Source of the DNA: an uncultured Desulfobulbaceae bacterium
Lineage (GTDB): Bacteria; Desulfobacterota; Desulfobulbia; Desulfobulbales; CALZHT01
Reading direction: 5' to 3'
Length of the DNA: 46,151 nucleotides
Assembly: GCA_945787445.1 (NCBI GenBank)
Contig: CALZHT010000011.1
Span: forward strand, 1-46,151
A model generated the notes under the pieces. The model saw only the letters and a list, made by a program, of their open reading frames with translations. It did no database searches and was not told the DNA's origin. Each line of letters begins with the position of its first letter. The stretch's first letter is position 1. This document shows positions 1-46,151 of this stretch, piece after piece. The translations under genes and the position numbers were made by a program.

Positions 1-2
1 AC

Positions 3-1046
3 AAGACAACCGTGGCCGTGGCCATGAGCGGCGGGGTGGACAGTACTGTTACAGCAGCTTTGCTCAAAAACAAAGGATATTCCGTGCGCGGCGTGTTCAT
101 GGCCTTGGCCCAGCCTGACCTTGAAAGGCAGATAGAGAGGGTGCGCACCATTGCGGCAAGTCTCAACATCCCTTTTGCGGTTATGGATCTTGGCAAACCG
201 TTTCGAGGCGCAGTTCTTGATTATTTCAGGGAAAGCTATTTACAAGGAAAAACGCCGAACCCTTGCATAGTCTGCAACCGGGAGATAAAGTTTGGAAAAC
301 TCCAGGAAGAAATTCTGCAATCAGCGGACATGATGGCCACCGGCCATTATGCCCGCATAGGATATGATTCCGCCCGCGGCTTCAGATTGTTCAAGGGTAG
401 GGACCCGAAAAAGGACCAGTCCTATTTTTTGAGCCGGCTGACCCAGCGGCAACTGGGCAAAATTCTGTTCCCGCTCGGCGAACTTACCAAGGATGAGGTG
501 TATGGACGTGCCCTGGATCTTGGCTTTACCAATTTTGAAAAAAGCGGTGAAAGCCAGGATGTCTGTTTTCTAAAAGGCAAAACAGTGCAGGACTTTTTTG
601 TACAGCAGCAAATCCGGACCAGTAGGGGAGAAATTGTCACTATTGCAGGGCGGCTGATAGGTCGGCATGAAGGGATCCAGGGATATACCGTGGGCCAGCG
701 CCGCGGCCTGGGTATTCCCGATGCCACCCCCTATTATGTTGTTGCCCTTGATTCTCAAAGCAACAGGGTGGTTGTCGGCAAAAAGAATGATTTATGGCAT
801 GACCGTCTTCTGGTCAAGGACATGAACTGGATATCCGGGCAGCCGCCGGAGCTGCCCCGCTATTTTGCGGTTAAGATCCGTTACCGGCATGAACCTGCCG
901 GAGCACGGATAGAAACCGACGGATCGGGCCGGCTCATTGTGCATTTTGATGAAGCCCAGCGGGCCATAACCCCAGGTCAGTTTGCGGTTTTGTATACTGA
1001 TGATGAAGTGATTGGCGGGGGTGAGATTGTCAAGGCTTTTTCTTGA
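3..1046 (+). CDS. mnmA: tRNA-specific 2-thiouridylase MnmA (5' end cut by window)
   Basis: MnmA transfers sulfur to U34 of the Glu, Gln and Lys tRNAs in the cytoplasm, using ATP to adenylate the base. The protein opens with the PP-loop SGGVDS about ten residues in, followed by the NPCIVC segment holding the first catalytic cysteine (near residue 85) and SGESQDVCFL holding the second (near residue 185). The length (about 347 residues visible) is normal. The frame is open to the first bases of the window with residues KTTVAVAMSGG, so only the initiator and perhaps a few residues are missing; the GTG at position 12 is unlikely to be the real start because family members carry a few residues before VAVAMSGG. 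Identification is firm. A spacer of 574 bp follows before the next gene. Confidence 0.95.
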   Translation, partial: KTTVAVAMSGGVDSTVTAALLKNKGYSVRGVFMALAQPDLERQIERVRTIAASLNIPFAVMDLGKPFRGAVLDYFRESYLQGKTPNPCIVCNREIKFGKLQEEILQSADMMATGHYARIGYDSARGFRLFKGRDPKKDQSYFLSRLTQRQLGKILFPLGELTKDEVYGRALDLGFTNFEKSGESQDVCFLKGKTVQDFFVQQQIRTSRGEIVTIAGRLIGRHEGIQGYTVGQRRGLGIPDATPYYVVALDSQSNRVVVGKKNDLWHDRLLVKDMNWISGQPPELPRYFAVKIRYRHEPAGARIETDGSGRLIVHFDEAQRAITPGQFAVLYTDDEVIGGGEIVKAFS

Positions 1047-1224
1047 TGAGAATAATTATGATACTCTTGTTGCTTACTGCGAGAAAGATTATTATGGGAT
1101 TTTTAATTAACACATTAAACCTTCAGCTATGCTGATGGTCCAAGCTTTGCTATGCGTCATAACGGGAGATTTTCAAAATAATTAACTCTTATGATCATTT
1201 TGAGCATTCACTTTATATCAATAT

Positions 1225-1259
1225 GTTCTTTTTCTTTGCTTGCCCGAAAGAAAAAGAAC
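1225..1259. repeat. Perfect 13-bp inverted repeat in a lysine-codon-rich spacer
   Basis: Arms GTTCTTTTTCTTT (1225-1237) and AAAGAAAAAGAAC (1247-1259) pair perfectly around a 9-base loop. It lies in the 1047-1620 spacer between mnmA and mtaB. An open frame passes through it (1223-1471) but reads as low-complexity Phe/Lys followed by unrelated sequence, so I treat it as repeat DNA and not as a gene. Similar CTTTTGCTTG...AAAGAAAAGAAACC hairpins are scattered in many proteobacterial genomes (from memory, not searched). The rest of this spacer shows no gene. Confidence 0.55.
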
Positions 1260-1550
1260 CAAAAAGAAAGGGCAGCCGTTCACTTGGTCCGCCTGCGGCG
1301 AACTACCCTGCGCTGCTCGAATTGCGTGAAATGGCAAAAGAAAAAGCTTGGCTACCGATATTGATTACCCTTTTAGGGTTGCATTTTATACCACTCCTTC
1401 TAGGGGAGTTCTTAACTGTGAAAGGCAGAAGATGGAAAGTGTTTATGGATCATCCCAAATTTTTTCCATAACAAAAGTTTTGTCGATGTTGATGTTTGTC
1501 TTGTTAAATCAGTTTGTTACGATAGCCGCAGGTCGAGTTGGAACTTTATA

Positions 1551-1600
1551 GCGACGGAGTCGCGTTTAACACAAAATTGCTGCAGTTCGCAATTTTGTGT
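1551..1600 (+). promoter_or_regulatory. Two consecutive hairpins in the mtaB leader
   Basis: A small hairpin GCGAC-GGA-GTCGC (1551-1563) is followed immediately by a perfect 12-bp stem, ACACAAAATTGC (1569-1580) and GCAATTTTGTGT (1589-1600), with an 8-base loop. The pair ends 20 bases before the mtaB ATG and leaves the AAGGA-like ribosome site free. No run of T follows, so it is not a typical terminator. It could control translation or mRNA stability, or be another repeat. Confidence 0.5.
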
Positions 1601-1620
1601 AGTGCCTTAAAATAAGGAAT

Positions 1621-2994
1621 ATGTCTGAAGATACGAACAAGAAAGCAGCGCCCCGGAAAAAAGGGGGCAGGAAAAAAAAGGTGGCGGTGACTACCCTTGG
1701 CTGCAAGGTAAACCAGTTTGAGTCTGCTTCCTTTCTTTCCCGGTTTCAGGACAGGGGCGCAATAATCGTCGATTTTGCCGAGCAGGCTGATATCTATATC
1801 GTCAACACCTGCGCGGTAACGGCCAAGGCCGGAGCGCAATCCCGGCAAAGCATCCGCCGTGCCCTGCGCAGCAATCCCAAAGCAAGAGTGATCGTCACCG
1901 GCTGTTACGCCCAGATAGCTCCCCATGACATCCTTGAAATGGTGGAGCAGCCCCTCTGTATTGTAGGCAATGGCAACAAGCATAATCTGGTTGATATTGC
2001 CCTGACCAAAAAACATTGTGACCTTGAAATGTTCATGGGCGATATTGCCAGGGCCAAGGACATCTGCCCCCTGCCGGTTCATGGCCACAAAGGCCGTACC
2101 CGGGCCCATTTGAAGATCCAGGACGGCTGTAACCAATTCTGTTCTTACTGCATCGTGCCATATGCCAGGGGGAGAAGCAGAAGTCTGACTCCTGCCAAGG
2201 TTCTGGAACAGTTGCAGGTTTTTGTGGAGGAAGGCTTCAAAGAAGTGGTGCTCACCGGAATTCATATCGGGACCTATGGTCAGGACCTGGATCCTGTCAT
2301 GCAACTGTATGACTTGATTCACTTGCTTGATCAGCAGGGTCACCCGGTGCGGTACCGGATAAGCTCCCTTGAACCGACCGAGATCAGCCGGGATTTTCTC
2401 GATCTGATGGTGGAATCCGCTACCATTCTGCCCCATCTTCATATTCCTTTGCAAAGCGGTGACGACGTGATCCTGAAGAAAATGAACAGGAGGTATCCTG
2501 TTGCACTATTCAGAAAAAAGGTGGAAGATTGTTTGCGGTTACTGCCGGATCTGGCCATAGGCGTGGATGTGTTGGTGGGCTTTCCCGGCGAAGATGAACA
2601 GGCTTTTCAAAACACAGTAAAACTGTTAACAGACCTGCCTGTGGCATATCTCCATGTTTTTCCGTATTCCATGCGGCCAGGGACGGTTGCGGCCTCCATG
2701 GCCGACCAGGTCGAGAATCAAATCAAAGAAGAAAGGGTTGCGATTCTCAGGGAATTGGACAATAAAAAAAGAATCGCATTCTATAAACGCCATCTTGGCA
2801 AAACATACCGGGTTCTGGCGGAAAGCAAAAATAACCGGCTCGGCCTCATGAAGGGCTTTACGGACAATTATATTGCCGTATATTTTAAGGCGCCGCAAAA
2901 CATGGCCAATGAGGTGCTAGAAGTGCAACTTGAACGTATAGAAGATCGGCATGTTGTCGGCAGATTGCTAACGACCAAAAAAGCAGAGGAGTAG
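1621..2994 (+). CDS. mtaB: tRNA (N6-threonylcarbamoyladenosine-C2)-methylthiotransferase MtaB
   Basis: This radical-SAM enzyme adds a methylthio group to t6A37 of tRNAs. The N-terminal MTTase domain (about residues 20-145) supplies three cysteines for one iron-sulfur cluster (C28 in TLGCKVNQ, C64 in NTCAVT, C95 in TGCYAQ). The radical-SAM domain carries the C170-x3-C174-x2-C177 motif in GCNQFCSYC, and the last ~60 residues fit a TRAM RNA-binding domain. The LGCKVNQFES opening is typical of MtaB and not of MiaB or RimO. The N-terminus is preceded by a lysine/arginine-rich 20-residue extension. ATG 1621 follows an AAGGA-like site and a double hairpin. At 457 residues the length is normal for the family. 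It is the second tRNA-modifying enzyme here after mnmA. Confidence 0.9.
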   Translation: MSEDTNKKAAPRKKGGRKKKVAVTTLGCKVNQFESASFLSRFQDRGAIIVDFAEQADIYIVNTCAVTAKAGAQSRQSIRRALRSNPKARVIVTGCYAQIAPHDILEMVEQPLCIVGNGNKHNLVDIALTKKHCDLEMFMGDIARAKDICPLPVHGHKGRTRAHLKIQDGCNQFCSYCIVPYARGRSRSLTPAKVLEQLQVFVEEGFKEVVLTGIHIGTYGQDLDPVMQLYDLIHLLDQQGHPVRYRISSLEPTEISRDFLDLMVESATILPHLHIPLQSGDDVILKKMNRRYPVALFRKKVEDCLRLLPDLAIGVDVLVGFPGEDEQAFQNTVKLLTDLPVAYLHVFPYSMRPGTVAASMADQVENQIKEERVAILRELDNKKRIAFYKRHLGKTYRVLAESKNNRLGLMKGFTDNYIAVYFKAPQNMANEVLEVQLERIEDRHVVGRLLTTKKAEE

Positions 2995-3043
2995 GGGGCG
3001 GTTAGTTTTCGAATGGCAAGCACAAATAACGTCTTCTTTAAAT

Positions 3044-3193
3044 ACGAAGCATAACCTGTTGCCTTTTGCCATGGCTGTCATTTCGAACGAACGTGAGAAA
3101 TCTTTTGCTGGGGCAAGGAGAGTTCTCGCTGTGCTCGAAATGACAAGAGGTTCTAAAACTGGAAAAAAATAGCTGAGTTTTAGTGGTAATCAG
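3044..3193. repeat. MITE-like repeat, copy 1
   Basis: The central hairpin (3076-3145) has arms starting TGTCATTTCGAACGAACG and ending CTCGAAATGACA. The outer right end is TGGTAATCAG (3184-3193), the reverse complement of the CTGATTACCA end seen in other copies. The left side shares ACGAAGCATAACCTGTTG (from 3044) with copy 5 at 43 kb in inverted orientation, but its left terminal repeat is too diverged to place. It fills most of the 297-bp mtaB-cinA spacer. Confidence 0.8.
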
Positions 3194-3291
3194 GTACTAT
3201 TTTGTTTTGGGCAATGACTTTAGGGGCGGTGTAATAGGTGAAGGTGCACGGGGAGATGCAGTCCTGAAGCCGGGAAGGGGAAGATTACGAT

Positions 3292-4602
3292 ATGATTGGT
3301 GAGATAATCGCAATAGGCGATGAGCTGACCTCTGGAAGGATATTGAATTCCACCAGCTATTTTGCTGCCAGTCAGCTTTTTGCGGTAGGCCATGAGATAG
3401 TCTCCATGTCAACCATTGGGGATTCTCCCGAGATTATCTGCACCGCCCTGCAAAAAGCCTTGGACCGCGCGGACTTCGTCATCCTAACCGGCGGCCTGGG
3501 CGCAACCAGTGATGATATGACCAATGAGGCTGTGGCTTCAGCTCTTGGCAGGACGGTGATTTTTTATCCTGAAATCTTTGCAAAGATTTCTCATAGAATA
3601 GACCCGGGCGGCACCAAGCAAACACCAAAACCAGTTATCGACAAAGGGAAGAATTCGCAAACAGCAAACTCTGCTTTGCCGAATTTGGAAAAACTTGCCT
3701 GGCTTCCTGAGGGTGCGGAACTTTTGAAGCCTGAAGCCAGGATGGCGGGGTATTTTTTGGTTCATGAAGGCAAGCCTATTTTTTTGCTTCCCGGAGTGCC
3801 CCATGAAATGAAGGAACTCCTTGTCGACCGGGTGATACCGTACCTGGCATCCCTGAAAGACAAGGGTCTCCGGCAGGTTAAACAGAAAGTCTATAAGGTT
3901 TTCGGATTGCCTGAGACGGAAATCAATAAAAAACTGGCGGAGTTGGAAGCCCTGGAGCAAAACATCCGCATAGGGTATTATCCGGTTTTTCCTGAAGTGC
4001 ACGTAAGCCTCACTGTTTTAAGCCGGGAAAGGCAGGAAATAGAGCAAACCTTCAAACGAGTAGATGCTGAACTCAAAGATATTCTTGACCATTATATCTA
4101 TGGATCGGATGATGATTCCATGGAAATGGTCATTGGCCGGCTGCTTGTTGCCCAGAAAAAAACCGTGGCCGTCGCTGAGTCCTGTTCCGGCGGATTGGTT
4201 TCCCACAAAATTACAAAAATACCTGGAAGTTCCAGTTACTTTGTCGGAGGAGTGGTCGCCTACAGTAATTATTTGAAAGAGAGCATCCTGGGGGTCGATG
4301 CCCTGATATTAAAAGAACATGGCGCCGTGAGCGCGCAAACTGCTCGGGCCATGGCTGAGGGGGTGCGCAAACTTTCCAGTGCGAACTTCGGTGTGTCCGT
4401 AACCGGGATAGCCGGACCAACCGGAGGCTCCTGGGAAAAACCGGTGGGCACCGTCTATATTGGGCTGTCAACACCAGACAAAAACAGGGATTTTCTGTAC
4501 AATTTTTCGGGGGATCGTTGGCAGATCCAGGAAATAACCACTTTTTCCGCCCTTGATCTGCTGCGGAGAGAGTTGCTCAGTGTCCTTAACTCTCGGCCAT
4601 AA
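3292..4602 (+). CDS. cinA: CinA-family protein (MoaB-like domain plus PncC-type amidohydrolase)
   Basis: A two-domain protein of 436 residues. The N-terminal ~250 residues (EIIAIGDELTSGRILNS, GGLGATSDDMTNEA, LLPGVPHEMKELL) are the MoaB/MogA-like COG1058 domain, associated in other bacteria with ADP-ribose or NMN-cycle pyrophosphatase activity. The C-terminal ~160 residues (AVAESCSGGLVSHKIT, SNYLKESILGV, GIAGPTGGSWEKPVGTVYIGL) are the PncC nicotinamide-nucleotide amidohydrolase domain, so the likely role is recycling pyridine nucleotides. The usual NPxGTAPGF stretch after PEGAELL is replaced here by KPEARMAGYFL. ATG 3292 follows a GGGAAG-rich stretch. In several bacteria cinA lies just upstream of recA, as here, although 480 bp of repeat-containing DNA now separates them. 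The TAA stop lies in a direct repeat flanking the next element. Confidence 0.9.
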   Translation: MIGEIIAIGDELTSGRILNSTSYFAASQLFAVGHEIVSMSTIGDSPEIICTALQKALDRADFVILTGGLGATSDDMTNEAVASALGRTVIFYPEIFAKISHRIDPGGTKQTPKPVIDKGKNSQTANSALPNLEKLAWLPEGAELLKPEARMAGYFLVHEGKPIFLLPGVPHEMKELLVDRVIPYLASLKDKGLRQVKQKVYKVFGLPETEINKKLAELEALEQNIRIGYYPVFPEVHVSLTVLSRERQEIEQTFKRVDAELKDILDHYIYGSDDDSMEMVIGRLLVAQKKTVAVAESCSGGLVSHKITKIPGSSSYFVGGVVAYSNYLKESILGVDALILKEHGAVSAQTARAMAEGVRKLSSANFGVSVTGIAGPTGGSWEKPVGTVYIGLSTPDKNRDFLYNFSGDRWQIQEITTFSALDLLRRELLSVLNSRP

Positions 4603-4608
4603 GATTTT

Positions 4609-4803
4609 CTGATTACCACTGATTTTCAATTAATTTGGCGGGGCTTTGTAATCTCTTGATTTATGGATTAAATAATTAAGGTTGTCATTTCGACCAACGG
4701 GAGAAATCTTCAACTCCGGAGATACGATTTCTCACATTCGTTCGAAATGACAGAAAAAATCGCAACCACTCTATCAAAAAGGCTGAAGTTTGATGGTAAT
4801 CAG
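4609..4803. repeat. MITE-like repeat, copy 2, with flanking direct repeats
   Basis: The best-defined copy. It starts CTGATTACCA (4609-4618) and ends TGGTAATCAG (4794-4803), perfect 10-bp terminal inverted repeats. The inner hairpin spans 4683-4752 (TGTCATTTCGA...TCGAAATGACA). ATAAGATTTT lies immediately outside each end (4599-4608 and 4804-4813), as expected of a target-site duplication; counting the first three element bases the direct repeat is 13 bp. No coding capacity. Confidence 0.85.
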
Positions 4804-4877
4804 ATAAGATTTTCTGTTGTAAGGATATACAGACCATGGTATTTCGTCAGGAATCAAAAAGTGGAATGTGGCAGGTA

Positions 4878-4968
4878 CAGAATTAAACCGTATCCCTTGA
4901 AGCAGGTAACTCTGTGAACTCCGTCATCTCTGTGGTGAATGCATAGTTTTTGGGAGTCTGTCAACCGT
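4878..4968. repeat. CTCTGTG-type dispersed repeat, copy A, upstream of recA
   Basis: The stretch containing CTCTGTGAACTCCGTCATC, GTGGTGAATGCATAG and GAGTCTGTCAA resembles the stretch at 30217-30308 (CTCCGTGTTCTCTCAAGTGAATG, GAGTCTGTCAA). Read on the minus strand both encode a similar peptide pattern (LTDSxKxxIHxRxxG), which reflects shared DNA and not evidence of a gene. It lies 120 bp before recA. The rest of the 4814-5086 spacer shows no gene and no SOS box I can defend. Confidence 0.55.
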
Positions 4969-5086
4969 TCATGCTTGCTCAATTCGGGATTCTGAATTCC
5001 AACTTCTGCTGATAAACACAACGACAAGCACTTGCACAAAACCGACACGTTGAACAATAGATAAAACTCTACAAGGGAGATATGCC

Positions 5087-6115
5087 ATGACCGTCTCCGA
5101 TGGCAAAGCGAAAACGCTCGATTCGGCAATTTTTCAGATTCACAAACAATTTGGCAAGGGCTCCATTATGCGCCTCGGCAGCGATGAAAGGGAAGCGATT
5201 CCCGTCATCCCCACCGGAACCTTGAGCTTTGATATCGCCACCGGGGTGGGTGGTGTCCCCCGCGGCAGGGTTACGGAAATATACGGCCCTGAATCATCCG
5301 GCAAGACCACGCTGGCTTTGCATGTCATTGCCGAGGCCCAGAAGCTGGGTGGTGTTGCGGCGTTTATTGACGCTGAACATGCCTTGGATATAAATTACGC
5401 CGGCAGACTGGGCGTCAATGTCGATGATCTTCTGGTTTCGCAGCCCGATTTTGGTGAGCAGGCCCTGGAAATTGCCGAGATCCTGATCAGGAGCGGCGCC
5501 GTGGATGTTATTGTTATTGATTCAGTTGCCGCTCTAGTGCCGAAAGCCGAGATTGATGGTAATATAGGCGACGCTCATATGGGTCTGCAGGCCCGCCTCA
5601 TGTCGCAGACCATGCGCAAACTAACCGGGGTGCTGAACAGGACTAATACGGCCCTGATTTTTATCAACCAGATCCGCATGAAAATTGGCGTGATGTTCGG
5701 CAACCCGGAGACGACAACCGGCGGCAATGCCTTGAAATTCTATAGTTCCATGCGGGTAGACATAAGAAAGCTGGCAGCCATCAAAGACGCCCAGGAAGTG
5801 GTCGGCACCAGAACAAAAGTGAAAATAGTGAAGAACAAAGTTGCTCCGCCGTTTAAAATTGCCGAGTTCGATATTATCTACGGAGAAGGTATTTCCAAGG
5901 TCGGTGATTTGCTTGATCTTGGTGTGTCCCTTGATATTATTGAAAAAAGCGGCGCCTGGTTTTCCTATGGCGGCGAGAGGATCGGCCAGGGTCGCGAAAA
6001 TGCCAAGAGCTTTTTGAAAGATCACCCGGAAATGGTCCAGGAAATAGACAGGAAGGTGCGATTGGGTTATGGTCTTATCACAGAGCACCCTGAGGTGGAG
6101 CAGAAGACTGCCTGA
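5087..6115 (+). CDS. recA: Recombinase RecA
   Basis: RecA forms filaments on single-stranded DNA, drives homologous strand exchange and stimulates LexA self-cleavage. The 342-residue protein shows the Walker A motif GPESSGKT (residues 67-74), the Walker B region [12 protein letters not shown], the L1 region [14 protein letters not shown] and the L2 region [26 protein letters not shown]. It has a short C-terminal tail. ATG 5087 follows an AGGGAGA ribosome site. No recX follows; instead there is a 235-bp spacer with an inverted repeat and then alaS, an order (recA then alaS) also common in other proteobacteria that have recX in between. Confidence 0.97.
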
Positions 6116-6120
6116 GAATA

Positions 6121-6283
6121 GAAGTGCCTATGGGTTGAAGTGCCTAAAGTGCCTAAAGTTATGATATTTATGCCCTCTTGTATGGTCTTTTTTGGGGTAA
6201 AACTATCAAGTCGTGGAAAAGAAGGTTGCCCCCTTGCAGGTTCATTTTCGATCAGATATTTCCTTTAACTTTAGGCACTTCTC
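6121..6283. repeat. GTGCCTAAAGTT repeat element with 15-bp inverted ends
   Basis: GAAGTGCCTA recurs imperfectly at 6121-6161, and AAGTGCCTAAAGTTA (6147-6161) is the exact reverse complement of TAACTTTAGGCACTT (6266-6280), 104 bases apart. The right part (6233-6283, read on the minus strand) matches the plus-strand DNA at 23566-23618, including AAAGGA, TATCTGATC and GCAAG. It fills the recA-alaS spacer. Confidence 0.65.
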
Positions 6284-6356
6284 GTCTAACCCGACCTGAT
6301 CCTCTGGATCAGGTCTTCTACTTTCAACCACAGGTTTTTGCCAACAGGATTTGATG

Positions 6357-9005
6357 ATGACTGGAAACGAGATTCGCAGAAAATTTCTGCACTATTTTGC
6401 CGACCACGACCATACCATAGTTGAGAGTTCGCCGCTGGTGCCCCATGACGATCCCACTCTTCTTTTTACAAATGCGGGGATGGTGCAGTTCAAAAGGGTT
6501 TTCATGGGGGAGGAAAAACGGGATTACGTGCGGGCCGCTACATCACAGTGTTGCGTGCGGGCCGGCGGCAAGCACAATGACCTGGAAAATGTCGGGTACA
6601 CGGCCCGTCATCATACTTTTTTCGAAATGCTCGGCAATTTTTCCTTTGGCGATTACTTCAAAGAAGAGGCTGTCCAGTATGCCTGGGATTTTCTCACCCG
6701 CGTTCTCGGTCTTCCCAAGGAAAAATTGTGGGTTTCTGTTTTTGAAGAGGATGATGAGGCCTATTCTCTCTGGGAAAAAGTTGAGGGGCTGCCTGAAGGA
6801 CGCATTGTCAGGCTGGGAGAAAAGGACAACTTTTGGGCCATGGGCGATACCGGACCTTGCGGGCCGTGTTCGGAAATTCTGATTGACCAGGGTCCTGAAG
6901 TGGGCTGCCAAACTCCTGATTGTAAGGCCGGATGCGATTGTGACCGCTATCTTGAGCTGTGGAATCTTGTTTTTATGCAATTTTACCGGGACGAAACCGG
7001 CCAATTGACATCGTTGCCCAAACCCAGTATCGACACCGGCATGGGCCTTGAGCGTATCGCTGCCGTGGTGCAAGGAAAATACAACAATTTTGACTCGGAC
7101 CTTTTCAGTCCCATTATTGCAAAAATTGCAGCCATTGCCGGCAAAAAATACGGGAAAGATTCAAAAACAGACACTGCCATGCGGGTCATTGCCGACCATA
7201 GCAGAACCGCGGCCTTCCTGGTTGCCGACGGGGTGTTGCCCTCCAATGAAGGGCGGGGCTATGTGCTCAGGAGGGTCATGCGCCGCGCCATCAGATACGG
7301 CAGGACATTGGGAATTTCCGGGCCGTTTCTCTCCCAGGTTTCTCTGCACGTTGTTGAAATGATGCACGATGCCTATCCTCATCTTGCCGAGGCCAGGCAG
7401 TTGCTTGCCAAGGTGGTTCTCCACGAAGAAGAGCGGTTTTTTGAAACCCTGGACTTCGGCCTGGCAATCCTTGGCGAGGAAATTGACCGGCTCACGGCAG
7501 CAGGCGAAAAATTGGTCAACGGCGCCTTTATCTTCAAGTTGTATGATACCTATGGTTTCCCGGTGGATATAGTCCGTGATACCGCACTGGAAGAAGGACT
7601 GGACTTGGATGAACCCGGGTATGCCGCTGCCATGGAAATACAAAGAGAGCAGTCCAAGAGATCCTGGAAAGGAGAGGGGCTCAGCGAAATGCCCCCTGAT
7701 GTTCAGGCCCTGTTGCAGAAATTAGCAAAAACAAATTTTGTCGGATACACCACCAGAAAGGCTTCCTCCACGATTTCAGCCTTGCTGAGGAATGGCAAAG
7801 AAAGCGTGCAGCAATGCGAACAGGGCGATGCAGCCTTGATTGTCTGTCTGGAAACGCCCTTCTACGGCGAGGCAGGCGGACAAATCGGCGACCAGGGCGA
7901 AATTATCGGACCAAACGGTACGGCCCAGGTTGAGGATACCTCGATTATGGGAGACAATGTCATTCTCCACAAAGCAGTTATTATTGACGGAACTCTCGCA
8001 GTTGGCGATGGCGTGGATTTGCGGGTCGTAGAGGGCAGGCGGCAGCGAATAGCAAACAACCATACTGCCACCCATCTGCTGCAGGCCGCCTTGAGATCAG
8101 TGCTCGGCGAACACGTGAGCCAGTCAGGCTCCCTGGTTGAGCCTGAACGGCTCCGCTTTGACTTTACCCATTTCTCGCCACTTACCCGAGAAGAGATGAA
8201 AAAAGTGGAACAGCAGGTAAACGACACTGTTCGTGCCAACATTGCCGTAGGAACAGAGTTGCTGGCCCGGGCTGAGGCACAGAAAAGCGGGGCCGTGGCC
8301 TTGTTTGGTGAAAAATATGGGAAAACTGTGCGCGTTGTTACCGTGGGTACTCTCAGTAAAGAGCTGTGCGGCGGTACCCATGTCGGCACAACCGGTGAGA
8401 TCGGCCTTTTTAAAATAATTTATGAGACAGGCATTGCCGCCGGGGTCCGCCGCATTGAAGCAATAACGGGACCTGATGCCTTTGCCAGGTTCCAGCAGGC
8501 CGAGGATACGTTGTATGATTTGGCCGGTCTCCTGAAAACTAGCTCCGATGAACTGCTGACAAAAACCACCAAGCTGGTGTCCATGCAGAAAGAGCTTGAA
8601 AGGGAGGTGAGCCGCCTCAACGCCAAACTTTCCACATCGGATCTTGACAGCATGCTCAATAATGCCAGAACAATCAATAACATCAAAGTGATCGCTGCAA
8701 CTGTGCCCCTTGATTCTCCGAAAACACTACGGGAAGTGGGCGACCGGGTCCGGGACAGACTTGGTTCCGGGGTCGCGGTGCTTGGCGGCATCTATCAAAA
8801 AAAGGCAGCATTGCTGGCCATTGTCAGCAAGGACCTTACTGATACATTCCATGCCGGCCGCATTGTTAAAGAGCTGGCTGAATATCTGGGCGGCAGCGGC
8901 GGCGGCCGTCCAGATATGGCGCAGGCCGGAGGGCCAAAAGTTGAAAATTTGACCAAGGCTCTGGATGCTGCCTATCAGATAATCGATGGGGTCCATGGGG
9001 AATGA
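6357..9005 (+). CDS. alaS: Alanine--tRNA ligase
   Basis: AlaRS charges tRNA-Ala and clears mischarged Ser and Gly. The class II catalytic core begins EIRRKFLHYFADHDHTIVESSPLVP, with motif 2 around YVRAATSQCCVRAGGKHNDLENVG. The editing domain has the HTATHLLQAALR zinc-site motif and the CGGTHV motif, and the C-terminal C-Ala/DHHA1 domain ends with GSGGGRPDMAQAGG. At about 882 residues it is full length. Three candidate starts cluster at TTG 6351, ATG 6354 and ATG 6357; AGGA at 6346-6349 is best spaced (7 nt) for 6357, giving MTGNEIRRKF. About 200 bp separate it from the ATP synthase operon. Confidence 0.96.
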   Translation: MTGNEIRRKFLHYFADHDHTIVESSPLVPHDDPTLLFTNAGMVQFKRVFMGEEKRDYVRAATSQCCVRAGGKHNDLENVGYTARHHTFFEMLGNFSFGDYFKEEAVQYAWDFLTRVLGLPKEKLWVSVFEEDDEAYSLWEKVEGLPEGRIVRLGEKDNFWAMGDTGPCGPCSEILIDQGPEVGCQTPDCKAGCDCDRYLELWNLVFMQFYRDETGQLTSLPKPSIDTGMGLERIAAVVQGKYNNFDSDLFSPIIAKIAAIAGKKYGKDSKTDTAMRVIADHSRTAAFLVADGVLPSNEGRGYVLRRVMRRAIRYGRTLGISGPFLSQVSLHVVEMMHDAYPHLAEARQLLAKVVLHEEERFFETLDFGLAILGEEIDRLTAAGEKLVNGAFIFKLYDTYGFPVDIVRDTALEEGLDLDEPGYAAAMEIQREQSKRSWKGEGLSEMPPDVQALLQKLAKTNFVGYTTRKASSTISALLRNGKESVQQCEQGDAALIVCLETPFYGEAGGQIGDQGEIIGPNGTAQVEDTSIMGDNVILHKAVIIDGTLAVGDGVDLRVVEGRRQRIANNHTATHLLQAALRSVLGEHVSQSGSLVEPERLRFDFTHFSPLTREEMKKVEQQVNDTVRANIAVGTELLARAEAQKSGAVALFGEKYGKTVRVVTVGTLSKELCGGTHVGTTGEIGLFKIIYETGIAAGVRRIEAITGPDAFARFQQAEDTLYDLAGLLKTSSDELLTKTTKLVSMQKELEREVSRLNAKLSTSDLDSMLNNARTINNIKVIAATVPLDSPKTLREVGDRVRDRLGSGVAVLGGIYQKKAALLAIVSKDLTDTFHAGRIVKELAEYLGGSGGGRPDMAQAGGPKVENLTKALDAAYQIIDGVHGE

Positions 9006-9111
9006 GGCGTGGTTCAGTTGTGTTGATTGTATAACTGCCCAGACCTTTTGAATCTGAAAAACCCATTTCAATTGCTTTCAGAAAAATCATTAAAGTTATT
9101 GTATAAAAATG

Positions 9112-9139
9112 TTGACAGGCCAAAAAGAATCTATTAATA
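9112..9139 (+). promoter_or_regulatory. Candidate sigma-70 promoter of the ATP synthase operon
   Basis: A perfect -35 box TTGACA (9112-9117) is followed after 16 bases by TTAATA (9134-9139) in the AT-rich spacer between alaS and the atp genes, about 65 bp ahead of the first start codon. The match is good, but it is read by eye and transcription is not demonstrated. Confidence 0.5.
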
Positions 9140-9203
9140 GCATTTTGTAATAAATGAAGGGTCATTCATTTTTTTCGGCAAAGAGACAAAAGGGAGCTGC
9201 GCC

Positions 9204-9629
9204 ATGATTGAAATAGACATCACCATGCCGATTCAAATTATCAATATCATTATTTTAATGATGATAATGAATGCTGTTTTATACAAGCCTGTCCGAACCG
9301 CCTTGCTTGAGCGGGAAAAAAGAATCGCTTCACTGCATGATGATGTCGAAACATTCGACAAAAACGCAGCGCAGAGGCTGGAAGAATTTGATCAGAAAAT
9401 TAAAGAGGCCAGAGTGAAGGCAAAGGCTGAAATGGAAACGGTCAGAGGTGCTGCGCAATCGACTGCGGCGGAATCACTCGCCCAAGTGAGGCAGGAGTCT
9501 GATGCTTCTAAAGGCGAGCAACTGGGCCAGATTCAACAGCAATTTACCGGGGCCCAGCAGGAATTGAAAGGGCAGGTTGAAGGATTTGCAAACGAGATGG
9601 CGGCCAAAGTGCTGGGGAGGGCTTTATAA
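9204..9629 (+). CDS. F1Fo ATP synthase subunit b' (AtpF')
   Basis: One of two b-type stator subunits of the ATP synthase. An N-terminal membrane helix (IQIINIIILMMIMNAVLY, about residues 11-28) is followed by the conserved YKPVRTALLEREKRI and a long charged coiled coil reaching the C-terminus, which in the complex contacts delta. The 141-residue length suits a b' subunit. ATG 9204 follows GGGAG. It is the first gene of the operon, and the next gene starts one base after its stop, so the two stator subunits are probably made in equal amounts. b' was distinguished from b by its position and its lack of an N-terminal extension. Confidence 0.88.
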   Translation: MIEIDITMPIQIINIIILMMIMNAVLYKPVRTALLEREKRIASLHDDVETFDKNAAQRLEEFDQKIKEARVKAKAEMETVRGAAQSTAAESLAQVRQESDASKGEQLGQIQQQFTGAQQELKGQVEGFANEMAAKVLGRAL

Positions 9630-9630
9630 A

Positions 9631-10233
9631 ATGCTGGAAGCAAAAAAGGTGGTTTCTAAAGTCGGTGTCGCTGCTTTTCTTGCCCTCACCATTGTTGCAA
9701 TGGCATCCGTTGTTTATGCAAGTGGAGGCGGAGAACAGGGTTCATTATCAACGGAAAAATTATGGGATCTCCTCTATCGGGTGCTTAATTTTACAGGCCT
9801 TGCCATAATTTTGGTATGGGCGCTCAAGAAGCCGGTTGCCAATGGACTGAGCAGCAGAAGGCAGGCCATAAAAGAACAGTTTGAGGAACTCGATGCTCAA
9901 AAGTCTGAAGCTGAGCAGAAATATAAGGAATATGAAGCCAAGCTTGCTACCATTGATGCTGAGGTGAATCGGATCATAGAAGCTGCCGTGGCCCAGGGTG
10001 AGAGTGAGAAACAGAAAATTATTGATGATGCTGCCCGGGCGGCAAATGATATCAGGCGGCAGGCTGAAATGGCTGTGGTTCATGAGTTGGCCGAAGCCAA
10101 GAGAAATCTGCGTGAGGATATTGCTGAACAGGCTGCCAAGATGGCAGAGGAACTCATCGGCGCAAATCTCCAAGAGTCCGATCAGGTGAAGTTGGTGAAT
10201 AATTACCTTGATAAGGTGGGGGCTTTACAGTGA
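9631..10233 (+). CDS. atpF: F1Fo ATP synthase subunit b (AtpF) with an N-terminal hydrophobic extension
   Basis: The second b-type stator subunit, 200 residues. A first hydrophobic stretch (VGVAAFLALTIVAMASVVYA, about residues 11-30) precedes the usual b-subunit membrane helix (FTGLAIILVWALKKPVANGL, about residues 54-73), followed by a long coiled coil rich in Lys, Glu and Ala. The extra stretch ends VYASGG, resembling a signal peptide; such extensions are known in several delta-proteobacterial b subunits. ATG 9631 is chosen because GGGGAGG lies 11 bases upstream and the 5'-extended reading (from 9577) runs through the end of b'. The TGA overlaps the GTG of atpH. Confidence 0.88.
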   Translation: MLEAKKVVSKVGVAAFLALTIVAMASVVYASGGGEQGSLSTEKLWDLLYRVLNFTGLAIILVWALKKPVANGLSSRRQAIKEQFEELDAQKSEAEQKYKEYEAKLATIDAEVNRIIEAAVAQGESEKQKIIDDAARAANDIRRQAEMAVVHELAEAKRNLREDIAEQAAKMAEELIGANLQESDQVKLVNNYLDKVGALQ

Positions 10234-10775
10234 GAAATACAGTCATAGCAAAAAGATATGCCAAGGCATTGTTTGCCGTTGGCAAGGAAGATGGGACCCT
10301 CGATGGGTTGGGGCAGGCATTGACCGAACTTTCAGAGCTATATGCCACGGTTCCTGAAGTTGTGGATGCACTGACCAATCCCATGTATCCCCTCGATGTC
10401 AGGGCCAAGGTGATGGAACATCTGGCGAAAGAACTCAAAGCCTCCCAGGTAATGACCAATTTCTTGAGCCTATTAGTACAGAAAAAACGGGCTGACGTTG
10501 TTCCGGAAATTGCCGAAGTATTTCAGGCAATGGTAGACACAGACCGAAATGTTTGTCAGGGGGTCGTCGTGGCAGCTGCCGAATTGTCCGTAGATTTAAA
10601 GGCAAAGATCCAGGCAACGCTGGAAAAATTGACCGGCAAGCAGGTGGTTGTGACAACAGAGGTCGATCCTTCTATCATAGGGGGCATTGTTGCCAAGGTA
10701 GGTGACTTGGTGCTGGACGGGAGTATAAGAACGCAACTCGCGGGTTTAAAAGAATCCATAAAGGGGAGTGAATAG
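10230..10775 (+). CDS. atpH: F1Fo ATP synthase subunit delta
   Basis: Delta caps the alpha3-beta3 head and anchors the b-b' stalk. The N-terminal helical domain (VIAKRYAKALFAVGKEDG) and the C-terminal signature (DPSIIGGIVAKVGDLVLDGSIRTQLAGLKE, cited here in pieces: IIGGIVAKVGD and DGSIRTQL) are both clear. It is 181 residues, normal for the family. The start is a GTG whose last bases form the TGA of atpF (overlap GTGA), with AAGGTGGGGG upstream, so translation is probably coupled. It is followed 3 bases later by atpA. Confidence 0.93.
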   Translation: MRNTVIAKRYAKALFAVGKEDGTLDGLGQALTELSELYATVPEVVDALTNPMYPLDVRAKVMEHLAKELKASQVMTNFLSLLVQKKRADVVPEIAEVFQAMVDTDRNVCQGVVVAAAELSVDLKAKIQATLEKLTGKQVVVTTEVDPSIIGGIVAKVGDLVLDGSIRTQLAGLKESIKGSE

Positions 10776-10778
10776 CCA

Positions 10779-12299
10779 ATGCAGATAAAAGCCGAAGAAA
10801 TCAGTCAAATTATCAAGGGGCAGATCAAGGATTACGAAGCTAAAGTTGATCTGAGTGAAACTGGTACTATAATCTCTGTTGGTGACGGTATTGCACGTGT
10901 TCACGGAGTTGAGAATTGCATGGCTATGGAGCTCTTGGAGTTCCCGGGTGGCATTCTCGGATTGGCATTGAACCTGGAAGAGGACAACGTCGGTTGCGCC
11001 GTTCTTGGTGATGTTGAGCACATCAAGGAAGGTGATACCGTGAAACGGACCGGCAAAATTGCCGAAGTTCCGGTTGGTCCGGAAATGGAAGGGAGGGTAG
11101 TTGATGCCACCGGCAGTCCCATTGACGGTCAAGGCCCGATCAATGCCAAGCTCTCTTCGAAAATCGAAGTGATTGCGCCTGGCGTTATCGCCAGAAAGGG
11201 TGTGCATCAACCCTGCTATACGGGCGCCAAAGCGGTTGACGCCATGACCCCGGTTGGCAAGGGGCAGCGTGAGCTTATCATCGGTGACCGCCAGATCGGT
11301 AAGACCGCCCTCTGCGTTGACGCGATCATCGCCCAGAAAGAAACGGATGTTCATTGTATTTATGTTGCCATTGGTCAGAAAAAATCCACCGTCGCCCTGG
11401 TGGTCGAAAACCTTCGCAAACACGGCGCCATGGATTACACCACCGTGGTTGCGGCCTGTGCGTCCGATCCGGCCCCGATGCAGTATGTTGCCGCATTTGC
11501 CGGTTGCACCATGGGCGAGTATTTCCGAGATAATGGTCAGCACGCCCTGATTATTTATGACGATCTGTCCAAACAGGCGGTGGCCTACCGCCAGCTTTCT
11601 CTGCTGCTTCGTCGTCCTCCCGGACGCGAGGCGTTTCCGGGCGATATTTTCTTCAACCATTCCCGCTTGCTCGAGCGTTCTGCCAAGGTAAGCGATGAGT
11701 TTGGTGCCGGGTCCCTCACTGCTCTGCCCATCATTGAGACGCAGGCAGGCGACGTTTCGGCATATATTCCCACAAACGTTATTTCCATTACCGACGGACA
11801 GGTCTATCTGGAGCCCAACCTGTTTTTTGCCGGTGTGCGTCCGGCGATCAACGTCGGCCTCTCGGTCTCCCGGGTTGGCGGCGCGGCCCAGGTAAAAGCC
11901 ATGAAACAGGTGGCCGGTACCCTTCGTCTTGATCTTGCCCAGTACCGTGAACTGGCAGCCTTTGCCGGCTTCGGTTCAGACCTGGATGCCGCCACCCAGG
12001 CCCAGCTTACCAGGGGTGAAAGACTGGTTGAGATATTGAAACAGCCGCAATACCAGCCGCTGCCCATGGAAAAACAGGTGAGTATTCTTTTTGCCGGTAC
12101 TAAAGGATACCTTGATAAGCTGCCGGTAAACACTCTGGCCGATTATGAGAAGGAACTGTATGCCCATATTGAGGCCAATGATCCCGGCATTTTCGATACG
12201 TTGCGGGAAAAAGAGGAAATCGATGCGGATCTTGAAGGGCGCATGAAGAAGACCATCGAGGAATTCGGTGAATCATTCAAGGCTGCAAAGGGCCTCTAA
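10779..12299 (+). CDS. atpA: F1Fo ATP synthase subunit alpha
   Basis: Alpha carries the non-catalytic nucleotide sites of F1. At 506 residues it has the N-terminal beta-barrel ([21 protein letters not shown]), the P-loop GDRQIGKT (about residues 169-176) and the signature [17 protein letters not shown]. It is highly conserved and complete. A ribosome site GGGGAG lies just before ATG 10779 and overlaps the end of atpH. Long open frames on the other strand over this gene are composition shadows. Confidence 0.97.
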
Positions 12300-12330
12300 T
12301 TAAGACTTTTCTAAGAAAGGGTAAACTCTG

Positions 12331-13206
12331 ATGGCTAGTCTAAAAGATGTCCAAAACCAAATCGGCGGGGTGAAGAAGACTTCACAGATCACCAAGGCCA
12401 TGAATATGGTGGCGGCCGCCAAACTGCGCGGGGCCCAACAGAAAATGGAAGACTTCCGGCCGTATACTGCAAAATTCAACGAGGCCATGGGCAATCTTTC
12501 GGCCAATATGGATGCCGGCCAGTTCCCGCTCATGGAAGCGCGTGAAGTCAAGGCGGTTGAGTTGATTGTTGTTACCTCAGACCGCGGTTTGTGCGGCAGT
12601 TTTAACGCCAATATTAATAAGATGACCGAGAAGCTCATAGCCCAATACGAGCGAGAGGGCAAGAAAGTTTCTCTGGTTTGCGTTGGCAAAAAAGGTGCGC
12701 GGTATTTCCGGAAAACCGGCAAGGTTCGCCAGCAGTATTCTGATATTATGGGAACCTTTCAAATGTTTAACGCCCGTGCCATTGCCCAGGATGTTGCGGC
12801 AAATTTTCTCTCCGGCGATGCCGACGAGGTCCATATTGTCTACGGCAAGTTTTTTTCCGTTGCGGTGCAAAGGCCCAATCAAGAACCACTCCTACCGGTA
12901 AGGCCGATCGCTGGTCCAGAGGGGGAAGCTTCAGGCGGCGCCGGCGGGGATTATATCTATGAGCCGAGTCCGGGCGAAATCATGGAAGTTCTGTTGCCTC
13001 TCTATCTGAATGTCATGGTATATCACGCCATGCTGGAAGTCGGGGCAAGCGAGCATGCCGCCCGCATGACCGCCATGGATAATGCCACCAATGCATGTAA
13101 GGATATGATAGACAGCCTGACCCTGATTTATAACAAGGCAAGGCAGGCCGGCATTACATCAGAGCTTATGGATATAGTCGGCGGCGCAGAGGCCTTGAAA
13201 GGATAA
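12331..13206 (+). CDS. atpG: F1Fo ATP synthase subunit gamma
   Basis: Gamma is the central rotor shaft. The protein (291 residues) begins MASLKDVQNQIGGVKKTSQITKAM (family start; shown here only as its first 20 residues MASLKDVQNQIGGVKKTSQI), contains VTSDRGLCGSFN, and ends with the conserved C-terminal helix ARMTAMDNATNAC and YNKARQAGITSEL. A Gly-rich loop (EGEASGGAGGDYIYEPS, about residues 198-214) sits where the family is variable. ATG 12331 follows AAGAAAGGG. It lies 31 bp after atpA. Confidence 0.96.
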   Translation: MASLKDVQNQIGGVKKTSQITKAMNMVAAAKLRGAQQKMEDFRPYTAKFNEAMGNLSANMDAGQFPLMEAREVKAVELIVVTSDRGLCGSFNANINKMTEKLIAQYEREGKKVSLVCVGKKGARYFRKTGKVRQQYSDIMGTFQMFNARAIAQDVAANFLSGDADEVHIVYGKFFSVAVQRPNQEPLLPVRPIAGPEGEASGGAGGDYIYEPSPGEIMEVLLPLYLNVMVYHAMLEVGASEHAARMTAMDNATNACKDMIDSLTLIYNKARQAGITSELMDIVGGAEALKG

Positions 13207-13250
13207 TTGATTGATTGAAAAACATCTACCTGTTTATAAATAATTGCTGA

Positions 13251-14696
<1,446 letters not shown>

Positions 14697-14775
14697 TACC
14701 AAAAGCACTATTCCAGGAATAGGGTCCTTTTTTTCGGCCTTATCCTGAAAAAATTACTGTTTCGAGGATCCATAA

Positions 14776-15192
14776 ATGGCTGAAAAGATACAATTGGAAG
14801 TTGTGACGCCAAAGGGTGCCGTTGTGAGCGAGTCGGTGGACATTGTCACCGCACCCGGTTATGCCGGTGAGTTTGGAGTCCTTGCCAATCACGCCCCCAT
14901 GCTGAGTACGATTAAGACCGGTGTTCTTATCTACAAAAAAGATAATCAGGAACAGCCTTTCATGATGAGCGGTGGATTTTGCGAGGTTTCAAACAATAAA
15001 ATTACATTCCTGGTCGAAGCTGCGGACAGGGGCACTGAAATTGATGTTGACCGGGCTTTGCGGGCAAAAGAACGGGCCGAAAAAAGGCTTGCCCTGGCCC
15101 AGCAGCAGAGGGAAAAAATCAATGTTGCCAGAGCGGAAGCAGCATTGCAGAGATCGCTCGCCAGATTGAAAGCGGCAAAAAGCGAAAAATAA
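14776..15192 (+). CDS. atpC: F1Fo ATP synthase subunit epsilon
   Basis: Epsilon links gamma to the c ring and regulates ATPase activity. The N-terminal beta sandwich (LEVVTPKGAVVSESVDIVTAPGYAGEFGVLANHAPM, cited in part: PGYAGEFGVLANHAPML) is followed by a C-terminal helical hairpin rich in Ala, Arg and Lys (ALRAKERAEKRLALAQQQR). It has 138 residues, normal for the family. It is the last gene of the operon, with GAGGATCC before ATG 14776 and a strong terminator 27 bp after the stop. Subunits a and c (atpB, atpE) are not in the window; in related bacteria they form a separate operon. Confidence 0.95.
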   Translation: MAEKIQLEVVTPKGAVVSESVDIVTAPGYAGEFGVLANHAPMLSTIKTGVLIYKKDNQEQPFMMSGGFCEVSNNKITFLVEAADRGTEIDVDRALRAKERAEKRLALAQQQREKINVARAEAALQRSLARLKAAKSEK

Positions 15193-15218
15193 AAATTCAA
15201 AAGCTACTTGATTTACCA

Positions 15219-15250
15219 AACCGCCCAGCATTAGTTGGGCGGTTTTTTTA
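15219..15250 (+). terminator. Rho-independent terminator of the atp operon
   Basis: AACCGCCCA (15219-15227) pairs perfectly with TGGGCGGTT (15236-15244), a 9-bp GC-rich stem with an 8-base loop, followed by a run of T. It lies 27 bp after the atpC stop codon. Confidence 0.92.
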
Positions 15251-15340
15251 TTTATTGAAGAAAGGCCCCAGCTCCATGTTTAAAGTTTAGGCCCTGAAGT
15301 TTTATATCCTTGACCGGTTTTTTCCGTCGCCTTATATTTC

Positions 15341-15464
15341 ATACCAAGTCGCATTCAAATTCTAACTTTGTTGGCTGCGGCGTTGGCTTCCTCGATCCGC
15401 CGCGGCGGACCTCAAGAGCCTCCTCCCTTGCCGCCTTGTTACCTCTTTGAATGCAACTTGGTAT
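15341..15464. repeat. Second MITE-like element, ATACCAAGT ends
   Basis: ATACCAAGTCGCATTCAAA (15341-15359) and TTTGAATGCAACTTGGTAT (15446-15464) are 19-bp terminal inverted repeats with a single mismatch, bounding a GC-rich 124-bp element with no coding capacity. It lies between the convergent atpC and cheX-like genes and 6 bp from a copy of the other MITE family. I saw no second copy in the window. Confidence 0.7.
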
Positions 15465-15470
15465 CAAATC

Positions 15471-15611
15471 CTGATTACCATTGGAACTCAGCTATTTTTT
15501 TATTCGTGCTTCAGAATTCCTTGTCATTTCGAGCACAGCGAGAAATCTTCCTGCCCCAGGAAAAGATTTCTCACGTTCGTTCGAAATGACAGACAAATCA
15601 AAAATCAACAG
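15471..15611. repeat. MITE-like repeat, copy 3 (right end lost)
   Basis: It starts CTGATTACCA (15471-15480), shares ACTCAGCTATTTTTTTATTCG with the other copies, and has the core hairpin at 15522-15591 (TGTCATTTCGAGCACAGCG...TCGAAATGACA). The similarity fades near AATCAACAG (15611), 8 bp before the stop of the minus-strand cheX-like gene, so the right terminal repeat is missing. Confidence 0.8.
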
Positions 15612-15618
15612 AAAAAAA

Positions 15619-16092
15619 TTATTTCCTTTCCCCCAGGTTGGCTTCCACAACAAAATCGCCGTTATCAGTCGTAAAAGGGATGACTATGGTTGGGGCATCT
15701 GAGTAAAAAGAAATATCAACACCTTTACCGGCGACCATTGTCGGTGTTGCCAGTTCGAATTTGTGATCTAGTTTTGAAAGTTGCGCTTTTGCGCCGCCGC
15801 AAATCATGTTCGTCAGTTCGCCCACAGCATCAACTATTTCAGGATCGATTTTTTTCTTAGGCTCATCCATCAGCATATTGGCAACTATTTTCAGTATGCA
15901 TTTTTCAGAAAAGCTGACAACCATGCAACCGGAGATAGTATCAGAGACCATCCCGATAATGCCGGTTATTTCTCCATATGTTGTCTTGCCTTCCTTGAGC
16001 TTGGGCTTTTGGGCGGAAACCTTGGTCTGGGCCATGGTTTCAATGACATTTTTTGTTGAACTTAAAAAAGGATTGATGAACTCAGCTTTCAT
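15619..16092 (-). CDS. CheX-like chemotaxis phosphatase domain protein
   Basis: A 157-residue single-domain protein of the CheX/CheC/FliY type. The helix EIVDAVGELTNMICGGAKAQL contains the E-x2-N pattern (ELTN) that in CheX contributes the catalytic Glu and Asn for CheY-P dephosphorylation, and it is preceded by ISGCMVVSFSEKCILKIVANMLMD. No chemotaxis, flagellar or receiver genes lie nearby, so its partner is unknown; it could act on an orphan receiver or in twitching control. The start ATG 16092 has only a poor ribosome site. It is divergent from gltD across a 383-bp spacer and convergent with the atp operon. Confidence 0.8.
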   Translation of the reverse strand: MKAEFINPFLSSTKNVIETMAQTKVSAQKPKLKEGKTTYGEITGIIGMVSDTISGCMVVSFSEKCILKIVANMLMDEPKKKIDPEIVDAVGELTNMICGGAKAQLSKLDHKFELATPTMVAGKGVDISFYSDAPTIVIPFTTDNGDFVVEANLGERK

Positions 16093-16242
16093 AGGCGTGA
16101 CCCATCGAGAAAGAGAAAAAAGAGTATGCTAATGAAGTTACGGTAAATAAATGATTAAAAATTGAATAGTTAACTTTCATTTCATTGTAGCAAAATACCT
16201 CCGGTTAATCTATCAGAAACTGTTCTTCGCACATGCTTATTG

Positions 16243-16254
16243 GTTAGTACTAAC
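16243..16254. promoter_or_regulatory. Palindrome GTTAGTACTAAC in the cheX-gltD divergent spacer
   Basis: A perfect 12-bp palindrome lies inside the 383-bp spacer (16093-16475) between two divergent genes and could be an operator. A looser inverted pair (TTTTG-TTAAC-CAAAA) sits about 115 bp further right. A 26-codon frame at 16260-16340 starting after this site is too short to call. No regulator of this site is identified. Confidence 0.3.
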
Positions 16255-16475
16255 TAAAGATGAAAGGAGTCGTTGTGCCCATGAAAAAGGAAGGAATGGC
16301 AGGAAGTCGAAATGAAAAAATATTTCATGAAATCTCTTGAAAAACATATTATTCTAAACATTTTGTTAACCAAAATTGTTGCTCGGACCGGATTTTTCAT
16401 CCCTTGAGATATCTTTGCGAAAACATATCGTGCTCAGGAATTTATCATAAGATTTTGCAATAGTAGGAGGTAGTA

Positions 16476-17885
16476 ATGAACAAGAAAGAGAGAATGAAAA
16501 TTAAGCGGCACTATCCCGCCGAGTTGCCTGCTGCCGAGCGGATTACTAATTTCAATGAAGTAGTTTCCGGTTTTGATCATGAAACAGCAATCCTAGAGGC
16601 GGAACGATGCCTGCAATGTAAAAAACCAAAATGCCGGATAGGTTGCCCGATTCATAATGATATTCCCCGGTTTATTTCATTGCTCCGGGAGGGGAAAATC
16701 GAGGAGGCCTATTGGGCGGACAGGGAAACCAACTCCCTGCCGGCTATCTGTTCCAGAGTCTGTCCGCATGAGTTCCAGTGTGAGGGCGCATGCATCCGGG
16801 GCATAAAGGGAGAATCTGTCGCAATTGGTATGCTTGAGCGCTACATTGTGGACTGGATGGTTGCCAACAACAAGAACCTCCTAAAGCCGTGCGCTCTGCC
16901 CAAGGACAAGAAGGTGGCTATTGTCGGGTCCGGTCCGGCAGGCATGACCGCTGCCTTCTGTTTAGCGCATGCCGGTTACCCGTGCACAATATTTGAGAGT
17001 CTTCCCATTTTCGGGGGCATGATGGCGGTGGGCATTCCGGCCTACAGGCTGCCCCGGCCTATCATTGATGCAGAGTTCGAAGCCCTGAAAAACTGCGGGG
17101 TTGAAATCGTCAACAATATAGTAATCGGCAAAGACAAGACCTTGGCGCAGCTCAAGGAAGAAGGATTTTCCGCTGTTTTTATCGGGATTGGCGCCCATAA
17201 GAGCCGAAAACTTGGCGTTGATGGCGAGGAACTGGAAGGAGTGATTCATGGGGTGGATTATCTCCGCAGGGTGAATCTCGGTGAAAATCTGAATTTAGGC
17301 AGTAATATTGTCGTGGTCGGCGGCGGCAATGTTGCCATTGACTGTGCACGCACAGCACTTCGAACCGGCTCGGACAAGGTGTTTATCCTCTATCGTCGGA
17401 CAAAGGCGGAGATGCCGGCCTCCCAGGCGGAGGTGCATCACCTGGAAGAAGAGGGCGTCAAGATCGAAATGCTGGCCGCCCCTGAAAAAGTCCACGGCCA
17501 TAATGGGAAACTTACCAAGATAGAATGCATCCGCATGGAGCTTGGGGAATGCGATTCTTCAGGACGTTGCCGCCCGGTTCCTGTTCCTGGTTCCAACTTT
17601 ATGATTGAGGCGGAGGCGATCATCCCTGCCATCAGCCAGGATGTGGATGACACCGCCAACACCGGCACGACCTTTGACATGTCACGCTGGGGCACTTACG
17701 AGGTAGACCCTGTGACAATGCAGACCTCTGTGCCTTGGGTATTTGCAGGAGGTGACGGTGTTCTCGGACCGCAGACCGTAGCAAAAGCCGTTTTTCAAGG
17801 GAAAGAGGCTGCCGAATCAATAAGGCGATATTTAGAAGGTAATGATTTGAAAGAAGGGCGGGTGGAGGAAACGGAAGAACAGTAA
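16476..17885 (+). CDS. GltD-like NAD(P)-dependent glutamate synthase small subunit / FeS flavoprotein
   Basis: A 469-residue flavoprotein of the GltD family, which passes electrons between NAD(P)H, FAD and iron-sulfur clusters. The N-terminal ferredoxin-like region has two cysteine sets (C45-x2-C48-x4-C53-x3-C57 and C92-x3-C96-x5-C102-x3-C106), then the FAD motif GSGPAGM (from residue 151) and the NADP motif GGGNVAID (from about residue 283). A strong ribosome site (AGGAGG) precedes ATG 16476. The size matches the stand-alone 'homotetrameric' GltA-type protein. No glutamate synthase large subunit or NfnA-like partner is nearby, so whether it makes glutamate or acts as NfnB/SudA-like ferredoxin:NADP oxidoreductase cannot be settled here. 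Confidence 0.88.
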   Translation: MNKKERMKIKRHYPAELPAAERITNFNEVVSGFDHETAILEAERCLQCKKPKCRIGCPIHNDIPRFISLLREGKIEEAYWADRETNSLPAICSRVCPHEFQCEGACIRGIKGESVAIGMLERYIVDWMVANNKNLLKPCALPKDKKVAIVGSGPAGMTAAFCLAHAGYPCTIFESLPIFGGMMAVGIPAYRLPRPIIDAEFEALKNCGVEIVNNIVIGKDKTLAQLKEEGFSAVFIGIGAHKSRKLGVDGEELEGVIHGVDYLRRVNLGENLNLGSNIVVVGGGNVAIDCARTALRTGSDKVFILYRRTKAEMPASQAEVHHLEEEGVKIEMLAAPEKVHGHNGKLTKIECIRMELGECDSSGRCRPVPVPGSNFMIEAEAIIPAISQDVDDTANTGTTFDMSRWGTYEVDPVTMQTSVPWVFAGGDGVLGPQTVAKAVFQGKEAAESIRRYLEGNDLKEGRVEETEEQ

Positions 17886-17913
17886 AATTACAAACTACAA
17901 ACCAACGGAATGC

Positions 17914-17950
17914 AAGCCCCCGGAGAAATTTGGACCGGGGGCTTTTTTTA
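17914..17950 (+). terminator. Rho-independent terminator after the gltD-like gene
   Basis: AAGCCCCCGG (17914-17923) pairs perfectly with CCGGGGGCTT (17935-17944), followed by T residues. It lies 28 bp after the stop and just before the convergent amidase stop. The reverse strand lacks a T run, so it probably works only for the plus strand. Confidence 0.92.
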
Positions 17951-17952
17951 TA

Positions 17953-19662
17953 TTATTGTCTGTTATTTGAAATATTCAGGTAGGCAAGGTTGAGTTCAGA
18001 GGCATATTGGGTAATGCTTTTCGCCATATGAACGGCAATATCTGAAAGAAATGCATCATTTTTGAGCATCTTTTCTTCGCGCGGATTGGAAATAAAAGCA
18101 ACTTCCGCAAGGACTGCCGGCATCTGGGCTCTGGTAAGGACAATAAACGGCGCCCGCTTGACTCCCAGGTTATTGATGCCCCGGTATTTATTGCTCAATC
18201 CTTTTACCAGATTGGCCTGGACAACTTCAGCCAGTTTAGCGGATTCATTCAGCTTGGTGTTCTGAATGAGGTCACTGAGAATGGCCTGCAAATCACTGAG
18301 ATTCGCAGTTGATGAAGCATTTTCACGGGCCGCCACCTTCATGTTTTCCGGGTCGTCGGTAAGATCAAGATAATACGTTTCTATGCCCCGCACTTTTTTA
18401 GAGGGAGCGGCATTGACGTGGATGGAAAAAAAGAGGTCGGCATTGCTGTCGTTGGCAATGTATGTGCGTTTTTCCAGGGGGACGAACACATCCCGTTTTC
18501 GGGTCAAAACAACCTGATAGCCGCATTCGTTTTTAAGGGTTTTTGCCAGGCTTTTGGCAATCTTAAGGACAACATCCTTTTCTTTCAAACCATGTGGGCC
18601 AATGGCACCGGTATCTTTACCCCCATGGCCGGGATCGATGACGATTTTCCTGACGCCAAGCCCAAGTTGTTGTGGAAGGCTCGGCACCGATGTTTTTGAT
18701 ACATTTGCGGCTTGCCAGGGTTCTCCTTTTTCACCGAATACATCGATGACCACCCGATAGGGAGCCTTGAGACTGAAAATCTTATAGTCGGAAATGGACT
18801 GAATATCGAGGACCACACGAGCATCTTCACTGTTATGCTGTCCGCTGCGTATCTGCTTGAGGAGACCGTCCTTGACCGGAATAACATCGTGTACGTTTTT
18901 AGGGACGGTACACTTTTGGAGATCGAGAAACAAGCGGCGCGGTAAAGAGGATGATTTTTTTAAAATATGTTCTTTATAACTGACCGGACCCGTGGTTTCA
19001 AGGACGACACGGGTGTGGTCCGGGGAAGACCAGTAGCGGATGGGAAGAAGCGTGGTCTTTACCCCCTGCACTGATTTTTTGCCAGGTGTATCTGCAATAA
19101 TTATTGCGGATTTGTCCTCAGATTGGGACTGCTTACTGCCTTTTATTTTTTTGAGTTGACCAGCTGCAGTTGGAGCCATATCGCTGTCCGGGTAAACAGC
19201 TGCGACTTTTGCAAAGATTCGTGCGGCCCTTTCCGGGTCGTTTTTGTCGGAGAGAATTATTCTGCCGACTGCGTAAAGCGCGTCATCCGCCAGCCGGTGC
19301 TTGGAAAAAATGCTCGCTACATCTTCGTAATAGGCGATGGATTCATCTATGTCCAAGGGATTGCCGGACCAACGGTACATGTCATAATATATGCGGCCGA
19401 GCATGAAAAGGCAGGACGGGGCAATGTCATTATCCGGATCTGCTCGATAGATTTTTTGGAAAAGCTGAATTCCTTTAAGCCAATTCTTGCGAATCTTCGC
19501 TTTGGACGTGTCGCGCACCAGATTATTGTAATAGGCATATGCCTGGCGGTATTTTTTATTGGCAATATCAGAAGGGGTAAGGGAGCCGTGGCTCGAAAGC
19601 GGAATGAAGAGTATAAGAAGAAAGAAAAGAAACCAGGGTTTGCGAAAGATTTTTTTTAGCAT
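17953..19662 (-). CDS. N-acetylmuramoyl-L-alanine amidase (AmiC-type) with N-terminal helical repeats
   Basis: A cell-wall hydrolase that cuts the bond between MurNAc and the stem peptide, normally for daughter-cell separation. After a signal peptide (FLFFLLILFIPLSSHG) come TPR-like helices (about residues 30-165), an AMIN domain (about 195-305) that in relatives targets the septum, and the Amidase_3 domain. Zinc and catalytic residues are visible: PGHGG (near residue 340), the Glu in LKEKD, SIHVNA and AEVAFISN. ATG 19662 is preferred to the TTG at 19671. At about 569 residues it is longer than E. coli AmiC because of the helical-repeat region. It lies 83 bp downstream of mutS in the same direction. 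Confidence 0.9.
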   Translation of the reverse strand: MLKKIFRKPWFLFFLLILFIPLSSHGSLTPSDIANKKYRQAYAYYNNLVRDTSKAKIRKNWLKGIQLFQKIYRADPDNDIAPSCLFMLGRIYYDMYRWSGNPLDIDESIAYYEDVASIFSKHRLADDALYAVGRIILSDKNDPERAARIFAKVAAVYPDSDMAPTAAGQLKKIKGSKQSQSEDKSAIIIADTPGKKSVQGVKTTLLPIRYWSSPDHTRVVLETTGPVSYKEHILKKSSSLPRRLFLDLQKCTVPKNVHDVIPVKDGLLKQIRSGQHNSEDARVVLDIQSISDYKIFSLKAPYRVVIDVFGEKGEPWQAANVSKTSVPSLPQQLGLGVRKIVIDPGHGGKDTGAIGPHGLKEKDVVLKIAKSLAKTLKNECGYQVVLTRKRDVFVPLEKRTYIANDSNADLFFSIHVNAAPSKKVRGIETYYLDLTDDPENMKVAARENASSTANLSDLQAILSDLIQNTKLNESAKLAEVVQANLVKGLSNKYRGINNLGVKRAPFIVLTRAQMPAVLAEVAFISNPREEKMLKNDAFLSDIAVHMAKSITQYASELNLAYLNISNNRQ

Positions 19663-19745
19663 ACAGTGCAATAGAGTCTTTTTTCTACTTTTTCCCTAAA
19701 AGAAGTTATTAACTAACAATACCTAAGAATACTAAAAAGTTAAAC

Positions 19746-22373
19746 TTAATTTAATCCTTTTAATTCATAGAGTAAAGAAAGAGCTTCGAGAGGGGTTATT
19801 CTTTCCGGTTGTAGACGGGCGAGTTTTTTCCTCAGGGGATCATCTCCTTGGGCAAAAAGGTTCAGTTGGCTGGGATGGGAAAGCTTGCTTTTCCCTTTAG
19901 GTACTATACGGGGTTGTCCCTCCAGATTGAATTCGCCTGATTCAATATTTCGGAGCAACTCCTTGGCTCGGGCGACAACCCGCGGTGGGACGCCGGCCAG
20001 GGCCGCCACTTGAATGCCGTAGCTTCGATTTGTCCCGCCAGGCATTAATTTGTGGAGAAAAATAATGGAATCATTCCATTCCCGCACGGCAATATTAAAG
20101 TTTTTCACCCGGTCGGAAGTGGCGGCAAGTTCTGTGAGTTCATGATAATGGGTGGCAAAGATGGTCTTGACGCCTTTGCCGTTTCGGTTGACCAGATCTT
20201 CAGCCACCGACCATGCTATGGCAAGGCCGTCGAAAGTGCTGGTGCCACGTCCGATTTCATCCAGGATAACCAGGCTTTTTTCCGTGGCATTATTGAGGAT
20301 ATTTGCGGTTTCATTCATTTCCACCATGAAAGTGGATTGGGCCATGCGCAGGTTGTCCATGGCGCCAACCCTGGTGAAAATTCGGTCAACAATACCGATT
20401 GTCGCTTCCTCTGCCGGCACGAAACTGCCCATCTGGGCGAGCAGGACAATCAAGGCGGTTTGCCTGAGCACGGTAGACTTGCCTGCCATGTTGGGCCCGG
20501 TGATGATCAGGACCTCCTCGCTTGTTTGGTTAAGGTGGATATCATTCGGGACAAAGCGTCCCGGCGGCAGACTTTGTTCTATAACCGGGTGGCGTCCTTC
20601 TTTAATGATAATTGATTCGTCATTGTTCACGGCGGGCTTTACATATCTGTTTTTTCTGGCTGTTTCGGCAAGGCTTGCATAATAGTCAATCCAGGCGATA
20701 CACTCGGCAGTTTTCAGGATACGGCTGCTCTGGGTGGCTATTTGCAATCGGATTTCACAGAACAGCTGATATTCGAGCTCAAGTCTTTTTTCCTGCGCTC
20801 CTGCCACCTTGTTTTCAAACTCTTTTAATTCAGGGGTGATAAAACGTTCGGCGTTGACAAGCGTCTGTTTGCGGATGAAGTACTCCGGCACGTTTGCCAG
20901 TTGACCCCGGCTCACTTCCAGATAGTAGCCAAAGATTTTGTTGAAACCCACCTTGAGGTTGCCAATCCCGCTATTCTGCCTCTCTTTGGCCTCAAGGTTG
21001 AGAATGAGGCTCTTGCCGTCTTTGAGGATGGTAAGGAGTGCATCAAGATCAGCATTATACCCTTCTTTGAGGAGTCCACCATCACGCAAGGTAACGGGGG
21101 CATCTTCTCGAATTGCGCTTTCCAGCAGGCCTTTCATGTCCTCGAGTACATCTAGGGCAAGAAAGATTTCATGGAGTATGGAGTCACCCTCAGCAAGCAA
21201 ATTTTTGAGTCCTGGAAGTTGGGCGAGTGAATGTTTCAGGGCAGTAAGATCCCTGGCATTGGCACTTCCAAGTACCACCCTGCTGTTCAACCGTTCCAGA
21301 TCATATACCTTGGCAAGCATTTCCTGGAGGGATTCACGCAGGGAGGTGTTGGTGAAAAGCTGCTCAACCGTGTCCAGACGCTTGTTGATTTTGTCTGTAT
21401 GGCGAAGGGGGAACAGGAGATTCTTTTTGAGCAGTCTGGCCCCCATGGGGGTTCGGGTTCGATCGATGGTGGCAAGAAGAGTTCCCTCGCGCTTGGCGCC
21501 AATGATGGTTTGGGTTAGTTCCAAGTTGCGACGGGACGCTTCGTCAAGCATCAGGGTATCCTGAAACTCCAGAGGAGCAAGTTTTTGCACATGGGATAGA
21601 TCGGTTTTTTGGGTTTCACTGATATAGTGCAGAAGTCCACCGGCGGCCGAAATTCCGGCGGTCATATGATCACAACCGAAACCGGCAAGATTTGCAGTAT
21701 TGAAATGTTCGAGAAGTGCACTCCGAGCGCTTTCAGGATGAAATGTAGATTCCGGGCGATAGGTAATGCAGGCATCAGAGAGGATGAAATTGAAAGGCTC
21801 CGGTAACTGTTGGCTGGTTTCAGGATTCTCACCTGCCACAATCAGTTCCGATGGTGCCATTCTGTTGATTTCATCAACCAAGTCAGCAGCCTTTTGCCGT
21901 TCAGCAACAAGAAATTCTCCAGTGGAAATATCAAAAAAACTTGCGCCCCATGTTTTCCCTTTCAGGCAGACTGCGGCCACATACCGGTTGCTTTTATCAT
22001 CGAGCAATTGTTCCTCTGTGACCAGGCCAGGGGTGACAACCCGGACAACTTCTCTTTTGACAACTCCCTTTGCGGTGCGTGGATCTTCGACCTGCTCACA
22101 GATAGCCACGCGGAATCCGGCTTTGATAAGTTTGGCAAGATAGGATGAGGCAGAATGATACGGAATCCCGCATAGGGGAATTTTGTTTGCATCATTCTTG
22201 CTGCTGCGTGAGGTGAGGGTTATGCCCAGGACCTTGGAGGCGGTGACAGCATCGTCGAAAAACATTTCATAGAAATCCCCCAGCCGGTAAAAGAGGATAG
22301 CATCCTGATGCTGGCTTTTTATCTCCAGGTATTGCTGGAGCATTGGCGTTATTTTTACAGGCGTGGTGCTCAT
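19746..22373 (-). CDS. mutS: DNA mismatch repair protein MutS
   Basis: MutS recognises base mismatches and small loops and, with MutL, starts repair. The mismatch-binding domain begins with the F-x-E motif region (FYRLGDFYEMFFDDA), and the C-terminal ATPase domain has the Walker A motif GPNMAGKS (near residue 624) and Walker B/signature DEIGRGTSTFDGLAIAW. The protein is about 875 residues. A longer in-frame reading to 22475 exists, but it overlaps the upstream HIT gene; MSTTPVKITPMLQQYLEIKS aligns with the usual MutS N-terminus, so ATG 22373, 10 bp after the HIT stop, is chosen although its ribosome site is weak. mutL is not in the window. Confidence 0.95.
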   Translation of the reverse strand: MSTTPVKITPMLQQYLEIKSQHQDAILFYRLGDFYEMFFDDAVTASKVLGITLTSRSSKNDANKIPLCGIPYHSASSYLAKLIKAGFRVAICEQVEDPRTAKGVVKREVVRVVTPGLVTEEQLLDDKSNRYVAAVCLKGKTWGASFFDISTGEFLVAERQKAADLVDEINRMAPSELIVAGENPETSQQLPEPFNFILSDACITYRPESTFHPESARSALLEHFNTANLAGFGCDHMTAGISAAGGLLHYISETQKTDLSHVQKLAPLEFQDTLMLDEASRRNLELTQTIIGAKREGTLLATIDRTRTPMGARLLKKNLLFPLRHTDKINKRLDTVEQLFTNTSLRESLQEMLAKVYDLERLNSRVVLGSANARDLTALKHSLAQLPGLKNLLAEGDSILHEIFLALDVLEDMKGLLESAIREDAPVTLRDGGLLKEGYNADLDALLTILKDGKSLILNLEAKERQNSGIGNLKVGFNKIFGYYLEVSRGQLANVPEYFIRKQTLVNAERFITPELKEFENKVAGAQEKRLELEYQLFCEIRLQIATQSSRILKTAECIAWIDYYASLAETARKNRYVKPAVNNDESIIIKEGRHPVIEQSLPPGRFVPNDIHLNQTSEEVLIITGPNMAGKSTVLRQTALIVLLAQMGSFVPAEEATIGIVDRIFTRVGAMDNLRMAQSTFMVEMNETANILNNATEKSLVILDEIGRGTSTFDGLAIAWSVAEDLVNRNGKGVKTIFATHYHELTELAATSDRVKNFNIAVREWNDSIIFLHKLMPGGTNRSYGIQVAALAGVPPRVVARAKELLRNIESGEFNLEGQPRIVPKGKSKLSHPSQLNLFAQGDDPLRKKLARLQPERITPLEALSLLYELKGLN

Positions 22374-22383
22374 GGAGATTTTT

Positions 22384-22881
22384 TTATGTATCTTTACCGT
22401 GCAAGGCCTGGAAGTCGGGCAGCAGCATGTCAAAGGTTTTATTAAGATGTTGCGGAATCGTGCGGATCTCACCAAGGACAGTCATATAATTGTGATCCCC
22501 CTGCCAGCGAGGAACAATGTGAAAATGAAGATGTTCGGCAAGGCCGGCTCCGGCAACCTTGTCAAGGTTCAAACCGATGTTGAAACCATCCGGCTGCAGA
22601 TGTTTTCGTAAAACAGTCACACTGTGTTGAATCATCTGAAAAATAGCCAAGCTTTCATCGGCGGAAATATCACAAATATCGCGTACATGTCTTGCCGGGG
22701 AGACAAGAAGATGTCCATTGGCATACGGGAAACGGTTCAGCAGGACAACCACAAGCTGGTCTCTGTAAACCGTAAGAGTTTTTTTGTCGGATTTTTTATC
22801 AACTGCAGCATCAAAAATGCAGCCCTTTTCTTGCTTGCCAAGGATATATTCCATGCGCCACGGGGTCCAGAGCGTTTTCAT
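22384..22881 (-). CDS. HIT-family hydrolase (Ap4A phosphorylase-like)
   Basis: A 165-residue histidine-triad protein. The HIT motif HLHFHIVPRW (residues 117-126) contains the catalytic histidine, and N-terminal residues LWTPWRMEYI with NRFPYANGHLLV are typical of the bacterial branch related to diadenosine tetraphosphate phosphorylase. It likely cleaves nucleoside phosphates or dinucleoside polyphosphates; the substrate is not decidable from sequence. The start overlaps the stop of the metallophosphoesterase by 4 bases (ATGA), and mutS starts 10 bp after its stop, so the three genes probably form one transcript. Confidence 0.88.
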   Translation of the reverse strand: MKTLWTPWRMEYILGKQEKGCIFDAAVDKKSDKKTLTVYRDQLVVVLLNRFPYANGHLLVSPARHVRDICDISADESLAIFQMIQHSVTVLRKHLQPDGFNIGLNLDKVAGAGLAEHLHFHIVPRWQGDHNYMTVLGEIRTIPQHLNKTFDMLLPDFQALHGKDT

Positions 22882-23375
22882 AGGCAGGGGACCTCACACA
22901 ATGTACCGCTAAGGTTCTTACCGATTTCCAGGATTGCATAAGATCCCGGGGATCCATAACGACTTGTTGCAGTGAAACTTCCTGGATTGATAAAAAGCAC
23001 ATCCCCTGTTTTGTGGCAAACAGGGATGTGGGTGTGGCCATAGACGATGCAATCAACAGTATCAAACTCGTTTACAAGGTAATCTTCGGGATTATAGGAG
23101 TATCCTAGACCGTGGGTGATGCCTATCCTGAATCCGCCAAGGGTGATGACCTTTTTAGACGGAAGGGTGGAGCGTGAAGAGGGGTTGCACATGTTGCCGT
23201 GCACTGCATGGATCTCCTTGCCGGCAAATGATTCTAAGATACTTATATCCGTAAGGTCTCCAGCATGAAGTATTATGGGGATATCCGAAAAACAGGCGTC
23301 GACAAACTCACGAAAAAGGTGATTCGGCCTGGTGAGGTGTGTATCAGATAGGATGCCGACTTTGGTCAAAGCCAT
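22878..23375 (-). CDS. YfcE/MJ0936-type metallophosphoesterase
   Basis: A 165-residue calcineurin-like phosphoesterase. The metal ligands are visible in order: D11 and H13 (GILSDTH), D40 (HAGD), N61 (VHGN), H88 (ITHG) and the GHTH motif (residues 113-116). Family members hydrolyse phosphodiesters in vitro, with unclear cellular substrates. It overlaps the HIT gene by 4 bases. The 248-bp spacer upstream (23376-23623) holds a dispersed repeat and no gene. Confidence 0.9.
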   Translation of the reverse strand: MALTKVGILSDTHLTRPNHLFREFVDACFSDIPIILHAGDLTDISILESFAGKEIHAVHGNMCNPSSRSTLPSKKVITLGGFRIGITHGLGYSYNPEDYLVNEFDTVDCIVYGHTHIPVCHKTGDVLFINPGSFTATSRYGSPGSYAILEIGKNLSGTLCEVPCL

Positions 23376-23542
23376 TGTTTATGAAACCATGTTCAAGAAT
23401 GGAGGAGCAGTATTAAAAATCTGCTCACCTTAAATTGTTTTTGTCTGTTTCAGGGCGTAGTTGCTATGACGTGAAAAAGATTCCGCAAGAATAATACATG
23501 AAGGTATAAATCTCAAGACGTATCCTGAAATACGGGCTTTTA

Positions 23543-23618
23543 AGAAGTGCCTAAAGTTTGAAGTGCCTAAAATGCCTAAAGTTAAAGGATGTATCTGATC
23601 AGAATAGCACCCCGCAAG
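23543..23618. repeat. GTGCCTAAAGTT repeat, second locus
   Basis: GAAGTGCCTAAAGTT, then GAAGTGCCTAAA and TGCCTAAAGTTAAAGGA follow one another, then TATCTGATC and GCAAG. The segment matches both the direct units at 6121-6161 and the inverted end at 6233-6283. It ends within 6 bp of the stop codon of the DUF167 gene. Confidence 0.65.
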
Positions 23619-23623
23619 GGTGG

Positions 23624-23941
23624 TCAGGAGTCAGTGAGATGCCTCGCGATAGCTTCTTGAGCGTCTGCAAGTGAGATGCCGGAGAGGGAAAACCGTTTCT
23701 TTCTGCTTTCCCTGCCTGCTTGTAAAGCAATTGCAGATTTTGGCAGGTTGAAGAATTTGGAAAGAATTTTGATAACGGCCGCATTGGCCTTCCCCTCAAC
23801 AGGGGGGGCTGTCGTGCTGATTTTTACGGCGTCATCATGTAATCCCACTACCTTGTTGCGGGATGCTTTGGGCTGCACATAGATGAGGAGAGAAACCGTG
23901 CCGCCTTTCTCTTTTCTCAGGTAAGTCAAGGTCTGTGTCAC
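23624..23941 (-). CDS. DUF167 / YggU-family protein
   Basis: A 105-residue protein of the widespread YggU (DUF167) family, whose molecular role is unknown. The family signature is clear: VQPKASRNKVVG, VKISTTAPPVEGKANAAVIKIL (cited in part: APPVEGKANAAVIKIL) and LSKFFNLPKSAI. The start appears to be GTG 23941, 9 bp after the divIVA stop, with no good ribosome site, so it may be translated by coupling to divIVA. The order yggT - divIVA - DUF167 gene is also recorded in other bacteria, supporting a link to envelope or division functions. Confidence 0.85.
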   Translation of the reverse strand: MTQTLTYLRKEKGGTVSLLIYVQPKASRNKVVGLHDDAVKISTTAPPVEGKANAAVIKILSKFFNLPKSAIALQAGRESRKKRFSLSGISLADAQEAIARHLTDS

Positions 23942-23950
23942 TAAAATGTT

Positions 23951-25471
23951 CTATTCGTTTTTCAAGCTTTGCAAGTCACCGAGAAGATCATCGATATCCG
24001 CATCGTTCTTATCGAGCGGGTCTTCCAGTTCGATCTGCATATCACCCTCCAGGTCAGGGAGATTGCCGTCGCTATTAAGGCCCAAATCATCGCTGATCGC
24101 CGTTTCCAAATCTTCCGGTGAAATATCCGGGATCTCGAGGTTGTCAAGGTCAAGCTCTTCATTTGGCGGAGCGGCCAACTCCGTCGCTTCATCTGCAAGC
24201 AGATCAATTTTTTCATAGAGGTTTGAAAGGTTGTCTTCCGGGGACTCTTTTGTTGAGGGCTCTTCATCGGCAACCACTGGGATCTCAATTTCATCCAAGG
24301 CTGTAAGGGACTCATCATCGGCAACCTGGGTGGCCTCAATTTCATCCAAGGTTACAGGAGTTTCATCCTCGGCAGCCAGAGTGGCTCCAATTTCATCAAT
24401 GGCCAGGGATGGTTCATCATCGGCAATCTGAGGGGCCTCTTCTTCCTCAACAGCTTGTGAAGGCTCTTCATCCGCGATTAGCGAAATTTCTTCTGAAACC
24501 TCATCTGGTATAGGTTCTCCTTCATCAGCCACCGGGAATGCCTCTTCTTCAGCAACAATTAGGGAGGGTTCTATTTCCTCAAGGGGGACATCAAGATCCT
24601 GGTCAGTATCGGCTATCTCTTCTTCGGCACTTTCTGTCATAACAAGGGCTTCAGGGACAAACTCCATTTCCTCTTCCACATCTTCCATCTTCGAAGCAAT
24701 TTCCCCGATCCTCTCATCCTTTGTCTGTAAAAAGGATTCACTGTCAAGTTTATCTAAAAAAGACTGCATAACATCACGAAGCTTTTCTTGGAGCTCTGTT
24801 TTTATTTCCTCTAAAGTGCTTACGTGTTGGAGGAGGCTGGTAAGGTTGGTGCGGGTATTGGTCTCAGCTTCCGAGGCCTCTGTTTTTGCGTTTTTCAGGA
24901 GTTCCGCTGCTTCCTTTTTAGCGTTATCAAGCAGTTCGGTAGCTTCCTCTTCCGTTTTTTTCCTCAATTCATTTGTTTCAGCGAGGGTGCTTTCCTGCAG
25001 CTCATCAGCTTCTCTTTGGGCATTTTCCTTGAGTTCAGCGAGTTCCTGCTCGGTTTTTTCCCTGAACTCAGTGGTTTCTCTGGTGGCTACTTCACGCAGT
25101 TCGTCAGCTTCTTTATTAATATTTCCTCTCATTTCATCAAGTTCCTGCAGCGTGTTGTTGCGTAAATCGTTAACCTCCTGCTCGGTTTTTTGCCGCAGCT
25201 TATCAGCATCTTTTTTTGATTTTTCCGCCAGTTCATCGGCGATTCGCTGGGCTGATAAGATCGCTTTCTGGAATGACTTTTCCTGGCTTTTATAGCTGTC
25301 AATATCATTTCTGAGTTCATTCAGTTTATCTTTGAGCTGTTGGTTTTCCGTGTTTAACAATAGGAATTCCTCTGCTACTTTTTCAAGAAATGAGTCAACT
25401 TCATCGACATCAAAACCACGGAATTTAACATTGAACTGTTGGGATTGGATATCTTGAGGTGTTAATGACAT
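23951..25471 (-). CDS. Long DivIVA-domain protein with hendecad coiled coil and acidic repeat tail
   Basis: The N-terminal ~50 residues (TPQDIQSQQFNVKFRGFDVDEVDSFL in part: FNVKFRGFDVDEVDSFL) are a DivIVA membrane-curvature domain. Residues 75-206 are twelve consecutive 11-residue units such as EQELAELKENA and KKEAAELLKNA, indicating a right-handed hendecad coiled coil. After a normal coiled segment (about 210-260) comes a strongly acidic tail in which residues 332-416 are about five 17-residue units (for example IADDEPSLAIDEIGATL). At 506 residues it is two to three times the size of usual DivIVA proteins. AAGGAGA precedes ATG 25471. The neighbours YggT and DUF167 are the same as in Gram-positive division clusters. 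It is probably a cell-pole or septum scaffold; the tail's partner is unknown. Confidence 0.85.
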   Translation of the reverse strand: MSLTPQDIQSQQFNVKFRGFDVDEVDSFLEKVAEEFLLLNTENQQLKDKLNELRNDIDSYKSQEKSFQKAILSAQRIADELAEKSKKDADKLRQKTEQEVNDLRNNTLQELDEMRGNINKEADELREVATRETTEFREKTEQELAELKENAQREADELQESTLAETNELRKKTEEEATELLDNAKKEAAELLKNAKTEASEAETNTRTNLTSLLQHVSTLEEIKTELQEKLRDVMQSFLDKLDSESFLQTKDERIGEIASKMEDVEEEMEFVPEALVMTESAEEEIADTDQDLDVPLEEIEPSLIVAEEEAFPVADEGEPIPDEVSEEISLIADEEPSQAVEEEEAPQIADDEPSLAIDEIGATLAAEDETPVTLDEIEATQVADDESLTALDEIEIPVVADEEPSTKESPEDNLSNLYEKIDLLADEATELAAPPNEELDLDNLEIPDISPEDLETAISDDLGLNSDGNLPDLEGDMQIELEDPLDKNDADIDDLLGDLQSLKNE

Positions 25472-25520
25472 GATCTGTCTCCTTTAAGGTAACCGGTTTG
25501 CCTGAAGAAAAATTACTCTA

Positions 25521-25820
25521 TTATCCAAGTGTTCTTGCCCAATGGTGAAGGGTCGGCACAAGAAAGCTTCTTAAGAAAATAATGGCCAGAATGAGGATCA
25601 TGGGCGAAAAATCTAAACCACCGCCAAATATTGGGATATACCGCCGGATTCTTTGGAGCAGCGGATCGGTGATATCGTATATAAACCGGACGATGGGATT
25701 GTAAGGATCAGCATTAACCCAGGAAATAATGACTCGGCCAATTATGACCCACATATAAGCACTTAAAACGAAATTTACCAGGGAGGCCAGGGCATTTAAA
25801 AAATTACTGATAACAAACAT
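25521..25820 (-). CDS. YggT-family integral membrane protein
   Basis: A small membrane protein (99 residues) with two hydrophobic spans, LASLVNFVLSAYMWVIIGRVI near residues 10-30 (shown in part) and SPMILILAIIFLRSFLV near 70-90, separated by the family motif SWVNADPYNPIVRFIYDITDPLL (in part: NPIVRFIYDITDPLL). YggT proteins are linked to cell division and osmotic phenotypes without a defined activity. ATG 25820 is preferred because GAGGT lies 6 bases upstream; an upstream TTG (25841) has none. It is upstream of divIVA by 49 bp on the same strand. Confidence 0.85.
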   Translation of the reverse strand: MFVISNFLNALASLVNFVLSAYMWVIIGRVIISWVNADPYNPIVRFIYDITDPLLQRIRRYIPIFGGGLDFSPMILILAIIFLRSFLVPTLHHWARTLG

Positions 25821-25944
25821 AATTACCTCAGGATAAGTCAAATATCAATATGGATTTTCCCGCAAAAAGGGTGGAAATCGGTTAGCATGCGTTGTAATTT
25901 CAATTAGTTATAAGTTAATGCATCGATGAACTGGCAATGGCTTT

Positions 25945-26079
25945 TCAAAAATCCCGGCTAAACTTCTCGCCAGCTTCATAAAAAGAAACCGATGTGGTCA
26001 ACGCGTCCGCGTAGCAGACAACTCGTATTTTTTCGATTTCATCAATATGCCTTTTCCTCTGCCAGAGAAATTGCGGCAT
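25945..26079 (-). CDS. Possible 44-residue small protein or coding remnant
   Basis: In the 404-bp spacer between yggT and the MinD-like gene an ATG at 26079 opens a 44-codon frame (MPQFLWQRKRHIDEIEKIRV..., ending GEKFSRDF). The frame is open upstream to 26131 without another ATG. The peptide has charged and hydrophobic alternation like real protein, but no ribosome site and no recognised family. It may be a fragment of a decayed gene. The rest of this spacer shows nothing I can name. Confidence 0.2.
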   Translation of the reverse strand: MPQFLWQRKRHIDEIEKIRVVCYADALTTSVSFYEAGEKFSRDF

Positions 26080-26224
26080 AATTAGATTCCAAATTGGCAA
26101 AATGTGTTCCAGTATCTTCCAAGTCTGCGATTATCTGGATGGGAACTGCCTTAAGTAAATAAACATGCCAACTTTATAATATATTGGAATAGTTCCATAA
26201 ATCAAATAATTCAATGAGCTTTTT

Positions 26225-26983
26225 TTACAAATTTTGCAAAAAAGTAGTGGTGAGTGACTTGACGGCGCGGCTGGCCCTGCTTTCCGGGGTGTGAAGAAGA
26301 AAGGGCTTTTGGTTTCTGATTGCCCTGACAACATTGCTGTCCTGGGGAACTACCCCGAAGATTTTTGGTGTAAAACCTAGAAACTTATCAACCACCAGGC
26401 TCAATTTGTTGAAAATGTCCAGCCCTTCTTTTTTACTCTTGGCGTTATTAATCAAAAGATAGAATATCTTTTTGCCGTCTCTTTTATAGAGAACTTTGAT
26501 CAAGGCGTATGCATCAGTCAATGAAGTCGGGTCAGGTGAAATAATGATGACATTTTTCCTTGCCCAGTTGTTGAACCATAGAACGGATTCACCGATACCG
26601 GCAGCTGAATCGATGATTACAAAGTCGAAACCGTCAGCAACGGTATCAAGGATCCCCTTTAGAGAGTTTTGTTTTTCTTGGGAAAGGGTAGCGAGCTGGG
26701 GCGCCCCTGAGCTGGCCGGGAGAACATGGAGGTCCGGCACTATCGGCACCAGGAGGTTTGCGGGAGCTTTGTCACCTTTGATTGCTTCTTCAATATTATG
26801 ACTTACCTGCAGACCGAGCAGTACATCTATATTGGCTAAGCCTAAATCCCCATCGATAAGGAGTACCTTTTTTGATTTATGGGCAAGGGCAAAGGCAAAA
26901 TTTACCGACAGTGAGGTTTTGCCCACCCCGCCTTTGCCGCTGCTGATGCAAAGAGTTATTGGCGTTCGGTTTTGTGGTTGCAT
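26225..26983 (-). CDS. MinD/FlhG-family P-loop ATPase
   Basis: A 252-residue deviant-Walker-A ATPase. ISSGKGGVGKTSLSVNFA (P-loop residues 17-23, with the signature Lys at 17), LLIDGDLGLANIDVLLGL and the switch VIIDSAAGIG match FlhG (MinD2), the polar flagellum-number regulator, more closely than septum-site MinD. The C-terminus does not show a clear amphipathic membrane-targeting helix. No flagellar genes lie nearby, so its cargo could be a pole-localised machine such as the type IV pilus. It starts 8 bp after the stop of the half-GGDEF gene. Confidence 0.85.
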   Translation of the reverse strand: MQPQNRTPITLCISSGKGGVGKTSLSVNFAFALAHKSKKVLLIDGDLGLANIDVLLGLQVSHNIEEAIKGDKAPANLLVPIVPDLHVLPASSGAPQLATLSQEKQNSLKGILDTVADGFDFVIIDSAAGIGESVLWFNNWARKNVIIISPDPTSLTDAYALIKVLYKRDGKKIFYLLINNAKSKKEGLDIFNKLSLVVDKFLGFTPKIFGVVPQDSNVVRAIRNQKPFLLHTPESRASRAVKSLTTTFLQNL

Positions 26984-26991
26984 GGTATTTG

Positions 26992-27318
26992 TTATGACGC
27001 AAAAAGTGTAAAGAGATCTGCCTTTTCTTCAACGGTAACGTGGCATGATTCTTCTCGGGTTGCATGGGTAACATGGCAGATCCTGTTTTTGCCCTCCGCC
27101 TTAGCCTTATTAAGACCGGCGCAGGCCATCTCGATAAGTGCCTTGCTATCCGTCATGGTATTAATTTCATAACAAATACCTATGTCGATCAGGACAAGGC
27201 CTAAATTTTCTTTGTTCTTTCCAGGGACCCGAATGGTATGAAAAGAAAAATGCGGTGCTTTTTGTTCAATGTCTTCAAGAAATTTTTCTTTACTGAATCC
27301 GGATTCCGCAATTTTCAT
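26992..27318 (-). CDS. Small protein resembling the C-terminal half of a GGDEF domain
   Basis: A 108-residue protein. Residues 39-82 (LGLVLIDIGICYEINTMTDS, then ALIEMACAGLNKAKAEGKNRI) align by eye with the last part of diguanylate-cyclase domains, where SIGIA...LLxxADxALYxAKxxGrNrv is conserved. The GG[DE]EF catalytic signature and the N-terminal half are absent, so it cannot be an active cyclase alone. The start overlaps the metG stop by 4 bases (ATGA), so translation is probably coupled, and the MinD/FlhG gene follows after 8 bp. It could be a c-di-GMP sensor remnant, an adaptor or a decayed gene; the clean reading frame and tight spacing favour a working gene. Confidence 0.6.
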   Translation of the reverse strand: MKIAESGFSKEKFLEDIEQKAPHFSFHTIRVPGKNKENLGLVLIDIGICYEINTMTDSKALIEMACAGLNKAKAEGKNRICHVTHATREESCHVTVEEKADLFTLFAS

Positions 27319-29225
27319 GAAATTTTACTGCCAGGAGAGACGTTGTTAGGTACACTGGCCAGGACCAATTTATCGTTGTCTTTTGCCGCCAGAACCATGC
27401 CCTGCGACAGCACGCCCTTCAGTTTTGTCGGTTTGAGATTGGCAACGATAAGGACCTGCTCGCCAATGAGGTCATGGGGTTGGTAATGTTTCGCAATGCC
27501 GGCAACTATTGTTCTTTCTTCAGGGGCTTGTACTGTGAGTTTGAGGAGCCGATCGGCTTTGGGAATTTTCTCTGCAGCTACTATGTGCGCCACCCTCAGG
27601 TCGATTTTCATAAACTCATCAAAGGTTATCTGATCACCTTGTGCATGCTTTTTGGGTTTATGGGGCTGTTTTTCTGTAACAGGTTTAGAGGCCGGCTTTG
27701 GTGGGTTTTTCTTGAGATCAAGCCTTGGAAAGAGAGACGGGATGCTTTGCATGGCAGTACCGGGATGGAGAAGGCCCCATTTTCCTTGGCCCTTTATGTC
27801 GGGCTTGGCATCAGCCCCGAGCACGGCCGCCATCTTTTGGGCTGTTTCCGGCATGATTGGATGAAGGGGCAGGCTGATCAACCGCAGAGTTTCGAGAAGA
27901 TAATATAATACGGTGGCTAATCTTTCAGATTGGGCAGGATCTTTGGCAAGCTCCCAAGGGGCATTGGCAACAATATATTTGTTGGCCAGGCTGATTATGG
28001 TCCAAACTTCCATGAGCGCTTTATTAAAGGCAAAACGATTCATTTCCTTTGCATAGTTGTTCAACATGGCTATGGTTGCCTGGGCAAGTTCTTCATCCCC
28101 GGACGATGGCCTCCCTGCTTTTGGGACCTGATTCTCGGCGAATTTTTTTACCATGGTGAGCGAGCGGCTGAAAAGATTGCCGAGATCATTGGCCAGATCA
28201 GAATTCTGGCGGGCCGTAAGGGCTTCAGCGGAATAAGAGGCATCAAGGCCGAAGGACATCTCCCGCAGCAGAAAATATCGGACAGTATCTGCGCCAAACC
28301 GTTCAACCAATTCCCCCGGCTGCACTACATTGCCTATGCTTTTCGACATTTTTGTTTCATTTACATTCCAATACCCATGTACATGAAGACGTCGGTAAGG
28401 AGATAGCCCCATGGATTTGAGCATTGTCGGCCAGTAAATGGCGTGCGGCTTGAGGATATCCTTGGCAATGATATGTTCGGCCGACTCCCACCAAGCGCCG
28501 AAGCCAGGGTAATCCGGATAGCCGATACCGGTCAGGTAATTGATCAGGGCATCAAACCAGACATAGGTGACAAATCGTTCATCAAAGGGTAGAGGGATTC
28601 CCCAGGTCAGCCGACTGGTGGGCCTTGAAATGCAGAGGTCTTCGAGCGGTTCTTTTAAAAAGGAGAGCACTTCGTTGCAATAACGCTCCGGGGTGATGAA
28701 ATCAGGGTTGTTCTTGATGTGATCGATCAGCCACTCCTGATATTTACTCATGCGAAAGAAATAATTGTGCTCTGATATCATGGCAGGAGGCTTTTGATGA
28801 TCGGGGCAGTTGCCGTCGACAAGCTCCTTGTCGGTCAAAAATCGCTCGCATCCCTGACAGTAGAGGCCGGAATAGTCGCTGTAGTAGATGTCGCCCTGGT
28901 CATAAACCTTTTGCAGGATATGTTGTACTGTTTCTATGTGATTTTGATCGGTGGTACGGATAAAAAAATCCGGTTCAATATGAAGGGGAGGCCAGGCATC
29001 CCTGAACATGGCGCTGATGTTGTCTGCATATTCTTTTGGGGAAAGGCCTGCCTCCGTTGCTGCCTGGATCACCTTGTCGCCATGCTCATCCGTGCCGGTT
29101 TGGAAAAGAACTTCTTCTCCCTGCAGCCGTTTAAAGCGGCAGATTGTGTCAGCAACAATAGTCGTATAAGCATGCCCAAGATGAGGTTGGGCGTTTACAT
29201 AAAATATGGGTGTTGTGATATACAT
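27315..29225 (-). CDS. metG: Methionine--tRNA ligase with C-terminal tRNA-binding domain
   Basis: MetRS charges tRNA-Met. The class I HIGH motif reads HLGH (residues 15-18), a zinc-knuckle-like region CQGCERFLTDKELVDGNCPDH lies in the connective domain (shown in part as CQGCERF...NCPDH), and KMSKS occurs near residue 295 (NETKMSKSIGN). The anticodon domain is followed by a C-terminal EMAPII-like domain (about 535-636: FMKIDLRVAHIVAAEKIPKA) that promotes dimerisation and tRNA binding. It has 636 residues and is complete. It starts 14 bp after the PSP1 gene stop. Confidence 0.96.
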   Translation of the reverse strand: MYITTPIFYVNAQPHLGHAYTTIVADTICRFKRLQGEEVLFQTGTDEHGDKVIQAATEAGLSPKEYADNISAMFRDAWPPLHIEPDFFIRTTDQNHIETVQHILQKVYDQGDIYYSDYSGLYCQGCERFLTDKELVDGNCPDHQKPPAMISEHNYFFRMSKYQEWLIDHIKNNPDFITPERYCNEVLSFLKEPLEDLCISRPTSRLTWGIPLPFDERFVTYVWFDALINYLTGIGYPDYPGFGAWWESAEHIIAKDILKPHAIYWPTMLKSMGLSPYRRLHVHGYWNVNETKMSKSIGNVVQPGELVERFGADTVRYFLLREMSFGLDASYSAEALTARQNSDLANDLGNLFSRSLTMVKKFAENQVPKAGRPSSGDEELAQATIAMLNNYAKEMNRFAFNKALMEVWTIISLANKYIVANAPWELAKDPAQSERLATVLYYLLETLRLISLPLHPIMPETAQKMAAVLGADAKPDIKGQGKWGLLHPGTAMQSIPSLFPRLDLKKNPPKPASKPVTEKQPHKPKKHAQGDQITFDEFMKIDLRVAHIVAAEKIPKADRLLKLTVQAPEERTIVAGIAKHYQPHDLIGEQVLIVANLKPTKLKGVLSQGMVLAAKDNDKLVLASVPNNVSPGSKIS

Positions 29226-29239
29226 CTTTATGAATGAAA

Positions 29240-30154
29240 TTATTCCTTGCTCTTTTTCTCTTTGGCAATTTTGCCGACAGGCTTAGCGTCTTGCCACTCA
29301 GCGCGCGTCAGCATCACGGGTTTTTCGTCTTTTCCGATTTTTATCGCAAGTATGGTTTCGTTGAGTATGTTGTTCTGCAAGACTTTAAATGTTTCGCCTT
29401 CTATGGAAATGTTTTTGCCAGGTTTGGGCATTATTTTTTTAATGGCCTTGTACGTTGCATGCTCATAGGTCAGACAGCAAAGCAAACGATTACATATGCC
29501 GGATATTTTGCTGGGATTCAAGGGGAGATCCTGCTCTTTTGCCATTTTTATGGATACAGGCTCAAAGTTTTTAATGAATGAGGCACAGCAAAGTTCCCTA
29601 CCGCAGCAGCCGAGGCCGCCGATCATTTTTGTTTCGTGCCTGACCCCGATTTGTCTGATTTCCACCCTGGTCCTGAATTCCTGCACCAGGTCTTTAACCA
29701 GTTCACGGAAATCGACCCGGTTTTCAGCAGTAAAATAAAAGATTATCTTGCTGCCGTTAAAGAACCGCTCAACCTTTGTCAACTTCATTTCCAGTTTATG
29801 TTTGGCAATGTAATGCTGGCACAGGTCGAAAGCTTCCTTTTCACGCACAATAAGACTATGGTATTTTTCAGATTCCTCCCTGGTACCGCGCCTGACTATG
29901 GTATACAGAGGATTATGCTTGTCATCTTTGCCAGGGAGACATTGCGGGCCCAGGCCGAACACCACGGCCGGTTCCAAGCCGTGATCAGAGTTAACCAGAA
30001 TTATTTCGTCCGTATTCAGGTTTTTTATTTTGGAGAGTGCGAAAAAGATCTGTTCATTCTGGCGGAATTGTATGCGGTAGCATTTCTCTTCCGGCTTGTC
30101 CTGGTTCTTGTTTTCAGTCTGTGCACCTTCTGCTATTTCTGATGTTGCTGTCAT
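29240..30154 (-). CDS. PSP1-domain protein (RicT/YaaT-like)
   Basis: A 304-residue cytosolic protein with the PSP1 C-terminal domain. The conserved cysteine sets GGLGCCGRELCCASF and GICNRLLCCLTYEH are intact; in Bacillus RicT the equivalent complex binds [4Fe-4S] clusters and controls RNase Y and phosphorelay proteins. The ~25 residues before the domain are polar and unstructured, and the C-terminus is Lys-rich. It lies between holB and metG on one strand, the same order (holB - yaaT-type) as in many bacteria. Role in this organism is inferred only from the family. Confidence 0.88.
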   Translation of the reverse strand: MTATSEIAEGAQTENKNQDKPEEKCYRIQFRQNEQIFFALSKIKNLNTDEIILVNSDHGLEPAVVFGLGPQCLPGKDDKHNPLYTIVRRGTREESEKYHSLIVREKEAFDLCQHYIAKHKLEMKLTKVERFFNGSKIIFYFTAENRVDFRELVKDLVQEFRTRVEIRQIGVRHETKMIGGLGCCGRELCCASFIKNFEPVSIKMAKEQDLPLNPSKISGICNRLLCCLTYEHATYKAIKKIMPKPGKNISIEGETFKVLQNNILNETILAIKIGKDEKPVMLTRAEWQDAKPVGKIAKEKKSKE

Positions 30155-30216
30155 GATTATTTAAAACACTCTGTATTTGATGAAATCGTAAAAAGTTTTT
30201 TCCAAAGATAACGTTA

Positions 30217-30308
30217 GAGACCAGAATAACACCTTGTCCTTTCAGGAAATTAGCTCGGTAGCCTCCGTGTTCTCTCAAGTGAATGTATTGTTTTTTTGAG
30301 TCTGTCAA
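30217..30308. repeat. CTCTGTG-type dispersed repeat, copy B, between holB and the PSP1 gene
   Basis: Shares CCTCCGTG, TCTC, GTGAATG and GAGTCTGTCAA in order with the copy upstream of recA at 4878-4968. It interrupts the holB to PSP1 gene spacing (203 bp). No gene is supported in the spacer. Confidence 0.55.
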
Positions 30309-30357
30309 GTTTGTATTGTTCCATAGTAAAGGGAGCGTACAAATGCGAACAATACCA

Positions 30358-31353
30358 TTAAAGTAAGGCAAAGAAAAGCACTTCGCAGATTAACGTACGG
30401 TTGCAGTTGCGAAAAAGTTGTCGCTTTGCTGCGTCGATATGACGTAATTTTTCCGCAAGTTCGTGAACGCTCCAGCGCCCCTTAACGGAATCGAGCGCCG
30501 GTATGAGATCGCAACTCATCATGTGCTCGTTCTCTGCTCCGGTCGCTTGCAGCATAAGGTCCCGGATCCATATGGTTAAAAGATCAAACAACTCTTCAAG
30601 GTTTTCTTTGAGCTGGGCGGCCTTGGCAGCCAACGAGAAAACCGGTTCAATCGCTCCACTCGAAGCACGCGTCAGCTGCACGAGATTTTCAATAATTTCT
30701 TTGCGAATGGCCAGGATATTCTTTTGTTGCAAAAGTTTTGCAAGCCCGAGTCTCCCTTCAGAGACTGCGGATAAGGTTGCGGCGGTATCTTCCGGAAGCC
30801 CTTCCTGGACAAGAATCCGGCTGACATCACCATATGGTAGTGGGAAAAAGGGAACGACCTGACATCGGGAAAGGATGGTGGGCAGGATATCGGCGGAATC
30901 CTGGGCAGTGAGGATCAGCACCGTATTTTCCCGGGGTTCTTCCAGGGTTTTAAGCAGGCTGTTTGCCGCTTCACGCCGCATGAGATGAACCTTGGTCAGC
31001 ACCACGGTCCGGTACTGCGCTTCAAGGGGAGGGAAGCGTAAAGCAGCCTTGAGTTCACGGATCTGGTTGATTTTTATGGCAGAACCTTGCGGTTCAATGA
31101 GCAGGAGATCCGGATGCGTTCCTGAGCGATATTTGATACAGGAAGGGCATTTCCCGCAAGCATCATGGTCGTTTCTTGCCTGGCAATTGATTAAGGCGCT
31201 GAAGGCCAGGGCCATGCTCCTTTTGCCAATCCCGGATGGTCCATTGAAAAGGAAGGCGTGACTTATTTTTGCATGGGCAACGGATTTCAGCAGCAGCTCT
31301 TGTGCTTTTGCCTGGCCAACAAGATCAGTAAAAAAGAGGAATGGACCGCTCAT
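30358..31353 (-). CDS. holB: DNA polymerase III subunit delta'
   Basis: Delta' is the stator of the clamp loader that places the sliding clamp on DNA. The protein (331 residues) has a P-loop-like GPSGIGKR (residues 38-45), the four-cysteine zinc module C57-x8-C66-x2-C69-x2-C72, and the SRC motif (LSRCQVVPF), all typical of delta'. The family name is secure because of DLVGQAKAQELL and NSLLKTLEEP. The start ATG 31353 overlaps the stop of the upstream OB/HD gene by 4 bases. No thymidylate kinase gene accompanies it, unlike in many genomes. Confidence 0.93.
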   Translation of the reverse strand: MSGPFLFFTDLVGQAKAQELLLKSVAHAKISHAFLFNGPSGIGKRSMALAFSALINCQARNDHDACGKCPSCIKYRSGTHPDLLLIEPQGSAIKINQIRELKAALRFPPLEAQYRTVVLTKVHLMRREAANSLLKTLEEPRENTVLILTAQDSADILPTILSRCQVVPFFPLPYGDVSRILVQEGLPEDTAATLSAVSEGRLGLAKLLQQKNILAIRKEIIENLVQLTRASSGAIEPVFSLAAKAAQLKENLEELFDLLTIWIRDLMLQATGAENEHMMSCDLIPALDSVKGRWSVHELAEKLRHIDAAKRQLFRNCNRTLICEVLFFALL

Positions 31354-32438
31354 TTTTTTGTGAAGAGGTGAATTTGCTTAGTATCTTTTTGATTCTTTTG
31401 CCGATCTTCCGGCCCAGATGACACGGTATCAGCAGAGAATTTTTTGTCGGGCGAAATATTTGCAGAATCGTGCCCATCATGGCCTTGGACCAAGAGAAAG
31501 CGTTCAAGGTTTCTTTGAAAATCAGTCCATTGGTAGCCCGGTTCCGCTTTTTGCCCGGCAAGCCTGTTGATATAATTCACCTTTGAGTCAAGGTCGTCGA
31601 GAAAATGGAGGACAAAGGCTTCCAGGGTCATGGGCAGCGTGGGTGAGCCGAATTCATGCTGGCCGTGATGGCTCAAAATAAGGTGCTTGATCATGACCGC
31701 GTAGCTTTCCGGGAAATCGGCCAGCTGCGCGATGCGCTCCTGGATCATTTCCACTCCGAGGACCATGTGTCCCATTAACCGCCCCTGGGCGGAATAGTCG
31801 AAAGGGTATACCTCATAGGAAAATTCTTTTATTTTGCCGATATCATGCAGCATTGCTCCGGCCAGGAGCAGAGACCGGTCGATTGTCGGGTACAGGGTGG
31901 AGACCATTTCCGCCAATCGGGCAACAGAGACAGTGTGTTCCAGTAATCCTCCTATGTAGGCATGGTGCATCATTTTGGCGGCAGGCGCCTTGGTAAAGGC
32001 ATGCATGAATTGCGCAGAACTGAAAAAGCTCTGCAGGAGTTCAGTTACATGGCGGTCCTTGATGCTCTCGACAATATCTACAAGTTCCTGCGTAAGGGTT
32101 GGGATATCAAGATCCGTTGCCGGCAGAAACAGGGACATGTCCAGGGATGGGTCATCAACAGCATGAATTGCATTGATTTTGAGTTGCAGTTCTCCTCTGT
32201 ACGCCTGGGCATGGGCTGAGAGAAAGATTATTTTTCCCGGCTGACAGTCGGGGGCATAGCGGTCCGCTTCTTCCCAGACCCTTGCGGCCATTTCTCCGGA
32301 GTTGTCCATTACAGTAAGCATGAGATATGGTTTGCCGGTGCGGGTTTCCGCCCGGGCCATTGTTTTGACGAGAAAGAGCCCTTCAGCGCTTTGGTTGTCG
32401 GTAATTTCTTTTATGAGGATGCCTTTTGCAGGATTCAT
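31350..32438 (-). CDS. OB-fold plus HD-domain protein, YhaM-like 3'-5' exoribonuclease
   Basis: A 362-residue two-domain protein. The N-terminal OB fold (about residues 1-95: LMLTVMDNSGEMAARVWEEAD) and the HD phosphohydrolase domain (HHAYIGGLLEHT at 158-169, the HD pair 198-199 in MLHDIGKI, and LSHHGQHEFGSP) match YhaM, a 3'-5' exoribonuclease. The last ~60 residues are a charged tail. It overlaps holB by 4 bases and follows purL by 28 bp, so it sits in the purL - YhaM-like - holB transcript. Nuclease activity is inferred. Confidence 0.85.
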   Translation of the reverse strand: MNPAKGILIKEITDNQSAEGLFLVKTMARAETRTGKPYLMLTVMDNSGEMAARVWEEADRYAPDCQPGKIIFLSAHAQAYRGELQLKINAIHAVDDPSLDMSLFLPATDLDIPTLTQELVDIVESIKDRHVTELLQSFFSSAQFMHAFTKAPAAKMMHHAYIGGLLEHTVSVARLAEMVSTLYPTIDRSLLLAGAMLHDIGKIKEFSYEVYPFDYSAQGRLMGHMVLGVEMIQERIAQLADFPESYAVMIKHLILSHHGQHEFGSPTLPMTLEAFVLHFLDDLDSKVNYINRLAGQKAEPGYQWTDFQRNLERFLLVQGHDGHDSANISPDKKFSADTVSSGPEDRQKNQKDTKQIHLFTKK

Positions 32439-32466
32439 CGATATTGCCAGCCCTTAAAGATGTTCA

Positions 32467-35457
32467 TCAGAAATCAAGTGTCTTCTGCCAGCAGGATTTG
32501 AGTTCGGCCATTGTTTCGTTGAGGATGATCTCACCGGCAAACCCTTGCAGTTGCAAGACCGGATCATCAATTACCGTGCCGACCTGGGCAATGGCAATGC
32601 CTGCCATTGTATTCTCAAACTCTTCCTTCTTGGCAGGAGAAACGGTGATGACAAAACGGCTTTGGGACTCTGAAAAGAGCAGGATATCCTCGCGGTCGAT
32701 ATCTTCCATCGGTACCTTGCCTAAATCGATGTCCAGACCGAGTCCGCCGGCAAAACCGGTCTCGGCCAGGGCAACACCCAGGCCGCCGTCCGAACAATCA
32801 TGGCATGAGGCAAGCAACCCCTCGGATATGGCCTTGGCCAGCGACCGATAGCCGGCAAGGGCTTCCTGTTCACGTACCTTGGGGACCGAGTTGCCAATGG
32901 CGCCATATTGCCCGGCATATTCAGACGCTCCCAGTTCCGGGCGGGTTATGCCAAGGACGTATACCAGATCGCCTCCTTTTTTTGCATCCATGGTCAGCGC
33001 TTTTCTGACATCATCGATTTTGGCAACCACGGAAAAAAGCAGGGTGGGCGGGATGGATATTTTGGTGTCGCCCACCAGATAGTCGTTTTTCATGCTGTCT
33101 TTTCCGGATATGCATGGAACCCCGTAGGCTTTGGTGTAATGGGCCAGGGCCTGGTTGGCGCGAACAAGCTGGGCAAGTTTGTAAGGGCCGTCCGGTGTTT
33201 TTTCCGAGAGGATCGGGTCACACCAGCAGAAGTTATCGAGTCCGGCCATAACTTCAAGATTTGCCCCCACACAGAGAGCATTGCGCACTCCTTCATCAAC
33301 GGCGCAGGCCACCATGTGGTAGGTATCGATATCCGAGTAGCGCGGCGCGATGCCGTGGGCAATTACCAATCCTTCGTAAGTGTCAAGAACAGGGCGGTGC
33401 ACTGCCGCGTCGCTGGGGCCATCGTTTACCTGACCGGTAAGCGGTTTTACCACACTGCCGCCCTGCACCTCGTGGTCGTATTGCCGGACAACATACTCTT
33501 TACTGCAGACATTGAGGCGCGAAAGAATGTTTTTGAGTTCCTTGCCCAGATCAGGTTTGGCAGGAAATTTGGGCTCGTGGTGGATTTCGGGCTCCCATTT
33601 TGCCGTCATCTGCATGGGCGGAAGCCCTTTATGGACAAAGTCCATGTCCAGATAGGCAATGGTATCGCCTTTATAGAGAATATGGAATTTGCCGGAATTG
33701 TTGAAGGTTCCGAGGACCGTTGCTTCGACATCCATCTTTTCGCAGAGAGCCAGGAACGCATCCAGCTTTTCCGGCGCCACTGCCAGAGTCATTCTTTCCT
33801 GGGCTTCGGAGACAAAGATTTCCCAGGGCTGCAGCCCGGCATATTTTAAGGGCGCCTTGTCAAGATGCAGCTCAAAGCCGCCGCTGTCCTCGGCCATTTC
33901 GCCTACTGATGAGGAAAGACCGCCGGCGCCGTTGTCGGTGATACAGTTGTAGAGACCCATATCCCTTGCCTTGAGCAAACAGTCAAACATCTTTTTCTGG
34001 GTGATGGGGTCGCCGATCTGTACTGCAGTGGCCGGAGAATTCTCATGCAATTCCTCTGATGAAAATGTCGCCCCATGGATGCCGTCCTTGCCGATGCGGC
34101 CGCCGGTCATGACAATATAGTCGCCCGGCAGGGCCTTTTTGGTTTCAGAAGGAATGGTATTGACGAAGGCGGGCATAATACCGACCGTACCGCAAAAGAC
34201 CAAGGGCTTGCCCGCATAACGCTCGTCAAAAACGAGCGAACCGTTCACCGTGGGAATGCCGCTTTTGTTGCCGCCATGCTCCACCCCCTCCCGTACTCCT
34301 TCGAATATTCTTTTCGGGTGCAGGAGGCGGGCCGGAATGGGCTTGTCGTAAAAGGGCGAGGCAAAACAGAAAACATTGGTATTGCAGATAAGTTTTGCGC
34401 CCATGCCGGTGCCAAAAGGATCCCGGTTGACGCCTACAATGCCGGTGAGGGCGCCGCCATAGGGATCAAGGGCCGAAGGGCTGTTGTGGGTTTCAACCTT
34501 GAAGACCACGTTCCAGTCCCGGTTAAAGCGGATAACCCCGGCGTTATCCTTGAAAACCGAGAGGCACCAGTCGTTTTCCCCCATTTTCTTACGGATCTCG
34601 TCGGTTGGTTTCCTGATATAGGTATCAAAAAGGCTGTGCACCATGGAAGTTTGGCCTGCCGGAACATCTTCATACTCGATGTCGCCATTAAATATTTTAT
34701 GCTTGCAGTGTTCAGACCAGGTCTGGGCCAGGGCTTCCAATTCAACGTCAGTTATTTTTTCGCTTAGACCCTGAGCAGTCCTTTTCTCTTTAACCTCCGG
34801 AGTGGCCAGATAGGAGCGCATGATCTTCATTTCGTCCAGGGTAAGGGCAAGAATGCCCTCTTTGCTGATGCGGACCAGTTCTTCATCAGAAACATCAAGG
34901 TCAATCCGGGCAACCTGTCCTTTGTCCTCGCCGATAACCCTAGGCGCGAAAGGTTCCAGGCCGCCGGCCTTGACAAAATCATCGTGCGCCATGATGGTGA
35001 ATCTCTGGATGAGTTCGTTGGCCAGCAATTTTTTAGCGATGGTTTCACTCTGTTCTTTGGTGATGGGACCGGAGATCAAATATTGGATGGAAGTGTAGAC
35101 CGCTTCGCCCCTGCTTAATTTGCGGCCCAGCATGAGTTCCAGGGCCTGAGCAGCGGTGCGGCCTTCATTGTCGGTCACCCCGGGACGAAATCCCACTTCA
35201 ATGAGCCAGTCGAAGGTGATTTTCCAGGCAAGGGCCAGGGGGCCGAGGGAATAATCCTGGGTGACCGGATCGCAAAACGGTCCTTGCGCCGCCTCTTGCA
35301 GTTCGACCTCATTGAAATCGGCATCTACCGTAAAAACCTTGATGGTCCGCACAGATTCGGCAGGTATGTGCAGGTCTGATCTGATTCTGCTTTTGGTCTG
35401 CTCCCCGAATGAATCGGTAAAGGCGGGCTTTAGTCCGACTTGGATGCGTGCAAGCAT
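32467..35457 (-). CDS. purL: Phosphoribosylformylglycinamidine synthase, PurS-PurL fusion
   Basis: FGAM synthase converts FGAR to FGAM in purine biosynthesis, taking ammonia from a glutaminase subunit. At 996 residues the protein lies between small PurL (about 740) and the large single-chain enzyme (about 1300). The extra N-terminal ~160 residues include PurS-like sequence, and the C-terminus ends without the PurQ glutaminase domain, so purQ must be elsewhere. FGAM domain motifs include TWSEHCKHKIFN, FKVETHNSPSALDPYGGA (in part: VETHNSPSALDPYGG), GGAGGLSSSVGEM-like NGAGGLSSSVGEMAED and HDCSDGGLGVALAE. ATG 35457 has AGGAG 8 bases upstream. It is the first gene of a long minus-strand cluster. 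Confidence 0.94.
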   Translation of the reverse strand: MLARIQVGLKPAFTDSFGEQTKSRIRSDLHIPAESVRTIKVFTVDADFNEVELQEAAQGPFCDPVTQDYSLGPLALAWKITFDWLIEVGFRPGVTDNEGRTAAQALELMLGRKLSRGEAVYTSIQYLISGPITKEQSETIAKKLLANELIQRFTIMAHDDFVKAGGLEPFAPRVIGEDKGQVARIDLDVSDEELVRISKEGILALTLDEMKIMRSYLATPEVKEKRTAQGLSEKITDVELEALAQTWSEHCKHKIFNGDIEYEDVPAGQTSMVHSLFDTYIRKPTDEIRKKMGENDWCLSVFKDNAGVIRFNRDWNVVFKVETHNSPSALDPYGGALTGIVGVNRDPFGTGMGAKLICNTNVFCFASPFYDKPIPARLLHPKRIFEGVREGVEHGGNKSGIPTVNGSLVFDERYAGKPLVFCGTVGIMPAFVNTIPSETKKALPGDYIVMTGGRIGKDGIHGATFSSEELHENSPATAVQIGDPITQKKMFDCLLKARDMGLYNCITDNGAGGLSSSVGEMAEDSGGFELHLDKAPLKYAGLQPWEIFVSEAQERMTLAVAPEKLDAFLALCEKMDVEATVLGTFNNSGKFHILYKGDTIAYLDMDFVHKGLPPMQMTAKWEPEIHHEPKFPAKPDLGKELKNILSRLNVCSKEYVVRQYDHEVQGGSVVKPLTGQVNDGPSDAAVHRPVLDTYEGLVIAHGIAPRYSDIDTYHMVACAVDEGVRNALCVGANLEVMAGLDNFCWCDPILSEKTPDGPYKLAQLVRANQALAHYTKAYGVPCISGKDSMKNDYLVGDTKISIPPTLLFSVVAKIDDVRKALTMDAKKGGDLVYVLGITRPELGASEYAGQYGAIGNSVPKVREQEALAGYRSLAKAISEGLLASCHDCSDGGLGVALAETGFAGGLGLDIDLGKVPMEDIDREDILLFSESQSRFVITVSPAKKEEFENTMAGIAIAQVGTVIDDPVLQLQGFAGEIILNETMAELKSCWQKTLDF

Positions 35458-35673
35458 GCCTTGCTCCTGGATTGTATTAATGCCGGCTTTACGAGGTATT
35501 GAGCGTGTGTACAGAAAATGGCCGACTGATGAGTAAAAAAATACCTATCCTTTAGGTGGTTGTTTTTCATTTAGAAAAAGCCACTATACCAAAACAAAGG
35601 GTTTTTTAAAATGATATGTCGGTAATTTTTCTGCTGGCCATCATTTCTGAGCTACATAAAACGATATAAAGCC

Positions 35674-35816
35674 AAACCTGTTGATTTATGCTTGGTCTGT
35701 CATTTCAAACGAACGTGAGAAATCTTTTCCAAGGGCAATAGGATTTCTCGCTGTGCTCGAAATGACAAGGACTCTAAGGTGCGAATAAAAAAATGCTGAG
35801 TTTTAGTGGGAATCAG
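35674..35816. repeat. MITE-like repeat, copy 4
   Basis: Core hairpin 35699-35767 (TGTCATTTCAAACGAACG...CTCGAAATGACA), with AACCTGTTGA on the left and GCTGAGTTTTAGTGGGAATCAG on the right, ending at 35816 with a one-base variant of the terminal repeat. It has the same orientation as copy 1. It lies in the 666-bp divergent spacer between purL and pilW. The remaining spacer (35458-35673) shows nothing else. Confidence 0.78.
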
Positions 35817-36012
35817 CGAAAAATTTTTTACTGCCTTGTAAAGGGATTGGGCTGGGGTAAAAAAAATCAATTCCTAACTCATTTTTTCGTTGACTTTCTG
35901 ACAGATATTTGGCACATCTAACACGTATTGTGATCAATGGCTGGGTGGGGATTTTCATATTCCCAGCCGAAGATGATTACAGAAATCTCCTTATTATAAG
36001 GTATTACCTGTT

Positions 36013-36052
36013 TGCGAAACTGCATGATCCGAGGAATCATGCGTTTTTCGCA
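36013..36052 (+). promoter_or_regulatory. Long hairpin in the pilW leader
   Basis: TGCGAAA (36013-36019) pairs with TTTCGCA (36046-36052), and inside it GCATGAT (36022-36028) pairs with ATCATGC (36036-36042) around a CCGAGGA loop. The structure is imperfect but about 14 bp long, ends 71 bp before the pilW start and is followed by two CATTTGTAT direct repeats. It may be an attenuator or RNA-protein site; a T-rich arm also makes it terminator-like. Confidence 0.35.
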
Positions 36053-36123
36053 TTGCTTTTCATTTGTATACATTTGTATGTAAGGAATGGCAGTTATGGT
36101 TTTGCAGGAATAAAGGACAAATA

Positions 36124-36846
36124 ATGGCTAGGTGGGGATTGTCGGTTAAAAAAACGAAAAACGGTTTTTCCCTGGTAGAGCTCATGGTGGCTCTGGGTCT
36201 GGGGATAATCGCCACGGTTGGCATGTATAAAACATATATCAGCTACAGTACATGTGCCGATGCCCAGGATCAGGTACTTGAGCTGCAGCAGAATCTTCGG
36301 GTGGTGATGAATATGATGATCAAGGAAATCAGGATGGCCGGATATGATCCTGACGATGCTGCCAACGCCGGTTTTGTAAGCGCAACCGACGCTTCCGTGC
36401 AGTTTACCACTGATCTGAATGATGATGGAGACCTGGCTGATGATGATGAAAATATCAGCTATTTTGTGGGCGGGCCTGATGCCGATGGCCGCTTTGGCCT
36501 GCGCCGGCGGGATTGCTCCAATACCTATGCCTACTATCTTAATAAAAACACCGATTGCCCGGCGGGAAATGGGAGTTGCCCGGCCTCGGCGGATATGCCT
36601 CTTAACTTTATATACCTTGATGCTGACAGGAACGTGCTGGCAACTCCTGTGGCCGGTGCATCCTTACAGGAAATAAAGTTTGCACAAATCACTCTCGTGT
36701 TGCGGAGCTCAAACGAGGACTATTCCTACACCAACAACACGGTGTATACAAACCTGCAAAACAACCCGGTCATTACAGCCAAAGGTGACCACTTTCGGCG
36801 GCAGCGCCTGACAGCTGAAGTGAATGTGAGAAATACCGGTCTGTAA
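36124..36846 (+). CDS. pilW: Type IV pilus minor pilin PilW (first copy)
   Basis: PilW is a minor pilin that helps prime pilus assembly. A prepilin leader ends at KNG|FSLVELM with the Glu at +5, followed by the hydrophobic helix (VALGLGIIATVGMYKTYI, in part) and a C-terminal globular domain. Motifs DAQDQVLELQQNLRVVMNMM and FVGGPDADGRFGLRRRD are typical. Residues about 97-110 (DLNDDGDLADDDEN) form an aspartate-rich loop. ATG 36124 follows AAAGGA; an upstream in-frame start at 36064 only adds a non-prepilin tail. At 240 residues it is normal. It is the first gene of the pilW-pilV-pilX-pilY1 cluster. A homologous but truncated PilW lies at 45117-45782. Confidence 0.88.
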   Translation: MARWGLSVKKTKNGFSLVELMVALGLGIIATVGMYKTYISYSTCADAQDQVLELQQNLRVVMNMMIKEIRMAGYDPDDAANAGFVSATDASVQFTTDLNDDGDLADDDENISYFVGGPDADGRFGLRRRDCSNTYAYYLNKNTDCPAGNGSCPASADMPLNFIYLDADRNVLATPVAGASLQEIKFAQITLVLRSSNEDYSYTNNTVYTNLQNNPVITAKGDHFRRQRLTAEVNVRNTGL

Positions 36847-36886
36847 ATACGAGGGACGCCATCCCAATACTTTTTGCGAGTACATC

Positions 36887-37381
36887 ATGAATGGAGAACA
36901 GGGATTTTCGCTTATTGAGATCATGCTCGGCATGGCCATTTTCATGGTGGGCATGCTGGGAGTGGCGCTTCTGCAAGTCTCAGCCATGAAAAATGACGCC
37001 TTTGCCAGCAACCTTGCCGAGGCTTCAACCCTTGCCTCAGGAAAGCTCGAGGAACTGATGGGCCTCGATTATGAAGACGCAAGCCTCAGCGATGATGGGG
37101 ACGGCACAAACCAGGATGCTAATAATAATGGAGTTGACGATGATGAAGAAGGTGCAGTCGCTGATGGCGTCAATAATTTCGGACTTGACGATAAAACCGC
37201 CGTCCAGGCGGACGGCCATACCCTCGTTACTTTGCAAACCATGATTTATGAGGTTTTGTGGAATATTGCCAATGATAAACCGGTCCTCAACAGCAAGACC
37301 ATCAAGGTGTGGGTCACCTGGAATGTAAAAGGCTTTCAGCATAGCGTCAGCCTGACCGGCATCCTGGCAAAGGAGGTATGA
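36887..37381 (+). CDS. pilV: Type IV pilus minor pilin PilV (first copy)
   Basis: A 164-residue minor pilin. The leader MNGEQG|FSLIEIM is very short, with Glu at +5, followed by a hydrophobic helix (GMAIFMVGMLGVALLQVSAM). After the conserved LASGKLEELMGLDYED comes an aspartate-rich insertion (DDGDGTNQDANNNGVDDDEE, residues 69-88) that resembles calcium-binding loops. The C-terminal part (YEVLWNIAND, KTIKVWVTWNVKG) is typical PilV. It follows pilW by 40 bp, and its TGA overlaps the pilX start region. A second PilV begins at 45806. Confidence 0.85.
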   Translation: MNGEQGFSLIEIMLGMAIFMVGMLGVALLQVSAMKNDAFASNLAEASTLASGKLEELMGLDYEDASLSDDGDGTNQDANNNGVDDDEEGAVADGVNNFGLDDKTAVQADGHTLVTLQTMIYEVLWNIANDKPVLNSKTIKVWVTWNVKGFQHSVSLTGILAKEV

Positions 37382-37971
37382 TGACCCGATTTTTCCGCAA
37401 TGCAAAAGGATCGGTCTTAAATGTCGCCCTCCTGCTCCTCATAATGTTGAGCCTTATTGTCATTTTCTTAAGCAGAGCAAGCATGACAAACATGAAGATT
37501 GCCAATTATGACAAGCAGAGCAAGATATCGTTCCATAATGCAGACGGCGGCACGGAAATGGGAACAATGCTGATCGAAGAAAACCTTGGCTGCCCTTACG
37601 GTTTTAGCCAAAATCCGGCAGGTTCAGGGCAGACAACCATCGGCAACGTTAAAATCATGAATACCCGGTTCTGGATGCATCCTCTCCCGCCCGAGCCATC
37701 AGACACCTCTCGCGATATCTATTATCCGGTCAACTACGGGGACTCTGATCCCCACACCAATATCACCATTGGTGGAGAAACACGAGGGGCGCCCGGCGCC
37801 GCCAACCCGATGATTTCCGGTTATGAAGGACTGGGAAGGGCGGCAGCGGTAGGGGGCAGCTATATTCACTATGATATATGGGCCCAGCACCTTGGCAGAG
37901 CGAAGAGCCAGGCAAAAATCAAAATTGAGTGGAAACATGTGATCGGTCTTGAGAGACCGTGTACCTATTGA
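37381..37971 (+). CDS. pilX: Type IV pilus assembly protein PilX
   Basis: A minor pilin-like protein (196 residues). The N-terminal segment GSVLNVALLLLIMLSLIVIF follows a short basic leader and matches the PilX N-terminal domain, including the following NADGGTEMG. The usual Phe at +1 is not obvious (VLNVALLL), which is normal for PilX. The ribosome site AGGAGG ends 4 bases before ATG 37381; the overlapping ATG at 37378 would be only 1 base away. The body has no other recognised domain. It precedes pilY1 by 50 bp. Confidence 0.8.
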   Translation: MTRFFRNAKGSVLNVALLLLIMLSLIVIFLSRASMTNMKIANYDKQSKISFHNADGGTEMGTMLIEENLGCPYGFSQNPAGSGQTTIGNVKIMNTRFWMHPLPPEPSDTSRDIYYPVNYGDSDPHTNITIGGETRGAPGAANPMISGYEGLGRAAAVGGSYIHYDIWAQHLGRAKSQAKIKIEWKHVIGLERPCTY

Positions 37972-38021
37972 TCCGAATCCAGCGACTGTCATAATCGATG
38001 CTTTGCACTATAGAGGCCGTA

Positions 38022-41000
38022 ATGAAGGTTGAAAACTATCTCAGAAGCCGACCATTGCTCATTATGCTTTTTTTTGTCTGCCTGAATGCAAAGATTACAA
38101 TGGCGGATGTGTCTCCCCACCTGATGGATGAATTCGACTCCATGCCGGTCAACCTTGTTGATTCGGCAACGCCTTTGGTAATGATCAATGCATCTGTCGA
38201 CCACCAATTATTCCATAAGGCGTATGACGATTACTCTGATCTGGATGGTGATGGAGTTCCCGATACCACCTATACAAACAGCTTTGATTATTACGGCTAT
38301 TTCGACAGCTACAAATGCTATGCATACGATTCGGCCCAGCAGTTTTTCGCGCCCATGGCTGCAACGGCAACGAAATATTGCGAAGGGAGCAGCAACGGAT
38401 ACTGGAGCGGCAATTTTCTCAATTGGGTGAGTATGGCCAGGATTGATGCGATCCGCAAGATGCTCTTTGGCGGGCACCGCCGGGTTGATAGCCCGACAAC
38501 AACCGTGCTTGAACGCACCTATCTTCCCCATGATGCGCACAGCTGGGCCAAACATTATGAAGGGGACGACCTTGAAAAGCTCACCCCTTTCCAAAATAAC
38601 GGTGTTGATTATGATTGTGATCGGGGCAACCCCGGTTCCTGCTCCACCTTGGAAGAGCGTGGTATTACATTGTGCAATACCACGGACGTCAGCTCTAATG
38701 TATATTCGCAGGAGGTTGCCAGTCCGCCTCTTATTAAGGCGGTGAAAGGCAATTATTCTCTCTGGGCAGCCAATGACCGCTGGCAGTGCACCTGGCAGAG
38801 CGGGGCTCCCAACGATAACCACAGTGCTGAAAATGCAAATAATGCATCGCAATCAGGCATATATGCCTCTGCAAGTAATCCCACCTATAGTGAAGGCATC
38901 GGCCGGAAGAATTACGTGGCCCGGATCGAAGCCTGTGTCTCGGGGTTGCTTGGGCAGGAGAAGTGCAAGCAGTATCCCGACGGCAATTACAAGCCCATCG
39001 GCCTGCTGCAGGTTTATGGTGATGAGGACCTGCTCCATTTCGGCATGATGGCAGGCAGCTACAACAAACACACCAGCGGTGGGGTATTGATTTCGCAGAT
39101 GGGCAGCATCGCCAATGAGGTCAATACTGCAAGCGATGGTACTTTTTCCAAGGTGGCATCATCTGCGGGCGGCCCAATCCCCGGACCATCCTATAACGGC
39201 GCCGCAGGGGTGATCAATGCCTGGAGTTTGTATCGTATTGTCGGGTATGATCATGGTGACGGAAAATACGCCAAACCCGGTCAGGGCGATAATTGTGACG
39301 AAACATTGTCCAGTCCTGTTGATGTTGCTGCAGATAACCGCTGCCAGAACTGGGGCAATCCTTTTTCGGAAATATATCTCAATTCGATCCGCTACCTGGC
39401 CGGCCTGGAGCCCAATGGAGATTTCCGCAGCAATGCATCCCCTAAAATAGCCGGCCTAGGGCAACCCCTGCCGTGGGATGCAAAACCGGTGGATTCCCAT
39501 AATTATTGCGCACCGTTACATGTTGTGAATTTCAATACCGGCGTCGCCTCTTATGACGGGGACGAGCTTGATGGTCCCGGCCCAAAAGGCGTGCGTTCCA
39601 TTTGGAGTGCACGTGTTCTGCCCGGCAACGATACGGCCGCAGCCATGACCGATGTAGTGGGCGCCGGTGAGGGTATCCACGGCAACCCATATTTTATCGG
39701 CGAAACCAATATAGACAACCAGACCGATGGCGATGATGGGCTGTGTACCGCCAAAACCGTGAGCAGCCTGGGCAGTGCCGGAGGGCTATGCCCTGATGCC
39801 CCTGGATTGCAGGGTTCCTATAGAATTGCCGGCCTTGCCTATTATGCCCACACGCACGATATTTCCACCAGCAACTCTCATGATATCCAAGGCGAGCAGA
39901 CCGTTGATACTTACGCGGTTAACGCGCCGGGCGTTCCTGAAATCGTTATCCCGCACCCCCTGACCGGTGCTGCCGCGGTGACGATCCTGCCGGCCTGCCG
40001 CAATACATCGATAAGCCCCATGGGCAACTGCGCCCTGGTGGATTTCAAGATCGTCGAAGATATTGTGGTCAATAACGGCAGCGGGGTCGGCACCGGCAAA
40101 CTCTATGTGAACTGGGAAGCCAGTGAGCAGGGCGGTGATTATGACCAGGATATGTGGGGCACCATCACCTATACTCTTAACGGCAACACCGACACCCTGA
40201 CCATTGCAACGGATGTTATTGCCGAATCTACCATGATGCGTTTGGGCTTCGGCTATGTGCTGAGCGGCACCACCCGGGACGGATTTCACGCCCACTCGGG
40301 CATTGCCGGATATACCTATGATGATCCGGCCACCATTATTTCCGGTGCAGATTGTGTCGACGGCTGTCAGGTTGGCGACGGTTCATCAACCGCGCAATAT
40401 ATAGTAGGTTCCGGAACTGCCCGGCTTCTGGAGGATCCGCTGTGGTATGCCGCCAAATGGGGCGGTTTCCGGGACAGAAACGGCAACAGGATCCCGGACC
40501 TGCAAGCAGAATGGGACAGGTTCGACACAACCGGTAACCCGACACCTGACAACATCCCGGATACGTATTTTACTGCAAGCAATCCAGTCCAGTTGGAAGA
40601 CTCCCTCAATCGGGTATTCCTCAATATTCTGCAAAGAACCTCATCAGGAACAGCAGCTGCAGTGGTTTCCAATAATGTCAGCGGGGTTGGCGCCATATAT
40701 CAGGCCTATTTTGAACCGCTGCGCCGGGACGCCGGCGGCAATCAGGCCAAATGGGTGGGGACCATACAGGCGCTGTGGCTGGACAGCTTTGGCTTGACCC
40801 GCGAGGACGATGGCGACGGTATTCTGGAGGATTATGATACAGATCCGGTTGTGGAGACCTATTTTGATCCCAATGAAAATCGAACCAGGATCAAGCGCTG
40901 GACAAGCAGCCGAACGGATGATTACGTCCCTGACACTGCTATGATTATAGAGCTGGATGAACTGAATACATTGTGGAATGCCCGGGAACAGCTTAATTTC

Positions 41001-43061
41001 AGTATGACCACCGACCTGAGTTTCCAACGCTCGTACTCTTCCCCTGCTGATAACGGCAGGTATATCAAGACATGGATTGATGCGGACCGGGATGGCGTCG
41101 TCGATATTGGCGAATATCGTGACTTTACCGCGATAAGCATTACTCCGGCAACCTATGGTTTCCTGGATGTGGCCAGTGAAAACGACGGAGATCAGCTGGT
41201 GAATTATATCCGCGGCCAGGAGATAGCCGGCTACCGCAACCGGACGGTGGATTACGATGGCGATGGTACAGCGGAAGTCATGCGCCTGGGTGATGTGGTC
41301 AATTCCACCCCTACCCTGGTCAGTGATCCCCAGGAACTCTTTGATCTGCTCTACCGCGATTCTTCCTATTCTCCCTTCAGGAAAAAGTATGGTGAAAGAA
41401 GACATGTGCTCTATGCGGGCGGAAACGACGGCATGCTGCATGCCTTTAATGCAGGATTTTATGACCACGCCAACCAGGCCATTACCACAAGGGGAAAAAG
41501 GTCAGACGGTGCTACCGATGCGGTGGCGCATCCTCTGGGCAGTGAGTTGTGGGCCTATGTGCCGTTTAATCTCCTGCCGCATCTCAAGTGGCTGAAAGAC
41601 GAAGAGTACTCCCATGTCTATTATGTTGACGGAAAACCGCGGATATTTGATGCAAAAATCTTCAACACGGAAACAGCGTGTCACACTGACGCCAATGCCA
41701 TGGGCTGCATTCATCCCAACGGCTGGGGCACCGTGATGGTTGTGGGAATGGGGCTAGGTGGCGGCACCATGCACATCGACACCGAGGCCGATGGTTTCGG
41801 GAACGCGAATGATATGGATACGCATTCCGCCTATAGTATTTTCGATATTACTGATCCGGAAGAAGAACCGGTGCTGCTGGGTGAAATACCGTTGCCTGAC
41901 CGTAGTTTTTCCGTGACATATCCTGCGGTAATGACCTTTAAGGACAGGGATTCGGCCCTGGACGACAACAAGTGGTTTCTGATCTTCGGGTCCGGCCCCG
42001 AGCTCCTCGATACCGTAGCGAGCACTACCACGGCCAAGCTTTATATCCTTGACCTGGAGGAAATTTCTTCTCCCGGCGCCACCGTGGCTGCCCCATCAGG
42101 CTGTGCCCTGGAAAATGTCGGTGCAATGAAGATTATCAGCTGTGATACCGGCGCAGCAGACAGTTTTATCGGCAGCCCGGTTGCCATAGACTGGAATCTG
42201 GCCTATAAGGCTGATACCGTTTATTTCGGCATTACCGGAAACGCAAATGCAACTGCAGGAAGCCTGATGAGGCTGGCAATGAACGAAGATGCGGATCCTG
42301 CCAACTGGGGTGCGCCGCAGATCTTTGTCAACACGGCACGACCGGTAACTGCTGCCCCGATTGCCGGGGTAGACGAGTTTGACAACCACTGGCTCTATTT
42401 CGGCACCGGTCGTTTGTATGGTGCAATGGATAAAAACAGCACCAGCCGGGAGAGCCTTTATGGCGTCAAGGATCTGTATGACCAGGTCAATAATCCCCTG
42501 CCGCCACCTTTGTCCAGATCCGACCTTATTAATACTACCAATGTTGAGGTGCTGACCAACGGCACTATCAACAACGGCCCCAATGGCATCCTGGACTTTG
42601 CGGCTTTAGAGAACTTTATGGATGGAGGGCAGTATGGCTGGTATATTGATCTGCCGCCGGTCCAGGGAAGCGCGGGTAGCGTTCCTGCGACCCGGGTGCT
42701 CAGCCAACCGGCCTTGATCGGCGGGGTGCTGTTTTGTTCGGTATACCAACCGAGCACCGCCCCATGTATTGCAGAGGGCTTGAGCCAGTTGTATGGTCTC
42801 TATTATAAAACCGGCACCGGCTTTCCCGATCCCAATATATTGGGAACAACGCGCAATGCTGACAATGGAGAAGTGGCGCTCCCTAAGGTACATATCGGCT
42901 GGGGCCGTGGAACTGCCTCGGCAATACACAGCAGTTACGGCCAGGGTGATGACACCGTTTCAATTTTCAACCAGTTGTCAACCGGCACAATAATCCGCAA
43001 ACAGGGGAAAACGGTAAAAAAAGTCCGCACCGGTAAAAACGCCTGGCGGCAAAAAGAATAA
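38022..43061 (+). CDS. pilY1: Type IV pilus tip-associated adhesin PilY1 / PilC-like
   Basis: A large secreted or outer-membrane protein (1679 residues) with a signal peptide (RPLLIMLFFVCLNAKITMA) that likely cleaves before DVSPH. The C-terminal third is the beta-propeller domain (GDVVNSTPTLV near residue 1089, then RHVLYAGGNDGMLHAFNAG) that in PilY1/PilC acts in pilus biogenesis and adhesion. Several EF-hand-like loops are present: DADRDGVVDIGE (about 1019), DGDGILEDYDTD (about 928), DYDGDGTAEV (about 1079) and DLDGDGVPD (about 73). Many cysteines occur, as expected of exported proteins. ATG 38022 has GAGG upstream. It is about 50% larger than the Pseudomonas protein because of the N-terminal region, whose function is unknown. 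Confidence 0.92.
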   Translation: MKVENYLRSRPLLIMLFFVCLNAKITMADVSPHLMDEFDSMPVNLVDSATPLVMINASVDHQLFHKAYDDYSDLDGDGVPDTTYTNSFDYYGYFDSYKCYAYDSAQQFFAPMAATATKYCEGSSNGYWSGNFLNWVSMARIDAIRKMLFGGHRRVDSPTTTVLERTYLPHDAHSWAKHYEGDDLEKLTPFQNNGVDYDCDRGNPGSCSTLEERGITLCNTTDVSSNVYSQEVASPPLIKAVKGNYSLWAANDRWQCTWQSGAPNDNHSAENANNASQSGIYASASNPTYSEGIGRKNYVARIEACVSGLLGQEKCKQYPDGNYKPIGLLQVYGDEDLLHFGMMAGSYNKHTSGGVLISQMGSIANEVNTASDGTFSKVASSAGGPIPGPSYNGAAGVINAWSLYRIVGYDHGDGKYAKPGQGDNCDETLSSPVDVAADNRCQNWGNPFSEIYLNSIRYLAGLEPNGDFRSNASPKIAGLGQPLPWDAKPVDSHNYCAPLHVVNFNTGVASYDGDELDGPGPKGVRSIWSARVLPGNDTAAAMTDVVGAGEGIHGNPYFIGETNIDNQTDGDDGLCTAKTVSSLGSAGGLCPDAPGLQGSYRIAGLAYYAHTHDISTSNSHDIQGEQTVDTYAVNAPGVPEIVIPHPLTGAAAVTILPACRNTSISPMGNCALVDFKIVEDIVVNNGSGVGTGKLYVNWEASEQGGDYDQDMWGTITYTLNGNTDTLTIATDVIAESTMMRLGFGYVLSGTTRDGFHAHSGIAGYTYDDPATIISGADCVDGCQVGDGSSTAQYIVGSGTARLLEDPLWYAAKWGGFRDRNGNRIPDLQAEWDRFDTTGNPTPDNIPDTYFTASNPVQLEDSLNRVFLNILQRTSSGTAAAVVSNNVSGVGAIYQAYFEPLRRDAGGNQAKWVGTIQALWLDSFGLTREDDGDGILEDYDTDPVVETYFDPNENRTRIKRWTSSRTDDYVPDTAMIIELDELNTLWNAREQLNFSMTTDLSFQRSYSSPADNGRYIKTWIDADRDGVVDIGEYRDFTAISITPATYGFLDVASENDGDQLVNYIRGQEIAGYRNRTVDYDGDGTAEVMRLGDVVNSTPTLVSDPQELFDLLYRDSSYSPFRKKYGERRHVLYAGGNDGMLHAFNAGFYDHANQAITTRGKRSDGATDAVAHPLGSELWAYVPFNLLPHLKWLKDEEYSHVYYVDGKPRIFDAKIFNTETACHTDANAMGCIHPNGWGTVMVVGMGLGGGTMHIDTEADGFGNANDMDTHSAYSIFDITDPEEEPVLLGEIPLPDRSFSVTYPAVMTFKDRDSALDDNKWFLIFGSGPELLDTVASTTTAKLYILDLEEISSPGATVAAPSGCALENVGAMKIISCDTGAADSFIGSPVAIDWNLAYKADTVYFGITGNANATAGSLMRLAMNEDADPANWGAPQIFVNTARPVTAAPIAGVDEFDNHWLYFGTGRLYGAMDKNSTSRESLYGVKDLYDQVNNPLPPPLSRSDLINTTNVEVLTNGTINNGPNGILDFAALENFMDGGQYGWYIDLPPVQGSAGSVPATRVLSQPALIGGVLFCSVYQPSTAPCIAEGLSQLYGLYYKTGTGFPDPNILGTTRNADNGEVALPKVHIGWGRGTASAIHSSYGQGDDTVSIFNQLSTGTIIRKQGKTVKKVRTGKNAWRQKE

Positions 43062-43121
43062 AACAATACATACATTGAGTGGGACGCTCCTTTAGCAGGT
43101 ACGTCCATGCCAGGAAAATCC

Positions 43122-43160
43122 AAGCCATAGCCGGGATGACAGCCAGCTATGGCTTTTTTT
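43122..43160 (+). terminator. Terminator after pilY1
   Basis: AAGCCATAGC (43122-43131) pairs perfectly with GCTATGGCTT (43146-43155), with T residues continuing to 43160. It lies 60 bp after the pilY1 stop and 5 bp before a MITE copy. Confidence 0.88.
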
Positions 43161-43165
43161 GGGAC

Positions 43166-43351
43166 CTGATTACCACCAAAATTTAGCTACTTTTTATTCG
43201 CGCTTTAGAATCCCTTGTCATTTCGAGCATAGCGAGAAATCCCATTACCTCAGGAAAAGATTTCTCACGTTCGTTCGAAATGACAAACATATCAAAAGTC
43301 AACAGGTTATGCTTCGTATCGTCAAGGAAGCCGAGAAATGATGGTAACTAG
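43166..43351. repeat. MITE-like repeat, copy 5
   Basis: Begins CTGATTACCA (43166-43175), ends TGGTAACTAG (43342-43351), with core hairpin 43216-43285 (TGTCATTTCGAGCATAGCG...TCGAAATGACA). The inner right part CAACAGGTTATGCTTCGT matches copy 1 in inverted orientation. A flanking duplication is unclear, because the left flank is the terminator T run. 186 bp. Confidence 0.85.
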
Positions 43352-43741
43352 ATTTTTTGATGTATCCGCTATTTTTCAATAGTGTTAATGGATTTTCCCC
43401 ATAGGGATTTCTTCACTGATCCAAGGGGCACAGGGCAAGCCCTTGACAATGCCTCGACCAGCAGTAGCGTTTCCTGAAGTGTCCGGTACCGTCATGTGAT
43501 TGTGGCAGCGGGCAGGGACGGGAGTATTAAAAAAGTTAATATATATAAAGTTGTTTTATACAAATGCAGCCGGCAAATGGCCGGAGAATGTAGAGCGCCA
43601 GATTTTTATAATAATGGTGAACGCAGGAAGAGCCAAAGGAAACGGGTACCCATTACAGTTACATAATGATCGTCAAATAAAAGGGGCATGGTAATTGCTT
43701 AAATTTTAAGGCAGGCGAAAGAGAAAAATTGCTAATACGTT

Positions 43742-43812
43742 AAAATCAAATCGCTTTTTTGGGTTTTCGAATGTGTTTTGGTTTGATTTTCAACCGTAAA
43801 AACATGTACACT
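43742..43812 (+). promoter_or_regulatory. Inverted repeat and possible promoter before fimT
   Basis: AAAATCAAA (43742-43750) and TTTGATTTT (43782-43790) are perfect 9-bp inverted repeats. The right arm contains TTGATT (43783-43788), followed 18 bases later by TACACT (43807-43812), a moderate sigma-70-like pair. Placement about 130 bp before fimT fits a regulated promoter. The remaining spacer (43352-43741) shows no gene. Confidence 0.3.
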
Positions 43813-43938
43813 ATACGGATAGGGCGTGAGTTTTGAGGGCTTACAGGTATTTGCAAACAGCAGAGGGAAGAAACTACTAAATACATTACGACGGGGCTGA
43901 AATCTTGCCTTGCTCTAAGGATGGAAGTCAATACTGAC

Positions 43939-44520
43939 ATGATGAAAGTACACAACGACAATGGGTTTTCATTAGTGGAGCTGATGATTGTGGTGGTCAT
44001 AATAGGCATTATGGCCAGTCAGGCAATTTATGCGTTTACCTCTCCCGTCCGCAAGATCAAGTCTGCCTCCTTCTCACTGCGCAATGATATCAACCTGGCC
44101 CGGGGCGAGGCAGTGAATAGGGGCATGCGGGTCGGCATTGATTTTACCGCTCCTGCCAACGGCTACACCTTGTGGGTTGATGCCGATAATGGCGGCGACC
44201 GCGATGCCGGCGAGGAAATCCTCAAGGAAGTGGAATTGGATGATGTAGAATATTACGGCCTTGGCATTCCTAATCCCCAGGGCCCCGGACCAGCGGTCAG
44301 CGACGGGGTCACTTTTACCGATGACCGATTCGTCATGCTGCCGAACGGTTCCAGTGATAAAGGCGGCACGGTTTATCTCTATGTGCCCCATTCCGCTGAT
44401 GGCGGAGCAGTATTAAAAAATGCCCCATTCAGGATCGTACTCAACAACATCGTTGGCAGAGTGCATCTCTACCGCTGGCGCCCGGAGGAAGGAGCCAACG
44501 GCGAATGGAAGACAAAATAG
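43939..44520 (+). CDS. GspH/FimT-family minor pilin
   Basis: A 193-residue pilin-like protein. The leader ends at NDNG|FSLVELM with Glu at +5, followed by a hydrophobic helix (IVVVIIGIMASQAIYAF), and NLARGEAVNRGMRV is the FimT/GspH signature. The C-terminal part contains DADNGGDRDAGEE, another aspartate-rich loop, and ends with a typical RIVLNNIVGRVHLYRWRP. Starts at 43921, 43939 and 43942 are possible; GGAAG lies 11 bases ahead of ATG 43939, while ATG 43921 sits directly on its AAGG. It is transcribed alone toward the oppositely oriented pilin gene. Confidence 0.82.
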   Translation: MMKVHNDNGFSLVELMIVVVIIGIMASQAIYAFTSPVRKIKSASFSLRNDINLARGEAVNRGMRVGIDFTAPANGYTLWVDADNGGDRDAGEEILKEVELDDVEYYGLGIPNPQGPGPAVSDGVTFTDDRFVMLPNGSSDKGGTVYLYVPHSADGGAVLKNAPFRIVLNNIVGRVHLYRWRPEEGANGEWKTK

Positions 44521-44537
44521 CGCGGAGCGATAGGTGA

Positions 44538-44984
44538 TTAGAAAAGACTACTAAAAATGGAGAAGGTGATTTCCTGGTCATTGGCCGCACAGGCCTGCGG
44601 CTCGGTAAGGGTGCCGGAGATTCTCCAGCAGTCTTGGTAGTTAGCGTCTTCGTTGAGATCAAACCAGCCGCGGGCTGAGAAGGTATTGGCGTTGCCGGAA
44701 ATGGTAAAGCGGAAATTGGCGGTATCATCAGCATCAAAACTGACGTAGTTACCAATGGTGTCGGCGCTGGTTAATGTACCGGCATTTTGGTACCGGTCGT
44801 TTAAGGCATAGAATTTTTCCTGCGCGGTTTTGACATCGAGCAGGTGCTGAAGGCCTTCACCCTGCCGGGCCCGGAGGATATAGTTGAAATAGGCAGGCAC
44901 TGCAACGGCTGAGAGAATGCCGAGGATGGCAACAACAATCATGAGTTCAACTAATGTAAAGCCCTTGGAGGAAAATCGTTTCAT
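44538..44984 (-). CDS. Type IV pilin-like protein PilE/PilA, reverse orientation
   Basis: A 148-residue pilin. [15 protein letters not shown] (cleavage after G8, Glu13 at +5) is followed by a hydrophobic helix ([20 protein letters not shown]). The C-terminal half has two cysteines ([12 protein letters not shown] and EPQACAAND) that could form the disulfide loop of pilins, making it a PilE-type minor or major pilin. ATG 44984 has GAGG 9 bases upstream; a longer reading frame to 45071 is not prepilin-like. It is the only pil gene in the window on the minus strand, ends 17 bp from the fimT stop and starts 132 bp from the broken pilW copy. In canonical clusters pilE lies in the same orientation, so an inversion is possible. 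Confidence 0.88.
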
Positions 44985-45116
44985 GGAAAACCTCATTAGT
45001 GGAAGTTCTTTGGGGCCCGGGCCATCCTGCTGTGCAGATGCATGTGGCCCAAGGTATCCAGTAAATAACACCCAGCAATAATTTTAGCATCAAATGGGCG
45101 CCAACGCATTAACTAA

Positions 45117-45782
45117 TTTTTCAGGTTCGGTCAAAGGCAGATCCTTGAACTGAACCAGGGCCTGCGGATCATCATGCACCGGATGGCCAAGGAGATCAGG
45201 CTGGCAGGCTTTGATCCCATGAAGGATCCCCTTACCCCCAAGCCCGGGATTCTCCGAGCGCAGGATACTGTCCTTGAGTTCACCTCGGATATTGCCGGTG
45301 GTGACACTGATCTCATTGATAATGACGAAGACGGAACAGTCAATGAGGCTGACGAGGCCAAGTACGGCAACGGCGCAATTGGCGGGGCCGGTGAACGGAT
45401 AGTATATCAGATCGTCAATGACGGGGGCGGCACATTCGGCAGGCTGCAGAGAGACGACGTCCTGGGCGGCGGGGTGGAAAATCTCTATGAAAATACCGAT
45501 CTCGTTGATCTGGGTACCAATGAAATGCCGCTTAATTTTGTCTATTATGATGAGGATGGAGTTGTTTTGCCCACGCCTGTGGTTGGTGCAGCTCTAGAAG
45601 ACATCCGTTCCGTGGAGATTTCCCTGATTCTCCGTGCCGTAAATGAAGATTTTACCTATACCAACACCAGAACATTCAATAATGGTGAATTTCCACCCAC
45701 CCAAGTGCTTTCCGCCCAAAATGATAATTTTTACCGGCGTCAGTATATCACCAGGGTGAATGTCCGCAATATAGGACTGTAG
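45117..45782 (+). pseudogene. Second PilW-like minor pilin lacking its N-terminal pilin segment
   Basis: The frame reads FRFGQRQILELNQGLRIIMH, then AKEIRLAGFDP, which aligns with VLELQQNLRVVMN...IKEIRMAGYDP in PilW of the first cluster, and continues to the same C-terminus (YITRVNVRNIGL versus TAEVNVRNTGL). A TAA at 45114 closes the frame upstream, so the prepilin leader and membrane helix (about 45 residues) are missing; ATG 45174 is the first internal start. An aspartate-rich stretch (DLIDNDEDGTVNEADE) is present. Without a leader it could not enter a pilus. It may be decayed or the residue of a rearrangement, or the product may be a cytoplasmic remnant. It is followed by pilV copy 2. Confidence 0.65.
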
Positions 45783-45805
45783 GATCACAGCAACAGGAGC
45801 TAGCC

Positions 45806-46151
45806 ATGAGACTGCGTGAATCAAAAGGCTTTTCAATTCTTGAGGTAATGATCGCCATGGCCATCTTCATGGTCGGTATGCTCGGCGTGGCAGCTTTGCA
45901 GATATCCTCCATGAACGCAACCGCCTTTGCCGGCAACCTCACCGAGGCCATGCATCTGGCCACCAGCAAGATAGAGGAGCTGATGAGCCTCGATTATGAT
46001 CATCCGTTGTTAAATGTTGATGCCAATGGCGACAACCGGGACATCGATAATAATGGTTTTGGCGATAGAGATACCGATGGTGACGGCAGTGATGATGACG
46101 ATGACAATCCGCAGGCGCCTCCCGCCGGTCCGGACGCCATCCTTGATGATG
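45806..46151 (+). CDS. pilV: Type IV pilus minor pilin PilV (second copy, 3' end outside window)
   Basis: MRLRESKG|FSILEVM (Glu at +5) and the helix IAMAIFMVGMLGVAALQISSM are followed by LATSKIEELMSLDYDH, matching the first PilV in the window. Residues about 72-100 (DANGDNRDIDNNGFGDRD, then TDGDGSDDDDD) form a long aspartate-rich, calcium-loop-like insertion. AGGAG lies 6 bases before ATG 45806. The frame runs off the right edge after 115 residues. Together with the truncated PilW before it this is a second, partial copy of the pilW-pilV pair, probably continuing to pilX and pilY1 outside the window. Confidence 0.88.
   Translation, partial: MRLRESKGFSILEVMIAMAIFMVGMLGVAALQISSMNATAFAGNLTEAMHLATSKIEELMSLDYDHPLLNVDANGDNRDIDNNGFGDRDTDGDGSDDDDDNPQAPPAGPDAILDD

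Follow-up and report, generated by a model that had tools for sequence, protein, structure and literature searches.

How long is the rod of a DivIVA protein, on which repeat is it built, and is its length fixed? These questions are raised by a gene of an uncultured Desulfobulbales bacterium, which lies in a window of 46,151 nucleotides (the whole stretch of DNA that was analysed) and encodes a protein of 506 residues. DivIVA coils are reported to vary in length between organisms, the C-terminal part of the protein being the one that tetramerises (PMC8872289), and the means by which the protein recognises negative curvature are said to be unclear as yet (PMC12393619). The original prediction was that residues 75-206 divide into twelve gap-free units of eleven residues, that ordinary DivIVA coils are heptad-based, and that the array implies a straight or right-handed rod of defined length, which could act as a spacer between the membrane domain and the tail. 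The gene and its parts are the following.

23951..25471, minus strand: DivIVA-family gene (PF05103, 89.9 bits for a cut-off of 28, residues 3-121; TIGR03544)
25250..25471, minus strand: N-terminal DivIVA domain and heptad coil, residues 1-74, with F17 and R18 (phmmer; period about 3.5 for residues 27-74)
24854..25249, minus strand: twelve hendecads, residues 75-206 (lag-11 z 10.2; period 3.675; 12/12 units fit the a-d-h rule)
24821..24853, minus strand: thirteenth hendecad RTNLTSLLQHV, residues 207-217 (in-phase a-d-h fit; homology)
24743..24820, minus strand: C-terminal coil, residues 218-243, with the anchor L-R--hh---hL (profile 11.8 bits; period about 3.47 for residues 207-260; helix predicted to residue 243)
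23954..24739, minus strand: acidic, mostly unstructured tail, residues 245-506 (92 D/E for 7 K/R in 262 residues; mostly pLDDT <50)
24256..24437, no strand assigned: 51-bp (17-aa) acidic tandem repeat within the tail, separate from the hendecads (Tandem Repeats Finder)

By sequence models the protein is a DivIVA. Besides PF05103, it matches TIGR03544 above the cut-off (47.8 bits versus 22), and phmmer aligns its residues 1-54 with the N-domain of Bacillus subtilis DivIVA (2wuj, E 4.7e-7). F17 and R18 stand at the B. subtilis numbers and are invariant in 13 aligned proteins. R18 has a membrane-binding role in B. subtilis DivIVA, and F17 comes just before it. The latter is a membrane-binding residue of the B. 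subtilis protein (PMC8872289). RGFDVDEVD, at residues 18-26, agrees with the RG(Y/F)DxxEVD motif by which PMC9858780 defines DivIVA, and is followed by the heptad coil. The protein is neither Scy, Wag31 nor GpsB by the models for these: the Scy model touches residues 71-330 at 25.2 bits, far under its cut-off (NF041483, 1040), and the equivalog models for Wag31 (NF050102, 42.2 bits versus 260) and GpsB (NF010725, 39 bits versus 91) are likewise below theirs, as is the Pfam Apolipoprotein model (PF01442, 34.1 bits versus 90). Searched against its own genome, the focal protein matches itself alone; a search of genome contigs with it as single query gave no match.

Residues 75-206 do divide into twelve gap-free units, which map exactly to positions 25249-24854, and the prediction was even slightly understated, as there are thirteen units rather than twelve. 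Self-similarity within these residues gives z scores of 10.2, 7.4, 10.4 and 8.9 at lags 11, 22, 33 and 44, and of 0.2 at lag 7. The best hydrophobic period of the array is 3.675 (power 19.6), with a power of 19.3 at 3.667 and of 1.7 at 3.5. None of 2000 composition shuffles was as periodic as the array (maximum 10.3 versus 19.5 observed, the shuffles being scanned on a grid twice as coarse as that for the observed array). The Fourier analysis that had been proposed as a check thus finds no 7-residue period, and a heptad coil running through the array is ruled out by the difference in power between 3.5 and 3.667, heptad runs being of 2 at most. One simple a-d-h rule accommodates 13 consecutive units in a single phase (residues 75-217), and 2 at most in any other; in alignments with relatives, the final one, 207-217, matches the unit that closes their arrays ahead of the C-terminal coil. 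In the flanks, residues 27-74 and 207-260, the best period is about 3.46-3.55.

The core of the unit is made of positions 4 (A, V, L or T), 7 (L, with M, F and A once each) and 11 (A, T or S, with I once), spaced 3-4-4, the remaining positions being polar on average; E is found at position 3 in 10/12 units and likewise at position 6. On the helix face, position 11 sits halfway from 7 to 4, and in a two-stranded coil it would point at the partner. This axis-facing position holds a small residue (A/T/S) in 11 of units 1-12 and V in unit 13; in units 1-3 of relatives it is mostly A or S. Hendecads are reported to put one residue per repeat at the axis, where dimers favour small ones, and to imply very slight supercoiling, a period of 3.667 compared with 3.63 residues per turn giving a nearly straight, weakly right-handed coil (PMC9858780). 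The periodicity of the array therefore implies the kind of rod that had been predicted; its straightness itself we infer.

Is the array recent? Where two units have the same residue, their codons share the third base in 0.48-0.58 of cases, versus 0.48 region-wide. Since the units have diverged and third-base agreement is at background, the array is old and has been retained. A recent expansion at the DNA level is unsupported by this figure, and a run of Tandem Repeats Finder at score 30 detected no array there. The closest blocks are residues 119-151 and 152-184 (55% amino acid and 64% nucleotide identity); as the best similarity is that of three units with the next three, duplication may have proceeded by blocks. 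In the one assembly of the species the units are not identical to each other, which makes an assembly artefact unlikely.

AlphaFold2 was run on a 28-protein alignment, as a monomer (mean pLDDT 65.6, pTM 0.26). It predicts a single helix over residues 22-243, with a pLDDT of about 78-97 over residues 21-240, and an unstructured tail. One continuous predicted helix thus links the N-terminal domain to the long acidic tail, in line with the spacer proposed. Its length would be about 33 nm (222 residues at 0.15 nm per residue), versus about 18 nm with four units. At its end, the tail carries the motifs LYEKIDL and LPDLEGDM...LEDPLD, which look like partner-binding peptides. Among 102 DivIVA proteins of the order Desulfobulbales, LYxKI is found in 69 and DPLD in 48, and both are absent in 26, mostly from family f12.

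We then measured the rod in relatives as the distance between two anchors, the Q of the SAQ-IA-E segment (Q75 in focal numbering) and the R of the ELR--L--YL segment (R232). The collection comprised 168 loci giving 152 distinct proteins; the 102 from the order cover a part of its genomes with a DivIVA match (165/257). Distances in the order were measured with profiles built only from 58-residue proteins, and this applies to the C-terminal anchor profile that gives 11.8 bits on the focal DivIVA. The distance is 58 in 72 of the 96 order proteins measured. In 21 of the other 24 it is 69, 80, 91, 157 or 168, all of the form 58+11k. The remaining three are L040, at 87, i.e. 58+29 (2x11+7), and L039 (55) and L043 (117), both with weak anchors. 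Six order proteins gave no measurable distance (L041, L045-L047, L135 and L136); most come from one genus with a different-looking coil, and L041 seems to lack the hendecad segment.

As 58 residues correspond to four hendecads plus 14 residues, the distance of 157 in the focal protein corresponds to thirteen hendecads, and unit counts in the order are 4, 5, 6, 7, 13 and 14. The two relatives of the same family, L002 and L003 (whose protein is the same as that of L170), both measure 69, that is five units. Only L022 (157) and L035 (168), from one genus of another family, are as long as the focal rod in the order. A conserved length of twelve units is therefore rejected, same-family relatives having five and most order proteins four. 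Repeat counting in orthologs, suggested as a further check, does find a length conserved in most, although of four units, not twelve; the "defined length" is thus true of the common form with four units and not of twelve.

Outside the order, 50 DivIVA proteins of the phylum gave 58 in 24 cases and another length in 5, with 21 left without measurement. Family f48 (L150-L153, L155, L156), from another class, has a long rod too. Lag 40, i.e. three hendecads plus a heptad (3x11+7), is strongest in L150 (G126:C45), L153, L155 and L156, and the rods appear to grow in 40-residue blocks, not by 11s alone. Their distances are 109 (L151, L152) and 178 (L153, L155, L156), measured from weak first anchors. 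As a control, we measured another segment, from the N-terminal motif (its G) to the Q anchor: the distance is 56 in 86/113 proteins, differs in 18 of one family and was without measurement in 9. The extra residues there (98, 120, 109, 102, 95, 88) are not confined to multiples of 7 or 11. Proteins of family f12 (L042, L044, L048-L050, L137-L149) carry 88-120 additional residues of coil after the N-terminal motif and ahead of the hendecad segment, and their anchor distance is mostly still 58. No DivIVA match was found among the members listed of family f11 of the order, near-complete genomes included; one f11 genome (G047) has a sub-significant Pfam match.

The four-unit form was examined in its own right on 56 proteins, obtained by thinning the 93 with a distance of 58 at 70% identity. 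Over 44 columns, their mean hydropathy correlates better at lag 11 (r 0.61) than at lag 7 (r 0.30), and 16 distinct proteins from more distant loci behave alike (0.63 versus 0.22). Extending the comparison to 55 columns takes in residues of the C-terminal coil, and the lag-11 value of the common form accordingly falls to 0.26, under that of lag 7 (0.35). Ahead of the hendecad segment, residues 25-68, taken from 65 proteins, have a period of 3.49 and a lag-7 value of 0.53. Among 26 distant loci (17 Alicyclobacillus, one Alicyclobacillaceae, and others), the distance is 58 in 20 and 69 in L224 (Atribacteria), and 5 were unmatched by the pattern. A four-hendecad module of 58 residues is thus common to the order proteins and to the DivIVAs measured in Alicyclobacillus and elsewhere. 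Since the four-unit segment is itself hendecad, the description of ordinary DivIVA as a heptad protein is right for the N-terminal coil alone; in the other DivIVAs measured, too, hendecads make up the segment that follows.

To follow how length changed, a tree was built from 93 proteins with the array columns left out (115 columns; 36 of 90 inner branches open; L039, L041, L043, L045, L046, L047, L135, L136 and L147 omitted). The focal protein groups with L002 and L003 in one clade (SH-aLRT 97), implying, as far as sequences tell, a gain of about eight units in the focal lineage (157 versus 69). On this tree, the family of L022 and L035 reached 157 and 168 separately from the focal lineage. 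At least 11 length changes are needed, 10 of which are multiples of 11, the exception being the 87 of L040; the count of independent changes is rough, given 115 columns and many open forks. The binomial probability of at least 10/11 steps in multiples of 11 is 3.9e-10, assuming random, independent in-frame steps. We do not claim whole-unit steps as proof of selection, since repeat slippage without selection also favours whole units.

The genes around divIVA are the following, with counts over 29 loci of the order whose flanks are about 1.5 kb or less.

25521..25841, minus strand: YggT-family gene, upstream (PF02325, 86 bits; beside divIVA in 29/29 loci)
26225..26983, minus strand: MinD/ParA-like ATPase gene (PF13614, 65.2 bits; in 22/29 loci)
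23624..23941, minus strand: YggU (DUF167) gene, downstream (PF02594, 84.4 bits; in 28/29 loci)

The order MinD-like, YggT, DivIVA, YggU is kept. MinD models applied to the product of 26225..26983 were all under their cut-offs. An ORF of 108 residues (26992-27318, minus strand), between the MinD/ParA-like and metG-like genes, has no NCBIfam match and a GGDEF match below cut-off. In several bacteria, DivIVA is reported to act together with MinD or ParA proteins; in Bdellovibrio, the product of a gene of the divIVA operon binds DivIVA and ParA3, and DivIVA bound 0/3 ParA proteins (PMC7186360). The focal protein may serve as a polar or septal scaffold, and may partner the neighbouring MinD/ParA-like ATPase.

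With DivIVA of the Firmicutes (B. subtilis type), the focal protein shares F17 and R18 at the same numbers, the heptad N-terminal coil, the C-terminal coil and a YggT gene nearby, YggT being named near DivIVA genes in PMC9858780. It differs by thirteen units instead of four, and by its 262-residue acidic tail with motifs of its own. FilP and Scy are DivIVA-like proteins with rods expanded by hendecads (PMC9858780). Like these actinobacterial proteins, the focal DivIVA has a DivIVA-like N-terminal motif followed by a hendecad-lengthened rod, here of 13 in-phase units; however, FilP and Scy are paralogues, whereas the focal protein is its genome's only match and stands in a conserved YggT context. 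The step differs as well, being of 11 residues here, while the unit in FilP and Scy is reportedly of 51 residues (Walshaw 2010); Walshaw 2010 and Oliva 2010 may also bear on hendecads in DivIVA. Wag31, the actinobacterial DivIVA, is alike in its DivIVA domain, long coiled coil and role as polar scaffold, but is reported to have a disordered insert between domain and coil (PMC12393619), where the focal helix is predicted to be continuous. The focal rod would also work like the ATP synthase b-subunit stalk, whose Ala-rich hendecad dimer forms a right-handed two-stranded coil anchored in the membrane (PMC6131620). Membership is not claimed, no b-subunit family being among the Pfam and NCBIfam matches of the focal protein. 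In a search of open full-text literature, outside which most subscription journals fall, only PMC9858780 joined DivIVA with hendecads, and its passages on the subject do not describe them in DivIVA itself; on DivIVA in Desulfobacterota, the same kind of search found none, and among the papers listed by a broader one nothing further bore on this.

We favour, with a probability of about 0.68, a DivIVA scaffold of the ordinary kind in which the hendecad spacer has grown by whole repeats, with register kept and tail moved outward. The N-terminal domain would bind the membrane and dimerise through the heptad coil, and the helix would run on without predicted break through the hendecad segment and the C-terminal coil to the acidic disordered tail with its two motifs. 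The hendecad segment, an old part of DivIVA normally of four units, would act as spacer, and is probably a nearly straight dimeric rod; that the dimer is parallel, the rod near-straight and its function that of a spacer, we infer. Duplication of whole units up to thirteen would keep the register of the rod and shift the oligomerising end and tail away from the membrane by about 15 nm. The two membrane-binding ends of a tail-to-tail tetramer would then lie about 30 nm further apart. Lengthening in parallel with the FilP and Scy rods is the best reading of the likeness to them. Against the spacer explanation stand L040, which steps by 29, and about 7-8 order proteins without a measurable or credible linker, some of which would thus do without the spacer or have something else in its place. 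The 40-residue growth of the f48 rods and the fall of the lag-11 correlation over 55 columns also weigh against it.

The lengthening may also have no special purpose. That length is neutral, 33-bp units slipping and spreading and any whole number of hendecads being tolerated because register is kept, has in our view somewhat less than an even chance. The wide range of unit numbers in the order fits it, as do the two same-family relatives, which manage with five units, and the two close members of one genus, L022 and L035, which differ by one. Yet exactly four units are kept over large divergence, in three quarters of the order proteins measured (72/96) and in 20/26 distant loci, which points to a constraint on length, and the diverged units argue for an array that is old and retained. 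Taking this constraint further, the ancestral four-hendecad form could be a ruler, its length under selection and reset by whole hendecads, by which lineages tune membrane-to-tail reach or the curvature bridged by the tetramer. The 13-14-unit forms (focal, L022 and L035) would then be convergent long-reach versions, a Gram-negative counterpart of FilP and Scy. This proposal is tentative, and its odds are well short of even.

Eleven-residue repeats are typical of apolipoproteins, synucleins and LEA proteins, and the array might accordingly be an amphipathic helix lying on the membrane, not a coiled-coil rod. The Pfam Apolipoprotein match has an E-value of 2.9e-8 in spite of its low score, and most of the 17 PDB sequences matched by the focal DivIVA are apolipoproteins. 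We nevertheless hold this very improbable: the non-polar positions are 4, 7 and 11 only, consistently large only at 7, with the others polar on average; the net charge of the array is -15 over 132 residues; and the common four-unit form of the same segment joins two coiled coils. A single, unpaired charged helix is hardly more credible. E, K and R are indeed many, and favourable minus unfavourable i+3/i+4 charge pairs amount to 11, compared with a shuffle mean of -1.6 (s.d. 7.1), but this excess is less than 2 s.d., all 13 units share a regular a-d-h seam of non-polar residues, and the coils at the two ends form dimers in the DivIVA proteins that have been studied (PMC9858780, PMC12393619).

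Back to the lengthened spacer, what is new, judged from sequence, is that a hendecad module is common to ordinary DivIVAs and that almost all differences in its length are of whole units; the focal rod is among the longest measured. DivIVA is thus not a purely heptad protein, but, in the relatives measured, has two heptad-like coils with a hendecad module between them. If the lengthening is functional, rods of 4, 5, 6, 7, 13 and 14 units would provide a natural series with which curvature preference, or the distance from membrane to partner, may be probed.
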